Source of the DNA: Fimbriimonas ginsengisoli Gsoil 348
GTDB lineage: Bacteria > Armatimonadota > Fimbriimonadia > Fimbriimonadales > Fimbriimonadaceae
Assembly: GCF_000724625.1 (NCBI RefSeq)
Contig: NZ_CP007139.1
Span: forward strand, 2,976,001-3,040,000
Length of the DNA: 64,000 nt
Direction of reading: 5' to 3'
Shown here: piece after piece, positions 1 to 64,000 of the stretch
How the letters are laid out: each line of letters starts with the position of its first letter
Numbering within the stretch: the stretch's first letter is position 1
Notes under the pieces: model-generated
Database searches by the model: none
What the model was told of the DNA's origin: nothing
Seen by the model: the letters and a program-made list of their open reading frames with translations, nothing else
Position numbers and translations under genes: made by a program

Positions 1-2
1 CG

Positions 3-1010
3 AAGGTGATCATCATGGACGAGCCGACGGCGGTGCTGTCCGAGGCTGAATCGAGCGCTCTCTTCAGCCTGATGAGCCGGCTTAAGCAGGATGGCGTCGC
101 CATCCTCTTCATCTCCCACCATTTGCGCGAAGTGCGGGAGCATTGCGACCGCATCACGGTGCTGCGTGACGGCCGGCTCGTTGCTACGTTCCACGCCGAC
201 GCCGCAACGGAAGGAGCGATTGCCCGGATGATGGTGGGCCGGGAGCTCGCAGACCTCTTCCCACCCAAGTCGGTGCCGAGCGCGGGGACAGTCTTAAAGG
301 TAACCGGCCTGCGGTTGGTCCGGTCCGCCCCACCTTTCGACCTTGAGATTAGGGCAGGAGAAATTGTCGGGCTTGCCGGACTGGTCGGCTCCGGCAGGAC
401 CGAAGTCGCCGAAGCCATCGTGGGCCTCCGGCCAAAGGTGGGCGGCGAGATCGAAGTCGGCGGACAGGCCGTCTCGATCCGCCGCCCGATCGACGCGATG
501 CGATGCGGGCTCGCCTACGTCTCGGAGGATCGCAAAGAACGGGGATTGGTGTTAGGGATGGACACCGTTCAAAACGTCACCCTCGCCAACCTGCGCCGGT
601 ACGCCCACCCGGTGGTGCGGAAAAAGGAAGAGTCGGCGGCGGTCGCCGCGTGGGTCGAGAAGCTCGACATCCGCGCCGGCGACCTGCACTCTCCCACGCT
701 GTACCTGAGCGGCGGAAACCAGCAAAAGGTCGCCGTGGCAAAATGGCTCGACACTCGGCCGAAGGTGCTGCTGCTGGACGAGCCGACCCGCGGCATCGAC
801 ATCGGCGCGAAGCGCGAAATGTACGAGCTCATTCAAAACCTGGCCGCCGACGGCATGGCCTGCCTCGTCATCTCCTCCGAGATGCCGGAGCTCCTCGGCC
901 TCTGCCACCGAATCCTCGTCATGCGATCGGGCCAGATCGTAGGAACCGCCACCACTGAGGAAGAAATCATGCGGCTGGCCGCGGGTTTGGAACCATTGCT
1001 AGTCGACTAG
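3..1010 (+). CDS. Sugar ABC transporter, ATP-binding protein (RbsA/MglA/XylG type), 5' truncated
   Basis: This is the ATPase of a CUT2-family monosaccharide importer; it acts on the cytoplasmic face of the membrane. The window starts inside the gene: the first visible motif is the Walker B of the N-terminal ATPase half (IIMDEP), so about 150-170 residues are missing. The second half is complete, with the degenerate P-loop GLVGSGRTE near visible residue 130, the signature LSGGNQQK near 236 and the Walker B LLLDEPTRGID near 258. The duplicated ATPase layout and the LSGGNQQK signature are typical of ribose/xylose/galactose transporters. A permease and a binding protein follow downstream. The sugar cannot be told from sequence. 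Confidence 0.93.
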   Translation, partial: KVIIMDEPTAVLSEAESSALFSLMSRLKQDGVAILFISHHLREVREHCDRITVLRDGRLVATFHADAATEGAIARMMVGRELADLFPPKSVPSAGTVLKVTGLRLVRSAPPFDLEIRAGEIVGLAGLVGSGRTEVAEAIVGLRPKVGGEIEVGGQAVSIRRPIDAMRCGLAYVSEDRKERGLVLGMDTVQNVTLANLRRYAHPVVRKKEESAAVAAWVEKLDIRAGDLHSPTLYLSGGNQQKVAVAKWLDTRPKVLLLDEPTRGIDIGAKREMYELIQNLAADGMACLVISSEMPELLGLCHRILVMRSGQIVGTATTEEEIMRLAAGLEPLLVD

Positions 1011-1126
1011 GTCGAGGCGTCGCTCTAAACCTGGTCCGACTAGATCCCTCCCGACGCGCCGTCGGGCAGGGTCCGGCCACCGGCCGGGCGACAGGAAGCA
1101 GTCGAGCTCAGCGACTTCTGATGCCA

Positions 1127-1298
1127 GGAGCGCGAGCTTATGGTCATCAACAAAATAGATTGACAATGCAGATTCACCCGTAGCCCGGGGATTTATCCCC
1201 GGTAGAACCTTGAACCGCGGCTAAAGCCACGGGCTACGGGTGAAATTAGATAAGGGAAATGTGAACCTAATTTGTCCATGACCATATGCTCGCGCTCC
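1127..1298. mobile_element. MITE-like palindromic element, full-length copy
   Basis: The ends are 20-bp terminal inverted repeats (1127-1146 and 1279-1298) that differ at one position; weaker inverted similarity extends to about 42 bp. The centre holds a second palindrome with CCCGTAGCCCGGGGAT on one side and GGGCTACGGGTG on the other. No coding potential is visible and no clear target-site duplication was found. Related sequence occurs at 55037-55170 (opposite orientation) and 40377-40460 (degraded). It sits in the 439-bp gap between the ATPase and permease genes and may separate them transcriptionally. Apart from this element and the operator-like site downstream, I see nothing else in the gap. 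Confidence 0.75.
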
Positions 1299-1392
1299 AT
1301 TTCTGGCGGTGCGATCAACGGCAATTACTCCCACGTGAGTTGGCCGTGCCCTTCGCAAGCTGTACCGAGACTCCGAAGGACGCCATCAGAGA

Positions 1393-1410
1393 TACAATGC
1401 AAGCGCTTGC
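1393..1410 (+). promoter_or_regulatory. Possible -10 box overlapping a LacI-family-like operator
   Basis: TACAAT (1393-1398) resembles a -10 box and runs directly into the perfect palindrome GCAAGCGCTTGC (1399-1410), which matches the core style of LacI-family operators. It lies 40 bp upstream of the permease start. No good -35 hexamer is visible, and no LacI regulator is in the window. The site would allow permease and downstream genes to be expressed separately from the upstream ATPase. Confidence 0.4.
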
Positions 1411-1449
1411 TCGAGAGGCAAGTCGATGCCCAGGTAAACGATTAGACTC

Positions 1450-2466
1450 ATGAAGGTTGACCGGTTGAAAGGGTCGAGATTCTTGGAGACGTACGGCGTC
1501 TTAATCGCCTTCGCGCTGCTCGTTCTGGTCAACGTGATCTGGCAGCCCGGAATGTTCTTACGTCCGGAGAATCTTCGCAACCTGATCAATCAGAACGCGG
1601 CGACCGGCATCCTCGCTGTGGGAATGACGCTCGTGATCGTGGGCGGCGGAATCGACTTAAGCGTCGGCAGCATGATGGCGTTCGTCGCCTCGATCATGGT
1701 GCTCGCGATGGACAAGCTCTTGGCGCTCGGACGGCCGGAGGGGCTTTCGGTATCGCTCGCGGTGCTCGCATGTTTGGCTTTGGGAGCGGCCGCGGGGTTG
1801 CTGAATGGCTTGGTGATCACCCTGGGCCGGGTGGCTCCATTCATCGCAACCCTGGCCGGTTTGGTCGCCTTTCGCTCGGTCGCCCTCGCCTTGGCGGACG
1901 GGGGCGAGGTTCGGGCTAACAGCGCCGTTTTGTTTCCCGCTTTAGGAGAGGGGGGAATCCCGATACCGTTCCTTCGCACCCCGGCGGGGCCGCTGGTGAT
2001 CACGTGGAGCATGCTTGCCTTCGCCGCGGTCGCCCTCGGGGCGGGGTTCCTCTTAAATTCGACTCGTTACGGCCGCCACCTCATCGCGGTCGGGGCCAAC
2101 GAGCGGGCGGCGCGGTACAGCGCCATCGGGGTGGCCCAGGTGAAGACGGTCAGCTATACGTTGATGGGGCTCTGCGTGGCCATCGCGGCGATCGGGCAGA
2201 CGGCGAGGCTGAACTCGGTTTCCACCTCCCAACTCGGCCTCTCATCGGAGCTCGACGCGATCGCGGCGGTCGTCATCGGTGGCACCAGTCTCGCCGGTGG
2301 ACGAGGGCGGATCTGGAGCACGGTGGTCGGCGTTCTGATCCTCGGCATCATTAGCAACATGCTGTTGCTTGCCGGGGTGTCGATTTATTGGCAGGGATTC
2401 GTCAAGGGCGCTATTATCCTCATCGCGGTGCTGATTCAAAGAAGCGACCGCTCGGCGAGCTCTTGA
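1450..2466 (+). CDS. Sugar ABC transporter permease (RbsC type)
   Basis: Inner-membrane permease of the monosaccharide importer, 338 residues, the usual length for the BPD_transp_2 family. Strongly hydrophobic segments alternate with short loops; the region around residues 58-75 (VGMTLVIVGGGIDLSVGS) is the family's hallmark, and the segment near 275-290 (VIGGTSLAGGRG) is the EAA-like loop that contacts the ATPase. The binding-protein gene follows after 10 bp. The preceding ATPase gene is 439 bp upstream, with a palindromic element between. Substrate unknown; glucose, ribose or xylose are plausible given the glucosidase downstream. Confidence 0.93.
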   Translation: MKVDRLKGSRFLETYGVLIAFALLVLVNVIWQPGMFLRPENLRNLINQNAATGILAVGMTLVIVGGGIDLSVGSMMAFVASIMVLAMDKLLALGRPEGLSVSLAVLACLALGAAAGLLNGLVITLGRVAPFIATLAGLVAFRSVALALADGGEVRANSAVLFPALGEGGIPIPFLRTPAGPLVITWSMLAFAAVALGAGFLLNSTRYGRHLIAVGANERAARYSAIGVAQVKTVSYTLMGLCVAIAAIGQTARLNSVSTSQLGLSSELDAIAAVVIGGTSLAGGRGRIWSTVVGVLILGIISNMLLLAGVSIYWQGFVKGAIILIAVLIQRSDRSASS

Positions 2467-2476
2467 GGGAAAGAAT

Positions 2477-3472
2477 ATGAAGCGAATGGTACGCGGATTG
2501 GCGCTTGGTGGAGTTTTGGTTGGGATTCTGTCCGGGTGCGCTCCCGCGCCGTCGTCAACGGGTGGTGCGAGCGCGAGTACCCAAACTCCGGGCAAGCGGT
2601 ACAAGATCGGCGTTTCCATTCCCGCCGCCGACCATGGGTGGACGGCCGGCGTCGTCTACTGGGCGAAACAGGCGACCGCGATGCATCCGGAGGTCGATTG
2701 GGTCGTCCAAACGGCGGAGACCTCCAGCAAGCAGGTCAACGACATCGAAACGATGATGACCCAGGGGGTCGACGGCATGGTCGTGCTCGCGGTGGAAAGC
2801 GGTCCACTGACCCCCGTGGCGGAGAAGGTCCACCAACGCGGCATTTTCTTGGTCAACGTCGACCGCGGATTCCTCAAACCGGTCGCAGACGTTTTCTTAG
2901 AAGGCGACAACGTCGCGTTCGGGAGGAAGTCGGCCGAATTTATGGCTCAGAAGCTCGGTGGCAAAGGAGACATCGTCGTGCTCCAAGGCATCCCGTGCAC
3001 CGTGAATACCGACCGGGTCAACGCGGCGATGGAAGTTTTCAAGCGGTATCCGGGAATCCACATTCTGGATAGCCAGTCCGGCATGTGGAATCGTCAGAAA
3101 GCGCGCGACGTGATGCAGACGATGCTAGTGAAGTATCCGAAGTTCGACGCGGTGTGGGCGCAAGACGACGATATGGCGCTCGGCGCTGAGCAAGCGTTGA
3201 AAGAAGGCGGTCGCACCGGCGTCTGGATGCTCGGCGGCGCGGGGATGAAGGATATCGTCAAGCGAGTCATGGAGGGAGACAAGACGATCCCGGCCGATAT
3301 CACCTATCCACCTTCGATGATCGCGGCGGGAATCCACATCGCGGCATCGTCTCTACGCGACGGGCAGATCGAAAAGGCGAAACAATTTTTGCCACGCCAC
3401 ATGAAACTCGACGTAGAACTCGTCGAACCGGCGAACGCAAAGGAATTCTATTTCCCGGATTCTGTTTACTAA
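2477..3472 (+). CDS. Sugar-binding lipoprotein of ABC transporter (RbsB type)
   Basis: Extracytoplasmic substrate-binding protein, 331 residues. The N-terminus is a lipoprotein signal: basic MKRM, a hydrophobic run and lipobox LSGC with Cys21, followed by a Ser/Thr/Ala-rich linker. From about residue 43 the fold is the periplasmic binding protein type seen in ribose-binding proteins (KIGVSIPAADHGWT; later VVLAVESGPLTP and AQDDDMALGAEQAL). It completes the transporter with the two genes upstream. The stop TAA is immediately followed by the ATG of the glucosidase gene, so the two are very likely cotranscribed and perhaps translationally coupled. Confidence 0.93.
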   Translation: MKRMVRGLALGGVLVGILSGCAPAPSSTGGASASTQTPGKRYKIGVSIPAADHGWTAGVVYWAKQATAMHPEVDWVVQTAETSSKQVNDIETMMTQGVDGMVVLAVESGPLTPVAEKVHQRGIFLVNVDRGFLKPVADVFLEGDNVAFGRKSAEFMAQKLGGKGDIVVLQGIPCTVNTDRVNAAMEVFKRYPGIHILDSQSGMWNRQKARDVMQTMLVKYPKFDAVWAQDDDMALGAEQALKEGGRTGVWMLGGAGMKDIVKRVMEGDKTIPADITYPPSMIAAGIHIAASSLRDGQIEKAKQFLPRHMKLDVELVEPANAKEFYFPDSVY

Positions 3473-6133
3473 ATGGGAGCCGTGCCTCCGAAAGCCATGA
3501 CAGCCGAAGAATTACGACTGGCGGAAGTACGGACCGAGAACAAGCCTTGGCGTCGATGGGGCCCCTATCTAAGCGAGAGGGCCTGGGGCACGGTTCGCGA
3601 AGATTACAGCGCCAGCGGTGCGGCCTGGGAATATTTCCCTCACGACCACGCCCGGAGCCGCGCCTACCGGTGGAGCGAAGACGGGATCGCGGGAATCTCC
3701 GACGAGCACCAGCACATCTGCTTCGCTCTCGCGCTTTGGAACGAGCGCGATCCGATCCTCAAAGAGCGCCTCTACGGGCTGACGCCGGCCGAGGCGAACC
3801 ATGGCGAAGACGTCAAGGAGCTCTACTACTACCTCGACTCGACGCCTACCCATTCCTACATGCGGATGCTCTACAAGTATCCGCAGGGAGAGTTTCCCTA
3901 CTCCGACCTGATCCAGGAGAACGGGCGGCGCGATAAATCGCAGCCCGAGTACGAGCTTCTCGACACCGGAATCTTCAACGAGAACCGCTACTTCGACGTG
4001 TTCGTGGAGTACGCCAAAGGGGACGCCGAGGACATGTTGGTGCGGATCGAGGTCGCCAACCGCGGTCCCGATCCGGCCGAGATTCACCTTCTGCCGACCG
4101 TCTGGTTTCGGAACACTTGGTCTTGGTCCGATACCGACACTAAGCCGGTGCTTCGTTCGGAGGAACCGGGGCTGATCGACCTCGACGATCCGGTCCTCGG
4201 CCGGCGCCGCCTCTACTGCGACGGCACGCCGGAGATGATCTTCACCGAAAACGAGTCGAACAATCTGCGGCTTTGGAACTCACCGAACAAATCGCCTTAC
4301 GTCAAGGACGCGTTCCACGAGCGCGTCGTCCATGGAAACGTCGACGCCGTGAACCCGGCGAGGACGGGGACGAAAGCGGCGGCCTGGCATGCGCTACGGC
4401 TCGAGCCGGGAGAGTCGCACTCGATTCGGCTGCGGCTAACGATCCACGACTTCGGCAAGGTCGAGCCGCACGCCATCGGCCCCGAATTCGACAAAACCTT
4501 TATCCGTCGCCGGGACGAGGCGGACGAGTTCTACGCCACCGTCATCCCCCAATCGCTATCCGCGGACGCCGCCAACGTGATGCGGCAAGGGCTGGCGGGG
4601 ATGCTTTGGTCGAAGCAGTACTACCACTACGTGGTGCAGCGATGGCTTGACGGTGACCCCACCCAGCCGCCGCCTCCCGCCGTGAGAGAGGAGGGGCGCA
4701 ATACTCTTTGGAAGCAGCTTTACGCCGCCGACGTCCTTTCGATGCCGGACAAGTGGGAGTACCCGTGGTTTGCGTCGTGGGATCTGGCGTTTCACTGCAT
4801 TTCGCTGGCGCTCGTCGATTCTCAGTTCGCCAAGGATCAGTTGATCCTCTTGCTCCGCGAGTGGTACATGCACCCGAGCGGGCAGCTACCGGCGTACGAG
4901 TGGGCATTCGGCGACTCCAATCCGCCCGTCCATGCCTGGTCCGCGCTGCGTGTTTTTCGAATCGAGAAGAAGCGGACCGGGGTTGGGGATTACGAGTTCC
5001 TGGAGCGGGTTTTCCATAAGCTGCTGCTGAACTTCACCTGGTGGGTCAATCGGAAGGACATGGAGGATCGCCACCTCTTCCAGGGCGGGTTCCTCGGCCT
5101 CGACAACGTAGGGATCTTCGACCGAAGCGCTCCGCTGCCGGGGGGCGGGCATCTCGATCAGGCCGATGGCACGGCTTGGATGGGGTTCTTCTGTTTGAAC
5201 CTGATGGCGATGGCGCTGGAGATCGCGCTGGTAAAGCCGGCTTACGAAGACGTCGCCTCCAAGTTCTTGGAGCACTTCACCTATATCGGCCGCGCGATGA
5301 CGACGATTGGCGGCGACCAAGAGATGTGGGATGAAGTCGATGGGTTCTTCTACGACGTGCTCTGTACGCCGGATGGGAAGCATCGCGAGCTACGGATCCG
5401 GTCGATGGTAGGAATCATTCCGCTCTTCGCGGTCGAGACGCTCGATCCGGAGGCGCTGGAAACCCTAAAGGGTTTCCGCGAGCGATTGGAATGGTTCATC
5501 GAGAATCGCCCGGACCTTACCGCCTACCTTGCATCCATGGAAGAGCCCGGCCGAGGCCAGCGGCGACTGCTTTCGATCGTCGACAAGGAAAAGCTCGCCG
5601 CAGTCTTGCGGTGGGTTTTGGATGAATCCGAGTTCCTCTCCGACTACGGCGTTCGGTCGGTCTCGAAGGTCCATCGAGCGCACCCGTACGTTTTGGGTTT
5701 GGAGGGGCACGAGTACAGCGTCGACTACGAGCCGGCGGAGTCGCAAACGTCGCTGTTCGGCGGCAACTCGAACTGGCGCGGCCCGATCTGGTTCCCGGTG
5801 AACTACCTGCTTATCGAGTCGCTGCAGAAATTCGACTACTACCTCGGCAAATCGTTCACCGTGGAGTTCCCGACTGGCTCGGGAGTCATGATGCGGCTGG
5901 AGGACGTGGCGGCGGAATTGTCGCGGCGTCTCAATCGAATCTTCCTACGAGACGCGGAAGGGCGGCGGCCAGTGCACGGCGACGAGGAGCGGTACCGGAA
6001 CGACCCTCACTGGCGCGACTTGATTCTATTCCACGAGTATTTCCATGGCGACACGGGCCGCGGCCTTGGCGCGAGCCACCAGACCGGTTGGACCGGCTTG
6101 GTGAGCAAAATGCTTCAGCAATCAGGAGAGTAA
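3473..6133 (+). CDS. GH63-like glucosidase (MGH1-type)
   Basis: An 886-residue enzyme related to mannosyl-oligosaccharide glucosidase (GH63). It has an N-terminal beta-rich region (to about residue 330) containing motifs typical of bacterial members, such as [19 protein letters not shown] and [12 protein letters not shown], and a C-terminal (alpha/alpha)6-type region with [20 protein letters not shown] and [14 protein letters not shown]. There is no signal peptide, so it should act in the cytoplasm on imported oligosaccharide or glucoside. It starts one base after the stop of the sugar-binding lipoprotein. The specific glycosidic bond is not predictable here; some relatives act on glucosylglycerate-like compounds. 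Confidence 0.85.
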
Positions 6134-6136
6134 GAG

Positions 6137-6988
6137 ATGGCGACGTTAAACGATCCGACTCAGGCCCAGCTTGCGGCCGCTTACGAGCACCGTCCGCTTC
6201 GCGGCCAAAAAGCGCTGGTCACCGGCGCCAATTCCGGCATCGGCGAGAGCGTCGCCCGGCACCTGGCGGCAGCGGGAGCGAGCGTGGTGGTCAACTACGT
6301 AACGAATCCCGATGCGGCGAATGCCATCGTTGCGGACATCAACGCGAACGGCGGGGAAGCCGTCGCCATCGCTGCCGACGTGAGCAAAGAGGACCAGGTT
6401 CAGGCGATGTTCGCCCAAATGATGGAGCGGTTCGGCACGATCGACATCCTCGTGAATAACGCTGGGCTGCAGCGTGACGCGGCCTTTCACGAGATGACCC
6501 TGGACCAATGGAATTTCGTGCTCTCCGTCAACCTAACCGGGCAGTTCCTATGCGCCCGCGAGGCGATTCGGGAATTTCTACGCCGAGGCGTACGCCCCGA
6601 GGTCTCTCGCGCGGCCGGAAAGATCCTCTGCATGAGCAGCGTCCACGAGGTGATCCCTTGGGGCGGACATGCGAACTACGCGGCTTCCAAAGGGGGCATT
6701 TTGATGTTGATGAAGAGCCTCGCCCAAGAGTACGGCGGCAAAAAGATCCGAGTCAACAGCATCGGCCCCGGCGCGATCAAGACCCCAATCAACCGCCCCG
6801 CCTGGGACACCCCCGAGGCCGAGCAAAAGCTGCTAACCCTCATCCCCTACGAGCGAGTCGGCGACACCGCCGACATCGGCCGCGCGGCAACCTGGATCGT
6901 CTCCGACGAAGCCGACTACATGCACGGCGTCACCCTCTTCATCGACGGCGGCATGACGTGTTATCCCGGTTTCGCGACCGGCGGATGA
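6137..6988 (+). CDS. SDR-family oxidoreductase (glucose 1-dehydrogenase-like)
   Basis: Short-chain dehydrogenase, 283 residues, cytoplasmic. The Rossmann cofactor motif TGANSGIG is near residues 29-36, the structural NNAG near 109, and the catalytic YAASK near 183 with the preceding Ser in the CMSSVHE stretch. The C-terminus (TLFIDGGMTCYPGF) is typical of glucose 1-dehydrogenase-like members. It starts 3 bp after the glucosidase stop and thus closes the sugar uptake/hydrolysis operon; oxidation of the released sugar is a reasonable but unproven role. Confidence 0.9.
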   Translation: MATLNDPTQAQLAAAYEHRPLRGQKALVTGANSGIGESVARHLAAAGASVVVNYVTNPDAANAIVADINANGGEAVAIAADVSKEDQVQAMFAQMMERFGTIDILVNNAGLQRDAAFHEMTLDQWNFVLSVNLTGQFLCAREAIREFLRRGVRPEVSRAAGKILCMSSVHEVIPWGGHANYAASKGGILMLMKSLAQEYGGKKIRVNSIGPGAIKTPINRPAWDTPEAEQKLLTLIPYERVGDTADIGRAATWIVSDEADYMHGVTLFIDGGMTCYPGFATGG

Positions 6989-7048
6989 TGTGGTGTGCGC
7001 GAGCGTAACGTTGTTGCGATCGCGAGCTTTGACGGTGATGTAAGTTCA

Positions 7049-7101
7049 CTCCCCCGACCCGGAGGGTCGCAGATCTTAGCCAGGGTGTCGAAGACCCCTG
7101 G
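7049..7101 (-). repeat. REP copy A, inverted relative to the copy at 7409
   Basis: A 53-bp palindrome-containing sequence whose reverse complement matches 7409-7461 with one difference. It lies just 5' of the transposase remnant. The inner hairpin is GACCCGGAGGGTC-like. Together with the copy downstream it brackets the remnant. Confidence 0.8.
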
Positions 7102-7110
7102 TCTGCGGGC

Positions 7111-7362
7111 GGCTGCATATCCGATCTCGTGCGAGAGGTTAAGAAGTCTTCCACAAAGTGGATGCGAGAGGAGATGGGAATCGCCCGGTTCTCTTGGCAG
7201 GAAGGATACGCCGCCATTTCGGTAAGTCCTGAGCGGTTAAGCGGCGTTTCGAAGTATATCGAAAATCAAGCCGAACATCACCGCACCCGCTCGTTCAAAG
7301 AGGAATTGGAGGAACTCCTTAGGTTGGCCGGAATTCCTTTTGATCGGGAGTCTTTCGGCTAG
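7111..7362 (+). pseudogene. Remnant of REP-associated tyrosine transposase (RAYT, Y1/HUH, IS200-like)
   Basis: Only the C-terminal part of the family is left: about 84 codons reading from ISDLVREVKKSS through FSWQEGYAAISVS to IENQAEHHRTRSFKEEL, which matches the conserved tail of RAYT proteins. The upstream N-terminal part with the HUH metal-binding motif is missing; copy A of the repeat begins 10 bp before the similarity. A GTG at 7129 would open a 77-residue frame, but a functional protein is unlikely. The remnant is flanked by inverted REP copies, the arrangement expected for a RAYT and its cognate repeats. Confidence 0.8.
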
Positions 7363-7408
7363 AGATCTTCGACCGCCTCCGGGGTCGGAGAGGGTGGTGG
7401 CGTCTTTT

Positions 7409-7461
7409 CCAGGGGTCTTCGACACCCTGGCTAAGGTCTGCGACCCTCCGGGTCGGGGGAG
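7409..7461 (+). repeat. REP copy B, 3' of the transposase remnant
   Basis: Reverse-complement partner of 7049-7101 (52 of 53 positions by eye). A shorter related piece is at 7363-7400. With copies A and C it forms a small cluster of the same repeat around the RAYT remnant. Confidence 0.8.
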
Positions 7462-7527
7462 GGTGCTGGTGTCCTCAGGCGGAGTAGGTCGCCTTTGCGG
7501 TGTCGGAATCCCTGGAACGCCTTCCCA

Positions 7528-7576
7528 TAGGTCTTCGACCCCTGGCTAAGCTCTGCGACCCTTCGGGTCGGGAAGG
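7528..7576 (+). repeat. REP copy C
   Basis: Same orientation as copy B and sharing CCTGGCTAAG, CTGCGACCCT and GGGTCGGGA blocks, with the apical hairpin GACCCTTCGGGTC. It ends about 50 bp before the stop of the DUF1501 gene. The 641-bp region from 6989 to 7629 contains only these repeats and the transposase remnant. A more distant relative of the repeat is at 40286-40345. Confidence 0.7.
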
Positions 7577-7629
7577 GAACAACCGGTTTGCGGCCTGCCT
7601 CCTCACGACCGCTAACCGCTAACTCCCCG

Positions 7630-9093
7630 TCACGCCATGATGCCGGGTACCAACTCCCCAAAAACGTCCGTCAACCGGAAATCGCGGCCCTGATAACGGT
7701 ACGTCAGGCGCGTGTGGTCGATGCCGAGGATGTTGAGCATCGTGGCGTGCAGATCGTGCACGGAGACTGGGTTTTCGAGGATGTTGTAGCAGTAGTCGTC
7801 GGTCTTGCCGTACGTGACACCCTTCTTGATCCCCGCGCCGGCGAGCCAGACGGAGAAGCAGCGGGGGTGATGGTCGCGGCCGTAGTTTTCCTTCGTTAGG
7901 GTGCCCTGGGAGTAAACGGTCCGGCCGAATTCGCCGCCCCAAACGATGAGGGTGTCGTCGAGGAGCCCACGCTGCTTAAGGTCTTTGATCAGCGCCGCCG
8001 AGGGCTGGTCGGTGTCGTAGGTTTGGCCCTTAATCGCGCGCGGAAGGTCGAAGTGTTGATCCCAGCCCATGTGGAAGAGCTGGACGAAACGGACGCCGCG
8101 CTCCGCCAAGCGGCGGGCGAGGAGGCAGTTGTAGGCGTAGCTGCCGGGGCGCTTTACCTCCGGCCCGTACATTTCGAGCACGCTCGACGGTTCTTTCGAG
8201 ATGTCAGTCAAGTCTGGAACGCTCGTCTGCATTCGGAAGGCGAGCTCGTACTGGGAGATGCGGGTTCCGATCTCCGGATCGCCCGTCTTGGCCAGCTTCA
8301 TCTTGTTCAGCGCCATCAGGTCGTCCAGCATGTCGCGTCTCGTGGTGCGGTCGACGCCATCGGGATCGGACAAGAACAGCACGGGGTCGCCTTGGTTTCG
8401 GAACTTGACACCTTGGTATTGGGTGGGTATGAAGCCCGAGCCCCAAAGACGGTCGTAGAGTGGCTGGTCGTCCTTGCGGCCGGTGCCGGTCGAAGTCAGG
8501 ACCACGTATGAGGGGAGGTCCCGATTCTCGGTTCCGAGGCCATAGGTCAGCCAGGAGCCGATGCTCGGTCGGCCGGCGATCTGCGAACCGGTTTGGAAGA
8601 ACGTCACCGCGGGGTCGTGGTTGATCGCGTCGGTCCACATCGAGTTGATCAATGTGATTTCGTCGGCGACGGTCGCCATGTGCGGAAGCAGTTCGCTCAA
8701 TTGCATGCCGCTCTGGCCGTGCCGCTCGAACTTATAGACGCTGGGCGCGACCGGGAACTTGGCTTGACCCGACGTCATGCCGGTGAGTCGCTGGCCGTTC
8801 CGGATGGAGTCGGGAAGATCCTCGCCCATCTTCACTTCGAGCCCCGGCTTAGGGTCGAACAGCTCCATCTGCGAGGGGGCGCCGGATTGGAAGAGGTAGA
8901 TAACCCGCTTCGCCTTCGCCTTGAAGTGGGGCACCCCGGGCAGCCCGCCGACTCGTTTGCCCGAAGTCGGACCGGATGAAGCCAAGCCATCGGCGCCGAG
9001 TAGCGAGAAAAGCGCGGTTAACCCGAGTCCGCCGCTTCGCTTGAGGAAGTTGCGGCGATTGATCGCGTCCTGGAGTTGAAGAATGGGGTCCAT
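7630..9093 (-). CDS. DUF1501 domain protein, Tat-exported (locus 1)
   Basis: About 487 residues when started at the ATG at 9093, which is 2 bp after the stop of the upstream gene; an in-frame start at 9180 would add 29 residues without family similarity. A twin-arginine signal (RRNFLKRSGG) is followed by a hydrophobic stretch. The body has DUF1501/alkaline-phosphatase-like features: [31 protein letters not shown], and a C-terminal HDLHATMLNILGIDHTRL. DUF1501 proteins are regularly encoded next to PSCyt/PSD1 proteins; their substrate is unknown, and an extracytoplasmic sulfatase or phosphatase-like activity has been proposed from the fold. A paralogue is at 16870-18315. Confidence 0.88.
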   Translation of the reverse strand: MDPILQLQDAINRRNFLKRSGGLGLTALFSLLGADGLASSGPTSGKRVGGLPGVPHFKAKAKRVIYLFQSGAPSQMELFDPKPGLEVKMGEDLPDSIRNGQRLTGMTSGQAKFPVAPSVYKFERHGQSGMQLSELLPHMATVADEITLINSMWTDAINHDPAVTFFQTGSQIAGRPSIGSWLTYGLGTENRDLPSYVVLTSTGTGRKDDQPLYDRLWGSGFIPTQYQGVKFRNQGDPVLFLSDPDGVDRTTRRDMLDDLMALNKMKLAKTGDPEIGTRISQYELAFRMQTSVPDLTDISKEPSSVLEMYGPEVKRPGSYAYNCLLARRLAERGVRFVQLFHMGWDQHFDLPRAIKGQTYDTDQPSAALIKDLKQRGLLDDTLIVWGGEFGRTVYSQGTLTKENYGRDHHPRCFSVWLAGAGIKKGVTYGKTDDYCYNILENPVSVHDLHATMLNILGIDHTRLTYRYQGRDFRLTDVFGELVPGIMA

Positions 9094-9095
9094 AT

Positions 9096-12000
9096 CTATT
9101 CCCGAGTCACCGTCTCGTCCAAATTCAGAATCGTGCTGGCGAGGATCGTGTATGCCGCCACGTCCGCGTTGTCCAACCAAGGGTCGTTCAGTAGATCTCC
9201 CTGCAGCATCACCTCGTCGGCAGCTTTTCGATCGGCTCGGTAGTGCGCGAGTCGTCGCTTAAGCCCGGCGAGGAGAACTTGCTTCTCTTCGGCCGAAGGG
9301 GCGCGCGACAGGGTTACTTTGAACGCGAAGCCCAGCCGGCTTTCCGCCGTGGGTCCGCCTTCCCGAAGCATTCGAATCGCCAACGCTCGCGAGGCTTCGA
9401 CGTACGTTACGTCGTTCAGCATTGTCAACGCCTGCAGCGGTGTGTCGGTGCGGGCGCGCCGGACGCGGCAGGTTTCGCGGGTCGGGACGTCGAAGAGCGT
9501 CATGGTAGGAGGCGCGGCAGTCCGTTTCCAAATGGTGTAGAGGCTCCGCCGGTGGAGGTTTGGACCTTCGTCGTGCCGGTAGTTCCGCAGGTTGCCGTAC
9601 ACGTTGATGTCGTCCCAGACCCCCGCGGGTTGGTATGGGCGCACGGAGGGGCCGCCCAGCTTTTCGGTCAGCATGCCGCCCACGTACATTGCCTGATCGC
9701 GGAGCACCTCGGCGTTCATCCGGAAACGAGGGCCGCGCGCCAGATACTTATTCGTCGGGTCGACCTTCATCAACGCGGCGGTCACCTTGGACGACTGCCG
9801 ATAGGTGGCGCTCGTTACGATCTGCCGGATCGTTTTCTTGAGGTTCCAACCGCTGACGAAGTCCGTTGCCAACCAATCCAAGAGCTCTGGGTGCGTGGGG
9901 AAGTCGGCCCGAGTGCCGAAATCTTCCACCGTGGGAACGATTCCTGCGCCAAAGAAGCGATCCCAGAGCCGGTTGACGGTCACCCGCCCGGTCAGCGGGT
10001 TCTTCGGATCGACGATCCACTTGGCCAGTCCCAAACGGTTGTTGGCAAACGTCTTACCCGGGATCCGAAGCGCGGCTGGGATCGCGGCGGTCACCTTCGC
10101 TCCGTGGTGGTCGTATTGACCCCGCTGGAGGACGAAAGCATCTCGCGGCTTCGGCATTTCTTCCATCACCATGACCGGCGAGATTTCACTGTCAAGCTGA
10201 TTCCGCTCCATGACGGCTCGATCTTCTTGCTTAGCGAGTTGGGCGAAGGACGGATCGTGCTCTAAGAGCCAACCTCGCCCTATCTCCGTCCGTTGCTCCT
10301 TCGTCCGCTTGTCGGGGGGAATGGCGAGGAGGGGAATCGCCGGGTTCGCGTCTGCGAGTGACTTCGCATCGTCGGGCGAAAGGGCGCGCCGGTACAGCAC
10401 CACATCGTCGACCTGGCCGTCGAAGACGTCGCCGTCCGAGCGGCGGCCGATCTTCGTCGAGACCGGGGTCTTCAGTGTGCCCGTCAGTTTTCCTGCCCCC
10501 TCGACCATGGTCGGAACCGCTTGGCCGTTAATGTAGATGCGCACGCCGCTCGGCTGCATCGATCCGTCGTACGTGACGAGAACGTGGCTCCACTTGCCCA
10601 TCGGAATCGGAACTTGGGAAACGACCTTGAACGCGTTGTCCGGCCAACTGTCGATCAAGTGCGTGGCCGGCCGGTCGCCGTTCATGAAGATGTCCCAGCC
10701 ACGATAGTCGTGGCCCATGTCCATGTGGGAGATGGGCGAACCGCCGCCTCGGTTGGGCCGAATCCAGCCACCGTAAGAGAAGTGGTCTCGGGAGTCGAAG
10801 TCACCGGCCGAACCGAGGTCGACGTACGCATTCTCTCCCACGTTCGCGGCCCCGCTGCAACGGCCGACGTCGTAGGTGAGCTTTCCGCCCGGCTTAGGCG
10901 CGGGTGCGTCACCGGCGGTGAGCGCCAGCGGATTGGATAGGCGGTATCGACCGACGAGACCTTCGTGGAGGGCAGGAGAATCGGGAATCGCCACTTTCCA
11001 GTCGGAAATCTTGTCCGAGTTCGCCTCGACTTGGGCCGCGATTTTGGCGTTCAGCTTGTCGACCTGACCCTGAAGTAGGGCCATTCTGGCCGATTGCTCG
11101 GGCGTGGGCGCCTTCATCACCGGAGGATGGTCGACGGGGCGCTCTTCGCCGGTCCCGGATTCGGGCACGTTGTTGAAGTAGGCGAAGAGGCTGTAAAAAT
11201 CTTTTTGGGTGATCGGGTCGTACTTGTGGTCGTGACACCGCGCGCAGCCGGCGGTGAGGCCGAGCCAAACCGCGCTGGTGGTCTCCACTCGGTCGATGAC
11301 ATTCTCGACCCGCCACTCTTCCGCCACGACTCCGCCCTCCGTATTGATCCGGTGGTTCCGGTTGAAGCCGGTGGCCAGCTTCTGCTCCATCGTCGCGTTG
11401 GGCAACATGTCGCCGGCGATCTGCTCGACCGTGAACCGGTCGTACGGCATGTTCTTGTTGAACGCGTCGATCACCCAGTCTCGCCAGCGCCACTGGAACC
11501 GCTCCCAGTCGGCCTGGTACCCGTTGCTGTCGGCGTAGCGCGCGTAGTCCATCCAATCCATCGCCATCCGCTCGCCGTATCGGGGCGAGGCGAGGAGGCG
11601 ATCGACGACCCGCTCGTAGGCGCCGGGTTTGGTGTCTTTAAGGAAGGCATCGACCTCGGACGGAGTGGGCGGGAGGCCGGCAATGTCCAAAGTCACCCGG
11701 CGGATTAGCGTTCGTTTGTCCGCCTCAGGGGAAGGCTTGAGCCCCTTCTCCTCCATCTTCGCGAGGATGAAATTGTCGATCGGATTCTTGGGCCAGCTCT
11801 TCAGTTTTACCGTCGGCACCGCGGGGCGAGTGGCCGCCACGAAGCCCCAGTGCGGCTTGTACTCCGCGCCTTCGAGAATCCACTGTTTGAGGGTCTGCTT
11901 CTCCTCCGCCGAGAGGATCTTGTTGCTCGACTTCGGCGGCATGATCATCTCGGGCGGCGCGTTGATTCGGCTGATGAGCATGCTCTGCTCGGGATGGAAC

Positions 12001-12275
12001 GGCACGATCGCGATGGTCCCATCCTTGAGCGGCTTCTTGGCCGAGGGGCCGTCGTCTAGCCGCAGCCCCGCCGCCACCTGCTTCGGGTCGTGCCCGTGAC
12101 ACGTAAAGCACTTGGTGATAATCGGCCGGACGTCCCGGTTAAAGTCGATCGTCTTCTTGATCGGCTTGGGCGACGCCTTAAGCGTAGTGCTCCAGGCCCC
12201 GGTCACGAAGAGGCCGACACACCCGAACTGAAGCAATGCGCGAAAGGCGCGTGGACTAGGCGAAAGCGTGCGCAT
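9096..12275 (-). CDS. PSCyt1-PSCyt2-LamG-PSD1 multidomain secreted protein (locus 1)
   Basis: A 1059-residue exported protein. Order: signal peptide (to about 35); c-type cytochrome-like PSCyt1 with heme motif CFTCH near residue 57; PSCyt2/DUF1549 (about 165-370, including YADSNGYQADWERF and TAGCARCHDHKYDP); a LamG/concanavalin-like jelly roll (about 440-620); PSD1/DUF1553 (about 740-1030, including VNRLWDRFFGAGIVPT and RRARTDTPLQAL). It precedes the DUF1501 gene with a 2-bp gap, so the two form an operon. The family is abundant in planctomycetes and related groups, with no established biochemical role; heme attachment plus a carbohydrate-binding-like domain suggests redox or glycan chemistry outside the cytoplasm. 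Confidence 0.9.
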   Translation of the reverse strand: MRTLSPSPRAFRALLQFGCVGLFVTGAWSTTLKASPKPIKKTIDFNRDVRPIITKCFTCHGHDPKQVAAGLRLDDGPSAKKPLKDGTIAIVPFHPEQSMLISRINAPPEMIMPPKSSNKILSAEEKQTLKQWILEGAEYKPHWGFVAATRPAVPTVKLKSWPKNPIDNFILAKMEEKGLKPSPEADKRTLIRRVTLDIAGLPPTPSEVDAFLKDTKPGAYERVVDRLLASPRYGERMAMDWMDYARYADSNGYQADWERFQWRWRDWVIDAFNKNMPYDRFTVEQIAGDMLPNATMEQKLATGFNRNHRINTEGGVVAEEWRVENVIDRVETTSAVWLGLTAGCARCHDHKYDPITQKDFYSLFAYFNNVPESGTGEERPVDHPPVMKAPTPEQSARMALLQGQVDKLNAKIAAQVEANSDKISDWKVAIPDSPALHEGLVGRYRLSNPLALTAGDAPAPKPGGKLTYDVGRCSGAANVGENAYVDLGSAGDFDSRDHFSYGGWIRPNRGGGSPISHMDMGHDYRGWDIFMNGDRPATHLIDSWPDNAFKVVSQVPIPMGKWSHVLVTYDGSMQPSGVRIYINGQAVPTMVEGAGKLTGTLKTPVSTKIGRRSDGDVFDGQVDDVVLYRRALSPDDAKSLADANPAIPLLAIPPDKRTKEQRTEIGRGWLLEHDPSFAQLAKQEDRAVMERNQLDSEISPVMVMEEMPKPRDAFVLQRGQYDHHGAKVTAAIPAALRIPGKTFANNRLGLAKWIVDPKNPLTGRVTVNRLWDRFFGAGIVPTVEDFGTRADFPTHPELLDWLATDFVSGWNLKKTIRQIVTSATYRQSSKVTAALMKVDPTNKYLARGPRFRMNAEVLRDQAMYVGGMLTEKLGGPSVRPYQPAGVWDDINVYGNLRNYRHDEGPNLHRRSLYTIWKRTAAPPTMTLFDVPTRETCRVRRARTDTPLQALTMLNDVTYVEASRALAIRMLREGGPTAESRLGFAFKVTLSRAPSAEEKQVLLAGLKRRLAHYRADRKAADEVMLQGDLLNDPWLDNADVAAYTILASTILNLDETVTRE

Positions 12276-12411
12276 CCATTAATAAGCCTACTCCCGGATT
12301 CCCCAGGCTGAGACATTGACCGCTCTCAGAAAGGCAAATGTCCGAATCGTCCCACCTTGTGTCGCCCTTGTTCCGGCTCGAAACGTTCCTTACGGGTGCC
12401 TGGTGTCAGAT

Positions 12412-12455
12412 CATGGGCGGGCCGCCCATGGATATCCACGGGCAGGCTGCCCGTG
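12412..12455. repeat. Pair of adjacent 19-bp REP-like palindromes
   Basis: CATGGGCGGGCCGCCCATG (12412-12430) and CACGGGCAGGCTGCCCGTG (12437-12455) stand 6 bp apart in the 247-bp divergent gap between the two PSCyt/DUF1501 loci. They could affect the promoters of either side or simply be REP copies. I see no convincing promoter hexamers. Confidence 0.6.
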
Positions 12456-12522
12456 CCACTTCGGAGAGAAGGTCGGCCTGACCCCTTGGCATAGACGTCT
12501 CCCGGAACCTACACTGTAAGCG

Positions 12523-13554
12523 ATGATTGGCGATGGGATTTCGAGGCGGAGCTTCCTCGCGACGGCGGGAGCTTCGGTGGCTTGGGTGGCGATGCCGGCG
12601 GCTCTGCGAGCGCAGAATACGACGGCGAGACCGATCGTGGGATATGGGGAGCACACCTACGAGTGCTATCACGACTGGCTTACCCCGCCCAGCAACATTG
12701 CCTGGGGCGATACCCATGGGCTGGCGACTGACTCTCACGGCCACATCTACGTGGCGCACACCGTCCACTCGTCCAGCGTCGGCAGTGACGCTGTGCTCAT
12801 GTTCGACCAGCAAGGCAAGTTCATGAAGAGCTGGGGCGCGGAGTTCCGCGGCGGCGCTCACGGTCTCGACCTCCGCAAGGAAGGATCGGAAGAATTCCTA
12901 TACCACTGCGACACCCGGCGTCGGAAGGTCGTGAAGACCACCCTCGACGGCAAGGTTTTGTGGGAGCGCGGGGTGCCGACCGAGTCCGGCGTCTATCCCA
13001 GCGAGGATCGATGGTGCCCGACCAACGTGGCTTTCCACCCCGGCGGCGACCTGTACGTTGGGGACGGCTACGGCTCCAGTTACATCCACCGGTACAGCGC
13101 CAACGGCGACTATAAGGGAGTGGTGATCAAGCCGGGCAGCGAGGCGGGTTTCGTCCGCGAGCCGCACGGGCTCTGGGTCGATACCCGGTCGAAGGAGCCC
13201 AAGTTGGTGATCGCCGACCGCGCCAATCACCGGCTGCAAGAGTTCGATCTCGACGGAAAACATATCGGCTTCATCACCGACGCCATGCGCCGGCCCTGCC
13301 ACATCCACTACAACCACGGACTCTGCTTGGTCCCGGATCTGGACAGCGTGGTCACGATCCTCGACGATCAGAACCGTGTGGTGGCGAGCCTGGGCGACGG
13401 GATGCCGAGCGGCCTCCGAGACGCTCCGCGGGAGAAGTTCATCCCCGGCAAGTTCGTCCACCCGCACGCGTCGATTTGGATGAACAAGAAAGACATCCTC
13501 GTCGCCGAGTGGGTCCCAATCGGGCGAATCACCCGCCTCCGGAAGGTTAGCTAA
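12523..13554 (+). CDS. Tat-exported NHL/six-bladed beta-propeller protein
   Basis: A 343-residue protein with a twin-arginine signal (SRRSFLATAGAS) and cleavable region ending near residue 30. The mature part has repeated propeller-blade motifs of the NHL/peptidylglycine-lyase-like type: GLATDSHGHIYVAHT, NVAFHPGGDLYVGDGYG, KLVIADRANHRLQEFDLDG. Such propellers are binding scaffolds or lyase-like domains. It is followed by the second PSCyt/PSD1 gene after 7 bp, so it probably belongs to that operon, and it is exported by the same route as the DUF1501 protein. No direct evidence for its ligand. Confidence 0.85.
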   Translation: MIGDGISRRSFLATAGASVAWVAMPAALRAQNTTARPIVGYGEHTYECYHDWLTPPSNIAWGDTHGLATDSHGHIYVAHTVHSSSVGSDAVLMFDQQGKFMKSWGAEFRGGAHGLDLRKEGSEEFLYHCDTRRRKVVKTTLDGKVLWERGVPTESGVYPSEDRWCPTNVAFHPGGDLYVGDGYGSSYIHRYSANGDYKGVVIKPGSEAGFVREPHGLWVDTRSKEPKLVIADRANHRLQEFDLDGKHIGFITDAMRRPCHIHYNHGLCLVPDLDSVVTILDDQNRVVASLGDGMPSGLRDAPREKFIPGKFVHPHASIWMNKKDILVAEWVPIGRITRLRKVS

Positions 13555-13561
13555 CCGATTG

Positions 13562-16500
13562 ATGAGAATCTTCCGGGCCCCCTCCTCGTCGCACCTAAAA
13601 TCTCGTCCTGGTCGAGATCTTTTCTCTGCGATGAGGAGGGGGGTGGGGGTGGAGAATTCCGGACGTAGCACTGGCCGCTCGCCAGTGGATCTCACGCCAA
13701 TGCAACTTGTGCCGATTCCGGACTCCCTCACCCCCAACCCCCTCTCCCTCCTTCGGCACTTACATCCGAAGGAGGGAGAGGGGGCTCCGGATCTTTCCGC
13801 CGTCTGCCTTCCGCCTTTTGCCTTCCGGAGAGGTGGCTCGGGAGCGCGAACTTTCTTCTTTCTCTTGGCCCTGACGCCGTTCACGATTCTCTTCGCGGAT
13901 CAAGGGACGAAGAAGACGAGTTTTAGCCGGGAGGTGGCGCCGATCCTTAAGGCGCACTGCGCCTCTTGTCACTCGGGGGCGAGCGCGGCGGCGGGGTTGG
14001 ATGTGACGAGTGGGAAGCTGCTCCTGAAGGGGCATTCGGTGGTGCCGGGGCATCCGGACACGTCGATCCTGCTGGTGCGGATCAAAGGGCTCGGCGGGAA
14101 ACCTCAAATGCCGATGGGGCTGCCGCCCCTGACCGCGGCTGACACGGCGACGATCGAAAAGTGGATCGCCGAGGGAGCTCAGCTCGATGCGCCGGTCGCG
14201 CAGCATTGGGCGTATGTCGCCCCAGTTCGCCCAAAGCTGCCACCGCTTAAGTCCGCGTGGGTCCGCAACGCGATCGATGCGTTCGTTCTTGCTCGCCAAA
14301 AGAAAGAAGGGCTCCATCCTTCGCCCGAAGCTTCGAGGGAAGTGCTGCTGAGACGGGTCTCCCTCGATCTAACAGGTTTGCCGCCGACGCCGACGGAGAT
14401 CGACGCCTTCCTGGCGGACAAGCGACCGGATGCGTACGAGCGGGTGGTCGACCGGCTACTCGCCTCGCCGCAATACGGAGAGAAGCAGGCGCGCTCTTGG
14501 CTCGATCTCGCCCGCTACGCGGACAGCAACGGGTACGAGAAAGACTTGCGCCGCACCGCTTGGCCTTATCGAGATTGGGTCATCGACGCGTTCAACCGGA
14601 ACATGCCGTACGACCAGTTCACGATCAAACAACTGGCCGGCGACCTGCTGCCGAACTCGACTCTGCAAGACAAGGTCGCTACCGGCTTTCACCGGAACAC
14701 GATGTTCAACGAAGAGGGGGGCGTGGATCAAGCCGAGGCCCACTTCGCCGTCATCACCGACCGCGTCGACACCACCGCGACCGTCTGGCTCGGATCAACC
14801 ATGGCGTGCTCGCGCTGCCACGACCACAAATACGATCCGTTCACGCAGAAGGACTACTACCGGCTGGCCGCATTCTTCACGAACACTGAGGTGTACCCGC
14901 GCGGACCGAAGTCGATCGGTGAAGAGAAGTGGTTTGAGGCGGAAACCAAGGTGCCGAGCAAAGAACAGGCGGCCGAGCAAGCCAAGCTGAACGCTTTGAT
15001 TTCAGAGAAAGAGAAGGCGCTTACCACGAGGTACGCCGGGGCGGACGCGGCTTTCGAGGCGTGGGCCGCTGCGGCTCTGACCCAGCCGACCTGGACCACC
15101 TTACGACCGACGCTCGCCATCGCTCCGCAGGGAGTGAACCTCGTGGTCCAACCCGACGAATCGATCCTCGCCACCGGCGCGAATCCGGACCGTGGCCAGT
15201 ATCACCTGGCGTTCCCGGCCTCTCCCCAGCCGATCACCGGGTTTCGCTTGGAAGCGTTGTCCGATCCATCGCTGCCGTCAAACGGTCCCGGGCGAGCCGG
15301 GAACGGGAACTTCGTCGTTAGCCGCATCCAGGTGGCGGCGGGGGACCTATCTCCTGTCGTAGCGAACGTCAAGACCGATTTTCTCCAGGCGGGACTGACA
15401 CTCGACCGGCTCAATGTCGGTGACGACACTCAAGGTTGGGCCGTCGATGGACAGATTGGGAAGCGGCACGAGATGATGTTCTCCCTCTCAAAGCCGATCC
15501 CGGCGGGAACGGCGTTCAGTGTGACGCTCGGTTTCGAATCGCGTTTCGGCACGCACACCCTGGGTCATTTCCGGTTGTCGCTTACCTCAGCGGCCGAGCC
15601 GGTAAGCGCCTACCTGCCGGACAAGATTCGCTCCCTGCTGCAGGCAGGGGCCAAGAACGACGAGCTGCGAAACTATTACCAAACGACCGCTCCCCCGCTA
15701 GCGGAGCCGCGGCTCGAACTTGCACTACTCAAGAAGAAGCAGGAGGAGCTGGAAGCCTCGGTCCCCACGGCCCTCGTGATGAAAGAAAAGCCGGCGAAGG
15801 GGCCGCTTACCTGCTTTGTTCGACACCGCGGTAGCTTCCTCGATAAGGCGGAGGAAGTAACGGCGGGCACGCCGGCCGTATTGCCGGCGCCGAAGAAGGA
15901 GCCGGCCAACCGTCTCGATCTCGCGAAATGGTTGGTCGATCCAAAGAACCCGCTTACTGCCCGGGTCGAGGTCAACCGGATCTGGGAGAGCTACTTCGGA
16001 CGCGGACTCGTGGAAACGAGCGAAGACTTCGGGACGCGAGGGACCCGGCCAACCCATCCGGAGTTGCTCGATTGGCTCGCCACCGAATTCGTCGCGAAGG
16101 GATGGGACATGAAGGCGCTCCACCGCCTCATCGTGACCTCTTCCACCTACCGACAGTCGTCGAGCGCCACCGCGGCTCTCATCGCCAAAGATCCGCAGAA
16201 CCTGCTGTTAGCGCGGGGACCGAGGTTCCGAATGGAGGCCGAGACGATTCGCGACGCCGCGCTTGCCGCGAGCGGCCTGCTCAACCTCAAGATCGGCGGG
16301 CCAAGCGTCTACCCGTACCAGCCGGAAGGGGTTTGGGATAGCCCATACAGCGGAGAGGCCTGGATGCCGAGCAAAGGAGCGGACCGCTTCCGCCGCAGCA
16401 TCTACACCTTCTGGAAACGCACTTCCACCTATCCGGCCTACATGGCGTTCGACGCCACCAGCCGCGAATCGTGTACCGTCCGCCGGATCCGCACCAACAC

Positions 16501-16810
16501 CCCGCTGCAGGCGCTGACGCTGCTTAACGATCAGGAGATGATCGACGCCGCGAAGTCGCTCGGAAATCGAATGCGGGGTGCCGCGAAGGCGACCGACGCC
16601 CGACTTGTGACCGGCTTCCGCCTTTGTACGGGGCGCAAGCCACGAGTCGAGGAACTCGGACGTCTGAAACAACTGCTCTCCAAGTTAGAATCCCGCTACG
16701 CCCAACACCCCGCCGAAGCGAAAAAGCTAGGCGCAGGCCCCGAAGACGCCGCCTGGACAATGGTGGGAAATGTGCTGCTGAACCTGGACGAAACGATTAC
16801 GAAGGGTTAG
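13562..16810 (+). CDS. PSCyt1-PSCyt2-PSD1 multidomain secreted protein (locus 2)
   Basis: About 1082 residues if started at the ATG at 13562, 7 bp after the propeller gene. The first 95 residues are odd: they include the translation of a dispersed hairpin repeat (13718-13790) before a hydrophobic signal-like stretch (FFFLLALTPFTILFA). No ATG, GTG or TTG lies between the repeat and that stretch; the only nearby alternative is a TTG inside it (13865). The rest is canonical: PSCyt1 heme motif CASCH, PSCyt2/DUF1549 (YADSNGYEKDLRR; MACSRCHDHKYDP), a middle beta-rich region, and PSD1/DUF1553 (VNRIWESYFGRGLVET; RRIRTNTPLQAL). It has no evident LamG domain like locus 1. A DUF1501 gene follows. Confidence 0.87.
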   Translation: MRIFRAPSSSHLKSRPGRDLFSAMRRGVGVENSGRSTGRSPVDLTPMQLVPIPDSLTPNPLSLLRHLHPKEGEGAPDLSAVCLPPFAFRRGGSGARTFFFLLALTPFTILFADQGTKKTSFSREVAPILKAHCASCHSGASAAAGLDVTSGKLLLKGHSVVPGHPDTSILLVRIKGLGGKPQMPMGLPPLTAADTATIEKWIAEGAQLDAPVAQHWAYVAPVRPKLPPLKSAWVRNAIDAFVLARQKKEGLHPSPEASREVLLRRVSLDLTGLPPTPTEIDAFLADKRPDAYERVVDRLLASPQYGEKQARSWLDLARYADSNGYEKDLRRTAWPYRDWVIDAFNRNMPYDQFTIKQLAGDLLPNSTLQDKVATGFHRNTMFNEEGGVDQAEAHFAVITDRVDTTATVWLGSTMACSRCHDHKYDPFTQKDYYRLAAFFTNTEVYPRGPKSIGEEKWFEAETKVPSKEQAAEQAKLNALISEKEKALTTRYAGADAAFEAWAAAALTQPTWTTLRPTLAIAPQGVNLVVQPDESILATGANPDRGQYHLAFPASPQPITGFRLEALSDPSLPSNGPGRAGNGNFVVSRIQVAAGDLSPVVANVKTDFLQAGLTLDRLNVGDDTQGWAVDGQIGKRHEMMFSLSKPIPAGTAFSVTLGFESRFGTHTLGHFRLSLTSAAEPVSAYLPDKIRSLLQAGAKNDELRNYYQTTAPPLAEPRLELALLKKKQEELEASVPTALVMKEKPAKGPLTCFVRHRGSFLDKAEEVTAGTPAVLPAPKKEPANRLDLAKWLVDPKNPLTARVEVNRIWESYFGRGLVETSEDFGTRGTRPTHPELLDWLATEFVAKGWDMKALHRLIVTSSTYRQSSSATAALIAKDPQNLLLARGPRFRMEAETIRDAALAASGLLNLKIGGPSVYPYQPEGVWDSPYSGEAWMPSKGADRFRRSIYTFWKRTSTYPAYMAFDATSRESCTVRRIRTNTPLQALTLLNDQEMIDAAKSLGNRMRGAAKATDARLVTGFRLCTGRKPRVEELGRLKQLLSKLESRYAQHPAEAKKLGAGPEDAAWTMVGNVLLNLDETITKG
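13718..13790 (-). repeat. Covarying hairpin repeat, copy 1 (inside a reading frame)
   Basis: Read on the minus strand: a C-rich arm (CCCCCTCTCCCTCC), apical stem TTCGG, loop ATGTAAGTG, stem CCGAA, then the complementary G-rich arm and a GGGAGTCC tail. The stem is fully paired. Same family as 37766-37833, 54886-54959 and 59261-59334. Unlike those copies, it falls within an open frame. Confidence 0.85.
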
Positions 16811-16869
16811 CGGTTGGCGGTTAGCGGTGGGGAAAACGAACTGTAATCAAGCAATCGAGCAATCATCTA

Positions 16870-18315
16870 ATGTCCGACTTCCTTCTCCGCGAAATCACTC
16901 GTCGCACCTTTTTTAAGCAGGTGGGATATGGCATCGGCGGCGTGGCGCTTTCGTCGTTGCTGGCGGAGGGGTTGATGGCGGCTCCGCCGCAGGGGAAGAT
17001 CGATCCGTTCGCCCCTCGCAAGCCGCACTTCCCGGCAAAGGCGAAGAACGTGATTTTCCTTTTCATGGCAGGCGCTCCCTCGCAGCTCGACCTGTTCGAC
17101 CCTAAGCCGATGCTGAACAAATACGATCAGCAGCCATGCCCGGAAGAGCTGATCAAGGGAGAGCGATTCGCATTCATCCAAGGGCGGCCCCGGTTGCTGG
17201 GATCGCCACACAAGTTTGAGCAGGTGGGCAAGTCGGGGCATTCGGTATCCGCTCTGCTCCCACATTTCAAAGAGATCGCAGACGAGGTGGCGATCGTCCA
17301 TTCGATGACGACGGAGCAGTTTAACCACGCTCCGGCCCAGATCTTCATGAATACCGGGTTCCAACTCCCGGGCCGCCCCGCCTTTGGCTCATGGGCGACT
17401 TACGGCCTGGGGACGCTGAACCGCGACCTTCCCGGTTTCGTAGTGCTCATCTCGGGCGAGAACAATCCGGACGGTGGCAAGGCGTGCTGGGGAAGCGGAT
17501 TCCTGCCTTCCGTTTATCAGGGCGTCGAATTCCGTTCTCAGGGCGAGCCGGTCCTGTTCGTGAACGACCCGGACGGCGTGCCGCGCGAAGTTCGCCGCGA
17601 TACGCTGGACGCCATCCGCGACTTGAACGGCATGAAGCTGAAGGAAACGCTCGATCCGGAGATCGAAACGCGAATCTCGCAGTACGAGCTGGCCTACCGC
17701 ATGCAGACGAGCGTGCCGGAGCTGATGGACATCAGCAAGGAGCCGGCCGCCATCCACGAGATGTACGGCACCGAGCCGGGGAAGAAAAGCTTCGGTAATA
17801 ACTGTCTCCTCGCGCGGCGGCTGGTGGAACGTGGTGTCCGTTTCGTCCAGCTCTATCACCGGGGATGGGACACTCACGGAAACGGCGAGAGCAACGACAT
17901 CAAGCACGCATTGCCGAACATGTGCGGGCAAACCGACAAGGCGGCGGCCGCGCTGATCAAAGACCTCAAGCAGCGCGGTTTGCTGGATGAAACGATCGTC
18001 ATTTGGGGCGGCGAATTCGGCCGAACTCCCATGAACGAGGGCCGCGGCGGCTCCCCGTATCCCGGCCGCGACCATCATCCTCGCGCTTTCACGATGTGGA
18101 TGGCCGGCGGCGGGATCAAGCCCGGCCTCTCGCTGGGGCAGACCGACGAACTCGGCTACAACGTCGTCGAGGACGCCGTCAGCATCCACGACCTCCACGC
18201 CACCCTGATGCACTTGATGGGCGTCGACCACACCCGGCTCACCTTTCAATACCAGGGCAGAAACTTCCGGCTGACAGACGTTTCAGGGGAAGTCGTAAAG
18301 AAACTGATCGTGTGA
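16870..18315 (+). CDS. DUF1501 domain protein, Tat-exported (locus 2)
   Basis: 481 residues, paralogous to the product of 7630-9093. A twin-arginine signal ([12 protein letters not shown]) leads into a hydrophobic segment; then [53 protein letters not shown] and the terminal [18 protein letters not shown]. It is 59 bp downstream of the PSCyt/PSD1 gene, giving the propeller-PSD1-DUF1501 order. Metal-binding His/Asp residues of the alkaline-phosphatase-like fold appear to be kept in both paralogues. Its last two bases form the beginning of the hairpin described next. Confidence 0.9.
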
Positions 18316-18365
18316 AAGAACTCCGGGTTTTCGGGCGACGGCGCCCGAAAACCCGGAGTTCTTTC
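18314..18365 (+). terminator. Perfect 24-bp hairpin at the end of the DUF1501 gene
   Basis: Arms 18314-18337 and 18342-18365 are exact reverse complements around the 4-nt loop ACGG, and the left arm starts inside the TGA stop codon. The stem ends in GTTCTTTC rather than a long U-run, so it may act as a terminator or mRNA 3'-end stabiliser rather than a textbook intrinsic terminator. Confidence 0.65.
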
Positions 18366-18456
18366 ATTCAACGCGGGAAGGTTTTCCACTTCCCATCGGG
18401 AACCTCATACGCCATACTTCCTTAACGCCGCGATGCCGCGGCGCAAGGGGAAAGCG

Positions 18457-19473
18457 ATGCGGACTCACGTCAAGCTCTTTGGTACGTCGGGCACCACAAA
18501 ACTCGCACGGCAAGTGATGCTGGAGTTGGAGAGCCGCCTGGAAGGGCAAGACGGGGATCACTGCGTCGAGCTTGGCGACGTCCGGGTGAGCCGCTTCTCC
18601 AACGAGAACATCGAGGTGCAGGTAGATAACGTGCGCGACCATATCGTGGTCGTTCTGCACACGCAAGCGCCGCCGGTAAGCGACGGTCTTGTCGAGCTCA
18701 TGGCGCTTCTCGACGCCGTGAACAATGCCCATCCGCGGCAGACGTTCCTCGTCTTTCCGTACATGCCGTATGCCCGGTCGGATCGAAAGAACCGGCCCCG
18801 AATCTCCGTGCTCGGACAGCGTCTTCCGGAAATCCTAAATAAGGTTCTCGGGGTCCGCCGGGTTCTCCTCGTGGAGCCACACGACCCGCATCTCAAGCAG
18901 TATTTCTTGCCGACCGCGGACGAGATCCCGGGGACGCCGCTGATGGTGCAGCACATCCGAAACTCGCTCCTGAAAACCTGCAAGGCCGACGATTGCGTGC
19001 TCGTTTTCGCCGACGCCGGCGCCGCCAAGCGGTATGAGGAGCTCCCATTCGCGCTCGGGCTCCACCGCGCCTACATCCATAAGTCGCGGACGGATCACAC
19101 CGAGACACCGACGGTGCGGGCCCTTACCGGCGAGGTCCAAGGGAAGCATTGCATCCTCGTCGACGACGAAATCTTGACCGGCAATACCGTTCTCAAGGAC
19201 GCACAGCTCCTCAAAGAAGCGGGCGCCGCCACGGTTCGGATGTATGCGACCCACGCGGTTCTGATGGACCAGAAGATGTCGACGGAGGCACTGATCAAGA
19301 AGCTGGTCGATTCCCCGGTCGACGAGTTCGTGGTGACGGACACGATCCCGGTAGAACTTAAGGCCGCGATGGCGCCCGACCGCATCACCGTCCTCCCCGC
19401 CGCGCCTTTCATCGGCGAAGCGATCAAGCGCATGCTGCTCGGCGAATCGCTGAGCGAGCTTCACCATATCTAG
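18457..19473 (+). CDS. prs: Ribose-phosphate pyrophosphokinase
   Basis: Makes PRPP from ribose 5-phosphate and ATP for nucleotide, His and Trp synthesis; cytoplasmic. 338 residues from the ATG at 18457, which has an AAGGGG ribosome-binding site 6 bp upstream; an ATG at 18433 would add eight basic residues. Family features: the N-terminal half with PYARSDRKNRPRISV, the flexible-loop region, and the PRPP-binding motif VDDEILTGNTVLKDA near residue 225, where most Prs have VDDMIDTGGT. The divergence from classical Prs sequence is notable, but no catalytic element looks lost. hisI, which depends on PRPP-derived intermediates, is about 1.1 kb away. Confidence 0.85.
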   Translation: MRTHVKLFGTSGTTKLARQVMLELESRLEGQDGDHCVELGDVRVSRFSNENIEVQVDNVRDHIVVVLHTQAPPVSDGLVELMALLDAVNNAHPRQTFLVFPYMPYARSDRKNRPRISVLGQRLPEILNKVLGVRRVLLVEPHDPHLKQYFLPTADEIPGTPLMVQHIRNSLLKTCKADDCVLVFADAGAAKRYEELPFALGLHRAYIHKSRTDHTETPTVRALTGEVQGKHCILVDDEILTGNTVLKDAQLLKEAGAATVRMYATHAVLMDQKMSTEALIKKLVDSPVDEFVVTDTIPVELKAAMAPDRITVLPAAPFIGEAIKRMLLGESLSELHHI

Positions 19474-19478
19474 CGAAA

Positions 19479-19505
19479 GTAGTATCGGCTGTGAGCCGAT
19501 ACTAC
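19479..19505. repeat. GTAG-headed REP palindrome between convergent genes
   Basis: A perfect 12-bp inverted repeat beginning GTAGTATCGGCT and ending with its complement around the loop GTG. It lies between the end of prs and the end of the GHL10 gene; the CTAC at its right end provides the TAG stop of the latter. It may also work as a bidirectional terminator. Confidence 0.75.
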
Positions 19506-20479
19506 GTGCTGTCGGCTATTCGCCGTAACGCCTCGAAATGCTCTGGGAGAATGCTGTTCGCCGCGAACAGGGACACGCCCGCCGCTCCCCGGTGAAGGGC
19601 ATGGCGCACTCCCGCCTCGAAATCGTCCGCGCTGGTGAAAGCGGGCATATATAGGCCGGCGTAAACCGGAAATCGCACCGCCTGGATGTTCTCCCGCACG
19701 GCATCGCCGATCCATTCCGTAGGAAGGTTATAGAAGCTGTGATAAACCATCGGACAGACCGCGTCGAGCGGCCACTTGTCCCAGCTTTGTCGGCAGATCT
19801 TACGGGCCATGCTCGGGGTGGGAAACACGGCGGCGGTGATCTCCTTGCCGTGGGCGTGCACGGTCTCCGCGAGTCCTTCTACGAGCTGGGTGATCGCCTC
19901 GTAACGGAAGTGGAGCCACTCTTGATCGGTGGCCGGATCGGCAATCTCTAGCGGGTCGCGTCCCGTGGCATTCCGGAAGGCGGCTCGCGCGGCGTCGGAG
20001 TAGTCGAAGTCGAAATCGGCCAGTTCCTCCGTCTGGTCAAGGCCATACGTTTCCCACAGCGCCCGAGGCAGGATCACGTCCGGAAACCGCACGTAATCGA
20101 GATGAACGCCGGCGACAAGCGGGTGGGCGGCGAGCTCCGCGGCTCGGTCACGTAGGTAGTCGTGCACGGCCGGCTGGAAGGGGGAGATCCAGCGGTAATA
20201 CTCCACGTAGGGCGGCTGGTCGAAGCAAGATTTGCCGCTCCGGCTAACCATGAACCACTCGGGGTGATTCTCCCGGATCCACGGTTCGCGGCGGTTGGTT
20301 GTCCACATCCAGGAGTGGAGCTCCAGCCCGGCTTCCCGTACGATCTCAAACTCACGGGCATCGATCCCGCCTTCGAGGAACACTCCATGCAAGCCCCCTT
20401 CTTTCAGCCTCCGGTATTTGCTACGAAGATCTTCCGTCGTCGCCTTCGCGTCAATGGAAAGCCATGCCCAGTGCTTCAT
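19502..20479 (-). CDS. GHL10/DUF187-type family 10-like glycosyl hydrolase
   Basis: 325 residues, no signal peptide, TIM-barrel type of the glycosyl-hydrolase-like 10 family. Recognisable stretches: GGLHGVFLEGGIDAREFEI, ELHSWMWTTNRREPW with a following WFMVSRSGKS, then VAGVHLDYVRFPDVILP with the conserved Asp-Tyr-Arg-Phe, and CPMVYHSFYN later. Typical members are exported lipoproteins with longer sequence; this one is short and lacks an export signal. The TAG stop is within the GTAG of the adjacent REP palindrome. Substrate unknown. Confidence 0.8.
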   Translation of the reverse strand: MKHWAWLSIDAKATTEDLRSKYRRLKEGGLHGVFLEGGIDAREFEIVREAGLELHSWMWTTNRREPWIRENHPEWFMVSRSGKSCFDQPPYVEYYRWISPFQPAVHDYLRDRAAELAAHPLVAGVHLDYVRFPDVILPRALWETYGLDQTEELADFDFDYSDAARAAFRNATGRDPLEIADPATDQEWLHFRYEAITQLVEGLAETVHAHGKEITAAVFPTPSMARKICRQSWDKWPLDAVCPMVYHSFYNLPTEWIGDAVRENIQAVRFPVYAGLYMPAFTSADDFEAGVRHALHRGAAGVSLFAANSILPEHFEALRRIADST

Positions 20480-20494
20480 CTCGCAGAGTCTATC

Positions 20495-20578
20495 GTAGTG
20501 CCGGCTTTCGTGGCGCCGGCTTCCAGCCGGCAGCCCAGCCGCCGCAGGCTGCGGCGGTAACTGGGCGGCGACGCCGGT
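20495..20578. repeat. REP cluster in the GHL10/hisI divergent gap
   Basis: A GTAGTGCCGG head at 20495, then GTGGCGCCGG starting a hairpin with GCCGGCTTCCAGCCGGC (20515-20531), and a further palindrome CCGCCGCAGGCTGCGGCGG closed by CCCAG/CTGGG. It fills most of the 110-bp space between the two divergent starts, so promoters for one or both genes must overlap it. Confidence 0.7.
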
Positions 20579-20589
20579 AAACTGGCCTC

Positions 20590-20949
20590 GTGTCCGCCTT
20601 CGACCAGATCAAATACAACGCCGACGGTCTCGTTCCCGCGATCGTGCAGGACCATGCGTCGGGCGAAGTGCTGATGATGGCGTGGATGAACGCGGAAGCG
20701 TTGCGACGGACCCTCGAGACGAAGCGGGCGACGTATTGGAGCCGGTCTCGGCAGAACTTCTGGGTGAAGGGAGAGACAAGCGGCCACACCCAGCAGGTGA
20801 GGTCGGTCAGCGTCGACTGCGATCTCGACACGGTTCTCCTCAAAGTCGACCAGGTCGGCGCCGCCTGCCACGAAAACTACCGCTCATGTTTCTTTCGGGA
20901 CGTTGATGACGCCGGGAACCTCGCCATCAACGACACCCCGAGGCTGTAG
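20590..20949 (+). CDS. hisI: Phosphoribosyl-AMP cyclohydrolase
   Basis: Third step of histidine synthesis: opens the purine ring of phosphoribosyl-AMP. 119 residues, the stand-alone HisI length with no fused HisE domain. Start is GTG at 20590. The zinc/magnesium site residues are visible: VDCDLD followed by [11 protein letters not shown] supply the three conserved cysteines and the Asp pair. The N-terminus (FNDG-like region, here [16 protein letters not shown], then [10 protein letters not shown]) matches the family. Other his genes are not in the window. It converges on the SIMPL gene 12 bp downstream. Confidence 0.95.
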
Positions 20950-20961
20950 CCGGCGCCCTCC

Positions 20962-21672
20962 CTACTTGGTGAAGCGGAACCGGATCGTCACCGTCGCAGA
21001 GACGTCGATCTGACCCGGAGAGACTGGGGTTGCCACGGCGTCGGCCGCCATGGCGCGACCCATCATCAGCGGCATGACCTGGATCCCGCCTTCGTTCACC
21101 TCATAAACGTCGCCCAACTTGACTCCGAGAGCTTCCGCGATCGCCTCGGCCTTGCCGCGCGCCTCCAAGACGGCCGCTCTCAACGCGCTCTTCCTTGCGG
21201 TCAGATCGTCGCGCAGGCCGAACTCGATTCCCTGCACCTCGTTCGCTCCCGCGGCGATGGTCGCGTCGACGACCGGGCCGACTTTCATAAGGTCGACAAC
21301 TCGGACGGAGACGGTGTTCTGAGCCCGGTATCCGACGATCGAAGGCGCCGTGGTCTGCCCCGGCTTCGGTTCCGAGAAGACGGGATAGAGCGAGAGCGTG
21401 CTCGTCTGGATCTGCTTCTTATCGATGCCCAGTTTCGCAACCGCGTCGAGAATCTTTTGAGCGGTGCCGCTCGCTTGAGACTGGACCTCCCGGGCGGTTC
21501 GTCCCTGCGCCTGGATTCCGAGCCGGACCGTTGCCACGTCGGGATCGAATCGACTGATGCCATTGCCGCTTACCGTGATCAGCGGCGGAGTCGGGGGTCG
21601 CTCCTGTGCGAAGCCGCAGGCCGCAAGCGCGAGAGAAGCGAAAACGACGAGGGCTAAACGCGATTGTTTCAT
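20962..21672 (-). CDS. SIMPL (DUF541) domain envelope protein
   Basis: 236 residues with an export signal; the sequence LALAAC at residues 14-19 could serve as a lipobox. The mature part is a SIMPL/DUF541 domain (ISVSGNG-like start, here ITVSGNGISRFDPDVATV, then RTAREVQSQASGTAQKILDAV and RAAVLEARGKAEAIAEALG). Family members are periplasmic or outer-surface proteins such as Omp28-like and YggE; YggE lowers oxidative damage, but a precise activity is unknown. It is monocistronic, convergent with hisI and divergent from the ThuA-like gene. Confidence 0.88.
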   Translation of the reverse strand: MKQSRLALVVFASLALAACGFAQERPPTPPLITVSGNGISRFDPDVATVRLGIQAQGRTAREVQSQASGTAQKILDAVAKLGIDKKQIQTSTLSLYPVFSEPKPGQTTAPSIVGYRAQNTVSVRVVDLMKVGPVVDATIAAGANEVQGIEFGLRDDLTARKSALRAAVLEARGKAEAIAEALGVKLGDVYEVNEGGIQVMPLMMGRAMAADAVATPVSPGQIDVSATVTIRFRFTK

Positions 21673-21695
21673 TTGATTAAGTATCCTCCCCCAAC

Positions 21696-22394
21696 ATGGC
21701 AGATCGAAAGGCGCTGATTGTTTGGGGTGGTTGGGACGGGCACGAACCGGAGAAGGTGGCCCACTTCTTTGAGATGCTTCTTAAGGGGGAAGGTTTCAAT
21801 GTTGAGGTGAGCAACACGCTCGACACGTTCGCCGACGAGGAGAAGGTTCGGTCGATGAATCTTCTGGTACCGATCTACACGATGAGCGAAATCACGCCTG
21901 CTCAACGCGATCCTATATTGCGCGCCGTCCGCGAAGACGGAATCGGAATCGCGGGATGCCATGGAGGAATGTGCGACTCCTTCCGTGTGGACACCGAGTG
22001 GCAGTTCATGACGGGCGGACAGTGGGTCGCTCATCCCGGCAACGACGGCGTTCGCTACACCGTGAACATCAACGCCGCCGTTCCCCATCCGATCACCGAC
22101 GGCATCCCTGATTTCGAGGTGGTTAGCGAGCAGTACTACCTTCACACCGACCCTGGCAACCAGGTTCTCGCTACGACCGATTTTCCGACTCCCGGAGTCG
22201 ACGGTCCCCACGTCGAAAACCCGTGCAAGATGCCTCAGGTTTGGACGAAGATGTACGGCAAAGGCCGCGTCTTCTACAACGCCCTCGGCCACCATTGCGA
22301 CGTTCTTGAAGCCGAACACCCTCGCGAGCTGATGCGCCGCGGCTTCCTCTGGGCGGCCAAGGGAGTTGGGCTGATCAACCGGGTCCACGTTTAG
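21696..22394 (+). CDS. ThuA-like glutamine amidotransferase-fold protein
   Basis: 232 residues of the ThuA (trehalose utilisation) family, a class I glutamine-amidotransferase-like fold, cytoplasmic. Motifs: ALIVWGGWDGHEPEKVAHF at the start, GIAGCHGGMCDSF at the position of the elbow near residue 90, and YGKGRVFYNALGHHCDV near residues 188-204. In sugar-utilising bacteria ThuA proteins help process disaccharide derivatives; no partner sugar genes adjoin here. Followed by a 189-bp gap in which I see a short TCTGCGG/CCGCAGA hairpin just after the stop and AT-rich sequence that may hold the next gene's promoter. Confidence 0.87.
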   Translation: MADRKALIVWGGWDGHEPEKVAHFFEMLLKGEGFNVEVSNTLDTFADEEKVRSMNLLVPIYTMSEITPAQRDPILRAVREDGIGIAGCHGGMCDSFRVDTEWQFMTGGQWVAHPGNDGVRYTVNINAAVPHPITDGIPDFEVVSEQYYLHTDPGNQVLATTDFPTPGVDGPHVENPCKMPQVWTKMYGKGRVFYNALGHHCDVLEAEHPRELMRRGFLWAAKGVGLINRVHV

Positions 22395-22583
22395 CGTCGT
22401 CTGCGGATGAAATACCGCAGATGCGCAACTATCGTTAGCTAAACGTGTAAATAACCGTCGCTTCTGACGGCTTTGTCGCTTATTATACATTTTCGATGAT
22501 ACCCAGCAAAATCACTTGCTCAAAATAGCGGCCCCGTCCTAACATGCGGTCTCCGGCGCCGCTTAGGCGCATGGACTACTGTC

Positions 22584-23822
22584 ATGAGAAACTTTGCCAA
22601 TGCTTCAGCCGCGATTGCGGCTTTGCTTATTCCGTCGGGCATGGCGCTTGCCGGTTCAAGGGTCGACCGGAACATCGTTGTTCCGGACACGTCGATCGAT
22701 CGGCCGGAAGACCACGGACTCAGGGCCCATACTCACCACCTCATCTACATCGGCCCGCCGCTCATCCGGAGCGACGTCCCCGAGGTTCCGGTCGCCATGA
22801 GTGGACCGGCGCTTCTGGCGGCCTTTGCCGGACCATCTGGTTACCACCCCTCCGATATCCGAGCCGCCTATGGGATTCCTTCAACGGGAGGAAGCGGGGC
22901 GATCGCGATCGTGGACGCCTATCACTACGCCTCGTCTCTCAACGACTTCAACGTGTTTGCCACCCAATTTGGGTTGGCCAAGGAGACCTCGACGTCGGCT
23001 ACGTCGAGCAGCAACCAGGTCTTCCAAGTGGTCTTCCAGGGTACCAAGCAGCCGAGGGCCAACGCCGGGTGGGGTCAAGAAGCCGCTCTCGACATCGAAT
23101 GGGCGCACTCGATGGCGCCTGGAGCAAAGATCTACCTCGTCGAGGCGAATTCGGCGTCTTTGACCGATATGTTTGCCACCGCGCGCAAAGCCGCGACCCT
23201 TCCCGGGGTGCAGCAGGTGTCGATGAGCTTCGGCGCCAGCGAGTTCTCATCGGAAGCGTCGTACGACTATTCGTTCACTCAGTCGGGAGTTACGTTCTAT
23301 GCCTCTTCGGGAGACACGGGCGGCGTTAAGAGCTACCCCGCGATCTCGCCGAACGTCGTGGGTGTGGGCGGCACTTCGCTCCATGTCGACGTAAACGGAG
23401 TGGTGACGGGCGAGACCGCGTGGAATGGCAGCGGCGGCGGCCTCAGCACGTACGAAGCCCGGCCGTCTTACCAGGACAGCCTTGCCACCCTTCTAGGAAC
23501 GAAGCGCGGAATGCCCGATGTCTCGCTAGTGGCCGACCCCTATACGGGCTGCTCGGTTTACGACAGCACCCCCTACCAGGGGTATTCGGGCTGGATGGTG
23601 TTCGGCGGAACTAGCCTTGCCTCGCCTTGCGTCGCTGGCATCGCCAATATCTCGGGCCATAACCTCGCTAGCTCGCAGGCGGAGCTGAGCCGGATCTATG
23701 CGGGTCTCGGCGGAGGCAACTTCCGCGACATCACTTCCGGAACCGCTGGTTCATTCAGTGCCACCTCGGGTTGGGACTACATCACGGGCGTCGGTAGCCC
23801 GGTCGGTCTTAACGGACTGTAA
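22584..23822 (+). CDS. S53-family (sedolisin-like) serine-carboxyl peptidase, secreted
   Basis: 412 residues with a Sec signal ending near ALAGS. Sedolisin active-site elements are present: WGQEAALDIEW gives the Glu-x3-Asp pair, ASSGDTGG the oxyanion Asp, and GGTSLASP the nucleophilic Ser. Classical sedolisins carry a long N-terminal prodomain (about 180 residues); here only about 60 residues separate the signal from the catalytic domain, which begins near SGYHPSDIRAAYGIP, so the pro-region is strongly reduced. It should be an extracellular protease. A UUCG-loop terminator follows, indicating a single-gene transcript. Confidence 0.87.
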   Translation: MRNFANASAAIAALLIPSGMALAGSRVDRNIVVPDTSIDRPEDHGLRAHTHHLIYIGPPLIRSDVPEVPVAMSGPALLAAFAGPSGYHPSDIRAAYGIPSTGGSGAIAIVDAYHYASSLNDFNVFATQFGLAKETSTSATSSSNQVFQVVFQGTKQPRANAGWGQEAALDIEWAHSMAPGAKIYLVEANSASLTDMFATARKAATLPGVQQVSMSFGASEFSSEASYDYSFTQSGVTFYASSGDTGGVKSYPAISPNVVGVGGTSLHVDVNGVVTGETAWNGSGGGLSTYEARPSYQDSLATLLGTKRGMPDVSLVADPYTGCSVYDSTPYQGYSGWMVFGGTSLASPCVAGIANISGHNLASSQAELSRIYAGLGGGNFRDITSGTAGSFSATSGWDYITGVGSPVGLNGL

Positions 23823-23835
23823 GCAATTGGGAAGA

Positions 23836-23862
23836 AGGCCGGGGTTCGCCCCGGCCTTTTTA
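23836..23862 (+). terminator. Rho-independent terminator after the S53 peptidase gene
   Basis: Arms AAGGCCGGGG and CCCCGGCCTT enclose the tetraloop TTCG and are followed by TTT. It starts 14 bp after the peptidase stop. Confidence 0.9.
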
Positions 23863-23886
23863 GTGGGTGGCAGTACAATCCTGCGC

Positions 23887-24969
23887 ATGGATTTGACCGT
23901 TCAGCCCCGGATCGAAGAGGCTTCGACGCTGCCGGCATCGTTTTACAAAGACCCTGAGATGTTCTCTCAGGTGCGCGAACGGGTATTCGCGCGGTCGTGG
24001 CAGTTCATTGGCGACACGGACGATGTCAAGGTGCCCGGCGCGGTCCGTCCATTCACTCTCCTGGAGGGGTTTTTGGATGAGCCGATGGTGGTCACACGGG
24101 ACATGGACGACCGGCTTCATTTGCTAAGCAACGTCTGCACCCATCGAGGGATGCAGGTTGCGGAGGGATGCGGAAACGAACGGTACCTACGCTGCCGATA
24201 CCACGGCCGCCGGTTTGGCCTCGACGGCCGATTTCAACATATGCCGGAGTTCGAAGGGGTCTGCGGCTTTCCTTCGCCCGCCGACGATTTGTCCAGGCCG
24301 GCGTTCGCTTCTTGGGAAAAGCTGCTATTTGCGGGAGTCGCGCCGGCGAATTCGTTCGAGGAGACCTATGGCCCCATCATCGACCGGCTAGGCTGGCTGC
24401 CGCTGAACGAATTCGTCTACCGCCCCGAGCGAGCACGCGATTACACGGTGCGCGCGAACTGGGCCCTCTACGTCGACAACTATCTAGAAGGGTTCCACAT
24501 TCCGTTTATTCACGCGTCGCTGAATGAGACCCTCGATTACGGGAATTACCACTCGGAGCTGTTCCACCGCTGCAACCTGCAGCTTGCCCACGGGAAAGGA
24601 GCGGAGAACACGTTCGACCTGCCCTCCTCTTCACCCGATTACGGGAAGCCGATCAGTGCCTATTACTACTGGATCTTCCCGAACACGATGCTGAACTTCT
24701 ACCCCTGGGGACTTTCGGTAAACGTGCTGCGACCGCTTGGCCCGGACCTCACCAAGGTCTCTTTCCTGCCATACGTCTGGAAGGAAGACAAGCTCGACCG
24801 CGGCGCCGGCAGCGATCTCGACCGAGTCGAGCGGGAAGACGAAGCGGTGGTGGAACTGGTCCAGCGCGGCGTCCGATCCCGTTTCTACGACCGAGGCCGC
24901 TTCTCCCCAACCCGCGAGCTGGGCGTCTGGCACTTTCATCGTCTGCTAAGCGAATTCCTGTCCCCGTAG
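23887..24969 (+). CDS. Rieske-type aromatic-ring-hydroxylating oxygenase, alpha subunit
   Basis: About 360 residues from the ATG at 23887; a longer in-frame extension from 23698 overlaps the peptidase and its terminator and is rejected. The N-terminal Rieske domain has the [2Fe-2S] ligands CTHRGM and CRYHGR (about residues 86-107). The catalytic domain has DNYLEGFHIPFIH, which supplies the facial His-His iron ligands and bridging Asp. No beta subunit, ferredoxin or reductase is next door, so electron donors must be encoded elsewhere. Substrate unknown; single-component-alpha members include demethylases. The stop TAG is part of the GTAG head of a REP palindrome. Confidence 0.88.
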   Translation: MDLTVQPRIEEASTLPASFYKDPEMFSQVRERVFARSWQFIGDTDDVKVPGAVRPFTLLEGFLDEPMVVTRDMDDRLHLLSNVCTHRGMQVAEGCGNERYLRCRYHGRRFGLDGRFQHMPEFEGVCGFPSPADDLSRPAFASWEKLLFAGVAPANSFEETYGPIIDRLGWLPLNEFVYRPERARDYTVRANWALYVDNYLEGFHIPFIHASLNETLDYGNYHSELFHRCNLQLAHGKGAENTFDLPSSSPDYGKPISAYYYWIFPNTMLNFYPWGLSVNVLRPLGPDLTKVSFLPYVWKEDKLDRGAGSDLDRVEREDEAVVELVQRGVRSRFYDRGRFSPTRELGVWHFHRLLSEFLSP

Positions 24970-25021
24970 CGTCGGCGTCTCGCCGATGATCCTATTTTCA
25001 TCGGCGGGCCCGCGACGCTAG
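24966..25021. repeat. BIME-like REP pair, GTAG...CTAG
   Basis: A head GTAGCGTCGGCG with hairpin CGGCGTCTCGCCG, a 20-bp spacer and an inverted partial copy ending in GACGCTAG. It overlaps the 3' ends of both convergent genes: the GTAG contains the stop of the Rieske gene, and the inverted part encodes the last residues and stop of the HAD gene. Confidence 0.75.
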
Positions 25022-25675
25022 GATCGCTACGTCGCTGAGGGTAACCCCGCCCAAGGTGTCGAGCCGCGCATCGGCGTGCGAGAGATCTAGCTGCCCCGTG
25101 ATCGGATTGGGCACGGCCACGACGAAGACGCCGGCGGCTTTGGCCGCACGGATGCCGTTCGGCGAATCTTCCAGGGCGATCGCTTCCGACGGCTGAACTC
25201 CGCATCGTTCACATGCCAGCAAGTACAAGTCAGGGAACGGCTTCGCCCGAGCCGCGTCGTCGCGGCATACGCGGTGACCGAAGCGGTCAAGGATCCCTTG
25301 CCGCCTAAGAAGCGGATCGACCCAGGCGTGACTACTGCTGCTAACCACAGCCAACACGAGTCCGGCGAGTCGAGCCTCTTCGGCTAGTTCGGCGACTCCA
25401 GGGCGTAACGGCTGAGCATGGATTCGAGCCATGACGCGGTGATGCCGGTCGGCATCTACGGCTACCCACTCGGCGGATCGAGGGGCGAGGCGGGCGAGTA
25501 GAGCGATCGGCTTCTCCTCTATCTGATCGGACCCTCGCCCAATGCAGTCGATCCAATACTGCTCAGGGAACTCGGTCCCATGCTCGGCGAAAACTTCCCG
25601 CCAAACCTCGACTTCCGGCGTCTCCGTGTCGACGATTAGCCCGTCGAAGTCAAAAAACAGAGCACGCAAAGGCAT
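24998..25675 (-). CDS. HAD-superfamily hydrolase (beta-phosphoglucomutase/phosphatase type)
   Basis: 225 residues, cytoplasmic. HAD motifs are clear: motif I FFDFDGLIVDTE with the nucleophilic and acid/base Asp, motif II VVSSSSHAW, the conserved Lys in ARAKPFPDLYLLA and motif IV LEDSPNGIRAAKAAG. A C1-type cap lies between motifs I and II. Such enzymes act on sugar phosphates or are phosphatases; the exact substrate cannot be assigned. Its C-terminal residues are encoded by repeat DNA, so the native end may have been altered by the insertion. Confidence 0.9.
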   Translation of the reverse strand: MPLRALFFDFDGLIVDTETPEVEVWREVFAEHGTEFPEQYWIDCIGRGSDQIEEKPIALLARLAPRSAEWVAVDADRHHRVMARIHAQPLRPGVAELAEEARLAGLVLAVVSSSSHAWVDPLLRRQGILDRFGHRVCRDDAARAKPFPDLYLLACERCGVQPSEAIALEDSPNGIRAAKAAGVFVVAVPNPITGQLDLSHADARLDTLGGVTLSDVAILASRARR

Positions 25676-25689
25676 TTTAGGAGAATATC

Positions 25690-25766
25690 GTAGTGCCGCC
25701 TTCCAGGCGGCATCTTCTCAAGTGTCCCCCCGGCATCCTGCCGGGAAAACATATTGACGACACTAC
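25690..25766. repeat. BIME-like REP pair, GTAGTG...CACTAC
   Basis: A GTAGTGCCGCC head with hairpin GCCGCCTTCCAGGCGGC, a second hairpin CCCGGCATCCTGCCGGG, and an inverted terminal CACTAC. It fills the divergent gap between the HAD and phytanoyl-CoA dioxygenase-like genes, 8 bp short of the latter's start. Confidence 0.75.
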
Positions 25767-25774
25767 AATAGAGA

Positions 25775-26692
25775 ATGACTTTGCCTCGCCTCACTTCCGG
25801 CGGACTGGAGCTTGACCTTTCGGCTGAGAGCTTCGGGTGGCTGCGCGACAGCAACGACGCCATCGGAGACCTGCAAGAGTTACGGACCCGCATGGCCAAC
25901 GACGGCTATCTCTTTCTGCCCGGTTTTTACGACCGAGAGGAGGTGCGAGCGGTGAGGCGTTCCATCTGCCAGGTGCTGGAAGATGACGGGCTACTCGACC
26001 CGGACTTCCCGCTGGAAGCGGCGATGGCAAAGCCGGGAATCTCGACCTACTTCCGTCCTGATATCGCCAACGGCAGCGCGGCACGGCCACTGCTGGAGCG
26101 GGTCATCTATGGTGAGAAAATCATGGCGTTCTTCTCCGAATTTTTGGGAGGTCCGGCGATGCACTACACCTTCACGTGGCTTCGAACCATCGCGCCGGGC
26201 AAGGGGACCTACCCCCACTGCGATGTGGTCTACATGGGGCGCGGAACTGCGAACGTTTACACCGCCTGGACTCCGCTCGGAGATGTGCCGCTGGAGGTCG
26301 GAGGGCTCATCGTCGTGGAAGGCTCGAACCGCAATGAGGAGTTGAGGCGCTCCTACTGCGAGATGGATGTCGATACGGCGTGTCAAAACCTCGGCGGGAA
26401 AAGCCAAACCGACTCCGCCGGCCACCCGATGTTCGGTGCGATCGGGGTCGACATGCCCGGTCTGCGAAAGCGCCTGGGAGGCCGGCTTCTAACCGCTCCT
26501 GAGTACCGGATGGGCGACCTCCTGATCTTCTCGATTTTCACTGTCCACGGCTCGCTCGACAACTCTTCGCGAGAAATCCGCATGTCCAGCGACTCCCGCT
26601 ACCAACTCGCCTCCGAGCCCGCCGACGAACGATGGATCGGAGAAACCCCACCCGGCCACGGCGGGGCAATGGTGAGAGAAATGATTTGCTAA
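25775..26692 (+). CDS. Phytanoyl-CoA dioxygenase (PhyH) family Fe(II)/2-oxoglutarate oxygenase
   Basis: 305 residues, cytoplasmic. The iron-binding 2-His-1-carboxylate triad is visible as YPHCDVVYMG (His-x-Asp) and the distal His in FTVHGSLDN; the 2-oxoglutarate-binding Arg is in SREIRMSSDSRYQ. The N-terminal segment DGYLFLPGFYDREEVRAVR is typical of PhyH members. The family hydroxylates many small molecules and natural-product intermediates, so the substrate is open. Promoter elements must lie within the BIME just upstream. Confidence 0.88.
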   Translation: MTLPRLTSGGLELDLSAESFGWLRDSNDAIGDLQELRTRMANDGYLFLPGFYDREEVRAVRRSICQVLEDDGLLDPDFPLEAAMAKPGISTYFRPDIANGSAARPLLERVIYGEKIMAFFSEFLGGPAMHYTFTWLRTIAPGKGTYPHCDVVYMGRGTANVYTAWTPLGDVPLEVGGLIVVEGSNRNEELRRSYCEMDVDTACQNLGGKSQTDSAGHPMFGAIGVDMPGLRKRLGGRLLTAPEYRMGDLLIFSIFTVHGSLDNSSREIRMSSDSRYQLASEPADERWIGETPPGHGGAMVREMIC

Positions 26693-26700
26693 CCTGGGCC

Positions 26701-26736
26701 GTAGCGTCGGCGCCCCCGCCGATCTCACCCATCGGC
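26701..26736 (+). repeat. GTAG-headed REP
   Basis: GTAGCGTCGGCGCC with partner GCCGA followed by CATCGGC. It lies between the convergent PhyH-family and methyltransferase genes and shares its head with the copies at 24966, 36954 and 40227. Confidence 0.6.
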
Positions 26737-26741
26737 CTAAA

Positions 26742-27545
26742 CTAAGTGTCCCGGAACGCTACCAAAGCAAAGGTATGCGGCATTCGCCGTAGCTCGGCTT
26801 CGGGAATATTTGGAAACTGGTTCCAGAACGGTTCCGGGTACTCCTCGAGCAATTCGATGCGAAGACCGGCCCGGATGACCGACGTGACGATCTCGCCCAT
26901 TGTCCAAATGCGGGAGGTTAACTGGACGGGTCGATCCGGCTCGACCCGTAACGCCGCATTGTAAGGAAACCCCCGCTCCGGCCCCGGTCTGGGTACGAAA
27001 TACGAAGTACCCTCGGCAAGCCGGAGGGTCGATGCCTCGGTGTCCCAGGCAAAGTCGAGCGGATGGCCCTCGAACAGAAGCAATTTGCCACCTGGCTTGA
27101 GAAGGCGAAAAACCACGTTGGACCAGGCATCCAAGTCCATCATCCAGCAAATGGCTCCTCGGCCGGTATGAACCAGATCCGCGGTGCAGTCCAACTCGTG
27201 CGGCGTCTGCAACACGTCGGACCGAATCCAGCGCGCGGGCGCGCCGAGCAACTCCGACTTGCGCTGGGCAGCGGCGATCATCTCTTCGCTGATATCGACC
27301 CCGACCACCTCTTTTGCCCCGAGCTTCCAAAGCGAAAGCGCGTCCGATCCGTGCGAGCATTGGAGGTGGATCGCCCGATCGCACCACTCGCGAAGGTCGT
27401 GGAGGATTCTAAGCTCCGGCTCCATCAGATTGGTGCCCCCGGCTCGGAGCCTCTCGACATCCTCCTCGATCCCGCCCGCGTAGCCTCCTCGGGCCGTCCG
27501 GTTCCACGCCTCCCGATTCCCTTCATGAAGCGCCTCGATGTCCAT
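26742..27545 (-). CDS. Class I SAM-dependent methyltransferase
   Basis: 267 residues, cytoplasmic. The SAM-binding motif I is IHLQCSHGSDALSLWKLGA, a GxGxG variant, followed by VVGVDISEEMIAAA with the acidic residue that binds the ribose hydroxyls, and WIRSDVL. The aromatic-rich C-terminal part (TSRIWTMGEIVTSVIRAGL) resembles small-molecule methyltransferases of the Methyltransf_11/25 type. It is preceded on the same strand by an alpha/beta-hydrolase gene 9 bp away, so they probably form an operon. Methyl acceptor unknown. Confidence 0.87.
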   Translation of the reverse strand: MDIEALHEGNREAWNRTARGGYAGGIEEDVERLRAGGTNLMEPELRILHDLREWCDRAIHLQCSHGSDALSLWKLGAKEVVGVDISEEMIAAAQRKSELLGAPARWIRSDVLQTPHELDCTADLVHTGRGAICWMMDLDAWSNVVFRLLKPGGKLLLFEGHPLDFAWDTEASTLRLAEGTSYFVPRPGPERGFPYNAALRVEPDRPVQLTSRIWTMGEIVTSVIRAGLRIELLEEYPEPFWNQFPNIPEAELRRMPHTFALVAFRDT

Positions 27546-27554
27546 CGGTCGAGT

Positions 27555-28487
27555 CTAGCTCCGGAACCAGCCGATCAGTTTTTGAAAGACCGAGCGGAAT
27601 CCGTCGGCTTTTCCGCCATCGTTCGGCTGGCCAAAGCTGTGGTCGGCTCCTTCGATCCTCTCGTACACGACTTGCCGGTTTCGGGCGCTTAGTTCGGCGT
27701 ACAGAACGTCCGCTCCGGATGGCACGACGTTCCGGTCGGCCAATCCCTGAGCGAGGTAGACGGAAGTTCGGCTGCGAAGAGTTTCGGCCAGTGTGGAGCT
27801 CGCGAGAAAGGTCGACCAGCGTCGAAACGGATGTCCCCATGCAAACTTCGTGGTGCTCACCGGATCGCCCAAGATCTGCTTCCATTGGGCGTAAACCGCC
27901 GCGGTGCCTCCCCCAAGGAGCTGGGAGAGGTCGTACAGTTGGTTCGGACCGCCGCTCGCCAGTAAGCCAAGGTGGGTAACGCGAGGGTTTTCGGCGGCGA
28001 CTCGCGCCGCCACGATTCCACCCTCGGAGTGGCCCATCACCAGCGTCCTGCCCCGATCGACATCTTTCCGCTTCCATGCGTCGCGCAGGGCCGCGCCGTT
28101 CGCCTCCGCCCACCGATCCAGGGTGTGCTCTCGTAGGAATTCTTCGGGGCACCCCTCGGCCGAACCGGGACGAGGCGGTTGAAATGCGAACGGCACCCCA
28201 GGCTTCTCGACCGCCATTACTCGAACCTGGCCGCCGGCCGTGTTCTTCAGCAGGTTTTGCAAGCCGCCATAGAGCTTACCGTCGCGCACGATCCACATCG
28301 ATTGGCCGCCCGATCCGCCTATCAAAAGCGCGAGCGGTAGCCGCTCCTTTTCGCTCGTGACGTAATAGGTGATTCTTCGTCCGTAACGGTCACGGCACGT
28401 GTGGCGTGTGAACGAGGACTTGAAGCTCTCAAACGGAGGCGGCGGCTGCTGACGGAGCACCGTCGGCAGCGGAATCAACGGCGACAT
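27555..28487 (-). CDS. Alpha/beta-hydrolase fold protein
   Basis: About 310 residues from the ATG at 28487. An in-frame extension to 28571 runs into the tandem repeat at 28544 and has no family-like sequence, so I reject it. The nucleophile elbow GHSEGG is near residue 140, an oxyanion-hole-type LLIGGSGGQS near 52, a possible acid in LAQGLADRNVVP, and the catalytic His in GADHSFG near 284. No clear signal peptide. A peptidase- or esterase-like cytoplasmic hydrolase; substrate unknown. Followed by the methyltransferase gene with a 9-bp gap. Confidence 0.82.
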   Translation of the reverse strand: MSPLIPLPTVLRQQPPPPFESFKSSFTRHTCRDRYGRRITYYVTSEKERLPLALLIGGSGGQSMWIVRDGKLYGGLQNLLKNTAGGQVRVMAVEKPGVPFAFQPPRPGSAEGCPEEFLREHTLDRWAEANGAALRDAWKRKDVDRGRTLVMGHSEGGIVAARVAAENPRVTHLGLLASGGPNQLYDLSQLLGGGTAAVYAQWKQILGDPVSTTKFAWGHPFRRWSTFLASSTLAETLRSRTSVYLAQGLADRNVVPSGADVLYAELSARNRQVVYERIEGADHSFGQPNDGGKADGFRSVFQKLIGWFRS

Positions 28488-28543
28488 AGTGCTCGATACG
28501 TCGTCGGCGCCCCACCCCGGTTCCCAAGCCGTCTGCCTGCGGT

Positions 28544-28671
28544 GTCGGCGCTTCGCCGCCGATCCAGACAAACCCCTCTTACATCGCCTAAACGCCGATG
28601 AAAGTTAGGATCGGCGCCTCGCCGATCATCCGAACAAACCCCTCCTTGCATTGCCTAAACGCCGACGAAAG
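28544..28671. repeat. Tandem duplication of a REP-containing unit, period about 66 bp
   Basis: Units begin at 28544 (GTCGGCGCTTCGCC) and 28610 (ATCGGCGCCTCGCC), and both continue with CAAACCCCTC, GCCTAAACGCCGA and GAAAG. The units differ at scattered positions. The block lies in the divergent gap between the alpha/beta-hydrolase and RNase J genes, 60 bp before the rnj start. Confidence 0.75.
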
Positions 28672-28733
28672 GAGGGGCGTCGGACGGCCGGCGAGGCAGG
28701 GGCTGTCAGGTCTAACAGGTACCCTGAGGGCAC

Positions 28734-30380
28734 ATGAGTGAAGTACAAGTCATTGCCCTCGGCGGCGTGGGAGAAATTGGAAAGAACTGTAGTCTGGTGC
28801 GCGAAGGGGACGACATCGTCGTCATCGATTGCGGGCTCAGCTTTCCCACCGAGGAGATGCTTGGAATCGATATCGTCGTTCCCGACTTCACCTACCTAGT
28901 CCAAAATAAAGAAAAGGTCCGCGGGGTTTTCCTTACCCACGCCCACGAGGACCACGTCGGCGGCCTTCCGTACCTGCTCCGCGAGATCGACGTTCCGATC
29001 TACTGCACCGAATTCACCCAGGCTCTCATCCGCCAACGACTCGAGGAAAAGCTTCCGCATAAGCAGCTCGATTTCCGCATTTTCAAGCCCGGCGACATTA
29101 TCGAGGCCGGCAAGCTTTCGGTTGAGCCGGTCCGGGTCACCCACTCGATCCCCGAGAACTGCTCGATGGCGATCCGCACGACCCATGGCATCGTGCTCTT
29201 CACCGGCGACTTCAAGTTCGACTTCACGCCGGTCGATGGAAAGTTGGCCAACATCACCCGCTTTGGCGAGCTCGGCCGGGAAGGGGTTCTGATCCTGCTG
29301 AGCGACTCAACGAACGTGGAGCGGCCAGGATGGGGACCCAGCGAGCGTGCCGTTTCCGAGGGGCTTCGCAAAGTCTTCGGCGAGGCCGAAGGACGAGTTT
29401 TACTTACGACCTTCGCCAGCAACATCCACCGCATGCAACAGGTGTACGAGATCGCGGCGGAGATGGGCCGCAAGGTTGCCGTTGTGGGCCGCCGAATGGA
29501 GCAGAACCTCGATACCTGCGAGCGGCTCGGCTACGTTCGGATTCCGAAGGGAACTCGTATTCGCTTGGACGAGGCGCGGCAGTATCCCGATAACAAGCTC
29601 GCGATCCTCACGACCGGCAGCCAAGGCGAGCCGATGAGCGCACTGGTGCAAATGTCGAAGGGTGAGTACGGTCGGTTACAGATCAAGGCCGGGGACACGC
29701 TGATCTATTCGGCCCGCCCGATTCCCGGCAACGAAGCGGCGATTTGGCGAACGATCAACCGCCTATTCGACCAGGGATGCCGCGTCGTTTACGAAAGCCC
29801 GACCCCGATCCACGTCTCCGGCCACGCCTATCAGGAAGAGCTGAAGATGATGATCAACCTGACCCGACCGTACTACCTGGCTCCCGTCCACGGCGAGCCG
29901 CGCCATCAGCACCTCTACCAAGAAATCGCCCGGAACATGGGTTACCCCGACCACCGGGTGTTCACGATGAAGGACGGCATCCCGCTCATGATGGACGACA
30001 CGAGCGCCCACCAGGGGGAGGCGGTCCCCGCCGGCCGGGTACTGGTCGACAGCAGCGGCACCCCCGGGGTGACCGACGACGTCTTGCGCGACCGAAACAA
30101 CATCGCCAAGGACGGGATCGTCGTGGTGACGGTGCCGATCGATATGACGAAGGGGGTTCTCGCTTCCGATCCGGCCTTCCAAGCGCGCGGATTTCACGGA
30201 CCCGAGGGGATTTTAGACGCCGCTTACGACGTGGTCTACGATGGACTGACCTCGCTCAGTCGGGACGAGCTCCGGGATACGAACCGCGTAAAGCATGATG
30301 TCTCGGACACCGTTCGTAAACTCGTCCAAAAGCGCACGAACCTTCGCCCGTTGGTCCTGCCGATCATCGTCGAGGTTTAG
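28734..30380 (+). CDS. rnj: Ribonuclease J
   Basis: RNase J, the endo/5'-exoribonuclease that takes a central part in mRNA decay and rRNA maturation in bacteria lacking or supplementing RNase E. 548 residues, the normal length. Metallo-beta-lactamase motif HAHEDHVGG near residue 67 provides the zinc ligands; the beta-CASP part includes LLSDSTNVERPG, TTFASNIHRMQQ, TTGSQGEPMSALVQM and HVSGHAYQEELKMM. The C-terminal domain ends with LRPLVLPIIVEV. It appears monocistronic. A more distant beta-CASP protein is encoded at 51642-53021. Confidence 0.95.
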   Translation: MSEVQVIALGGVGEIGKNCSLVREGDDIVVIDCGLSFPTEEMLGIDIVVPDFTYLVQNKEKVRGVFLTHAHEDHVGGLPYLLREIDVPIYCTEFTQALIRQRLEEKLPHKQLDFRIFKPGDIIEAGKLSVEPVRVTHSIPENCSMAIRTTHGIVLFTGDFKFDFTPVDGKLANITRFGELGREGVLILLSDSTNVERPGWGPSERAVSEGLRKVFGEAEGRVLLTTFASNIHRMQQVYEIAAEMGRKVAVVGRRMEQNLDTCERLGYVRIPKGTRIRLDEARQYPDNKLAILTTGSQGEPMSALVQMSKGEYGRLQIKAGDTLIYSARPIPGNEAAIWRTINRLFDQGCRVVYESPTPIHVSGHAYQEELKMMINLTRPYYLAPVHGEPRHQHLYQEIARNMGYPDHRVFTMKDGIPLMMDDTSAHQGEAVPAGRVLVDSSGTPGVTDDVLRDRNNIAKDGIVVVTVPIDMTKGVLASDPAFQARGFHGPEGILDAAYDVVYDGLTSLSRDELRDTNRVKHDVSDTVRKLVQKRTNLRPLVLPIIVEV

Positions 30381-30447
30381 AGGATCTGAAGGTGTAAAGG
30401 CGGTTGCGCGGAGCCACCGCTGCCTTGCCTCGGCAGATTAGAGGAAG

Positions 30448-30714
30448 TTACGGTTCAGAGTACTGGCCGACCGCATCTAAGAGGCCTCGGACGGTAAGTC
30501 CGGAAGGCCCCTCGGGATCCTCCTCGTAGCGGTCGGCTTCCCCAAGCGGCATCGAGGAGAGGGGGAGAAATCCCCACTCCTTCTCGGACGGGGAGTAGTC
30601 GAGCCGGTCGTCCGGGTTCGCTCGTTCGCTCAGGTAAGCCAAAACCGCGACCACGCCGAGACTAACCACGACTAGCCCTAGCAAGGTAAAAACGAGTTGG
30701 CCTTGGCTAACCAT
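30448..30714 (-). CDS. Small membrane protein, unknown function
   Basis: 88 residues from the ATG at 30714 (MVSQGQLVF...), with AGGG 5 bp upstream; an ORF extension to 30891 adds a basic, non-conserved-looking tail and is rejected. One transmembrane segment at about residues 7-28 is followed by an acidic soluble tail with ERANPDDRLDYSPSEKEWGF. TATACT 10 bp upstream of the start could be part of a promoter. Lies between RNase J and the divergent rmuC. I do not recognise the family. Confidence 0.6.
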   Translation of the reverse strand: MVSQGQLVFTLLGLVVVSLGVVAVLAYLSERANPDDRLDYSPSEKEWGFLPLSSMPLGEADRYEEDPEGPSGLTVRGLLDAVGQYSEP

Positions 30715-30956
30715 AACCCTATGCAGTATAGCGCTTAATGCGCTCGGGGGCGCAATAAAACTTGTCAGTGGTTTTACGGGCATTCGCCAAGTTCGCAGTT
30801 GCGCTTGACGCCCCCTACGCTTTACACTCTGACCGAGAAAGATTGCGCTTACACGTTTCCTCCCTAGCCTCAACCTGTGTCCACGTGTCACAGTGAGAGG
30901 CGAGCGTGAGGGTAGCCCGGTAGCGGAGCAAGTGCGTTCAAAAGAGGTATTTCAGT

Positions 30957-32693
30957 TTGAATCCCTACCTATTCATCATTGGCGGCTTCTTGTTTGGTGT
31001 ACTCGGCGCTTGCGCAATCCTCGTTCCGATGCTCAAGAACCGTGGCACCGACGATACGGACGCCCTCGAGAACGAGCGGCGTGCCCTCGAAGACCGCTAC
31101 GCACAGCAGCTTCGCGACAAGGACGAGGTGATCGCGCACGCCAAGGCGGAGGCCAATCAGCTCGCAAACGAGCTCGTCGCTGTCCGCCAAGAGGCGGATT
31201 CACGGGTTTCGGCACTGAACGACGACCTCCTTGGCGCGATCGAGCAACGCTCGCGAGGGCCCGAGGAAAACGAACGCCTCGCCGAGTTGGAAGCCCACCT
31301 CAGCCAGCGAGACGCCGAGATCGACCGTCTCGGCCAAGAGCTCGTCGAGGCTAAAGCCGCCGCTATGAGCAAGGGAAACCCGGACGAGATCAATCGACTC
31401 GCCCTGGAGCTAGCCGAGCTTAAAGTCGACCTTGCGAGCGCAAATCGAACCCACGACGCGATCCTGGCCGCCAAGGAATCGGAATTCGAACGGCTCCTGA
31501 AGGAAAAGGAGGCCTCGCTGCAACGGGAGCGCGATCTCCTCACGAATCACGTCCAGAACCAGCTCGAGGACCAAAAGAAGGCTTTCGCCGCAACCGAGCG
31601 GGCGTTGCTTGCCAAACTGGAAACCGTTTCCGACCAGTCCCTAAGGACAGCCACCGAGCAGCTCGTGCAAGCCGCCAACGAGACCTTCAACCGAGCCTCC
31701 GAGCAGGGAAGCGAAGTCGCCCTTAAGCAAGAGACGATCGACGACCTTATGAAGCCGGTTCGCGAAGCGCTCGATCGACTGGAGCGGCAGAACCAGCAGA
31801 TGGACCGCCGCCGGGAGAGCGCGTTCGAGGCGATCGAGCGGGGAGTCCAGCAGCTTACGTCTGAGGCAAGCCAGCTTGCCAACGCGCTCCGAAAGCCGGC
31901 CGCCCAAGGCGCTTGGGGCGACATGACGATCCAGACCATTCTGGAGAATGCCGGTCTCATTGCCGGTGAGAACTTCATCCTGAAGGATTCGGGTGAGGAC
32001 ACCAAGAAGCGTACGGACGTGGTGATCAAGCTGCCGCAAGACCGCATGCTGGTCATCGACAGCAAGGCGCCGCTTGAAGCGTTCTGGGATGGGATGAACG
32101 CTCCGAACGAAGAGACCCGCGCCATCCGCATGAAGGCGCATGCGCGCCTCGTTCGCGATCATGTACGCGAGCTCGGCCAGGCGCACTATTGGGCCGGCTA
32201 CGATTCGCTTCCCGACTGCGTGATCATGTTCCTGCCGACAGAGGGCGCGTTCTTCGCCGCTCTCGAAGCCGAGCCGACGCTGATGCAGGAGGCCAAGGAA
32301 GCGGGCGTTTACCTTGCCAACCCGATGACCGTCCTCAACATGGCCCACATCGCCGCTTATGTCCTCGCGGACGAGCGGGTGCGGCAAAACGCCCAGGAGA
32401 TCAAAGATCTCGGCTCCGAGTTGTATGAGCGGCTCCGAATGTTCGGCGAGCACTTCTCCAACGTCGGCCAGAACCTGCGGCAGTCGGTGGACAGCTACAA
32501 CAAGGCGCTTAGCTGGATCGACCGGAACGTCATGCCGACGGCTCGCAAAATGCAGCTTCAAGGCGTGCAGAAAGGTAAGGCTCTGACCCCCGCCTCGCAC
32601 ATCGATAAGTCGGTGAAGTCGTTCCAAAACGCCGACCTCCGCGAGCTCCCCGTAGAATCGACCTACGAAGAGCCAATCGAAGAAGAGGTCTAG
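30957..32693 (+). CDS. rmuC: DNA recombination protein RmuC
   Basis: 578 residues. The most plausible start is TTG at 30957, with AGAGGT 9 bp upstream. An N-terminal transmembrane anchor (about residues 3-24, YLFIIGGFLFGVLGACAIL) is followed by a long charged coiled coil (about 35-290) and the RmuC domain: AQGAWGDMTIQTILENAG, KRTDVVIKLP, VIDSKAPLEAFW and VDSYNKALSWIDRNVMPTA. RmuC proteins have a PD-(D/E)XK-like nuclease core and limit inversions at short inverted repeats. That activity is of interest in a region so rich in palindromes, but this is only context. Confidence 0.92.
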   Translation: MNPYLFIIGGFLFGVLGACAILVPMLKNRGTDDTDALENERRALEDRYAQQLRDKDEVIAHAKAEANQLANELVAVRQEADSRVSALNDDLLGAIEQRSRGPEENERLAELEAHLSQRDAEIDRLGQELVEAKAAAMSKGNPDEINRLALELAELKVDLASANRTHDAILAAKESEFERLLKEKEASLQRERDLLTNHVQNQLEDQKKAFAATERALLAKLETVSDQSLRTATEQLVQAANETFNRASEQGSEVALKQETIDDLMKPVREALDRLERQNQQMDRRRESAFEAIERGVQQLTSEASQLANALRKPAAQGAWGDMTIQTILENAGLIAGENFILKDSGEDTKKRTDVVIKLPQDRMLVIDSKAPLEAFWDGMNAPNEETRAIRMKAHARLVRDHVRELGQAHYWAGYDSLPDCVIMFLPTEGAFFAALEAEPTLMQEAKEAGVYLANPMTVLNMAHIAAYVLADERVRQNAQEIKDLGSELYERLRMFGEHFSNVGQNLRQSVDSYNKALSWIDRNVMPTARKMQLQGVQKGKALTPASHIDKSVKSFQNADLRELPVESTYEEPIEEEV

Positions 32694-32701
32694 TTCCAGA
32701 C

Positions 32702-32724
32702 GTAGCATCGGCTCCTAGCCGATG
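32702..32724 (+). repeat. GTAG-headed REP palindrome
   Basis: GTAGCATCGGCTCCTAGCCGATG, with stem CATCGGCT/AGCCGATG, 8 bp after the rmuC stop. Same family as 19479-19505. Confidence 0.65.
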
Positions 32725-32833
32725 ACCGAACCCAATCTTACGTGCCCCTAGGAGGTCTCCGGACTCAGCCTTGGGGCGCGTTCGGTTTATCGGGTAGGCA
32801 TCCCCGCGGACCCGTCAGAATACGGGGTAGCAA

Positions 32834-34285
32834 ATGCCCACACGAAGAGAGTTCTGCCAAACCACCCTTGGCGCCGCTGCTGCCGCCCTCGTCCCCTCGT
32901 TCGACCTCCCCGCTCAGTCCAGGAAAATGGAGCCTTACGCCAAAGACCGCCCGCTTCACGAGTTGCAGCAAGCCTTTCTCGACCTTCGTTTCGGAATGTT
33001 CATCCATTTCAACATGGCAACGTTCCAAGATCGAGAGTGGGGCGACCCAACCTCCCCGCCCGATCTCTTCAATCCGACCCACCTCGACACCGACCAATGG
33101 GCGGAAGCTGCGAAGTCGGCAGGAATGACGTGGGGGTGCCTTACCACCAAGCACCACGATGGCTTCTGCATCTGGCCTACGGCTACCCGAAGCGCCAGCG
33201 TACGGCACACGGCGCACAAAACGGACGTCGTCCGAGCCTACGTCGACTCCTTCCGTAAGCACGGGCTAAAGGTCGCGCTCTATTTTTCGATCCTCGACTT
33301 GCGAGAAGACATCCGCCACTTCGATGTAACGCCCGACAAGATCCAGCTCATCAAGGATCAACTCACCGAGCTATTCACGCACTACGGCGAGATCGATGCT
33401 CTTATCATCGACGGGTGGGACGCCCCTTGGAGCCGGATCACTTACGAGGAGGTTCCGTTCCATGAGATCTACGGGATGCTGAAAAAGCTTCAGCCGAACT
33501 GTCTCATCTCCGACCTGAACGCAAGCCAATACCCTCCGTCCGGCCTCTACTACACCGACCTCAAGGCATTCGAGCAGAATGCGGGTCAGCACTTGCCGGA
33601 GGAAAGCAGCGTCCCCGCGTTTTCCTGCGTGACGATTACCGACGGCTGGTTCTGGAGGCAGTCGGACGTCGATGGTCCGCTCAAAACCACCAAACAGGTC
33701 GTGGAAGAGTGGTTGGTCCCGCAGAACGCGCGGCACTGCAGCCTCATTCTCAACGCACCTCCGACTCGCGAAGGACGCTTCGCGCCAAACGTCGTAGAGC
33801 GGCTTAAGGAAATCGGTCAGGCTTGGAAGCACGGCGGTCCGACCGCCAAGATCCGCCCGACCACCGTCATTACGACTTCGAATCTCGCCACCGGCCGGCC
33901 GATCAAAGCGAGCTCCTCACCCGACACGGTCGGACCCGATTTGGCGAACGACGGAAACTTCAACTCTTCCTGGTATCCGGATTCGGGCCGCACCGAGGCA
34001 TGGCTCGAGGTCGACCTCGGCGCGAATCGTTCGTTCAACACCTTGGTGCTCGTGGAGCCGGTCGGCAAATGGAAGGATTACCAGGAGTCCCGGATCAAGT
34101 CTTATCGCTTCCAAGCTTGGAGTGGCGGCTCTTGGCACGACCTGGTCGTTGGGAACTCGCCGCAACGGGTTCAGATGCACGAAATTCCGAGAACTAAGGC
34201 CGACCGTCTGCGCTTACACATCGAATTCACGGACCCAATCCCCCACATCTCCGAAATCGGGGTTTACGACGAACCAAGGAGTTAG
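32834..34285 (+). CDS. Alpha-L-fucosidase (GH29) with C-terminal F5/8-type C domain, Tat-exported
   Basis: 483 residues. N-terminal twin-arginine-like signal (TRREFCQTTLG). The GH29 barrel (about 38-330) shows FGMFIHFNMATFQDREWG, WGCLTTKHHDGFCIWPT and the probable nucleophile region LIIDGWDAPW. The C-terminal 130 residues form an F5/8 type C (CBM32-like) carbohydrate-binding domain: SSSPDTVGPDLANDGNF, AWLEVDLGANRSFNTLVL. It should remove terminal fucose from extracellular glycans. Monocistronic; preceded by a REP and followed by a triple-hairpin repeat region. Substrate linkage not determinable here. Confidence 0.9.
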   Translation: MPTRREFCQTTLGAAAAALVPSFDLPAQSRKMEPYAKDRPLHELQQAFLDLRFGMFIHFNMATFQDREWGDPTSPPDLFNPTHLDTDQWAEAAKSAGMTWGCLTTKHHDGFCIWPTATRSASVRHTAHKTDVVRAYVDSFRKHGLKVALYFSILDLREDIRHFDVTPDKIQLIKDQLTELFTHYGEIDALIIDGWDAPWSRITYEEVPFHEIYGMLKKLQPNCLISDLNASQYPPSGLYYTDLKAFEQNAGQHLPEESSVPAFSCVTITDGWFWRQSDVDGPLKTTKQVVEEWLVPQNARHCSLILNAPPTREGRFAPNVVERLKEIGQAWKHGGPTAKIRPTTVITTSNLATGRPIKASSSPDTVGPDLANDGNFNSSWYPDSGRTEAWLEVDLGANRSFNTLVLVEPVGKWKDYQESRIKSYRFQAWSGGSWHDLVVGNSPQRVQMHEIPRTKADRLRLHIEFTDPIPHISEIGVYDEPRS

Positions 34286-34314
34286 CCGGCCAGCTTCGAT
34301 CCACCCGGCACGCT

Positions 34315-34413
34315 GGAGCGCGAACTTCAGTTCGCTTGCGGGGTCGACTTCAGTCGACCCCATCGGTCGCGGGCTAAAGCTCGGCGACACCAGCCGGCTG
34401 AAGCCGGCGCTCC
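34315..34413. repeat. Three-hairpin repeat block with shared CTTCAG/CTGAAG loops
   Basis: Three palindromes in 99 bp: GCGAACTTCAGTTCGC (34319-34334), GTCGACTTCAGTCGAC within 34340-34361, and GCCGGCTGAAGCCGGC (34393-34408). All have the same central hexamer in one or the other orientation but different stems. The block ends GGCGCTCC, complementary to the GGAGCGC at its start. It occupies the 195-bp gap between the fucosidase and the AlkD-like gene. Confidence 0.75.
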
Positions 34414-34480
34414 ATTTCCGGAGCTCTCCCCAACCCGATATTGACTCGCAACCGCAGACCGGATAGCCTTATCGGCACGT

Positions 34481-35191
34481 ATGGAATCCGTCGCAGCGAT
34501 CGTGGAGGAGTTGCGGGCGCTTGGCAGCCCTTCGGTCAAGAAAGTGCTCGTCAATCATGGAGCTCGGGAACCGTTTTTCGGCGTCAAGATCGGCGACATG
34601 AAGCCGATCGAAAAACGGCTGAAGCCAAACTACGAGTTGGCGTTGGAGCTGTACGCAACCGGAATTTCCGATGCGATGTACCTTGCCGGGCTCATCGTCG
34701 ACGACATGAAGATGACTCGCGATGATCTGCAGACGTGGGTCGAGGGGGCCAACTGGTCCTTGCACTCGGAGAGCACCGTGCCATGGGTCACTTCCGAAGG
34801 AAGGTACGGCCGCGAAATGGCGTTACAGTGGATCGACTCGCCGGTGGAAACCATTGCCTGCGCGGGTTGGCGCACGCTGAGCTGCCTTACTCAGATCAAG
34901 CCTGATTCCGAGCTCGACATCCCAGAATACAAAGGGCTGCTTAACCGGGTGAAGGACACCATCCATGAGCGGCCCAACCGGGTTCGATACTCGATGAACG
35001 GTTTTGTCATCGCGTGCGGAGCCAATGTAAAGCCACTCACCGAGCTGGCCCTGGAGTGCGCCCGGGAAATCGGAGAGGTCTCCGTGATGATGGGGGCCAC
35101 CGCCTGCCGAGTGCCGTTTGCGCCCGACAGCATCGCGGAGGTCGTGGCGCGAGGGACGGTCGGTAAGAAGCGCAAGACGGCGAAGTGCTGA
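34481..35191 (+). CDS. DNA alkylation repair protein (AlkD-like HEAT-repeat protein)
   Basis: 236 residues with helical-repeat character throughout, matching the DNA alkylation repair family: VKKVLVNHGAREPFFGVKIGDMK and RPNRVRYSMNGFVIACG near the C-terminal half. AlkD is a DNA glycosylase that removes bulky alkylated bases without base flipping. The sequence WVTSEGRYGREMALQWID carries a Trp/Asp combination, but I cannot be sure that the catalytic Asp is kept, so a non-catalytic family member is possible. C-terminal tail basic (KKRKTAKC). Single gene with 63 bp to the next. Confidence 0.82.
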   Translation: MESVAAIVEELRALGSPSVKKVLVNHGAREPFFGVKIGDMKPIEKRLKPNYELALELYATGISDAMYLAGLIVDDMKMTRDDLQTWVEGANWSLHSESTVPWVTSEGRYGREMALQWIDSPVETIACAGWRTLSCLTQIKPDSELDIPEYKGLLNRVKDTIHERPNRVRYSMNGFVIACGANVKPLTELALECAREIGEVSVMMGATACRVPFAPDSIAEVVARGTVGKKRKTAKC

Positions 35192-35254
35192 TCGCGACAA
35201 AACCAAGCTAACTGTACGGCGCGACCTCCGAGGTCCGGAGGGAATAATGGGCTC

Positions 35255-36088
35255 ATGGCGGATTACACCGCGCGGCGAGCCGCGTTTCGCAAACTACACG
35301 AGAGCGGATGCTTCGTCGTTCCAAACCCCTGGGACATCGGTTCCGCCCGGTACCTGGAGACGCTGGGATTCAAGGGTCTCGCCACGACCAGCGCCGGGTT
35401 TGGCTTCTCCCGTGGCCTTCCGGACTCGGTCAAGGCGCTCACTCGGGAAATGGTGCTCGCCCACGTCGCCGAGATCGTTCGGGCCACGGAGCTTCCCGTT
35501 AACGCCGACTTTCAAGCCGGCTATGCGGCCACTCCGGAAGGGGTGGCGGAGAGCGTCCGCCTCTGCGTCGAGACTGGTGTCGCCGGTCTTTCGATCGAGG
35601 ATGCGACAGGCGAATCGAGCCGTCCGCTCTATGACATTTCGGAGGCGGTCGATCGCCTCGCCGCCGCCCGAGCCGCCATCGATGCCTCGGGCGCCGACGT
35701 CTTGTTGACGGCCCGCGCCGAGTGTTTCCTCGTCGGCCATCCCGATCCGCTAAATGAGTCGATCAAACGGCTTCGCGCCTACTCGGATGCCGGAGCGGAC
35801 GTCCTCTTCGCGTCGGGACCGCGGCAGCGGGACCAGATTCGTGCGATCGTGGATGTGGCCGGACCGAAGCCGGTGAACGCCATCGTAACTGCCGACTACG
35901 GCTTTTCCGTTGCCGACATGGAGGAAATGGGAGTTCGCCGCATCAGCGTTGGCTCCGCCCTAGCCCGAACCGCATGGTACGGCTTCATCCGCGCGGCGAA
36001 GTCGATTGCTGAAGAGGGAAGCTTCGCTGGCCTGGAACAGGCATCCACCTTCGCCGAGCTGAACGCGCTATTCGAATCTCACAACTGA
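35255..36088 (+). CDS. Isocitrate lyase/PEP mutase superfamily protein
   Basis: 277 residues, cytoplasmic TIM barrel of the ICL/PEPM superfamily. Motifs: FVVPNPWDIGSARYLETLG near the N-terminus, LPVNADFQAGYAA (metal-binding Asp), VAGLSIEDATG, VLLTARAECFLVG and GADVLFASG. The ICL-specific catalytic KKCGH loop is replaced: the matching position reads DFQAGYAATPEG, so a true isocitrate lyase is unlikely. The short length fits oxaloacetate decarboxylase, 2-methylisocitrate lyase-like or phosphonopyruvate hydrolase-like members. Exact reaction unknown. Confidence 0.85.
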   Translation: MADYTARRAAFRKLHESGCFVVPNPWDIGSARYLETLGFKGLATTSAGFGFSRGLPDSVKALTREMVLAHVAEIVRATELPVNADFQAGYAATPEGVAESVRLCVETGVAGLSIEDATGESSRPLYDISEAVDRLAAARAAIDASGADVLLTARAECFLVGHPDPLNESIKRLRAYSDAGADVLFASGPRQRDQIRAIVDVAGPKPVNAIVTADYGFSVADMEEMGVRRISVGSALARTAWYGFIRAAKSIAEEGSFAGLEQASTFAELNALFESHN

Positions 36089-36150
36089 TATTGCGTGCTC
36101 GATTCTGAGCTCCCGGTGACGCTCGCCAGCCGCGAAGCATCAAGGAATAT

Positions 36151-36807
36151 ATGCTCCTCGCGCTCCTGCTCGCGGCTCCTCATACGCTCCGGATCCTGTT
36201 CGTCGGCAACAGCCTTCTGCACGTGAACGAGGTTCCTGCGACCGTCGCGAATATGCTTCAAAGCGACGGAAACGGCACCCGCGTGGCGTACAAGAATTAC
36301 TTCGTCGGCCACCTCGAAGACGTGCCCCCGGGTTCGGAGATTGCCAGAGAGGTCGGCAGCGGCCGGTACGACATCGTGGTTCTCCAGAGCGCCATGGTGA
36401 GCTCATCCCTGACCCGGAACTACGCTCAGACCCGAGGTATCGCGATGGCGAAAGATGCCCTTGCGCACCGAGCGCGGGTTCTGCTCTATGTCGAGTGGCC
36501 AAGACGAGGGGTCGACGAAACGGAGTACACGATGAATGTCTACCGAGGCATCGCCAAAGCCTCCGGCGCGGAGATCGTGCCCGTCTGCTACGCCTGGAAT
36601 TGGGTGCACCAAAAAGCGCCGAACGCGCCGCTTTGGAATCCCGATGGCAACCACGCCCTCCCGTCCGGCTCCTTCGTCGCAGCCGCCTGCCTCTACTCCT
36701 TCATCGCCGGCATCAAGGCGACTCCTACCTACCGCCCTGCCGGAGTCGACTCTACCTTTGCGTCACTCGCCCTCTTAGCCGGCCGCCGCTCCGCCATCCA
36801 GCCTTAG
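36151..36807 (+). CDS. SGNH/GDSL-like hydrolase
   Basis: 218 residues. The start has a short hydrophobic stretch (MLLALLLAAPHTL) that could be a minimal signal but is short for one. Family features: block I ILFVGNSLLHVNEVP with Ser as the likely nucleophile, DIVVLQS for block III and WNPDGNHALPSGSFVAA with the Asp and His of the catalytic site. Similar to DUF4886-type acyl esterases; acetylxylan or other carbohydrate esterase activity is a fair guess in this carbohydrate-rich stretch, not shown. Followed directly by a long inverted repeat. Confidence 0.75.
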   Translation: MLLALLLAAPHTLRILFVGNSLLHVNEVPATVANMLQSDGNGTRVAYKNYFVGHLEDVPPGSEIAREVGSGRYDIVVLQSAMVSSSLTRNYAQTRGIAMAKDALAHRARVLLYVEWPRRGVDETEYTMNVYRGIAKASGAEIVPVCYAWNWVHQKAPNAPLWNPDGNHALPSGSFVAAACLYSFIAGIKATPTYRPAGVDSTFASLALLAGRRSAIQP

Positions 36808-36824
36808 GCAGCGTCGCCGGTCGT

Positions 36825-36929
36825 GTAGCCGCAGGTTGGCTCGTACCTGCGCGAGGGTGTTTCGTGTGTTGACCTTGTATGCGGATCGGTGGTGGGCTGT
36901 CGCGCAGGTACGAGCCAACCTGCGGCTAC
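36825..36929. repeat. BIME-like element: perfect 30-bp inverted repeat, GTAG...CTAC
   Basis: Arms 36825-36854 and 36900-36929 are exact reverse complements (outer end GTAGCCGCAGGTTGG, inner end CCTGCGCGA), with a 45-bp spacer. It lies between the convergent SGNH hydrolase and sugar-isomerase genes, and a further REP follows at 36954. Confidence 0.85.
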
Positions 36930-36953
36930 AACGCTTCGCGTTAAGACAGAAGG

Positions 36954-36978
36954 ATCGTCGGCGGGGCGCCGACGCTAC
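36954..36978 (-). repeat. GTAG-headed REP at the isomerase stop
   Basis: On the minus strand GTAGCGTCGGCGCCCCGCC, partner GACGATC; the TAG of GTAG is the stop codon of the isomerase gene (36975-36977). Same head as 24966 and 26701. Confidence 0.7.
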
Positions 36979-37721
36979 TTGCCGGCCGCCAATCCGTTCC
37001 CCGTCAAGTAAGCGTGGCTGTCGCGGACCGCGTCCATCATGTCGCCGTCGTACTCGTCGAGTTCCACAACGAGCCACGCCGGGTTTGCCGCCTCGATGCA
37101 AGCACGAACATCGACGGTGCCGTGCCCCACTGCCGTCATCGGCTCGCCCTTAATTTGCGGTCCGTCTTTCACGTGCATCAAAGCGACCCGATCTGCGTAG
37201 CGGGCGACCATCTCCTCCGGTTTGTTGGCCATGAAGTTCGACGACCAATAGATATCGAGCTCCAGCTTTAGATTTGGCACGAGCCGCACCAAGTGGTCCA
37301 TCACCAGCACGCCGTCTCGGCACTCGAACTCCATCCAGTGGTTGTGCAAGCCAAAGGTAATCCCCGCATTTGAGAGGATTGGCAGCGTCTCATTGAGCGT
37401 TACCGCCGTCTTCTCGATGCTCTCGCGTGTTTCGAACGCTTCGACCCAGAACCCACCGGCCGCATAAGTAGTGCCAAGGGCGTGGCAAGACTCCACGAGC
37501 TTCTCCGCTCCTTCTACGGTGCCGACATCTCCCCAGGTGGAAGAAACGACCATTCCAAGATCTTCGACGATCGACCGAAACTCAGCCTCCGAAAGCCCAT
37601 TGCCTGCTCCCCCTTCGACGCCTCGGTACCCGATGTCGGAGATTTCCTTGAGAACCGCAGGAAGGCCGCGGTCGGCAATGACATTGCGGCAAGTGTAGAG
37701 CTGGATAGAAAGCGGCTTCAT
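36975..37721 (-). CDS. Sugar phosphate isomerase/epimerase (xylose isomerase-like TIM barrel)
   Basis: 248 residues, AP_endonuc_2 type TIM barrel. Conserved metal-site regions: YRGVEGGAGNGLS, FGLHNHWMEFECRDG with the second-strand Glu/His, LKLELDIYWSSNFM with Asp, VALMHVKDGPQI and the C-terminal WLVVELDEYDGD with Glu. No signal peptide visible, so cytoplasmic, though some relatives are exported. It begins a divergent pair with the GH18 gene; the hairpin repeat at 37766 lies between them. Substrate unknown; members include inosose and tagatose epimerases. Confidence 0.87.
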   Translation of the reverse strand: MKPLSIQLYTCRNVIADRGLPAVLKEISDIGYRGVEGGAGNGLSEAEFRSIVEDLGMVVSSTWGDVGTVEGAEKLVESCHALGTTYAAGGFWVEAFETRESIEKTAVTLNETLPILSNAGITFGLHNHWMEFECRDGVLVMDHLVRLVPNLKLELDIYWSSNFMANKPEEMVARYADRVALMHVKDGPQIKGEPMTAVGHGTVDVRACIEAANPAWLVVELDEYDGDMMDAVRDSHAYLTGNGLAAGK

Positions 37722-37765
37722 CGCGTCCCGACTTTAGCCCATTCCCGCAAAACCAATCTCCGCAA

Positions 37766-37833
37766 GCCCCCTCTCCCTCCTCGGGATGCATGTGCCCGAC
37801 GAGGGAGAGGGGGTTGGGGGCGAGGGAGTCCGG
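37766..37833 (+). repeat. Covarying hairpin repeat, copy 2
   Basis: C-rich arm, apical stem TCGGG, loop ATGCATGTG, stem CCCGA, one C-C mismatch, then the G-rich arm and tail GGGAGTCCGG. It lies in the 178-bp divergent gap between the isomerase and GH18 genes, where promoters for both genes must also lie. Confidence 0.85.
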
Positions 37834-37899
37834 AAGAGCCGGGCTGGAGACCAGCGGTCCTTTCGGAAGGGTAAAACCCAATCGCCGACAAGGTCCGAA

Positions 37900-38781
37900 A
37901 TGCTCTCCCACCTAATTCTCCGATCGCTCCTATCCGTAATTATCGTGGTCGGGCCGACTCCGTCGTTCCGCCCCTATCGACGGCCGGTCACCCTGTGGGT
38001 TCCTCCCTATGCCATCGACAAGTCGAAGGCGCAGCTTCCGGCGGTTCAAGACGCGATCACCCACCTTGATCTCCAGTTTTGGGTCCCGACGAAGACCGGC
38101 GGAGTGGCCAAAGTTGGATTCGACGAAGTGACCGACAAGGTGATTGCCGAGCTTCGGGACTGGGGGCACGCGCATGGAATAAGGGTGATGCTCTGCGTCT
38201 TCAACGCCGAAAAGGACTGGGACTGGCCGCTCGCCAAAGCCGCCTTCGCCGACCACCGGTCCGACCTCGTGAAGAACCTCGTCGCGGAGATGGAGCGGCG
38301 GAAACTCGATGGGATCGACATCGACCTGGAAGGTCCGGGCTCTTTCGACGCGGATAAAGACGCGTTCATCTCCTTCATGTCGGATCTGTCGAAGGCGTTG
38401 CGGCAGCGTAAGAAGCACCTCACCGTGGACTCGTTCTGCTACAAGTGGAACGCTCCCAACCAAACCTGGTGGCCGGATATCTTCCCGCTCGTCGACTCGA
38501 TCGTCACGATGGGATACGAGGAGACCGGGCTAGGCGCTGAGGAGTGGCGATCGTACGCTGCCCAAAAGACCGCCGCCGGTACAAACGCGGCGAAGCTTCA
38601 GATCGGGATCCCCTCAGACAAAGAGACGTGGAAGGGGAACACCGCTCTCGAGCAACTCCAATGGATCGGGAATGACGCCACGATGGGCATCGGCATCTGG
38701 GACGCTCAACTCCCGGCCAAGGTTTGGCGTTTGCCCGAGGTTTGGCAGGCGGTCAAGGCAATTGCCCTTCCCAAGAAGTAA
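37900..38781 (+). CDS. GH18-family glycosidase (chitinase-like), secreted
   Basis: 293 residues from the ATG at 37900, which has AAGGT upstream and gives a proper signal peptide (hydrophobic SHLILRSLLSVIIVV); the earlier in-frame ATG at 37786 lies in the hairpin repeat and is rejected. The GH18 signature is RKLDGIDIDLEGPG (D-x-x-D-x-D-x-E, catalytic Glu last). Other barrel elements: TVDSFCYKWN and SIVTMGYEETG. It is at the small end for GH18 and has no visible binding module. Overlaps nothing; the GH32 gene starts 9 bp later, so an operon for extracellular sugar breakdown is likely. Confidence 0.87.
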   Translation: MLSHLILRSLLSVIIVVGPTPSFRPYRRPVTLWVPPYAIDKSKAQLPAVQDAITHLDLQFWVPTKTGGVAKVGFDEVTDKVIAELRDWGHAHGIRVMLCVFNAEKDWDWPLAKAAFADHRSDLVKNLVAEMERRKLDGIDIDLEGPGSFDADKDAFISFMSDLSKALRQRKKHLTVDSFCYKWNAPNQTWWPDIFPLVDSIVTMGYEETGLGAEEWRSYAAQKTAAGTNAAKLQIGIPSDKETWKGNTALEQLQWIGNDATMGIGIWDAQLPAKVWRLPEVWQAVKAIALPKK

Positions 38782-38790
38782 CCTCGTCAA

Positions 38791-40221
38791 ATGGGATTGA
38801 CCCTCGGCTGCTTGCTCGCCGTCTCTTGCTTCACGACTCCGACAATGCAAAACCAAGGCGAACGCGAGGAGCTTCTTACCCGAGCGATGGCGGCGACCCA
38901 AGCGGCAATTCCTGCCGCCGAGGCCGATCCGTCCCGGCCGTCGTTTCACTTCCGCTCGCCGGCCCTCTGGATGAACGATCCAAATGGACCGATCTACTAC
39001 CGGGGCTGGCATCACCTCTTCTACCAATTCAATCCGTACGGCGACCAGTGGGGGAACATGCACTGGGGTCACGCCCGCAGCCGGGATCTGGTGAACTGGG
39101 AGCATCTTCCGGTCGCCATTTGGCCTTCGAAGTCGAAAGGGGAAGATCACGTCTTTTCCGGATCTACGTTCCTCGACGATACCGGCAAGCCAGTGATCGT
39201 CTACACCAGCATCGGCGACAAGCGCCCGCCCGAACAGTGGGCGGCGACCCCGCTCGACCGAGATCTACTCACCTGGGGCAAGCCGGCCACCGACCCAATC
39301 CTAACTTTGCAGACGAGCGCTCCCACGTCGGTCGACGAGTGGCGAGACCCGTTCCTCTTCAAAGAATCGGGCCACACCTACCTTGTTACCGGCGGAGCGA
39401 TCAAAGGGCATGGGGTGGTGGCGCTTTATCGGGCCACGAGCGGCGACCTGATGAAGTGGGAATATGTCGGGGTCCTCTTTCAACACCCGACGGCGGGCAA
39501 CCTGGAGTGTCCGAACTTTGCCAAGATCGGTGATCGGTGGGTTCTACTCGTCTCCGTCGGCGGCAAGGTCGAGTCGTTCGTGGGCAAGCTCGATACCCAT
39601 TCCATGCGGTTCGAATCCGAGCGCACCGGAGTGCTGGCGGAGGGCTCGTACGCCAGCCAGTTGGTCACCGATAAGCGCGGCCGGTGCGTCCACCTTGCGT
39701 GGATTCCAACCTCAAACCACAAAGGTTGGAACGGTTACCTGGCATTGCCAAGCGTCCTCACCGTTTCGCCCGACGGCGTGTTACTCCGCAAGCCGATTGA
39801 CGCCCTCGCCAAGCAGAGGGTCCGCAGGCTGATCTCGTTGAACCACAAGCTGGAAGGGAACCTTGAGCTTCCGATGAAGATCGAGGGGACCCAGCTAGAA
39901 GTTTTGCTTGACATCGAACCCGGTACCGCAGAAACGATCTCCATTCACCTCGGCGGCGCGGACATCGTTTACCGATGCCAGCAGCAAGAGCTGCTAACCC
40001 CGGGTCGAACTCCTGTCCGGTTGGAAAAGCTCAAGCTGCACCTCTTTCTCGACCACGGCGCTCTCGACCTCTACTCCGCCGATGGCGCCGTCACTCAATG
40101 CGCGATCATCCCTTCTGCACAAGGACTTGCCATCTCTGCCACGGGCGGTGTAGCAAAACTCCGATCCCTGATGGTCTACACCATGAAGCCGGCAACGTTC
40201 GACCTGAGCAAATTCCGATAA
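38791..40221 (+). CDS. GH32 beta-fructosidase (levanase/invertase type), secreted
   Basis: 476 residues with an N-terminal signal (GLTLGCLLAVSCF; a lipobox at LAVSC is possible). The five-bladed propeller has all three catalytic motifs: WMNDPNGPIYYRG (nucleophile Asp), EWRDPFLF (transition-state Asp) and LECPNFAKI (acid/base Glu). The C-terminal beta-sandwich starts near residue 345. It should split fructosyl bonds in levan, inulin or sucrose. Follows the GH18 gene after 9 bp. Gene order with other hydrolases suggests plant- or microbe-derived polysaccharide use. Confidence 0.93.
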   Translation: MGLTLGCLLAVSCFTTPTMQNQGEREELLTRAMAATQAAIPAAEADPSRPSFHFRSPALWMNDPNGPIYYRGWHHLFYQFNPYGDQWGNMHWGHARSRDLVNWEHLPVAIWPSKSKGEDHVFSGSTFLDDTGKPVIVYTSIGDKRPPEQWAATPLDRDLLTWGKPATDPILTLQTSAPTSVDEWRDPFLFKESGHTYLVTGGAIKGHGVVALYRATSGDLMKWEYVGVLFQHPTAGNLECPNFAKIGDRWVLLVSVGGKVESFVGKLDTHSMRFESERTGVLAEGSYASQLVTDKRGRCVHLAWIPTSNHKGWNGYLALPSVLTVSPDGVLLRKPIDALAKQRVRRLISLNHKLEGNLELPMKIEGTQLEVLLDIEPGTAETISIHLGGADIVYRCQQQELLTPGRTPVRLEKLKLHLFLDHGALDLYSADGAVTQCAIIPSAQGLAISATGGVAKLRSLMVYTMKPATFDLSKFR

Positions 40222-40226
40222 CCCCC

Positions 40227-40345
40227 GTAGCGTCGACGCCCTCGCCGATGCCGCGAACGTACGTTCGCCAGTTGCCGGTCTATTCTCCCGACCCCGGCAG
40301 GGGTCTTCAGAAATTAGCCGCGGGTCGCAGACCCGGGGATAGGAA
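40227..40345. repeat. REP sequences after the GH32 gene
   Basis: GTAGCGTCGACGCCCTCGCCG at 40227 (same head as other REPs), then at 40286-40345 a relative of the RAYT-linked repeat with CCCGACCCCGGCAGGGGTC and GGGTCGCAGACCC. Part of a 287-bp non-coding gap that also holds the degraded MITE copy downstream. Confidence 0.55.
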
Positions 40346-40376
40346 GCCACTCGGCCCCCAAGATGTGGGCAAGGAC

Positions 40377-40460
40377 AGGGATTTATCCCCGGAGAAACCT
40401 TGAACCGCAGCGAAAGGCTACGGGGCAAGCCAACACAAGGTTGTCAATGACCATGAGTCC
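40377..40460 (+). mobile_element. Degraded MITE-like element
   Basis: Shares GGGATTTATCCCCGG, ACCTTGAACCGC and GGCTACGGG with the full element at 1127-1298, then ends TTGTCAATGACCATGAGTCC, resembling that element's right terminal repeat. The left part is missing. Confidence 0.65.
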
Positions 40461-40508
40461 GGCGAATGGTGGAACCGGATTGCGCCCAACGTCTTATGAT
40501 CAAGAGAT

Positions 40509-41870
40509 ATGCGCAAAGAAGCTTTTGACGCCATCGTGATCGGGGCTGGCCAAGGAGGGGATCCCCTGGCGAGGGCGTTCGCCCAGTCGGGGAAACGCAC
40601 CGCGCTGATCGAGCGAGCCGCGGTCGGCGGGACGTGTGTCAACTATGGCTGCACGCCAACCAAGACTCTCGTGCACATCGCCAAGGTGGCGAACACCGTC
40701 CGGCGGTCGGAAGAATACGGGGTTCACTCCTCGGCTCCGGAAATGGACATGCTCAAAGTCCGAGAGCTCAAGCGAGCCATCGTCGCAGACTTTCGCGACG
40801 GCACGGAAGCGAAGATCAAGAAGGTCGCGAATCTGGAGCTCATTTACGGCCACGCCCGTTTCACCAGTCCCAAAACCGTGACGGTCGGCCCCCGCACCCT
40901 CCAAGCGGAAACGATCTGCGTCAACACCGGCACGAGGCCACTGATCCCTCCAGTGGAAGGCCTGGACAAAGTTCCGTATCTCGACAACGCCTCGATCATG
41001 GAATTAGACCGCGTTCCCGATTCGCTCCTTATCATGGGGGGCGGCTATATCGGGCTCGAGTTTGGTCAGATGTACGCCCGATTCGGAAGCAGGGTCACTA
41101 TCTTCGAACACGGAACACGTTTTCTCCCGCGTGAGGATCGGGACGTGGCCGACGAAGTCCTCAAGATTCTGCGGGAGGACGGAATCGACATTCGTCTCGG
41201 CTACAACGTTAAGCGGGTGAGCCACGACGGCGCTCGGCTTCATTTGGGAGCCGAAACCGCCAATGGGAAGGAGCGTTTTGAGGGTACGGACCTATTGGTC
41301 GCCGTTGGACGCCGGCCGAACACCGACGATTTGGGGATCGAGCTGGCCGGCATCGAAGTCGACGAGCACGGTTACATCAAAACCGATCCCAAACTCAAAA
41401 CGACTGCTCCCGGCATTTTCGCCCTTGGCGACGTAAAGGGCGGCCCCGCCTTCACCCACATTAGCTACGACGATTTCCGGCTCCTGAAGGAAAACCTGAT
41501 CGACGGCGGCGACCGAAAGATCACCGGGCGACCGATCCCATATTGCATGTTCACCGACCCCCAACTCGGACGGGTGGGCTTGAGCGAGGAGGAGGCGAAG
41601 AAAAATGGGATCGATTGCAAGGTTTGCAAGATGCCGATGGCTAACGTCGCCCGCGCTCTCGAAATGAACGAATCGCGCGGATTCATCAAGGCATTGGTCG
41701 ATCCCGGCACGGACAAGATCCTCGGCGCAGCAGTGCTTGGCGTAGAGGGGGGCGAGGTGATGTCGATGATCGAGCTGGCGATGCTGGGCGGACTTACCGC
41801 CACCGATCTAAGAAACGGGATACTCGCCCATCCGACCCTGTCGGAGCTGCTGAACAACCTGTTTATGTAG
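40509..41870 (+). CDS. FAD-dependent pyridine nucleotide-disulfide oxidoreductase (Lpd/MerA-like)
   Basis: 453 residues, cytoplasmic. FAD-binding start ([16 protein letters not shown]), redox disulfide [14 protein letters not shown] near residues 41-54, NAD(P)H-binding [17 protein letters not shown] near 178, FAD-binding FALGDVKGG near 306 and the catalytic HPTLSE near the end. The [14 protein letters not shown] motif is closest to mercuric-reductase-like enzymes, but the C-terminal Cys-Cys pair that MerA needs is absent, so I do not call it MerA; lipoamide dehydrogenase partners (E1/E2) are also absent nearby. Overlaps the convergent kinase gene by 8 bp. Confidence 0.87.
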
Positions 41871-44800
41871 GTGGGTAGAGCTTGGCGAGGCTCGCGAGGA
41901 CGGCATACAACTCTTGTGGGTTGATCGGTTTCGACACGTAAGCGTCCATCCCCGCGTCGAAGCACTTCTCCTGGTCCCCTTCCATCGCGTAGGCGGTTGT
42001 GGCCACGATCGGGACATGGCGACCCGTGGCGACTTCCCATTCACGGATCGCAGCCGTCGCCTCGAATCCATCCATCTCGGGCATCTGAACGTCCATCAGA
42101 ACGACGTCGAACGGGGTTTTCTGAACCAACTCTAATGCCTGACGTCCGGTTTCTACCGATTGGACCCGGCATTGCCATCGCTGCAGGAATTTCTCGACGA
42201 TTTTCCGGTTGACGGGGTTATCCTCCGCAACCAAGACGTTGAGTCCTAACGGGACCTGAACACCTTCCTCCGGGGCGGTAGCAAGCCGTTTCGTTGACGT
42301 CGGCTGGCCTCCTCCAAGCTTTTGCAGAGTCTCAAGGATCTGCCATTGCCGTACGGGTTTGGAGAGGGCGCCGGCTACGAAACCGCTGGACTCTACCTCG
42401 ACTTCAACTCGGGTACCCAGTGGAGTCAGGAGGTACGTCGTTGGGGTCTCAAGTCCCGCAAGCCGTAGGGCGCTGATCGCACTCTTCCACGTTCCGCCCT
42501 CCAGGTCGGCATCGATCAGGAGTAGATCGGGACGATGTCTCACCAGAGCTACAAGATCGTTGATCGAGGTTGCCTCCTCAACAACGCAGTTCCAGTAACG
42601 CAGATGCTCTGCGAGGACCTCGCGAGTAGCTTGGTTGGAAGAGGCGACGATGACATGGCAGGGAACGATTTTTTCGACCGCGGTTTGCGGAATCGCGGAC
42701 TTGGCCAATGGAAGTTCGACCCAAAACCGGCTCCCCTCCGATTCGCGGCTAGACAGGCCGATCCGCCCACCCATGAGCTCAACCAGTTGCCGACTAATCG
42801 TAAGGCCCAGACCGGTACCGCCGAATCGCCGAGTGGTGCTGCCGTCCGCCTGGGTGAAGCTTTGGAAGATCGTCTCCCACCGGAATTCGGGGATTCCGAC
42901 CCCGGTATCGCAGACCTCCAGCCGCACTTGAAAAGTGTCACCATCCGCCTGGACAGCTCCGGCACGAACTAAAATGAGGCCGATATCCGTGAACTTGATC
43001 GCGTTTCCGATGAGGTTTACCAGCACCTGGCGGAGCCGTCCCGGATCGCCGATAAGGCTGCTGGGGAAATCGGGCTGGATTGCACAAACGAATTCCAATC
43101 CCTTGGCATGAGCCCTCGGCGCCAACAATTCGGAAACATCCTCGATCAGCTCGCGAAGGTCCAGCGGAACCGATTCGATTTCGATTTTTCCGGCTTCGAT
43201 CTTGGAGTAGTCGAGGACGTCGTTTAACAGGAGCAAGAGTGAATCGGCCGAATTCCGGAGCGTCAACGTATAGTCCCGCTGTTCCGGATCGAGCTGTGTG
43301 GAGAGCAGGAGCGAGGCCATTCCGATGATTCCGTTCATCGGGGTTCGGATCTCGTGGCTCATGTTGGCCAGGAATTGCCCTTTTGCTCGCGTCGCCTCCA
43401 ATGCTTCGTCGCGCGCCTGCAGAAGCTCCGTCGCTTTTGCTCGAAGGACCGATTCCACCCGCTGCCGTTCGGCCAGTTCTCGGTTGGCGGAGTCCAAGAG
43501 CCTAAGGTTTTGAATCGCTACCGCCGCCTGCTCGGCGAAGGGCAGTAGGTGTTCGACATCCGCGGCGGTGATCGGCTTTCCACTGATCAAAGCATCGATG
43601 CTGATAATGCCGACGAGCTCGCCCCCGACCCGCATCGGCAAGATGCTCTGGGGAACCCTCTCTCGTTGCTCGCCGGTCTCCATGACGTGCGTCAGCTCTG
43701 CAAGGACGTAGGGAGCCTCTCTGTGGCCGAGCATGCGAACATCGATTTCCCAATCGGTGACGTGATAAGTGAGGCCTCGCTCGTCGGTCACCTCGCCATA
43801 CTCGTCAGTCCCCCAAGATCCGTGTAGATAGTCCCCCTTTAGGGTCCAGACCCCCACCCGGTCTCCCACGCCGGATTCGGCCACGGCATCGCGAACGAGG
43901 CGGAGCACCTCTTCCAGCTTCCTATTCGCGCTTACCGCCGCCGAGAGCTCCATCAGCCGCCGTTGCCGCCGGATGATCTTATCGCTCTGCTCGGTTAGGG
44001 AAGCGTTCTGAATCGCGACCGCCGCTTGTTCCGCAAAGGCGAGGAGCGGCTCGAGATCGGAAGGTTTTAGCTCCCGGCCGCAAAGGAAGGTGTCGAGACT
44101 GATAATTCCGACCACCTCGCCGCCGGCGCGCATGGCGATCACCCCTTGCGTCACATCCTTTTTATCGTCTTGGTCAAATTTGGTGAGAATGTAAGGGAGC
44201 TCTTGGATTATCAGATCCTGGATCTTCGTGTCCCATTCATCGAGCGCGAAGTCCAAGTCCCGTTCGTCGAGAACCTTTCCTTCGGCGTCGGTGCCCCAAG
44301 CGCCATAGAGGCGGTTGTTCTTCAGAGTCCAGACGCCGACTCGATCGGCGACTCCCGCGTCGGCGAGCGCGTCGCGAACCATACGAAGGATCTCGTCGAG
44401 CCGCTTGTTCGCGCTGATCGCAGCCGACAGCTCCATAAGGCGGGCTTGCCGCTTGACCAACCTCCGGGTTTCGTCGAGGATCCGCGCCCTTTGAATGGCG
44501 ACCGCAGCTTGTTCGCAGAAGGGAAGCAGGGGCTCGAGATCGGCTGGATTTATCGGGCGCAGGGAATGGAGCGTGTCCATGCTGACGATGCCGACGAGCT
44601 CGCCACCCGCCTGCATCGCTAGCGCGGCCCAAGGAATGTGCTGGCGGATGGTTCCGTCCGGCATCTTTCGCTGAAAATCCCGGATGGCAAACGGCAGCCC
44701 TTTCGCTACGAGCTCCTGGACGGCGTTCCCCCACGACTTGAACGTCGTGCGCCGGCCCCGTTCGTCGATGACGGTTCCATCGATATCGGTTCCCCAAGAA

Positions 44801-45567
44801 CCGCGCATCTCACCGTCTTGAACGATCCAAACACCCACCCGGTCGGCGATCGATTCGCAGATCGCGTCGCGAACCACCCGCAGGACAACGTCCAAGTCCT
44901 GGTTTGCGTTGATGGCCGCCGAAAGCTCCATCAACCGGCGTTGCCGCGCCACGGCTAACTCTCGCTCGGCCAGCAAGCGGCTGTTTTCCAGCGCAACCGC
45001 GGTTTGGGAGGCGATCGTCGAAAGCAGCTCGAGGTGCGTCTCATCGTACAGCCCCTCCGCGTGGTAGTTCTGAACGGAGATCACCCCTAACGCTTTCTTC
45101 CCGGCGAGGATCGGCACCGTGAGTAAGCATTTGGCTTGGCGGCCAAGCTGGGCGATGCCGCGCCTGGTGAGCTCCCTCTGCAGATCGGACCTGATGAGGA
45201 GAGGTGTCTGGTGGGTGAGCACGAACTCGGTGATTCCGATTCCATGGTCTCCAAAGGTGCGGGAAGGCTCGCTGTGCGGCTTACCTTCGATCGAGTAGAC
45301 GGAAAAATCGATTCGTCGGCTCGTCTCGTCGTACAGGGCGATAAAAATGTTGTGGTTGTCGAGAATTCGGCCAGACATCGCCCGATGGACGATTTGGGGA
45401 ATCTCGTCGGGAGTCGACAGCCGGCCCAGGGCTACGCCAATCTGATGCAGCGTTGCCAATTGCTCGTTCCGGCGGAGCAGCTCGGAGGTCAATTCGCTTG
45501 CGTTCGAGGCGTCAAGCGTCGCTCGCTTCACAACCGACTGTTCCTCGTCGCGTGGTCGCCGTGTCAT
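41863..45567 (-). CDS. Soluble multi-GAF hybrid histidine kinase
   Basis: 1234 residues without transmembrane segments, so a cytoplasmic sensor. Order: coiled-coil start; GAF1 (about 50-195); three tandem GAF-like modules (about 215-365, 380-530, 545-700), each opening with [11 protein letters not shown]-type sequence and containing DRVGVW and WGTD; HisKA with [15 protein letters not shown] (phosphorylated His); HATPase ([40 protein letters not shown]); a degenerate receiver (about 985-1100, [11 protein letters not shown]); and a canonical receiver with [13 protein letters not shown]. The tandem modules are clearly duplications of each other. The stop overlaps the convergent gene. No cognate regulator is adjacent. 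Confidence 0.92.
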
Positions 45568-45724
45568 CTATCGTCAAGCGGGGCGGCGCCTGGAAACCCG
45601 TTAAGCCGCTCCTCCTGAAATCGTAGGAGGAATCACCCGCCGTCAATAGATCGCTGGTCGCTATTCGCGCCGTTTGGCGCACAAAACAGGGTGATCGGGC
45701 GAAGCGGCTTACGGCGCCAACCCG

Positions 45725-46219
45725 CTATAGATGCCAGACCATATCGCCCCAGCAGGTTTGCAGGTAGTCGATTTGCGAAGCATGGTTGTCCATATGGCGT
45801 CCCGGTAGGTTCATCCAGAACGGCATCGGCGCAGTAATAAATGGAGTTTCGATCACCATTTCAATCTGCTCAGGTGTAAGGCTATCCAAGGCGTCGAGGA
45901 CGGCTTGGGACGACTGCTCGATTAGTGCGATCGCCTGTTCGCGGGTCGTCACCGCTTTTTCAGCTTCCATCGCCATGGCGATCATTTCTTCGCGCGAAAT
46001 CTCGGGGAATTTTGCCCCGGCGATGATCGCGAGGAAGTTGCCATTGGAAACGCCGCAGTGCGCGGCAATGCGAAGGGCACTCTTGCACGTGGGAGCCGGA
46101 GCCCAGTCGAGCTTATCGTCCGGAATGAAACTCAAAGTCTTGAGCAAGCGATCTTTGCAGATGACGGTGTACTGCTTGGCTTGCTCGACGATGGGGGAGG
46201 AAGTGACGGCGGTGTCCAT
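45725..46219 (-). CDS. DinB-family protein
   Basis: 164 residues from the ATG at 46219, preceded by GGAGAA; an extension to 46300 would run into the tRNA gene and is rejected. A four-helix DinB/YfiT-like metal-binding bundle: RIAAHCGVSNGNFL supplies one His and RHMDNHASQIDYL the C-terminal His cluster. Functions in the superfamily range from thiol transfer to unknown; this one cannot be assigned. Downstream of tRNA-Leu on the same strand. The 157-bp gap to the kinase start holds only a weak inverted repeat. Confidence 0.82.
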   Translation of the reverse strand: MDTAVTSSPIVEQAKQYTVICKDRLLKTLSFIPDDKLDWAPAPTCKSALRIAAHCGVSNGNFLAIIAGAKFPEISREEMIAMAMEAEKAVTTREQAIALIEQSSQAVLDALDSLTPEQIEMVIETPFITAPMPFWMNLPGRHMDNHASQIDYLQTCWGDMVWHL

Positions 46220-46266
46220 TGCGGATTCTCCTGTACGGCTATCGTACGTTCTGTTAGCGCGACGAG

Positions 46267-46348
46267 TGCCCGGGGCGGGATTCGAACCCGCACGCCTCAT
46301 CGGCAGAGGATTTTAAGTCCCCTGTGTCTACCGTTCCACCACCCGGGC
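46267..46348 (-). tRNA. tRNA-Leu (anticodon UAA)
   Basis: Minus-strand gene with 7-bp acceptor stem GCCCGGG/CCCGGGC, discriminator A, anticodon arm GGGGA-CTTAAAA-TCCTC reading UAA, a long variable arm (TGCCGATGAGGCG region) as in class II tRNAs, and T-arm GCGGGTTCGAATCCCGC. The 3' CCA is not encoded. It decodes UUA/UUG. Confidence 0.95.
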
Positions 46349-46404
46349 GGGTGGGGCGATTATACGCCGGAACCTGGGTGGGGCCGCACCCCGTCGCACT
46401 TCCC

Positions 46405-46929
46405 ATGACGTCGATTTCCGAGCTTTCGCCCTATGACGACGACGGAACGCTGAACGTTGTCATCGAGACGCCGCAAGGTAGTCGCAATAAGCTCGCGTTC
46501 GATGAGAAGCTCGGGCTCTTCAGATTGAAAGGGGTTTTGCCCGCCGGGCACAGCTTTCCGTTCGACTTCGGTTTCATCCCATCGACGGCGGGCGAAGACG
46601 GCGATCCGCTCGATGTCCTGGTCCTGATGGACGCGGCGGTGTATCCAGGCTGCCTCGTTCCCAGCCGCCTTATCGGGGTGATCGAGGCCGAACAGACTGA
46701 GCGGGGCGGGAAGACGGAACGCAACGACCGCCTCATCGCCGTCGCGGCGAATAGCCGTGTCCACGAGACGATCAAGGACCTCGGAGACTTGAGTGGCCCT
46801 CTCCTTGACGAGATCGAGCACTTTTTCATTTCTTACAACGAGGCGAAGGGGAAACAGTTCTGTCCTAAAGCCCGCCGGGGCCACACCGCGGCCAATCGCC
46901 TCGTCGAGGCTGCTTGCCGAAAGCGATAG
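46405..46929 (+). CDS. ppa: Inorganic pyrophosphatase
   Basis: Hydrolyses pyrophosphate to phosphate, pulling biosynthetic reactions forward; cytoplasmic. 174 residues from the ATG at 46405. Family I features: VVIETPQGSRNKLAFDEK (the KxxxE region), FPFDFGFIPSTAGEDGDPLDVLVLMD with the metal-binding Asp cluster, and the later IKDLGDL with FFISYNEAKGKQF. The family-typical EIPxGSxxKYE has ETPQGSRNKLAFD here, so the sequence is somewhat divergent. Divergent from tRNA-Leu, 9 bp before a DinB-like gene. Confidence 0.9.
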   Translation: MTSISELSPYDDDGTLNVVIETPQGSRNKLAFDEKLGLFRLKGVLPAGHSFPFDFGFIPSTAGEDGDPLDVLVLMDAAVYPGCLVPSRLIGVIEAEQTERGGKTERNDRLIAVAANSRVHETIKDLGDLSGPLLDEIEHFFISYNEAKGKQFCPKARRGHTAANRLVEAACRKR

Positions 46930-46938
46930 AATCGCGTA

Positions 46939-47454
46939 ATGCCTTCCTTCGACGCCTGCCCCCTCGACGGCTACCCGACGGAATTGGGCCTCCTTCTGGC
47001 TACTCTACAAAGCTGTACCTGGGATTGGCGAGACGAGCTGGGCGACGTCGATGAAGACGCCATCGTCTGGCAGGCGCGATCGGGAGGGCACAGCATCGGA
47101 GCCGTGTTGCTGCACATCGGCGAGGTCGAGCTCTATTGGATTGAGGAGGTCGTGCTGGGGCGGGAGATGAGCGAAGCCGACCTCCAGTTGTTCATGTCAC
47201 GCGAAATCGAGCAATACAAAGGACAATGGCCCTCCCCTCCCCGGCGCCCTCTAAGCTGGTACTTGGAGCGTCTGGATGAGGTTAGAGCCAGAACGCTGGC
47301 CGCCGTCCGCGATTTTCCCGCTCCAGACGCCGAGATCCCGTGGCTGGAGCACACCGTGACGCCCCGCTGGGTCCTCTCTCATGTGATCGAGCACGAGAGC
47401 TATCACGGGGGCCAAATGTTACTGCTGCAGGACCTCTACGCCGCAGGCAGTTGA
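46939..47454 (+). CDS. DinB-family protein
   Basis: 171 residues, a four-helix DinB_2-type fold: GAVLLHIGEVELYWIEEVVLG carries the first His, and HVIEHESYHGGQMLLLQDL carries the other two metal ligands. Unrelated in detail to the DinB protein on the opposite strand nearby. It starts 9 bp after ppa, so the pair may be cotranscribed. The next promoter overlaps its stop codon. Function unknown. Confidence 0.82.
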   Translation: MPSFDACPLDGYPTELGLLLATLQSCTWDWRDELGDVDEDAIVWQARSGGHSIGAVLLHIGEVELYWIEEVVLGREMSEADLQLFMSREIEQYKGQWPSPPRRPLSWYLERLDEVRARTLAAVRDFPAPDAEIPWLEHTVTPRWVLSHVIEHESYHGGQMLLLQDLYAAGS

Positions 47455-47480
47455 AAACTGGACCTCCGAGTGGTCATAAT
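47451..47480 (+). promoter_or_regulatory. Probable sigma-70-type promoter for rpmG-rpmF
   Basis: TTGAAA (47451-47456) and CATAAT (47475-47480) with an 18-bp spacer. The leader of about 60 nt to rpmG contains the stem CCGCG...CGCGG and GCTG/CAGC near 47487-47518, possibly structured. Confidence 0.6.
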
Positions 47481-47548
47481 CGAAAGGCTGTCCCGCGACT
47501 GTACGCGGCTTCGGCAGCTACCCGAGTAAAACTCAAAAGGAAACCGCC

Positions 47549-47716
47549 ATGGCAAAGAAGGCCGAAGCCCGAGAAATTATTAGAATCGTCTGCACCGAGG
47601 ATGGGAAGAGTTACTACACCACCACCAAGAATAAGCGGAACACCACCGACCGCCTTGAACTGATGAAGTACAACCCGAACCTCCGGAAGCACACCCTGCA
47701 CCGCGAGAAGAAGTAA
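47549..47716 (+). CDS. rpmG: 50S ribosomal protein L33 (bL33)
   Basis: 55 residues ([19 protein letters not shown]...KHTLHREKK), a complete bL33. Only one Cys is kept, so it is the zinc-free (C-minus) form. AAAAGGAAA serves as ribosome-binding site. rpmF follows 22 bp downstream, and both are closed by a strong terminator, giving a two-gene ribosomal operon. Confidence 0.95.
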
Positions 47717-47738
47717 CCCCTAGGGAATAAGAAGAACC

Positions 47739-47924
47739 ATGCCCAATCCTAAGCGACGCCATAGTCACCAGCGGACCGCCTTGCGCCGCACCAATTACGT
47801 TGCCATCATGCCTGAGATCCAGGTGAACAAGCAGGTCGGCGGCGAGCCGTACAACCTTCGCTTCGTGGCGACGCCCGACGGCTACTACAAGGGCCGCCTG
47901 CTCCCTGGCTTCAAGGCCAAGTAA
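47739..47924 (+). CDS. rpmF: 50S ribosomal protein L32 (bL32)
   Basis: 61 residues starting MPNPKRRHSHQRTALRRTN, the typical basic N-terminus of bL32. The zinc-binding Cys pairs found in some bL32 proteins are absent (it has no Cys), matching the zinc-free form of the neighbouring bL33. The C-terminus (YNLRFVATPDGYYKGRLLPG) resembles bL32 less clearly and may be lineage-specific. The terminator starts 14 bp after the stop. Confidence 0.85.
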   Translation: MPNPKRRHSHQRTALRRTNYVAIMPEIQVNKQVGGEPYNLRFVATPDGYYKGRLLPGFKAK

Positions 47925-47937
47925 CGAAGAACACACA

Positions 47938-47974
47938 AAAAAGCCCCCGGGTCGAAACGACCCGGGGGCTTTTT
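47938..47974 (+). terminator. Strong rho-independent terminator after rpmF
   Basis: A 13-bp GC-rich stem (AGCCCCCGGGTCG / CGACCCGGGGGCT) with AAA loop, flanked by A and T runs, so it can also terminate the convergent sigma-factor gene. Confidence 0.95.
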
Positions 47975-47985
47975 CATTTTTGTCG

Positions 47986-48579
47986 CTACGCGGCGATCAG
48001 ATCTTCGCGCCTGCCGGCAAGCTGCTGGGCAAGGGCGAGGCGAGCTCGGTTGAGGCGGCTCTTGACCGTGCCGATCGGCACCCGAAGGACCTCCGCGATC
48101 TCCTCGTAGCTGAGCATCTCGCCGTGGTACATCTGGACGATCGAGCGGTGGACGTCCGGCAACGCTTCAATCGCGTCGGCTAAGGCTTGGGCTCTCATTC
48201 GGCGGTCGAGCAGATCGAACGGGCTCTCATCGTCGCTCTCGAACTGACGCTGGAGCTCTCCCTCGGGGGTATCCATCGCGTCATCGAGGCTGCTCGTGGG
48301 GCGGCTCGCCGCCTTCTTCCGGGCGTCTAGGAAGCAATTGGTGATGATCCGATAGAGCCAGGTGGTGAAAGCGCTCTGACCTTTAAATCCTTCCACGGAT
48401 CGGAAGACCCGAAGGAACGCGTCCGCCACCAGATCCGCGGCAGTGTCCCGGTCCCTGGTTAATCGGAAAGCGTACTGATAAGCTCGGGCCTGATGCCTCT
48501 GCACCAGCTCGTCCATTGCGTGCTTGTCGCCATTCAGATATCTCTCGATTAAAAATGAGTCGGTGTGCGCGCTAGCCAT
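47986..48579 (-). CDS. ECF-type RNA polymerase sigma factor
   Basis: 197 residues. Region 2 includes AYQYAFRLTRDRDTAADLVADAF and FTTWLYRIITNCFLDARKK; region 4 includes ALPDVHRSIVQMYHGEMLSYEEIAEVL and VPIGTVKSRLNRARLAL. No anti-sigma factor gene is adjacent, in contrast to many ECF loci, so its control is not obvious. Divergent from recN with an AT-rich palindrome between. Target genes unknown. Confidence 0.92.
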   Translation of the reverse strand: MASAHTDSFLIERYLNGDKHAMDELVQRHQARAYQYAFRLTRDRDTAADLVADAFLRVFRSVEGFKGQSAFTTWLYRIITNCFLDARKKAASRPTSSLDDAMDTPEGELQRQFESDDESPFDLLDRRMRAQALADAIEALPDVHRSIVQMYHGEMLSYEEIAEVLRVPIGTVKSRLNRARLALAQQLAGRREDLIAA

Positions 48580-48637
48580 TGAAATTCTCCCTTTGTGCGT
48601 TTCGGCCGCTCTCCCGGTTGGCCGTCACTGAGATCAC

Positions 48638-48681
48638 TATACATCATTAATTGCGGTCTGGATCGCAATTAATGATGTATA
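48638..48681. promoter_or_regulatory. AT-rich 18-bp perfect palindrome between sigma factor and recN
   Basis: Arms 48638-48655 and 48664-48681 (TATACATCATTAATTGCG and complement) around an 8-bp centre. It is the most AT-rich stretch in a GC-rich neighbourhood and lies 59 bp from the sigma start and 165 bp from the recN start. It could be a regulator-binding site or hold opposed promoters. Confidence 0.55.
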
Positions 48682-48845
48682 TCGAAGAATTTTTTCTGAC
48701 ACTGACTGGCTATCGACGGCTCCGCCTCTTGCCGAGGCGCGTGATTGTAGGACGTTCGCCCCACCACACGGGTTCTTTCCGTCTCCCGCGCGGAGTTAAT
48801 TTTCGCTGCGGCGCACTTCCATCGGCGTCAGAATATAAGCGCCCT

Positions 48846-50522
48846 ATGATCGTCGAGCTCACCGTTGAAAACCTGGCCATTATCGAGCGCTCGCAGCTCG
48901 TGCTGAAACCAGGCTTCACGGTTCTCACCGGTGAAACCGGCGCCGGAAAGTCGCTGTTGATCGACGCGATCGAGCTGGCCCTTGGCGAGCGGGCCGACAC
49001 GGAGCTCGTTCGCACTGGAGCGAGCCGGGCCTCGGTAAGCGTAGTACTGGACCTTTCGAACGAGCCGGCCGCGCTCGCTCGTTGCCAGGAGCTAGGCGTG
49101 GGGCTTGAGGGAACGACCCTCTACATCCAGCGCGAGGTCGCCGCAAAGGGGGGGTCGCAATGCCGGATCGGGGGAAAGCTGACTCCGGTGTCCACATTGC
49201 GGCAGCTCGGAAGTTTCCTCGTCGATCTCCATGGGCAACACGACCACCAAAGCTTGCTGGACGCGGAGCGTCACATCGGATTTCTCGACGAGTGGATCGG
49301 CGGCCCGGTCGTGGAGCTCCTTCAGAGAATCGAAGCCGCCCACGAGCGCGCGCTCGAAGCAAATCGGCGATTGACCTCCTTTCGCCAGGGATTACGGGAC
49401 CGCGAGCATCGGCTCGACCTCTTGCGCTTCCAAGTCAATGAAATCGAAGCTGTAAACCCCCAGCCAGGGGAGCTGGAGGAACTCGACGCGCAGCTTTCCC
49501 GGCTGAAGTACGCCGAGAAGCTGGCGACCGCCTCTTTTGGCGCTCTCGCCACAGTGGCGGACCAGGAAAACTGTGCCATCGACCAACTCGGAGAAGCGGT
49601 CAAGCTTCTGGAGTCCGCGATCCGATACGACGCATCGCTGGAGTCGGTGGTTGCGCCTATGCGGGAAGCCCTGATCGAAGTGGAGGAAGCTGCTCACACG
49701 CTGCGGGGGTATTCGGAGAATCTGGAAGCCGACCCCGCACGGCTCGACGAGGTTGCCGGCCGAATCGACTCCCTAAAGCGGCTTCGCCGCAAATACGGCG
49801 CCGACGAAAACGAAGTGCTCGAATTTCTGCACGACGCCCGAGAGCAACTCGCCCTCTTAGAAGATGGTGAGGCGAGCGAAGAGGAACTGGTGGAAGCCGC
49901 GAGCCGAGCCGGGGCCGCGCTCAATGAAGTTGCGTCCGAGTTAACGTCACTGCGAAAAGAGCGGGCGGTGGAGTTTGCTGAGCGAACGCAGCACCAACTG
50001 CGTGACCTGGCGATGGATAGAGCGGTATTCAGCGTCGACATCCGCCCCAAGCCCGCAGACGCTACGGGCGCGGACCAGGTCGAGTTCTTTTTTTCGGCCA
50101 ATCTGGGCGAGCCGCCCCGCCCGCTTGGGAAAATCGCAAGCGGGGGAGAAATCAGCCGGGTGATGCTGGCGATCAAAACCGCCATGGCGGGCCGGGCCGG
50201 AGTGCCGACTCTCATTTTCGACGAGGTCGATGCCGGCCTCGGCGGACGCGCCGCCGTCACCGTCGCCCGGAAACTTGGCGAATTGGCAGAGCATTATCAG
50301 GTGCTCGTCATCACCCACCTTCCCCAGATCGCCGGTCGCGCCGATCACCATTTCCGGATCGAAAAAGACGAATCGAGCGGCCGCGTGGTGACGAGCGTTC
50401 GCCTCCTCGAGGAGCACGAGCGGGTCGAGGAGATAGCCCGAATGCTCGCGGGCGACCACGTAACCGACGCCGTCCGAGCCAACGCGCGGGAGATGTTGGG
50501 GTCGCTAGGCGTTGGACGTTGA
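48846..50522 (+). CDS. recN: DNA repair protein RecN
   Basis: 558 residues from the ATG at 48846; the ORF's longer 5' extension crosses the palindrome and is rejected. SMC-like ATPase: the N-terminus IVELTVENLAIIERSQL is followed by Walker A GETGAGKSLLIDAIELALG, a QH-region GQHDHQSLLDAERH, two coiled-coil arms, signature KIASGGEISRVMLAIK, and Walker B PTLIFDEVDAGLGGRAA. Acts early in double-strand-break repair. It is followed by a hairpin with TTTT. No SOS box visible. Confidence 0.95.
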   Translation: MIVELTVENLAIIERSQLVLKPGFTVLTGETGAGKSLLIDAIELALGERADTELVRTGASRASVSVVLDLSNEPAALARCQELGVGLEGTTLYIQREVAAKGGSQCRIGGKLTPVSTLRQLGSFLVDLHGQHDHQSLLDAERHIGFLDEWIGGPVVELLQRIEAAHERALEANRRLTSFRQGLRDREHRLDLLRFQVNEIEAVNPQPGELEELDAQLSRLKYAEKLATASFGALATVADQENCAIDQLGEAVKLLESAIRYDASLESVVAPMREALIEVEEAAHTLRGYSENLEADPARLDEVAGRIDSLKRLRRKYGADENEVLEFLHDAREQLALLEDGEASEEELVEAASRAGAALNEVASELTSLRKERAVEFAERTQHQLRDLAMDRAVFSVDIRPKPADATGADQVEFFFSANLGEPPRPLGKIASGGEISRVMLAIKTAMAGRAGVPTLIFDEVDAGLGGRAAVTVARKLGELAEHYQVLVITHLPQIAGRADHHFRIEKDESSGRVVTSVRLLEEHERVEEIARMLAGDHVTDAVRANAREMLGSLGVGR

Positions 50523-50530
50523 GGCGTTGA

Positions 50531-50575
50531 GGCGTTAAGCCCAACGCCCAACGCCGTAGCGCCCTAACGCCTTTT
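50531..50575 (+). terminator. Likely recN terminator
   Basis: GGCGTTA (50531-50537) pairs with TAACGCC (50565-50571), followed by TTTT; the region between also contains repeated AACGCC units. It begins 8 bp after the recN stop. Confidence 0.6.
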
Positions 50576-50622
50576 GTTCGGTGCCACTTTCCCGCCGCGC
50601 AAAGCGTTAGGAATGTTAAGCG

Positions 50623-51105
50623 ATGCGGAGTTACGTCACTTTTAGTTCGAAGGCGTTCAACACCACGGAAGAGCGGGAGATTTTCGCTCAGCCGAGGAAG
50701 TTTGGCGACGATGTCGCGGGTTGGTTCGCCGACCGCCTCTCCGAATCGGGCTGGGAAGTCGACGACGAGATCTCCCAGGAGCCGCTTGGTTGGTTCATCA
50801 CCTTTCGCCGCGACGCCGACGAGTTCGACCTCGGCGTGACCTGCCTCAACCCCGAGCGCGGGATTTGGCTTGCGTGGCTAGAGCAGCCGGCCGGATTCTT
50901 CGGAGCACTTCTCGGCAGGCGCGACCGTCCGATCCAGTCGGCGGGCCCGAATGCGGTACACGAAATCCTTGCTTCCGCGACTGAAATCGACAATATCCGC
51001 TGGTTCACTCGAGAAGAGTTCGTTCGCGGCGATATCGACGTCGATGGGGAATCGGCGGCCGTCGCCGAGGCTGTCCCGGCAAACCAGAACGGGTACCTCT
51101 CGTAG
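50623..51105 (+). CDS. Conserved-looking hypothetical protein
   Basis: 160 residues, soluble, acidic, no signal or membrane segment. Visible stretches: FADRLSESGWEVDDEISQE, GWFITFRRDADEFDLGVTC and WLAWLEQPAGFFGALLGRR. I do not recognise a family. The frame is well supported by codon use. Independent gene: terminator of recN upstream, convergent membrane protein downstream (8 bp between the stops, both TAG). Confidence 0.65.
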   Translation: MRSYVTFSSKAFNTTEEREIFAQPRKFGDDVAGWFADRLSESGWEVDDEISQEPLGWFITFRRDADEFDLGVTCLNPERGIWLAWLEQPAGFFGALLGRRDRPIQSAGPNAVHEILASATEIDNIRWFTREEFVRGDIDVDGESAAVAEAVPANQNGYLS

Positions 51106-51113
51106 CTCAGGCT

Positions 51114-51599
51114 CTACTTCGACTTCCATGGCGCCACGAAGAGTGGATGCCCCTTCGTGTCGTACAACTCCACCTTCGGCTCGTCTGCCTGCATTCCCGC
51201 CGAGAGGCTCGCGCCGTTCTTACTGAACATCGAAAGCGCCGACCGTTTCGGCCCCACCGTGAGCCCAAGCGTGCTATCGCCGGTCGCGTCCGGTCCCTCG
51301 CTGTTCAGGGTTAGGGAAGAGGTCCCTGGCCCGGCCTGCCACCACCCGCGCTTCTCGCCGTCCTTGTCTCGCAAAGTGATCATCCCACCCTCGTTCAAAC
51401 GGTCGGGCGATAGGATGACGAGCGGGACGCCTCGATCGTCGACGATCTCGAGCCGTTTCACCTTGAGCACGTCTTCCTTTGCAACCCACCCCGCCGCGGC
51501 GAGTAAGGGCAAAACGAGCAGCGCGCCGATAAGAAAACGGTTCTTTCTCTCTAGGCGCTCAATGCGCGTAACGAGACCTTGGACATCGTGAGTGGACAT
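51114..51599 (-). CDS. Membrane-anchored hypothetical protein
   Basis: 161 residues from the ATG at 51599; the longer reading to 51845 overlaps the divergent beta-CASP gene and is rejected. A short coiled-coil start (GLVTRIERLERKNR) is followed by one transmembrane segment (about 22-40, FLIGALLVLPLLAAAGWVA) and an extracytoplasmic beta-rich part (VPLVILSPDRLNEGGMITL, VELYDTKGHPLFVAP). Tandem Asp/Gly-rich turns suggest a beta-sandwich or beta-roll. Function unknown. Divergent from 51642. Confidence 0.7.
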   Translation of the reverse strand: MSTHDVQGLVTRIERLERKNRFLIGALLVLPLLAAAGWVAKEDVLKVKRLEIVDDRGVPLVILSPDRLNEGGMITLRDKDGEKRGWWQAGPGTSSLTLNSEGPDATGDSTLGLTVGPKRSALSMFSKNGASLSAGMQADEPKVELYDTKGHPLFVAPWKSK

Positions 51600-51641
51600 T
51601 CTAATGCTATTAACGTCCATCCACGGGCTATGATCACGCCC

Positions 51642-53021
51642 ATGGCTCAATCGATCGGCTTCTATGGCGCAGCGGAGACGGTTACCGGCTCTCGTCACCT
51701 TCTGACCCTCGATGGGAAACGGATCTTGGTCGATTGCGGTCTCTTCCAGGGAACCCGTGATTCCAGGGAGCTGAACTGGCTTCCGTTCCCCGTCGATCCG
51801 GTGAGTTTGGATGCGGTGGTGATAACCCACGCCCACATGGACCACATCGGCTGGCTGCCGCGCTTAGTGGCCCAAGGATATCGAGGCCCGATCTACGCGA
51901 CTCCGGCAACGATCGGCCTATGCCGGATTTCGCTTCCCGACTCGGCGAGAATTCAGGAAGAAGACGCCCGGCGCGCCAACCGGCACGGCTCACGGCACCA
52001 GCCTGCGCTCCCTCTCTACACCGAGGAGCAGGCCTTCGATTGCATGAGACAATTTCGGCCCGTTCGCTACGCCGAAAATCATGAGCTGCCGGGCGGCGCG
52101 ACCTTCCGCTACCATCCGGCCGGACATATTCTCGGGTCGGCATTCGCGGAGATCTTCTTCGCGAACGGGGAGCGTATCCTGATGGGCGGCGACCTCGGCC
52201 GATACGATACACCGATCATCCGCGACCCGGACGTGATCGAAGGAGCCGAATACCTGGTTGTTGAAAGCACTTACGGCGACCGCCTTCACCCCACGGGAGA
52301 TCCGATGGAGGCAATTGAGTTGATCCTGCGCGACGCGTGGCAGACCGGCGCCTCGGTAATCGTTCCCTCGTTTGCGATCGGCCGTACCCAGGAATTGCTG
52401 TACTTCTTCCGGCTACTGCAAGACGCGGGGCGCATGCCGAGGATCCCGGTCTACATCGACTCGCCGATGGCCGTATCGGCCACCCGGCTTTACGCGGACG
52501 CCAAGGAGGAGCACGACGAGGACATGCTTCTCTCCGTCGAGCAAGGCCGTAGCGAGTTGGAGCCGGCTGGGGTGACGTTCATCCGCGACCGCGAGCAGTC
52601 GAAGGCGCTGAATAACCAACGGGGTCCGATCGTAATCATCGCCGGAAGCGGCATGGCCAACGGCGGCCGGGTTGTCCACCACTTGATGCACCGGATCTCG
52701 GACCCGAATAACATCGTCCTGTTCACCGGCTACCAGGCCGCGGGAACCCTCGGCCGCCGCATTCTGGATGGCGATCCCGAGGTTCGCATCCTCGGACAAG
52801 AGGTGCCGGTGAGGGCACGGATCGAGCAGCTATCGGCGTTGTCTGCTCACGCCGACCAAGGAGAGATCCTTCGCTGGCTGGGCGGTTTCAAAACGCCGCC
52901 TCGGCAAACGTTCATCGTCCACGGCGAACCGCACGCACAGGAGGCGCTGCGAGAAAAGATCGTTAGCTCTCTCGGCTGGAACGCAGTGATCCCGCATATG
53001 GGAGAGACCTTCGAACTGTGA
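51642..53021 (+). CDS. MBL-fold beta-CASP ribonuclease-like protein
   Basis: 459 residues from the ATG at 51642 (an alternative ATG at 51630 adds four). Metallo-beta-lactamase motif THAHMDHIGWLP near residue 55, with FYGAAETVTGSRHLL at the N-terminus; the beta-CASP domain has VVESTYGDRLH, SFAIGRTQELLYFFRLL, AGSGMANGGRVVHHL, and an RMMBL C-terminus (SALSAHADQGEILRWLGGFK, FIVHGEP). It belongs to the YSH1/CPSF-like COG1236 type, thought to process RNA, distinct from RNase J at 28734. Cytoplasmic; partners unknown. Confidence 0.92.
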   Translation: MAQSIGFYGAAETVTGSRHLLTLDGKRILVDCGLFQGTRDSRELNWLPFPVDPVSLDAVVITHAHMDHIGWLPRLVAQGYRGPIYATPATIGLCRISLPDSARIQEEDARRANRHGSRHQPALPLYTEEQAFDCMRQFRPVRYAENHELPGGATFRYHPAGHILGSAFAEIFFANGERILMGGDLGRYDTPIIRDPDVIEGAEYLVVESTYGDRLHPTGDPMEAIELILRDAWQTGASVIVPSFAIGRTQELLYFFRLLQDAGRMPRIPVYIDSPMAVSATRLYADAKEEHDEDMLLSVEQGRSELEPAGVTFIRDREQSKALNNQRGPIVIIAGSGMANGGRVVHHLMHRISDPNNIVLFTGYQAAGTLGRRILDGDPEVRILGQEVPVRARIEQLSALSAHADQGEILRWLGGFKTPPRQTFIVHGEPHAQEALREKIVSSLGWNAVIPHMGETFEL

Positions 53022-53094
53022 GGCGGACGGGATTATTTGGGTGAGCAAGCAAAGGGAAACGCTACACTTGCTTTAATCGTCCAGAGAGGCAAGC

Positions 53095-53361
53095 ATGCAT
53101 CACATCCCACTTCCTGATCCTCTTTACGCTGAAGCGCAACGTGCTGCCGCGGCGAGAGGTAGTACGGTGGAAGCCTATGTCCGGGAAGCGCTGCTAATGC
53201 AGCTCGAGGAAGATGCTCCGATTCGACTGACCCCCGATCAGGTGGCCATCATCGCCCAAGCGGAATCCGACATAGATGCTGGGAAAGGCTTGTCTATCGA
53301 AGAGGTAAGAGCCGAACTTGCCGCGCACCGACAGAAATGGCAAGCAGCAAACCCCCGCTGA
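53095..53361 (+). CDS. Antitoxin of ParE-type module (ParD/RHH-like)
   Basis: 88 residues. The N-terminus (HHIPLPDPLYAEAQRAAAARGSTVEAYVREAL) resembles ribbon-helix-helix DNA-binding antitoxins, and the C-terminal helix (LSIEEVRAELAAHRQKWQA) is typical of the segment that wraps the toxin. It overlaps the toxin gene by 25 bp, as is common for translationally coupled toxin-antitoxin pairs. It probably autoregulates the pair; no operator could be assigned. Confidence 0.75.
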   Translation: MHHIPLPDPLYAEAQRAAAARGSTVEAYVREALLMQLEEDAPIRLTPDQVAIIAQAESDIDAGKGLSIEEVRAELAAHRQKWQAANPR

Positions 53362-53684
53362 AAGTCACCATTTCGCCGGGCGCACGGGCTGAATTGAAGG
53401 CCATTTACGCCTATAACGCTGAGCATCGAAGTCCCGTCGAGGCAGACAGGTGGGAAGATTTCTTACTTGAGGGAATTGACCAACTCACAGTCAATCATCC
53501 TGACGGAAAGATAGTTCAAGGCTTTCCGGGCCTCCAAGAAGTCACCCTTCGGCGCAGTAACCGCGGCCACGGACACGTGGTCATTTACCGGGTCGATCTA
53601 GAAGCGCAGAACATCCGAATCCTACATATCTATCATACGCGACAAGATATTTCAGGCCGTCTTCGTAGGGAAGGCAACTGGTGA
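53337..53684 (+). CDS. Toxin of RelE/ParE superfamily
   Basis: 115 residues, RelE/ParE fold: TISPGARAELKAIYAYNAEHR at the N-terminus, VTLRRSNRGHGHVVIYRVD in the centre, and ILHIYHTRQDISGRL at the C-terminus, typical of ParE-like proteins that act on gyrase (RelE relatives cut mRNA). Start ATG at 53337 within the antitoxin gene; a few residues may be added or lost with other starts. Pairing with the preceding antitoxin supports the call. Confidence 0.82.
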   Translation: MASSKPPLKVTISPGARAELKAIYAYNAEHRSPVEADRWEDFLLEGIDQLTVNHPDGKIVQGFPGLQEVTLRRSNRGHGHVVIYRVDLEAQNIRILHIYHTRQDISGRLRREGNW

Positions 53685-53709
53685 CCAGGGTTCCAAAGGG
53701 CCTGGCGCT

Positions 53710-54198
53710 TTACAAGAGGAGTTGCAGCAACACCACGTCATACCAGCGGTCGAACTTCACGAAGACCTGAGGCAGGTGGCCGACTTCGGCGAAAGCGAAC
53801 TGTCGGTGCAGTCGTAAGCTTGCCTCGTTGTCGGTGGCGATCCGCGCGATGATGCTTCGAAACCCGGCATCTCGGCCGGCTTCGATGAGAGCTTCCAGTA
53901 ATCGATGCCCGACTCCCCGCCCTCTTGCGCTGGGAGCCACATAGACGGCATTCTCCGCCGTCGGACGGTATCCGGTGCGCCGTACCCATGGCGCCAGGGC
54001 CGCGTAACCCAGGCACTCGCCCATTTCCTCGCAAACCAGAATCGGGTAGCCGCCCTCGACCAAGCCGTCGTACCAGCTCAACCGCGCACTAAGGGAAACC
54101 GGATCGTAGTCCGCGGTGCCGATCGAATTCAGGATCGCCTCGTTGTAGATATCGAGGATCGCGGGAACATCATCCCGAGTCGCCGCGCGCAGGTGCAT
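53710..54198 (-). CDS. GNAT-family N-acetyltransferase (phosphinothricin acetyltransferase-like)
   Basis: 162 residues from the ATG at 54198; a longer frame to 54351 enters the divergent gene. GNAT motifs: HLRAATRDDVPAILDIYNEAI at the start, CLGYAALAPWVRR, the acetyl-CoA loop VAPSARGRGVGHRLLEALI and ATDNEASLRLHRQFAF. The pattern is that of the PAT/MnaT group, which acetylates amino-acid-like compounds such as methionine sulfoximine. Divergent from an O-methyltransferase with 27 bp between starts, so a shared short promoter region. Confidence 0.87.
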   Translation of the reverse strand: MHLRAATRDDVPAILDIYNEAILNSIGTADYDPVSLSARLSWYDGLVEGGYPILVCEEMGECLGYAALAPWVRRTGYRPTAENAVYVAPSARGRGVGHRLLEALIEAGRDAGFRSIIARIATDNEASLRLHRQFAFAEVGHLPQVFVKFDRWYDVVLLQLLL

Positions 54199-54225
54199 CG
54201 CCAGAAGTTTAGGACAAGATGAGAC

Positions 54226-54885
54226 ATGGCGCACAAGTCGTACTTGCCCGAGGCTCTCGAAGATTACGTTCTGGATACGTGGAACCGGGAACCGGACATT
54301 CTCCGCCGGCTTCGCGAAGAAACCGCGGCGTTGCCGAGCGCAGGATATCAAATCCCCCCGGACCAGGGTCAGTTGATGGCGCTGCTCGCCAAGCTCGTCG
54401 GGGCGGTCAATTGCCTGGAGGTCGGCGTCTACACGGGTTACTCCGCGCTCGTGGTGGCGCTCGCCCTACCGGACGAAGGACGTCTGGTCGCCTGCGACGT
54501 CAGCGAAGAGTACACGAGCGTGGCTCGCCGGTATTGGAAGGAAGCGAACGTCGACGGCAAGATCGAGCTCCATTTACGCCCTGCCATCGAGATGCTCGAT
54601 TGGCTCTTGGCCGAAGGTTACGCCGGCACGTTCGACTTCGCGTTTATCGACGCCGACAAGTCTAACTACGGAGCCTATTTCGAGCGGACGCTCGAACTTC
54701 TACGCCCGAACGGAGTCATCTTGATCGACAACGTCTTGTGGCACGGACGCCTCATCGACGACTCCGAGCAGGACCCGGACACGGTTGCCCTACGCGAGCT
54801 GAACGTGGCTCTAAAGAACGACGAGAGAATCGATCTGGCCCTAATCCCCATCGGCGACGGCGTCACCATCGCCCGTAAACGATAA
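54226..54885 (+). CDS. O-methyltransferase (caffeoyl-CoA OMT-like)
   Basis: 219 residues of the Methyltransf_3 family. SAM site VNCLEVGVYTGYSALVVALAL with acidic VACDVSEEYTS; the metal-binding and catalytic Asp/Asn appear in FAFIDADKSNYGAYFERT and ILIDNVLWHGR. N-terminal ETAALPSAGYQIPPDQGQLM is the typical dimer segment. Bacterial members methylate catechols and related phenols in the cytoplasm. Its stop TAA runs directly into the hairpin repeat copy 3. Confidence 0.9.
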   Translation: MAHKSYLPEALEDYVLDTWNREPDILRRLREETAALPSAGYQIPPDQGQLMALLAKLVGAVNCLEVGVYTGYSALVVALALPDEGRLVACDVSEEYTSVARRYWKEANVDGKIELHLRPAIEMLDWLLAEGYAGTFDFAFIDADKSNYGAYFERTLELLRPNGVILIDNVLWHGRLIDDSEQDPDTVALRELNVALKNDERIDLALIPIGDGVTIARKR

Positions 54886-54959
54886 CTCCGGAGCCCCCTC
54901 TCCCTCCTTCGGATGTATGTGCCGAACGAGGGAGAGGGGGTTGGGGGTGAGGGAGTCCG
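54886..54959 (+). repeat. Covarying hairpin repeat, copy 3
   Basis: C-rich arm CCCCCTCTCCCTCC, apical stem TTCGG, loop ATGTATGTG, stem CCGAA, one C-C mismatch, G-rich arm, tail GGGAGTCC. It begins right after the O-methyltransferase stop, where it can act as an mRNA 3'-end hairpin. The rest of the 276-bp gap holds short TGATG-type direct repeats near 54967-55010 and the MITE copy. Confidence 0.85.
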
Positions 54960-55036
54960 AGAGCGATGGCTGATGATTGATTTGTGATGTTTGATGGTTG
55001 ATGTTTGAAGCCCTCGCTCCCAATGCGCGAAGAAAA

Positions 55037-55170
55037 GGAGCGCGAGCTTTACGGTCATTGACAAATTAGCTTTATGTTTCCCTTGCCTGATTTCACCCGT
55101 AGCCCGGGGATAAATCCCCGGGCTACGGGTGTGGATTGTCAATCTATTTTATTGGTGGCCATTAGCTCGC
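55037..55170 (-). mobile_element. MITE-like element, reduced copy in opposite orientation
   Basis: Reads on the minus strand like 1127-1298, with an internal deletion: the central part is a perfect 17-bp palindrome (CACCCGTAGCCCGGGGA and complement, 55094-55131) around TAAA. The end at 55037 has GGAGCGCGAGCTT as in the full copy; the end at 55170 is shortened and merges with the 3' end of the DoxX gene. Confidence 0.75.
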
Positions 55171-55644
55171 TAATGCGATTGGAGCGGTAGAACCAGACGG
55201 CTTCCGCTCCCTCAACGCCCACCGATCCAGCGACAACGCGCCGCCACCGAAAACGAGCGAAACCAGGGTCAGCCCGAAGGTGAGGATGAAGAATTCCAGC
55301 CCCTCGCCCTTCTGATTCCCGAACCAGTTCATGAAGAATCCGTTCGGGAGGGCAACTTTGAACGCCGCAACCAGCATCGTCGAGAGGAGCCCAAACGCTG
55401 CGACGCGGGTTAACCCTCCGAAGATGAGGCCGAGCGAGCCAAGGAACTCGGCGGCGATCGCCATGAAGGCAAGCGGGGCCGGGATTCCCATCTTCTGCGT
55501 AAACAGCTCCATCGTGCCGGAGAAGCCCGCTCCGCCGAACCAGCCCAGAGCCTTCTGCGCTCCATGGGGAAACATCACGAGTCCCATCGAGACTCGAATC
55601 AACGTAAGCGCCCAGTCCGACCGGGTCGCTAAGAGGAGCTTCAT
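55162..55644 (-). CDS. DoxX-family membrane protein
   Basis: 160 residues, four hydrophobic segments (GLVMFPHGAQKALGWFGG; PLAFMAIAAEFLGSLGLIFGG; VAAFGLLSTMLVAA; FILTFGLTLVSLVFGGGAL), matching the DoxX/SURF4-like family. Related proteins occur with redox or quinone-linked partners. It starts in a 4-bp overlap (ATGA) with the NTF2-like gene, so they are translationally coupled. The last codons and stop come from the end of a MITE-like element, so the native C-terminus has probably changed. Confidence 0.87.
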   Translation of the reverse strand: MKLLLATRSDWALTLIRVSMGLVMFPHGAQKALGWFGGAGFSGTMELFTQKMGIPAPLAFMAIAAEFLGSLGLIFGGLTRVAAFGLLSTMLVAAFKVALPNGFFMNWFGNQKGEGLEFFILTFGLTLVSLVFGGGALSLDRWALRERKPSGSTAPIALAS

Positions 55645-56024
55645 ACGAGCGCCTCTTCCTTTACCGCCAGGCCGGCGGTGTCGTAGTAGAACCGCTCACT
55701 GACGATCTGTCCATTCTCCCAAACTTGGTAGGCGACCTGGTCCATGCGGAGACGAACTCCGTCGGTGTTCGTGAAATCGAGAAGCCAGCCGATCGCCGCC
55801 TGGTTACCCTCGACGATCGTAAATCTCGCATCTACCTCGTGCACTTCCTTCACGCTGGCAAGGAACTGCTTTTCACGCTCGCGGTTAGCGTCCTTTCCCA
55901 CCGAAGCCGGATAGCTGTTTTCCTGCATGCTGACGTTCTCCGCATAGAACCGCTCGAAGGCGTCCAGCAGGGCTCCTTGCTTCACCAGACCGATCAACTC
56001 TTCAACGTGACTTCGAACTGACAT
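55641..56024 (-). CDS. NTF2-like (SnoaL-type) protein
   Basis: 127 residues from the ATG at 56024, with AGGAGA upstream; a 24-residue extension to 56096 is rejected because it spans the operator. NTF2-like cone fold: ELIGLVKQGALLDAFERFYAENVSMQEN at the N-terminus, then DARFTIVEGNQAAIGWLLDF and QVWENGQIVSERFYYD. Such proteins bind or isomerise small hydrophobic molecules. First gene of an operon with doxX, divergent from marR-like regulator. Confidence 0.85.
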   Translation of the reverse strand: MSVRSHVEELIGLVKQGALLDAFERFYAENVSMQENSYPASVGKDANREREKQFLASVKEVHEVDARFTIVEGNQAAIGWLLDFTNTDGVRLRMDQVAYQVWENGQIVSERFYYDTAGLAVKEEALV

Positions 56025-56036
56025 CTCTTTTCTCCT

Positions 56037-56067
56037 AGTTGCGTGCTCATCAATTGAGCATGCAACT
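56037..56067. promoter_or_regulatory. Putative MarR operator
   Basis: Inverted repeat AGTTGCGTGCTCA / TGAGCATGCAACT with one mismatch and a 5-bp centre, in the divergent gap. On the minus strand TTGCGC, 17 bp and TAGAGT form a promoter for the NTF2-doxX operon just upstream of it, so a bound MarR protein would block transcription. Confidence 0.65.
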
Positions 56068-56118
56068 ACTCTACCACGAAGTAATTGCCTGCGCAACGGT
56101 TCGGGTAGAATTTTTTAC

Positions 56119-56598
56119 ATGGACGGCGAACTGACTTCAGCGCAGAAGGAAGCGTGGATTGCGTTCTTCGTGGCGCACGGAGCGCTCAGCAAGAAGATCG
56201 ATCGCGATATGGTCGAGGCGGGCGTGGTCCCGATGGACACTTACGACATTCTCTTGACCCTGGAGATGGCGCCCGAGAAGCGACTCCGGATGTCCGAGTT
56301 GGCCGATCGCGCCCTGCTAAGCCGTAGCGGAATCACTCGTCTCGTAGACCGATTGGAGCGGGACGGGCTCCTCGGCAGGCAGAGCTGTCCCTCGGACCGT
56401 CGCGCCTGTCACGCCGTGATTACCGAGAAGGGTTTAGCCGAGCGGGAACGGGCCTGGCCGGTCTACCGAAAGTCGATCGCCCAACACTTCGCCAGCCACC
56501 TCACCGAGGACGAGGCGCTGAAGGTAACGGAGGTTTTCTCGAGGATGCATGTCGGCTGCCCAGGAAAAACCAAACCCGAAGACACCTGCGGCGTATAG
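56119..56598 (+). CDS. MarR-family transcriptional regulator
   Basis: 159 residues, winged helix: ILLTLEMAPEKRLRMSELADRALLSRSGITRLVDRLERDGLLGRQ with the wing CPSDRRACHAVITEKG. Homodimeric repressors of this kind release DNA on binding small aromatic or oxidised ligands. Divergent from the NTF2-like/DoxX operon with a palindrome in between, so autoregulation and control of that operon are likely. Two or three Cys (around SCPSDRRACH and the C-terminal MHVGCPG and DTCGV) could allow redox sensing. Confidence 0.92.
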   Translation: MDGELTSAQKEAWIAFFVAHGALSKKIDRDMVEAGVVPMDTYDILLTLEMAPEKRLRMSELADRALLSRSGITRLVDRLERDGLLGRQSCPSDRRACHAVITEKGLAERERAWPVYRKSIAQHFASHLTEDEALKVTEVFSRMHVGCPGKTKPEDTCGV

Positions 56599-56610
56599 TC
56601 ATTGAAAGTC

Positions 56611-57033
56611 ATGCGCCGCCGCTTGATCCTCATCGTTTTGATATCCACCCTTTCGGCCGTTGGCTTGGCCCAACAGCCGGGAGGATCGGCGCTCGATACC
56701 GCCTCGAGTTGGCTCCGCACCCAGTGGCAGCGAGTTCAAAACGAAGGACGCCCAGCCGCGGAGAGGGTCGTCCGGCAGTTTCCCGAGCGGTTCAAAAATA
56801 TGCGGTCGCAGATCGCTCGAATCTCTAAGCTGGCGAGTGACTTCTCCGACGACCACCATCTCACCGAGAAGAAGGAATTGCTAGTGGAGCTATGGCGAGT
56901 GCGGGGAAGCGTCAATCTCCTCGCCCTCCTCTCTCCCGATATGTTGCACCAGCTAACGGGGATGGACACCAAGACCCTTACCACCCTCCAAAGCCAGCTC
57001 GATGGCATTCGGGCGAAGCTGTCGAAAGGGTAG
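56611..57033 (+). CDS. Exported hypothetical protein
   Basis: 140 residues from the ATG at 56611 (MRRRLILIVLI...), with a signal peptide ending near GLAQQ. The mature part is helical and charged (ASSWLRTQWQRVQNEGRPAAERVVRQF; TEKKELLVELWRVRGSVNLLALL). No recognised family. Sits 12 bp after marR but without shared function apparent, and just before the rpmH cluster. Confidence 0.6.
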   Translation: MRRRLILIVLISTLSAVGLAQQPGGSALDTASSWLRTQWQRVQNEGRPAAERVVRQFPERFKNMRSQIARISKLASDFSDDHHLTEKKELLVELWRVRGSVNLLALLSPDMLHQLTGMDTKTLTTLQSQLDGIRAKLSKG

Positions 57034-57091
57034 GCGGTGGCAGCGGGGTATACTCCCTCCTTCGTAACCCAAACGAGTCTGGGAGCCATCC

Positions 57092-57226
57092 ATGAAGCGC
57101 ACCTATCAGCCTAACAAGCGCCACCGCAGCACCACGCACGGATTCCGTGTTCGTATGCGCACGACCGACGGTCAGAACGTCCTGAAGCGCCGACGCGTGA
57201 AAGGGCGCCACAAGCTGTCCGCCTGA
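57092..57226 (+). CDS. rpmH: 50S ribosomal protein L34 (bL34)
   Basis: 44 residues, [18 protein letters not shown]..., complete and highly typical of bL34. GGGAG lies 7 bp upstream as ribosome-binding site. First gene of the conserved rpmH-rnpA-yidD-yidC-jag order found near the origin in many bacteria. Its TGA stop is part of CTGA, in which CTG probably starts rnpA. Confidence 0.97.
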
Positions 57227-57564
57227 AACTAAAAGGTCCGACCAAGGCGCGGTTTGAGGAAATCTTCCGCGACGGGCGCCGCGCGAGCGGCGCTTTGGCC
57301 CGGATTTCGGCTCTCCCGGGCACTGGCCTTCTCGGTATCGCCACCTCGAAGAAGATTGGCGGACGCCCCGAGCGGAATCGGGCCAGGAGAAGGTTCCGAG
57401 AAGCAGTTCGGATCCAAGCCGATCTTGCGGAACCAAGACTCGATTTCATCCTCATCGTGGGCGCAAACGGAGCGGACGTTCCGTTTCAACGTATCCAAGA
57501 GGAGGTCCGGGATCTTTTCCGGCGAGCGGTCGAACGATGGGCAGACGAGTTGGAATCTTCTTAA
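57223..57564 (+). CDS. rnpA: Ribonuclease P protein component, probable CTG start
   Basis: Protein subunit of RNase P. The frame between rpmH and yidD contains the RnpA signature [16 protein letters not shown] near residue 55-70, preceded by a conserved-type N-terminal stretch [20 protein letters not shown] at 57295 would delete that stretch (leaving 89 residues), and no ATG, GTG or other TTG lies upstream in frame, although the frame stays open through rpmH. CTG at 57223 overlaps the rpmH stop as CTGA and gives 113 residues, the normal length. I therefore favour the CTG start with translational coupling. Confidence 0.82.
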
Positions 57565-57779
57565 TCCGTTGCTATCAGCGTGGATTTGCCTGGATGCCTC
57601 CGACTTGCCGATTTACGCCGAGTTGCAGCCAATACACCCTGGTTGCCGTAGAACGGTTCGGCCTAATAAAGGGATCATGGTTGGGATTGCGTCGGATCTG
57701 CCGATGCCATCCGTTTCACCCCGGAGGCCACGATCCGGTACCTGATATCGATTGTGGAATTGCCCAAACCCTGGAGTAA
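57537..57779 (+). CDS. yidD: Membrane protein insertion efficiency factor YidD
   Basis: 80 residues with the invariant Cys-rich centre [21 protein letters not shown] and [16 protein letters not shown] small membrane-associated protein that assists YidC. Overlaps rnpA by 28 bp, as in many genomes. Confidence 0.95.
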
Positions 57780-57815
57780 GCAAGTCGGCAACCTGGTAAC
57801 CAAGCAGTTTTTCTA

Positions 57816-59258
57816 ATGTCAAAACCCGCCCCGCAGAAACCGAACTTCCTGAGCACCCTGCTGCTCATGACCGCGATTTTCTTCGCGATCCAGTTCTTCT
57901 TTAAGCCTCAGCAACAAGCCTCGCCCCAGCCGGTCGGCGACTTGTACGAGCTGATGCACAAGCAGAACGCCGGACGTCTCGACGTTTCGATCGCCAGCAC
58001 CCGCCATCAGTACGACAGCCAGATCGACGAAAACCTCAAGGCGAAGAAGATTACGCAGGCGGAGGCGGACGCCAAGAAGGTCGAGTCGGCGGTTTTGGTG
58101 GCGGATACCCAATACAAAGCGGGGGTCCACGCGAACGACACGAATCGAATGCGCTTGGCGTTTTCGACGCTTTCGACCTATGAGCGGCAATTCCTAGACA
58201 AGCCGATCTGGAACACCGAGTTCGCCGTCTCGGATTCGACCGATGGCGCAAAATTTGGATACGACAAGATCTCCGGCCAAGAGCTGTACGCCAAGGTTCG
58301 TGACACCATCGCGAACCGAAACCGGACCGAGCTGGTTTGGGGCGCGGTTCCCGGTTACAAGCTGATCGACGCTCTGGTAGGGCTCACCGGACGGGTACCG
58401 GGCTTCAGCTACGCTTTCGCCGCATTTCTGCTGGCGCTTCTCGTCCGTTCGATCGTCTTCCCGCTTTCGCAGAAGCAGATCATGTACGGGCGGCAGATGT
58501 CGCAGCTCACGCCGCTCGTCACCGAGATCAAGGCGCAGTACAAAGACGATCAGCTCACCCAGAACCAGAAGGTGATGGAGTTGTACAAGGAGTACGGGGT
58601 GAACCCGATGGCCGGGTGCGCGCCCGCGCTCCTGCAGATGCCCCTCTTCTTGATGGTTTACCAGTGCATGCTGCACTACCAATTCACGTTCGAGAAGGGA
58701 ACTTTCCTCTGGATCAACGCCGAAACGAGCAAAGCGACCCACGGATTCGTCGCCGCGAACCTCGGCCAGGGCGACACGATTCTGACGCTCATCTACGGCG
58801 TCACGATGCTCATTTCGACCTTGCTGACCCCGATCTCCGATCCGAGTCAGGTGAAGCAGCAGCGACTGATGGGCATCGGCATCACAGCGGTGTGGACCTT
58901 CATGATGCTCACCGGCGCGTTCCCGGTGGTCTCCGCCTTCGTCCTCTACTGGACGTTCACGAATATCCTTGCGACCGCCCAATCTCTCCGAGCCTATCGG
59001 CTGCCGTTGCCCCCACTGGTCAAGGTGAACACCATGGCGGGCGGCGCGATCCCCAAGAGCGGGGTCGGCGGAAAGTGGGCCGCCTGGTTCGAAGAAGCCC
59101 AGCGGCAAGCGAACGAGCAGCAGCGAGAAAAGCAGAATGGCTCCCCGAGCAGCAACGGTAACGGCAAGCCGAAAGACGGCAACGGCGTAACCTTCCTCGG
59201 CACGGGCGAGACCAAAACCGGCACCCCCGCCAAGCACAAACCGAAGAAGCGGAAATAA
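57816..59258 (+). CDS. yidC: Membrane protein insertase YidC
   Basis: 480 residues. An N-terminal membrane segment (about 12-30, LLLMTAIFFAIQFFF), a helical extracytoplasmic region (about 50-170) rather than the large beta domain of proteobacterial YidC, and the conserved 60 kDa IMP core: FLLALLVRSIVFPLSQKQI with the essential Arg, MELYKEYGVNPMAGCAPALLQMPLFL, and later membrane spans to about 400. The tail is polar and ends in basic TPAKHKPKKRK, likely ribosome-binding. Inserts membrane proteins with or without Sec. The stop is followed by hairpin repeat copy 4. Confidence 0.95.
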   Translation: MSKPAPQKPNFLSTLLLMTAIFFAIQFFFKPQQQASPQPVGDLYELMHKQNAGRLDVSIASTRHQYDSQIDENLKAKKITQAEADAKKVESAVLVADTQYKAGVHANDTNRMRLAFSTLSTYERQFLDKPIWNTEFAVSDSTDGAKFGYDKISGQELYAKVRDTIANRNRTELVWGAVPGYKLIDALVGLTGRVPGFSYAFAAFLLALLVRSIVFPLSQKQIMYGRQMSQLTPLVTEIKAQYKDDQLTQNQKVMELYKEYGVNPMAGCAPALLQMPLFLMVYQCMLHYQFTFEKGTFLWINAETSKATHGFVAANLGQGDTILTLIYGVTMLISTLLTPISDPSQVKQQRLMGIGITAVWTFMMLTGAFPVVSAFVLYWTFTNILATAQSLRAYRLPLPPLVKVNTMAGGAIPKSGVGGKWAAWFEEAQRQANEQQREKQNGSPSSNGNGKPKDGNGVTFLGTGETKTGTPAKHKPKKRK

Positions 59259-59260
59259 TC

Positions 59261-59334
59261 CCTCCGGAACCCCTTCTCCCTCCTCCAGATGTTTGTGCTG
59301 GACGAGGGAGAAGGGGTTGGGGATGAGGGAGTCC
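59261..59334 (+). repeat. Covarying hairpin repeat, copy 4
   Basis: Arm CCCCTTCTCCCTCC, apical stem TCCAG, loop ATGTTTGTG, stem CTGGA, G-rich arm GAGGGAGAAGGGG, tail GGGAGTCC. Besides the apical stem, an outer C-G pair in copies 2 and 3 is T-A here. Positioned between the convergent yidC and ankyrin genes. Confidence 0.85.
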
Positions 59335-59341
59335 CCCTCGT

Positions 59342-60394
59342 TTACCGGCGGAGGTTCGCCAGGAACGCGGCCGTTTGGTCGCGCCCCCGCTCCTTTGCCA
59401 CGTCCAATGCCGTCGCACCCTTCGCGTCGCGAAGAGTTGGGTCGGCGCCGGCCGCCAGCAGCAATTCCGCGCACTCGATGCATTGGTTACGCTGGCTGGC
59501 CATCATATGAAGCGGCGTGAACCCTTCAAATTCGCCCGGCATCAGGTTTCTCGAGTTCGGGTTCGCCCCCCGCTCCAAGAGTAACGCCACGCACGCCGGA
59601 GCATGCTCCGACGCCCAATGCAGTGGCTTGCCGCCGTACAGCCCAATCTCGTCGGCTTCGATTTGGGCTCCGTGATCCAAGAGGAACCGAACGATCTCGA
59701 CGTACCCGTTGTGGGCTGGCCAGTGCAGCACAGATTCACCGATGCAGCCTCGCCGGTACACCGCAAACGGGTCTCGCTCCACGTGCATTCGTACTCTATC
59801 CAGCATCCCCATTCGTGTCGCGAGCACCATGTCGATGCCGCAGCCGTAAGTCGGAGGATGCCCGTGGTCGCTAGCGGCGGAAGCCTGCATCAGATACTCG
59901 GCGACTTCCGTATGGCGGCCATCGACCGCGTCGGAGACCGGCGGATAACCGCTTTGATTCACGGCATAGATTTCGGCCCCGGCTTCCACCAGCTGCCTAA
60001 CCGTCGCCAGCTTCCCCAAGCCCGCAGCGCGATGGAGGGGGCTTACCCAACCGTACTCCCCTCGGCGCCACATACCGGCGACCTCGGGATGATCTTTGAT
60101 TAGTTGAACCGTACGACCCTCGTCCCCCGCCTCGAGCAGGTCGAAGAATTGATCGCGCAATGATTTGGTCTCTTTTGCCGGCTCCAACTCGGCCGCGAGA
60201 CGGGCCCAGCTCTCGTGGCCGTTTTCACGGGCGATCACGAGTTGGGCGTTCACAAGCGTAAAGCTTGGCGAGGAAGCGAAGTAGGGAACAACTCGGGCCA
60301 CCGCGGCGGGATCTCCCGCGCGAACCGCCCGCAATAGCTCTTTAGCCTGGATCCTAAGCTGCCTCAGGTCCGGCCGATTGACCGATTGACTCAT
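59342..60394 (-). CDS. Ankyrin-repeat protein
   Basis: 350 residues from the ATG at 60394, with GGAGG upstream. No signal peptide. After a helical N-terminal region (LRQLRIQAKELLRAVRAGDPAAVARVV) there are at least five ankyrin units: SPLHRAAGLGKLATVRQLVEAG, VSDAVDGRHTEVAEYLM, SVLHWPAHNGYVEIVRFLLDHGA, PLHWASEHAPACVALLLERGA and GFTPLHMMASQRNQCIECAEL. Protein-binding scaffold, partner unknown. It stands on the opposite strand between yidC and jag, which are normally adjacent. Confidence 0.88.
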   Translation of the reverse strand: MSQSVNRPDLRQLRIQAKELLRAVRAGDPAAVARVVPYFASSPSFTLVNAQLVIARENGHESWARLAAELEPAKETKSLRDQFFDLLEAGDEGRTVQLIKDHPEVAGMWRRGEYGWVSPLHRAAGLGKLATVRQLVEAGAEIYAVNQSGYPPVSDAVDGRHTEVAEYLMQASAASDHGHPPTYGCGIDMVLATRMGMLDRVRMHVERDPFAVYRRGCIGESVLHWPAHNGYVEIVRFLLDHGAQIEADEIGLYGGKPLHWASEHAPACVALLLERGANPNSRNLMPGEFEGFTPLHMMASQRNQCIECAELLLAAGADPTLRDAKGATALDVAKERGRDQTAAFLANLRR

Positions 60395-60606
60395 ATTGAA
60401 CCTCCGTGGACACTTAGCCTGCGACCCGCGCTCAGGCGCCATCAAAGGTTCCGATGTGGAGATTTACCGGAGGTGGACTCAGTCCTTTCCGCGGATCCGG
60501 AAGCGCCCTCGGAGCGCAATCCTAGTGTATCACTGTCGATTGAAAAGTGGGTCGCGCATAACGACCAAGACAATCGGGCGCTAAACCGAGTACATTGCAA
60601 GGATTG

Positions 60607-61488
60607 ATGCAGACGGTGGAGATCTCGGCAAAATCGGTTCAGGACGCGACGAAGCAGGCGGCTGACAAGCTGGGCGTGAGTCCAGACCAGGTGCGAGTTA
60701 CGGTGCTCGAAGAGACCAAGGGTCTTTTCGGTAAGAGTACGGTACGCGTTCGCGCCGAGGTAATCGAGGCGGCGCCCGCCCCAGTTGCAACGGCTCCCGC
60801 GGCGGCTGCGCCCGCCGCTCCGAAAGGCGGACGCGGCAAAAAGGCAGCTCCCGCGCCGGAACCGACTCCTCAGGTCGTTATCGAGGAGGTTCAGGCAACC
60901 GCGGTTTCTGCGCCGGTGGAAGCTCCCAAGGAGCCTGCTCGTCGTGGCCGGGGCAAAAAGGCGGAGCCGGAAGCTCCCGCGCCCGTCGTCGAACCGGCAG
61001 AGTCCGAAGCTACCGAGACCGAAGTCTTGGCCAGCCAGTCCGACGCCGATACGCTCCTCCTTCTCGTTCGCGAGCTCCTAGACGCCGCGCAGCTCACCGT
61101 GACCGCTAAGATCGGCAGCATTTCCGGCAAGTACGTGAACATTACGCTCGACGGAAAAGATGTCGCGTTCATCGTCGGCAAGCACGGCGAGGTTCTGAAC
61201 GCGTTCCAGTATCTGGTCAACATCGTCGCCAGCCGCCGCATCGAGCGCGGAGTCCGCGCGACGATCGACGGAAACGACTACCGTCGCCGCCGCGAAGAAG
61301 CCTTGACCCAGCTCGCCCAGAAGATCGCGGAGCAGGTTCAGAAGCGCGGAGAAGAAGCCGTTCTGGACGCGCTCCCCGCCTTCGAGCGCCGAATCGTGCA
61401 CAAGGCGCTCGGCGAGATCTCAGGCATCACGACCTACAGCGAAGGCGAAGAGCCCAACCGCCGAGTCGTCATCGCCCCCGCGGACTAA
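60607..61488 (+). CDS. jag: RNA-binding protein Jag/KhpB (Jag_N-KH-R3H)
   Basis: 293 residues from the ATG at 60607 with AAGGA upstream. Jag N-terminal domain (about 1-50, AADKLGVSPDQVRVTVLEETKG), a long Ala/Pro/Glu linker (55-140) with two GRGKK motifs, a KH domain (about 150-215, KDVAFIVGKHGEVLNAFQYLV with a GxxG loop GKHG), and R3H (VQKRGEEAVLDALPAFERRIVHKAL). Jag/KhpB proteins bind small RNAs or mRNAs and affect cell elongation. Part of the yidC cluster. The linker is the odd feature. Confidence 0.93.
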   Translation: MQTVEISAKSVQDATKQAADKLGVSPDQVRVTVLEETKGLFGKSTVRVRAEVIEAAPAPVATAPAAAAPAAPKGGRGKKAAPAPEPTPQVVIEEVQATAVSAPVEAPKEPARRGRGKKAEPEAPAPVVEPAESEATETEVLASQSDADTLLLLVRELLDAAQLTVTAKIGSISGKYVNITLDGKDVAFIVGKHGEVLNAFQYLVNIVASRRIERGVRATIDGNDYRRRREEALTQLAQKIAEQVQKRGEEAVLDALPAFERRIVHKALGEISGITTYSEGEEPNRRVVIAPAD

Positions 61489-61490
61489 CC

Positions 61491-61584
61491 GTGGCGCCGG
61501 CTTCCAGCCGGCAGCCCAAGTTTGCCTACGAAGAGACCCGGTGCCCAATTGAAACTTGGGCTACCGGCTGGAAGCCGGTACCAC
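61491..61584. repeat. BIME-like inverted repeat, GTGG...CCAC
   Basis: Arms 61491-61523 and 61552-61584 (33 bp, 30 paired) around a 28-bp spacer; each arm holds the hairpin GCCGGCTTCCAGCCGG or close variant. It begins 2 bp after the jag stop and ends 1 bp before the stop of the convergent methyltransferase gene. Related to the REP at 20515-20531. Confidence 0.85.
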
Positions 61585-61585
61585 C

Positions 61586-62347
61586 TCAGATCCTGCCGAA
61601 GTAAACCTGCGTCTCGTACAGGAAGTCGACCTTGCCATCCCGCGCGGTTCGCGCGAAGAGCGCTTCGAGCGCTCGCATCATCGGCTCGTGCTCCGGCTGC
61701 CCTGCTTCCGGAGCATAGGAAGAGGACAGGACCCGTCCTTTTAGGCCGTCTAAGTCGAACGCTTGTCCATTGGGATAGGTCGCCACCCGTACGTCGGAGC
61801 CACGAAAGAACGGCGCGAGTTTTGCCGTGTCGAACTCTTTGTGGCGTACCTCGAGATACTCCGGGGCATATTCTTGGAGGATCTTCTCATACCCGTCCAA
61901 GAACTCCGAACCGCCGGATATCCGCTCGTTCCACATCAACGCTACCCACCCGTCAGGACGGACGATTCGCTGGAACTCTTGACGAGCCCGGGCGTGATCG
62001 AACCAGTGGAATGCCTGGCCGGCGACGATCAGGTCCACGCTCCGGACGGGAAGTCCGGTTGCCTCGGCGGTCCCCTCCATGCTCCTGAAATTAGCCCGAT
62101 CGCCAAGCATCGCCTCGGCGGCTTCCCTCATTTCGCGGTTCGGTTCGATCGCGTAGACGACGGCGCCCGATTGGAGCAGAAGCTCGGTCGAAATGCCGGT
62201 CCCCGACCCGATATCGGCGACGACGCTCGCCGGGCTCAAACCGCATTCGATCCTCAGCAGATCGAGAACCGCGTCCGGGTAGTGCGGCCGGTACTTGACG
62301 TAGTTTTCTACACGGCTGGAGAAGCGCTCGGTCGGTGCGAGTCCCAT
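61586..62347 (-). CDS. Class I SAM-dependent methyltransferase
   Basis: 253 residues from the ATG at 62347; the extension to 62491 lies over the divergent LD-carboxypeptidase gene and is rejected. Methyltransf_11 type: VVADIGSGTGISTELLLQSG (motif I), VVYAIEPNREM (acidic loop), VDLIVAGQAFHWFDHARARQEF and IVRPDGWVALMWN. N-terminal RFSSRVENYVKYRPHYPDAV is typical of the SmtA-like group that methylates small metabolites. Divergent from the LD-carboxypeptidase, 25 bp between starts. Confidence 0.88.
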   Translation of the reverse strand: MGLAPTERFSSRVENYVKYRPHYPDAVLDLLRIECGLSPASVVADIGSGTGISTELLLQSGAVVYAIEPNREMREAAEAMLGDRANFRSMEGTAEATGLPVRSVDLIVAGQAFHWFDHARARQEFQRIVRPDGWVALMWNERISGGSEFLDGYEKILQEYAPEYLEVRHKEFDTAKLAPFFRGSDVRVATYPNGQAFDLDGLKGRVLSSSYAPEAGQPEHEPMMRALEALFARTARDGKVDFLYETQVYFGRI

Positions 62348-62372
62348 GGCTAAAGTATGGCCAGAATAGGCG

Positions 62373-63263
62373 ATGCTTCCACGCCCGATCGCTCCCGGCG
62401 CTACCCTCGGCCTCGTCTCACCGGCCTCGCCCCTTCCGGATGGGGAGCTGGAAGCCGGGAGAGCGGCGGTAGAGGCGATGGGCTTCCGCACGAAGCTGAT
62501 GCCGCACGCCTGCGATCGGCACGATTCGTACGCCGGAACCGATTCCGACCGGGCGGCGGACCTGCATCGCGCCTTCGACGATCCTCAGGTGGACGGCGTC
62601 CTATGCACCCGTGGCGGCTACGGCTGCGCACGGCTCATCCCTTATTTGGACCTGGACCGATTGGCGGCTTCGGATAAGCCGTTTATCGGCTTCAGCGATA
62701 TTACGACTCTTCACCTCGCGCTCAATCGCCGCGGCCGCGTCACCCTGCACGGCCCGATGATCTACACCTTCGCCAAGCCCCGCGCGGAATGGGTCTCGAC
62801 CTCTTTCATCGAGGCGTTAGCCGGCCGTTTCAAAACCCCGTTGGAAGCCCCCTCCGGCGTCACCGTTCGCCCCGGCGTTGCCCGCGGAGAGCTCTCCGGC
62901 GGGTGCCTCACACTCCTGGCCGATAGCCTGGGAAACCGAGACGCTTTCGTCGGCCGCGGCAAGCTCGTGGTGCTGGAGGATGTCGGCGAGCAGCCTCACC
63001 GGGTCGACGCCCAACTGACGCACCTACTCAACGCCGGGGCTTTCGATGGAGTAGCCGGCTTCGTCGTCGGCGAATTCACCGAAACCGATGAGAAGCGGCG
63101 CGACATCGACCTTGACTGGCGAACGATCGTCCGCGAACGCCTCGATCCGCTCGGCGTGCCGATGATCTTCAACTACCCGATCGGGCACATCGATGCCATG
63201 TTAACTCTCCCGCTCGGCCACCCCGCCACCCTGGACGCCAACGCTGGCGCCTTATCGTATTAA
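62373..63263 (+). CDS. LD-carboxypeptidase family (S66, MccF/LdcA-like)
   Basis: 296 residues, S66 fold. N-terminal LGLVSPASPLP; nucleophilic Ser in IGFSDITTLHLALN near 105-115; the Glu in VVLEDVGEQPHRVDAQLTHLL; the His in YPIGHIDAMLTLPLG near the C-terminus. LdcA-type enzymes cut the terminal D-Ala from muropeptide tetrapeptides in recycling, and MccF-type members hydrolyse acyl-AMP-peptide antibiotics. The function here cannot be decided. No signal peptide. A second paralogue follows. Confidence 0.88.
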   Translation: MLPRPIAPGATLGLVSPASPLPDGELEAGRAAVEAMGFRTKLMPHACDRHDSYAGTDSDRAADLHRAFDDPQVDGVLCTRGGYGCARLIPYLDLDRLAASDKPFIGFSDITTLHLALNRRGRVTLHGPMIYTFAKPRAEWVSTSFIEALAGRFKTPLEAPSGVTVRPGVARGELSGGCLTLLADSLGNRDAFVGRGKLVVLEDVGEQPHRVDAQLTHLLNAGAFDGVAGFVVGEFTETDEKRRDIDLDWRTIVRERLDPLGVPMIFNYPIGHIDAMLTLPLGHPATLDANAGALSY

Positions 63264-63301
63264 GGCGAACCCTAAAGGCTCGTTCCAGTCACAATCGAAC
63301 G

Positions 63302-64000
63302 ATGCCACTTCGACTTCTTCGGCCAGGCGACACCGTCGCTTTGGTGACTCCCGCTTCCCCCCTGAGCGCGGAGAAGCTGGAGTTTGTCACCGAAGTGCTG
63401 GTCGCGGAAGGGTACCGAGTCAAGGTGATGCCCCACGCACTGGAAGTCGATGACTACCTCGCCGGCGACGACGCCTCTCGGGCGAAGGATCTGCAAGAGG
63501 CGTTCGATGACGACGAGGTCGGCGCCGTGTTCTGCACCCGGGGCGGATACGGGTGCGCCCGTCTTCTCCCACATCTCGATCTAGACCGGATCGTGGGTGC
63601 TAACAAGATGCTGCTCGGCTTCAGCGACGTCACCACCCTTCACGTGGCGCTCAACCGCCGTGGCATGCCCACCGTGCACTCCCCGATGGCTCTCACCCTT
63701 TTCTATCCGCGGGAGCCATGGGTAATCGAGTCGCTACGCCGGGTGCTCCGAAACGACTTGACGCTACCGGCCGAAGCCCCCAAGCCGGTAACCGTCGTCG
63801 GCGGGATTGCGGAGGGACCGGTCGTAGGGGGGTGCATGTGCCTCCTGACCGACTCGATCGGCACACCGGAGCCGCTGGAAACCGAAGGGAAAATCCTACT
63901 GATCGAGGACGTCGACGAGCATCCTCACCGTATCGACGCCATGCTGACCCACCTGTTGAACTCCGGTCTCGCGCAAAGAGCGGCCGGATTCCTCGTTGGA
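63302..64000 (+). CDS. LD-carboxypeptidase family (S66), second paralogue, 3' truncated
   Basis: 233 codons to the window end from the ATG at 63302; the gene continues beyond. Start PLRLLRPGDTVALVTPASPLS, then VFCTRGGYGCARLLPHLDLD, Ser region LLGFSDVTTLHVALN and Glu region LLIEDVDEHPHRIDAML; the His-containing end lies outside the window. Closely similar to the preceding gene in motif order, so a tandem duplication, with 38 bp between them. Which is LdcA-like and which MccF-like is unknown. Confidence 0.85.
   Translation, partial: MPLRLLRPGDTVALVTPASPLSAEKLEFVTEVLVAEGYRVKVMPHALEVDDYLAGDDASRAKDLQEAFDDDEVGAVFCTRGGYGCARLLPHLDLDRIVGANKMLLGFSDVTTLHVALNRRGMPTVHSPMALTLFYPREPWVIESLRRVLRNDLTLPAEAPKPVTVVGGIAEGPVVGGCMCLLTDSIGTPEPLETEGKILLIEDVDEHPHRIDAMLTHLLNSGLAQRAAGFLVG

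Follow-up and report, generated by a model that had tools for sequence, protein, structure and literature searches.

To my knowledge, the PIT or TM-ECO repeats of Escherichia coli have been recognized since about 2000 and occur in hundreds of genomes, with no function, origin or partner gene assigned to them. They are built of a pyrimidine stem, a purine stem and a third strand that mirrors the purine stem, they carry a GGG-N-GAGGG core, and they are dispersed and intergenic (Hoyne and Maher; Holder et al. 2015, PMC4666352). Their first loop measures 3–6 nt and their second 3 nt, they show no bias in strand or in distance to open reading frames, no mobility gene was found for TM-ECO, and no in vivo triplex footprint was seen in E. 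coli (PMC4666352). REPtrons, in which a RAYT gene is flanked by GTAG REPs, comprise a small gene between inverted hairpins and many solo copies, with one gene per family and with copies close behind stop codons (PMC3733652). Palindromic repeats without a known transposase also exist, the CGTC REPs (PMC3733652), to which the repeats reported here are likened by description only, not by sequence.

The repeats of Fimbriimonas ginsengisoli analyzed here have the three-strand layout, the core and the dispersed, intergenic distribution of PIT/TM-ECO. They differ in having a nested hairpin of 20–22 nt with an ATG-N3/4-GTG loop, a TT linker and arms of up to 13 nt, in being stop-adjacent and co-directional, and in bracketing a DUF559 gene. 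With REPtrons they share the small gene between inverted hairpins, the many solo copies, the one gene per family and the position behind stop codons; here, however, the gene encodes a DUF559 (Vsr/EDxHD-like) rather than a Y1/HUH protein, a third strand is present, and the ends read TCCGGA with no GTAG tag. The hairpins are probably solo, non-autonomous copies of the ends of a small mobile unit that resembles a REPtron, DUF559 replacing the RAYT transposase.

The 64-kb stretch of DNA that was analyzed (hereafter the window) had been read from its letters alone as containing four dispersed hairpins. All four are present, and the limits of the full element were slightly redefined (Table 1). The core GAGGGAGANGGGGTTGGGG matches the window nine times at up to 3 mismatches, against 0.11 expected, and shuffled sequences came nowhere near nine. 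When the Rfam covariance models were run over the window, a single tRNA reached its gathering score and the repeat matched no curated RNA family. Copy 3 is laid out as TCCGGA-G-pyrimidine arm-C-apical hairpin-C-purine arm-TT-third strand-TCCGAG and starts 1 nt past the TAA that ends an O-methyltransferase-like gene read in the same direction. Copy 1, placed by the sequence-only reading in the PSD1 frame, does lie inside that ORF, though only in a 5' extension read from a TTG codon, and is probably upstream of the true start.

Table 1. Positions of the repeat copies and their parts in the window, and of the DUF559 genes with their flanking copies in the genome
Feature	Position	Strand	Remarks
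Copy 1	13717-13791	-	stem TTCGG/CCGAA, loop ATGTAAGTG
Copy 2	37760-37834	+	stem TCGGG/CCCGA, loop ATGCATGTG
Copy 3, full element	54887-54961	+	family A
Copy 3, pyrimidine arm CCCCCTCTCCCTC	54894-54906	+	pairs with 54928-54940
Copy 3, apical hairpin TTCGG-ATGTATGTG-CCGAA	54908-54926	+	
Copy 3, loop ATG-N3/4-GTG	54913-54921	+	
Copy 3, purine arm GAGGGAGAGGGGG	54928-54940	+	
Copy 3, third strand GGGGGTGAGGGAG	54943-54955	+	preceded by TT linker; mirrors purine arm
Copy 4	59263-59337	+	begins 4 nt past yidC stop
DUF559 gene A	C1:2240922-2241206		family A copies 2240790-2240864 (+), 2241303-2241377 (-)
DUF559 gene B	2110018-2110281		family B; right copy 2110399-2110460 (-)
DUF559 gene C	3896671-3896922		family C copies 3896577 (+), 3897054 (-), 3897169 (-)

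Across the genome (one contig of 5,231,762 bases) there are about 115 copies, which fall into three families; searching with a covariance model made from 25 of the copies retrieved about 78 of family A, about 30 of a second family and a few of a third. Family A reads TCCGGA-G-CCCCCTCTCCCTC-C-TTCGG-ATGTATGTG-CCGAA-C-GAGGGAGAGGGGG-TT-GGGGGTGAGGGAG-TCCGGA, family B TCCGGAG-CCCCCTCCTC-G-TCG-ATGNNNGTG-CGA-T-GAGGAGGGGG-TT-GGGGGTGGAG-AAATCCGGA, and family C CCCTCTCCCTTC-...-ATGCATGTG-...-GAAGGGAGAGGG-CC-GGGGTGAGGGATG. The apical stem of 67 family A copies is TTCGG/CCGAA in 39, TCGGG/CCCGA in 16 and TCCAG/CTGGA in 5, rarer forms being TCCGG, TCCCG, TCGAG and a few with one change. That stem changes are compensated, as had been claimed from four copies, is borne out by the 333 of 335 pairs that are intact in these 67 copies and by the covariation of three pairs (T-A/C-G; C-G/G-C; G-C/A-T/C-G), whose mutual information was reached in none of 1000 permutations. 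Among 25 distinct rows, 99.3% of cells are paired and 26 two-sided changes occur, against 8.4 in shuffles. In the loop, ATG and GTG are almost fixed and the central three or four bases are free; the entropy of ATG/GTG is 0.11–0.37 bit, compared with up to 1.05 bit in the stem. The 67 copies were thus found to have neither stems that change without compensation nor a loop that is no more conserved than the stems.

Conservation of the loop was followed into other genomes with the pattern C4NNC4-N8-25-CAC-N3-4-CAT, which describes the loop and the G-rich arms as read on the other strand. Matches to the pattern and to its reversed control numbered 103 and 4 in the F. ginsengisoli genome, 50 and 2 in G066, 20 and 0 in G060, 19 and 0 in both G041 and G081, 13 and 0 in G075, and 12 and 0 in G039; counts were near chance in the remaining genomes of the same genus. 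Since stems differ in those other genera, conservation of the ATG-N3/4-GTG loop extends further than that of the stem. An exact-pattern scan of some 85,000 species genomes for an ATG-loop variant gave five chance matches with no third strand; that pattern, being narrow (family A geometry), missed genera with other stems, such as the broader one found.

The hairpin is not the whole of the element. The purine stretch directly 3' of it mirrors the purine arm, with G opposite G and with A or T opposite A. Judged from its letters, the element is laid out like the PIT/TM-ECO repeats of E. coli, as an intrastrand triplex of the purine motif; a DNA hairpin of three strands could form from each copy, and I infer that it may do so in the cell. 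A shared tail noted earlier, GGGAGTCC, is indeed present, but it is only a piece of this 13-nt mirror strand. The replacement of an outer C-G pair by T-A in copy 4 was confirmed, and the purine strand that follows the hairpin changes along with it, from G to A: copy 4 has T59274 in the pyrimidine arm, A59312 in the purine arm and A59323 in the third strand, where the consensus has C, G and G. The third strand also changes with the stem between families (GAGGGAGAGGGGG/GGGGGTGAGGGAG, GAGGAGGGGG/GGGGGTGGAG and GAAGGGAGAGGG/GGGTGAGGGATG) and in other genera (GAGGAAGGGG/GGGGATGGAG, GGGGGAAGGG/GGGATGGGGG and GAGGGAGGGG/GGGGAGGGAG). When 292 hairpins were defined without reference to a third strand, about half of them being read on the wrong strand, a third-strand fit of at least 90% was found for 38% of own pairs, compared with 8% when families were swapped. 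The letters opposite A in the third strand were A 151 times, T 113 times, G 7 times and C twice, a count that leans towards the triplex model because it was taken on pairs with at least 75% fit. This three-way covariation is natural evidence of bacteria conserving sequences with a triplex design. The selection on a folded form that had been proposed from the stem changes holds in so far as the fold is kept (the stems covary and the loop is constant, in 67 copies and across genera), while the two-stranded hairpin that it pictured, as either RNA or single-stranded DNA, is incomplete.

Could the covariation arise without the fold being under selection? Compensated changes can be made by gene conversion or when imperfect palindromes are corrected from a template, and some of those seen here could stem from such repair. 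The stem variants do change as blocks (TTCGG, TCGGG, TCCAG), and in one family A copy (G000:C1:26491-26565, locus L001) the apical hairpin stands inverted between its arms, which gives the impression that these have recombined. Such correction, however, cannot template a mirror-symmetric third strand and leaves the constancy of the loop between genera unexplained, so that as a full account of the covariation it is unlikely. It is somewhat less probable still that conservation of the purine stretch reflects a G-quadruplex instead of a triplex. Most families do have four G tracts (e.g., GGG-AGA-GGGGG-TT-GGGGG-TGA-GGG), but the mirror symmetry reaches past them to the outer GAG, the pyrimidine arm is always kept, and A is nearly never faced by C (2 of 273), which the loops of a quadruplex would not require.

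The placement of the elements relative to genes was then determined, genes being called with a codon-usage caller trained on the window and not taken from curated annotation. Of 100 placeable copies, 59 have their start no more than 15 nt from the gene upstream, where an even spread of copies within their own gaps would give 18, and 56 of the 59 directly follow a co-directional stop codon. At the 3' end of the element, just 9 copies lie as close to a gene. The position of copies 3 and 4 directly behind stop codons, which the sequence-only reading had remarked on, is thus no coincidence but a genome-wide rule. Stop adjacency recurs in the relatives G060, G066, G039 and G041 and is absent in G081, G074, G075 and G013; in all of these relatives the gene context is less reliable, loci being few and GC-rich sequence prone to over-calling. 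No clear pattern of replication-strand bias emerged, GC skew being noisy in the genome pieces examined.

Such positions suit an RNA element, transcribed right at the beginning of the preceding gene's 3' UTR, that acts as a terminator or stabilizes mRNA 3' ends, perhaps with the help of a protein binding to the AUG-N3/4-GUG loop. Where the upstream neighbor is co-directional, 56 of 71 copies start within 15 nt of its stop, compared with 3 of 29 where it is antiparallel, and the predicted fold is very stable (z -3 to -5.5). Nevertheless, a U tract is lacking, the gene ahead of the element is on the opposite strand for about 30 of 100 copies, an RNA hairpin would have no obvious need of a mirror third strand with A or T on A, purine-motif triplexes are weak in RNA, and the inverted copies around DUF559 genes (see below) would be left unexplained. 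Classical REPs, too, lie less than 20 bp behind stop codons (PMC3733652), and a passage of PMC4666352 that cites earlier work describes PIT elements as having neither promoter nor terminator activity in E. coli. An RNA element is therefore an improbable reading.

The two flanks of the element differ: the right flank is covered by repeats in 77 of 116 cases, where the element abuts other dispersed REP-type repeats, in contrast to 5 of 116 for the left flank, which is unique. A common target sequence at the flanks, as had been suggested for inspection, was not found; neither a target-site duplication nor a consensus is seen 5' of TCCGGA beyond a weak CC. The REP-type repeats on the right (e.g., window 37835-37880) often come after TCCGG duplications, giving composite, BIME-like 3' cassettes. 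The window also holds a longer repeat in inverted orientation, CACCCGTAGCCCGGGGATTTATCCCCGG... (1132-1286 and 55050-55170, one copy about 100 nt behind copy 3), and a REP-like repeat, GTGGCGCCGGCTTCCAGCCGGCAGCCCA, in three copies with one pair inverted (20509-20537, 61490-61584). A candidate CRISPR-like pair at 28570-28671 was rejected, as it consists of two imperfect repeats flanking a REP.

DUF559 is a widespread protein family of unknown function. A small gene of this family was first sighted between two inverted elements in two other genera. A whole-genome search then gave exactly three DUF559 genes in F. ginsengisoli, each lying between inverted copies of its own family (Table 1), the left copy of the family B unit having an insert of about 40 nt in its loop. 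With about 115 elements in 5.23 Mb, I estimate that chance would very rarely place elements around even a single gene (less than 1 in 10,000 per gene). The start of each of the three units is at most about 20 nt away from a sense stop codon, and units A and C have the motif GAGGTAGGTTTTGC just inside the right end (L024:1966-1979, L159:1657-1670). What had been read as selection on a hairpin is, given the third mirror strand and the inverted copies around DUF559 genes, better read as the structured ends of a mobile unit.

To quantify the association, a YRR element was defined as a pyrimidine arm together with a mirror 8 nt or more in length, and loci were taken as the best PF04480 matches, whether or not repeats were nearby. 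Of 53 DUF559 loci, in four phyla, 31 have a YRR element at a distance of up to 300 bp: 12 of 22 from Fimbriimonadales, 11 of 17 from the rest of Armatimonadota, and 8 of 14 in a plasmid-borne sample (Cyanobacteria, Deinococcus, Sphingomonas, Sinorhizobium, Azospirillum, Photobacterium). The density of such elements is 1.35–1.74 per kb near DUF559, compared with 0–0.33 per kb far from it. The other 22 loci have no YRR element as defined, although several are flanked by hairpins that are degenerate or richer in A/T. When 20 more DUF559 loci were sampled, 14 had elements, mostly inverted pairs. An exclusive tie of ATG-loop elements to one DUF559 clade (96/85 support) was dropped, because in the prospective 20 loci the same protein type (RxPSLDLF) occurs with other loops. 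Some of the genes are within operons (sufB-DUF559-sufC, paaD-DUF559-paaZ), and at L380 and L391 a DUF559 with E-x-D-S for E-x-D-G accompanies ATG-loop hairpins of another stem type with no clear third strand.

Y1-transposase loci of the same bacterial family served as a matched control and had a YRR element within 300 bp in 0 of 36 cases (Fisher p 6e-10 against DUF559); elements on both sides were found at 20 of 53 DUF559 and 0 of 36 Y1 loci (p 1e-5). This result bears on whether the repeats are REP-like elements mobilized by RAYT (Y1/HUH) transposases, for which the genome offers 13 RAYT-like matches and the REP-type repeats that abut the 3' ends. The neighboring REPs, however, are separate families, the elements have no GTAG tag, and none was near any Y1 gene examined. 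Mobilization by RAYT is highly improbable and was rejected. A TIR-flanked RAYT-like remnant does occur in the window at 7049-7461, where inverted repeats of 53 nt (98% complementary) surround a Y1_Tnp fragment of 107 codons.

The three bracketed proteins score 86, 85.8 and 89.4 bits against PF04480 (cut-off 20.6). Eleven residues are invariant in 32 aligned DUF559 members: E25, W29, R43, Q44, D53, F54, E64, D66, G67, H70 and R80. The closest match of the predicted structure of DUF559-A (pLDDT 88) is the endonuclease-like protein 3hrl, which sequence comparison found as well, and AbaSI/PvuRts1I, the EDxHD homing endonuclease I-Bth0305I and Vsr match as well. By predicted fold and catalytic residues, DUF559 qualifies as a putative nuclease of the Vsr/EDxHD type whose nuclease residues are intact. 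It shares with I-Bth0305I and Vsr the predicted fold and the acidic/His active-site residues but differs from them in being a stand-alone domain of about 130 aa, linked to dispersed hairpins and not to an intron or to mismatch repair. In Caulobacter, the DUF559 protein VsrA is needed for the SOS/DNA-damage response in a methylase mutant (PMC12907096), which indicates that DUF559 proteins can act on DNA in cells. The methylase concerned has a CCGG core in its site (PMC12907096); that the element ends, TCCGGA, contain the same core is no more than a coincidence of possible interest.

The proposed mobile unit would consist of a TCCGGA-Y/R hairpin with its third purine strand, a DUF559 gene and an inverted element, about 0.55–0.65 kb in all, sitting just behind the stop codon of a gene. 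The proposal is based on the observed family structure, stem/third-strand covariation, placement, one-to-one bracketing, cross-phyla association and intact nuclease residues. Once single-stranded during replication, repair or uptake, the element would fold into a hairpin, and the purine third strand would lie back on the stem as a purine-motif triplex, presenting the ATG-N3/4-GTG loop. I infer that DUF559 may bind, cut or mobilize the element: the family-matched protein would recognize the hairpin through the loop and the mismatch below the apical stem and would nick at or near the TCCGGA ends, upon which the unit or a solo element would be copied into new places. Sites behind stop codons would be favored through targeting or tolerance, and such a position would give the DUF559 gene read-through transcription. 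If true, REP-like systems would have a second type of enzyme, and Vsr-like nucleases would acquire a role in mobile elements.

In E. coli K-12, a PIT/TM-ECO repeat lies 168 bp from the 3' end of ycjD, itself a DUF559 gene whose region is present in 3362 of 5426 E. coli genomes. A wider reading, which I put forward tentatively and consider quite possible, is that DUF559 nucleases of many phyla form a new class of mobile elements, mobilizing units with triplex-hairpin ends, each DUF559 recognizing its own loops and stems, and that the PIT/TM-ECO repeats are solo copies of the YcjD lineage. A 25-year-old puzzle of E. coli 'triplex' repeats thereby gains a candidate enzyme, and PIT/TM-ECO and DUF559 come to share one testable hypothesis. 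No report joining DUF559 or YcjD with repeats was found in the open-access literature, subscription journals being outside this scope, so novelty is provisional. In the ycjD-less E. coli strains examined, the fabI side has no YRR element but has a different operon and so offers no clean empty site. At one site orthologous between the congeners G060 and G061, the only such difference seen, the element is present in the former and absent in the latter; about 80 nt replace 29 nt, which is no clean insertion and leaves no target duplication to be read. Finally, loci L262 (G081) and L293 (G074), from genomes assigned to different genera, share 3.1 kb at 99.5% identity, which points to recent transfer or contamination.
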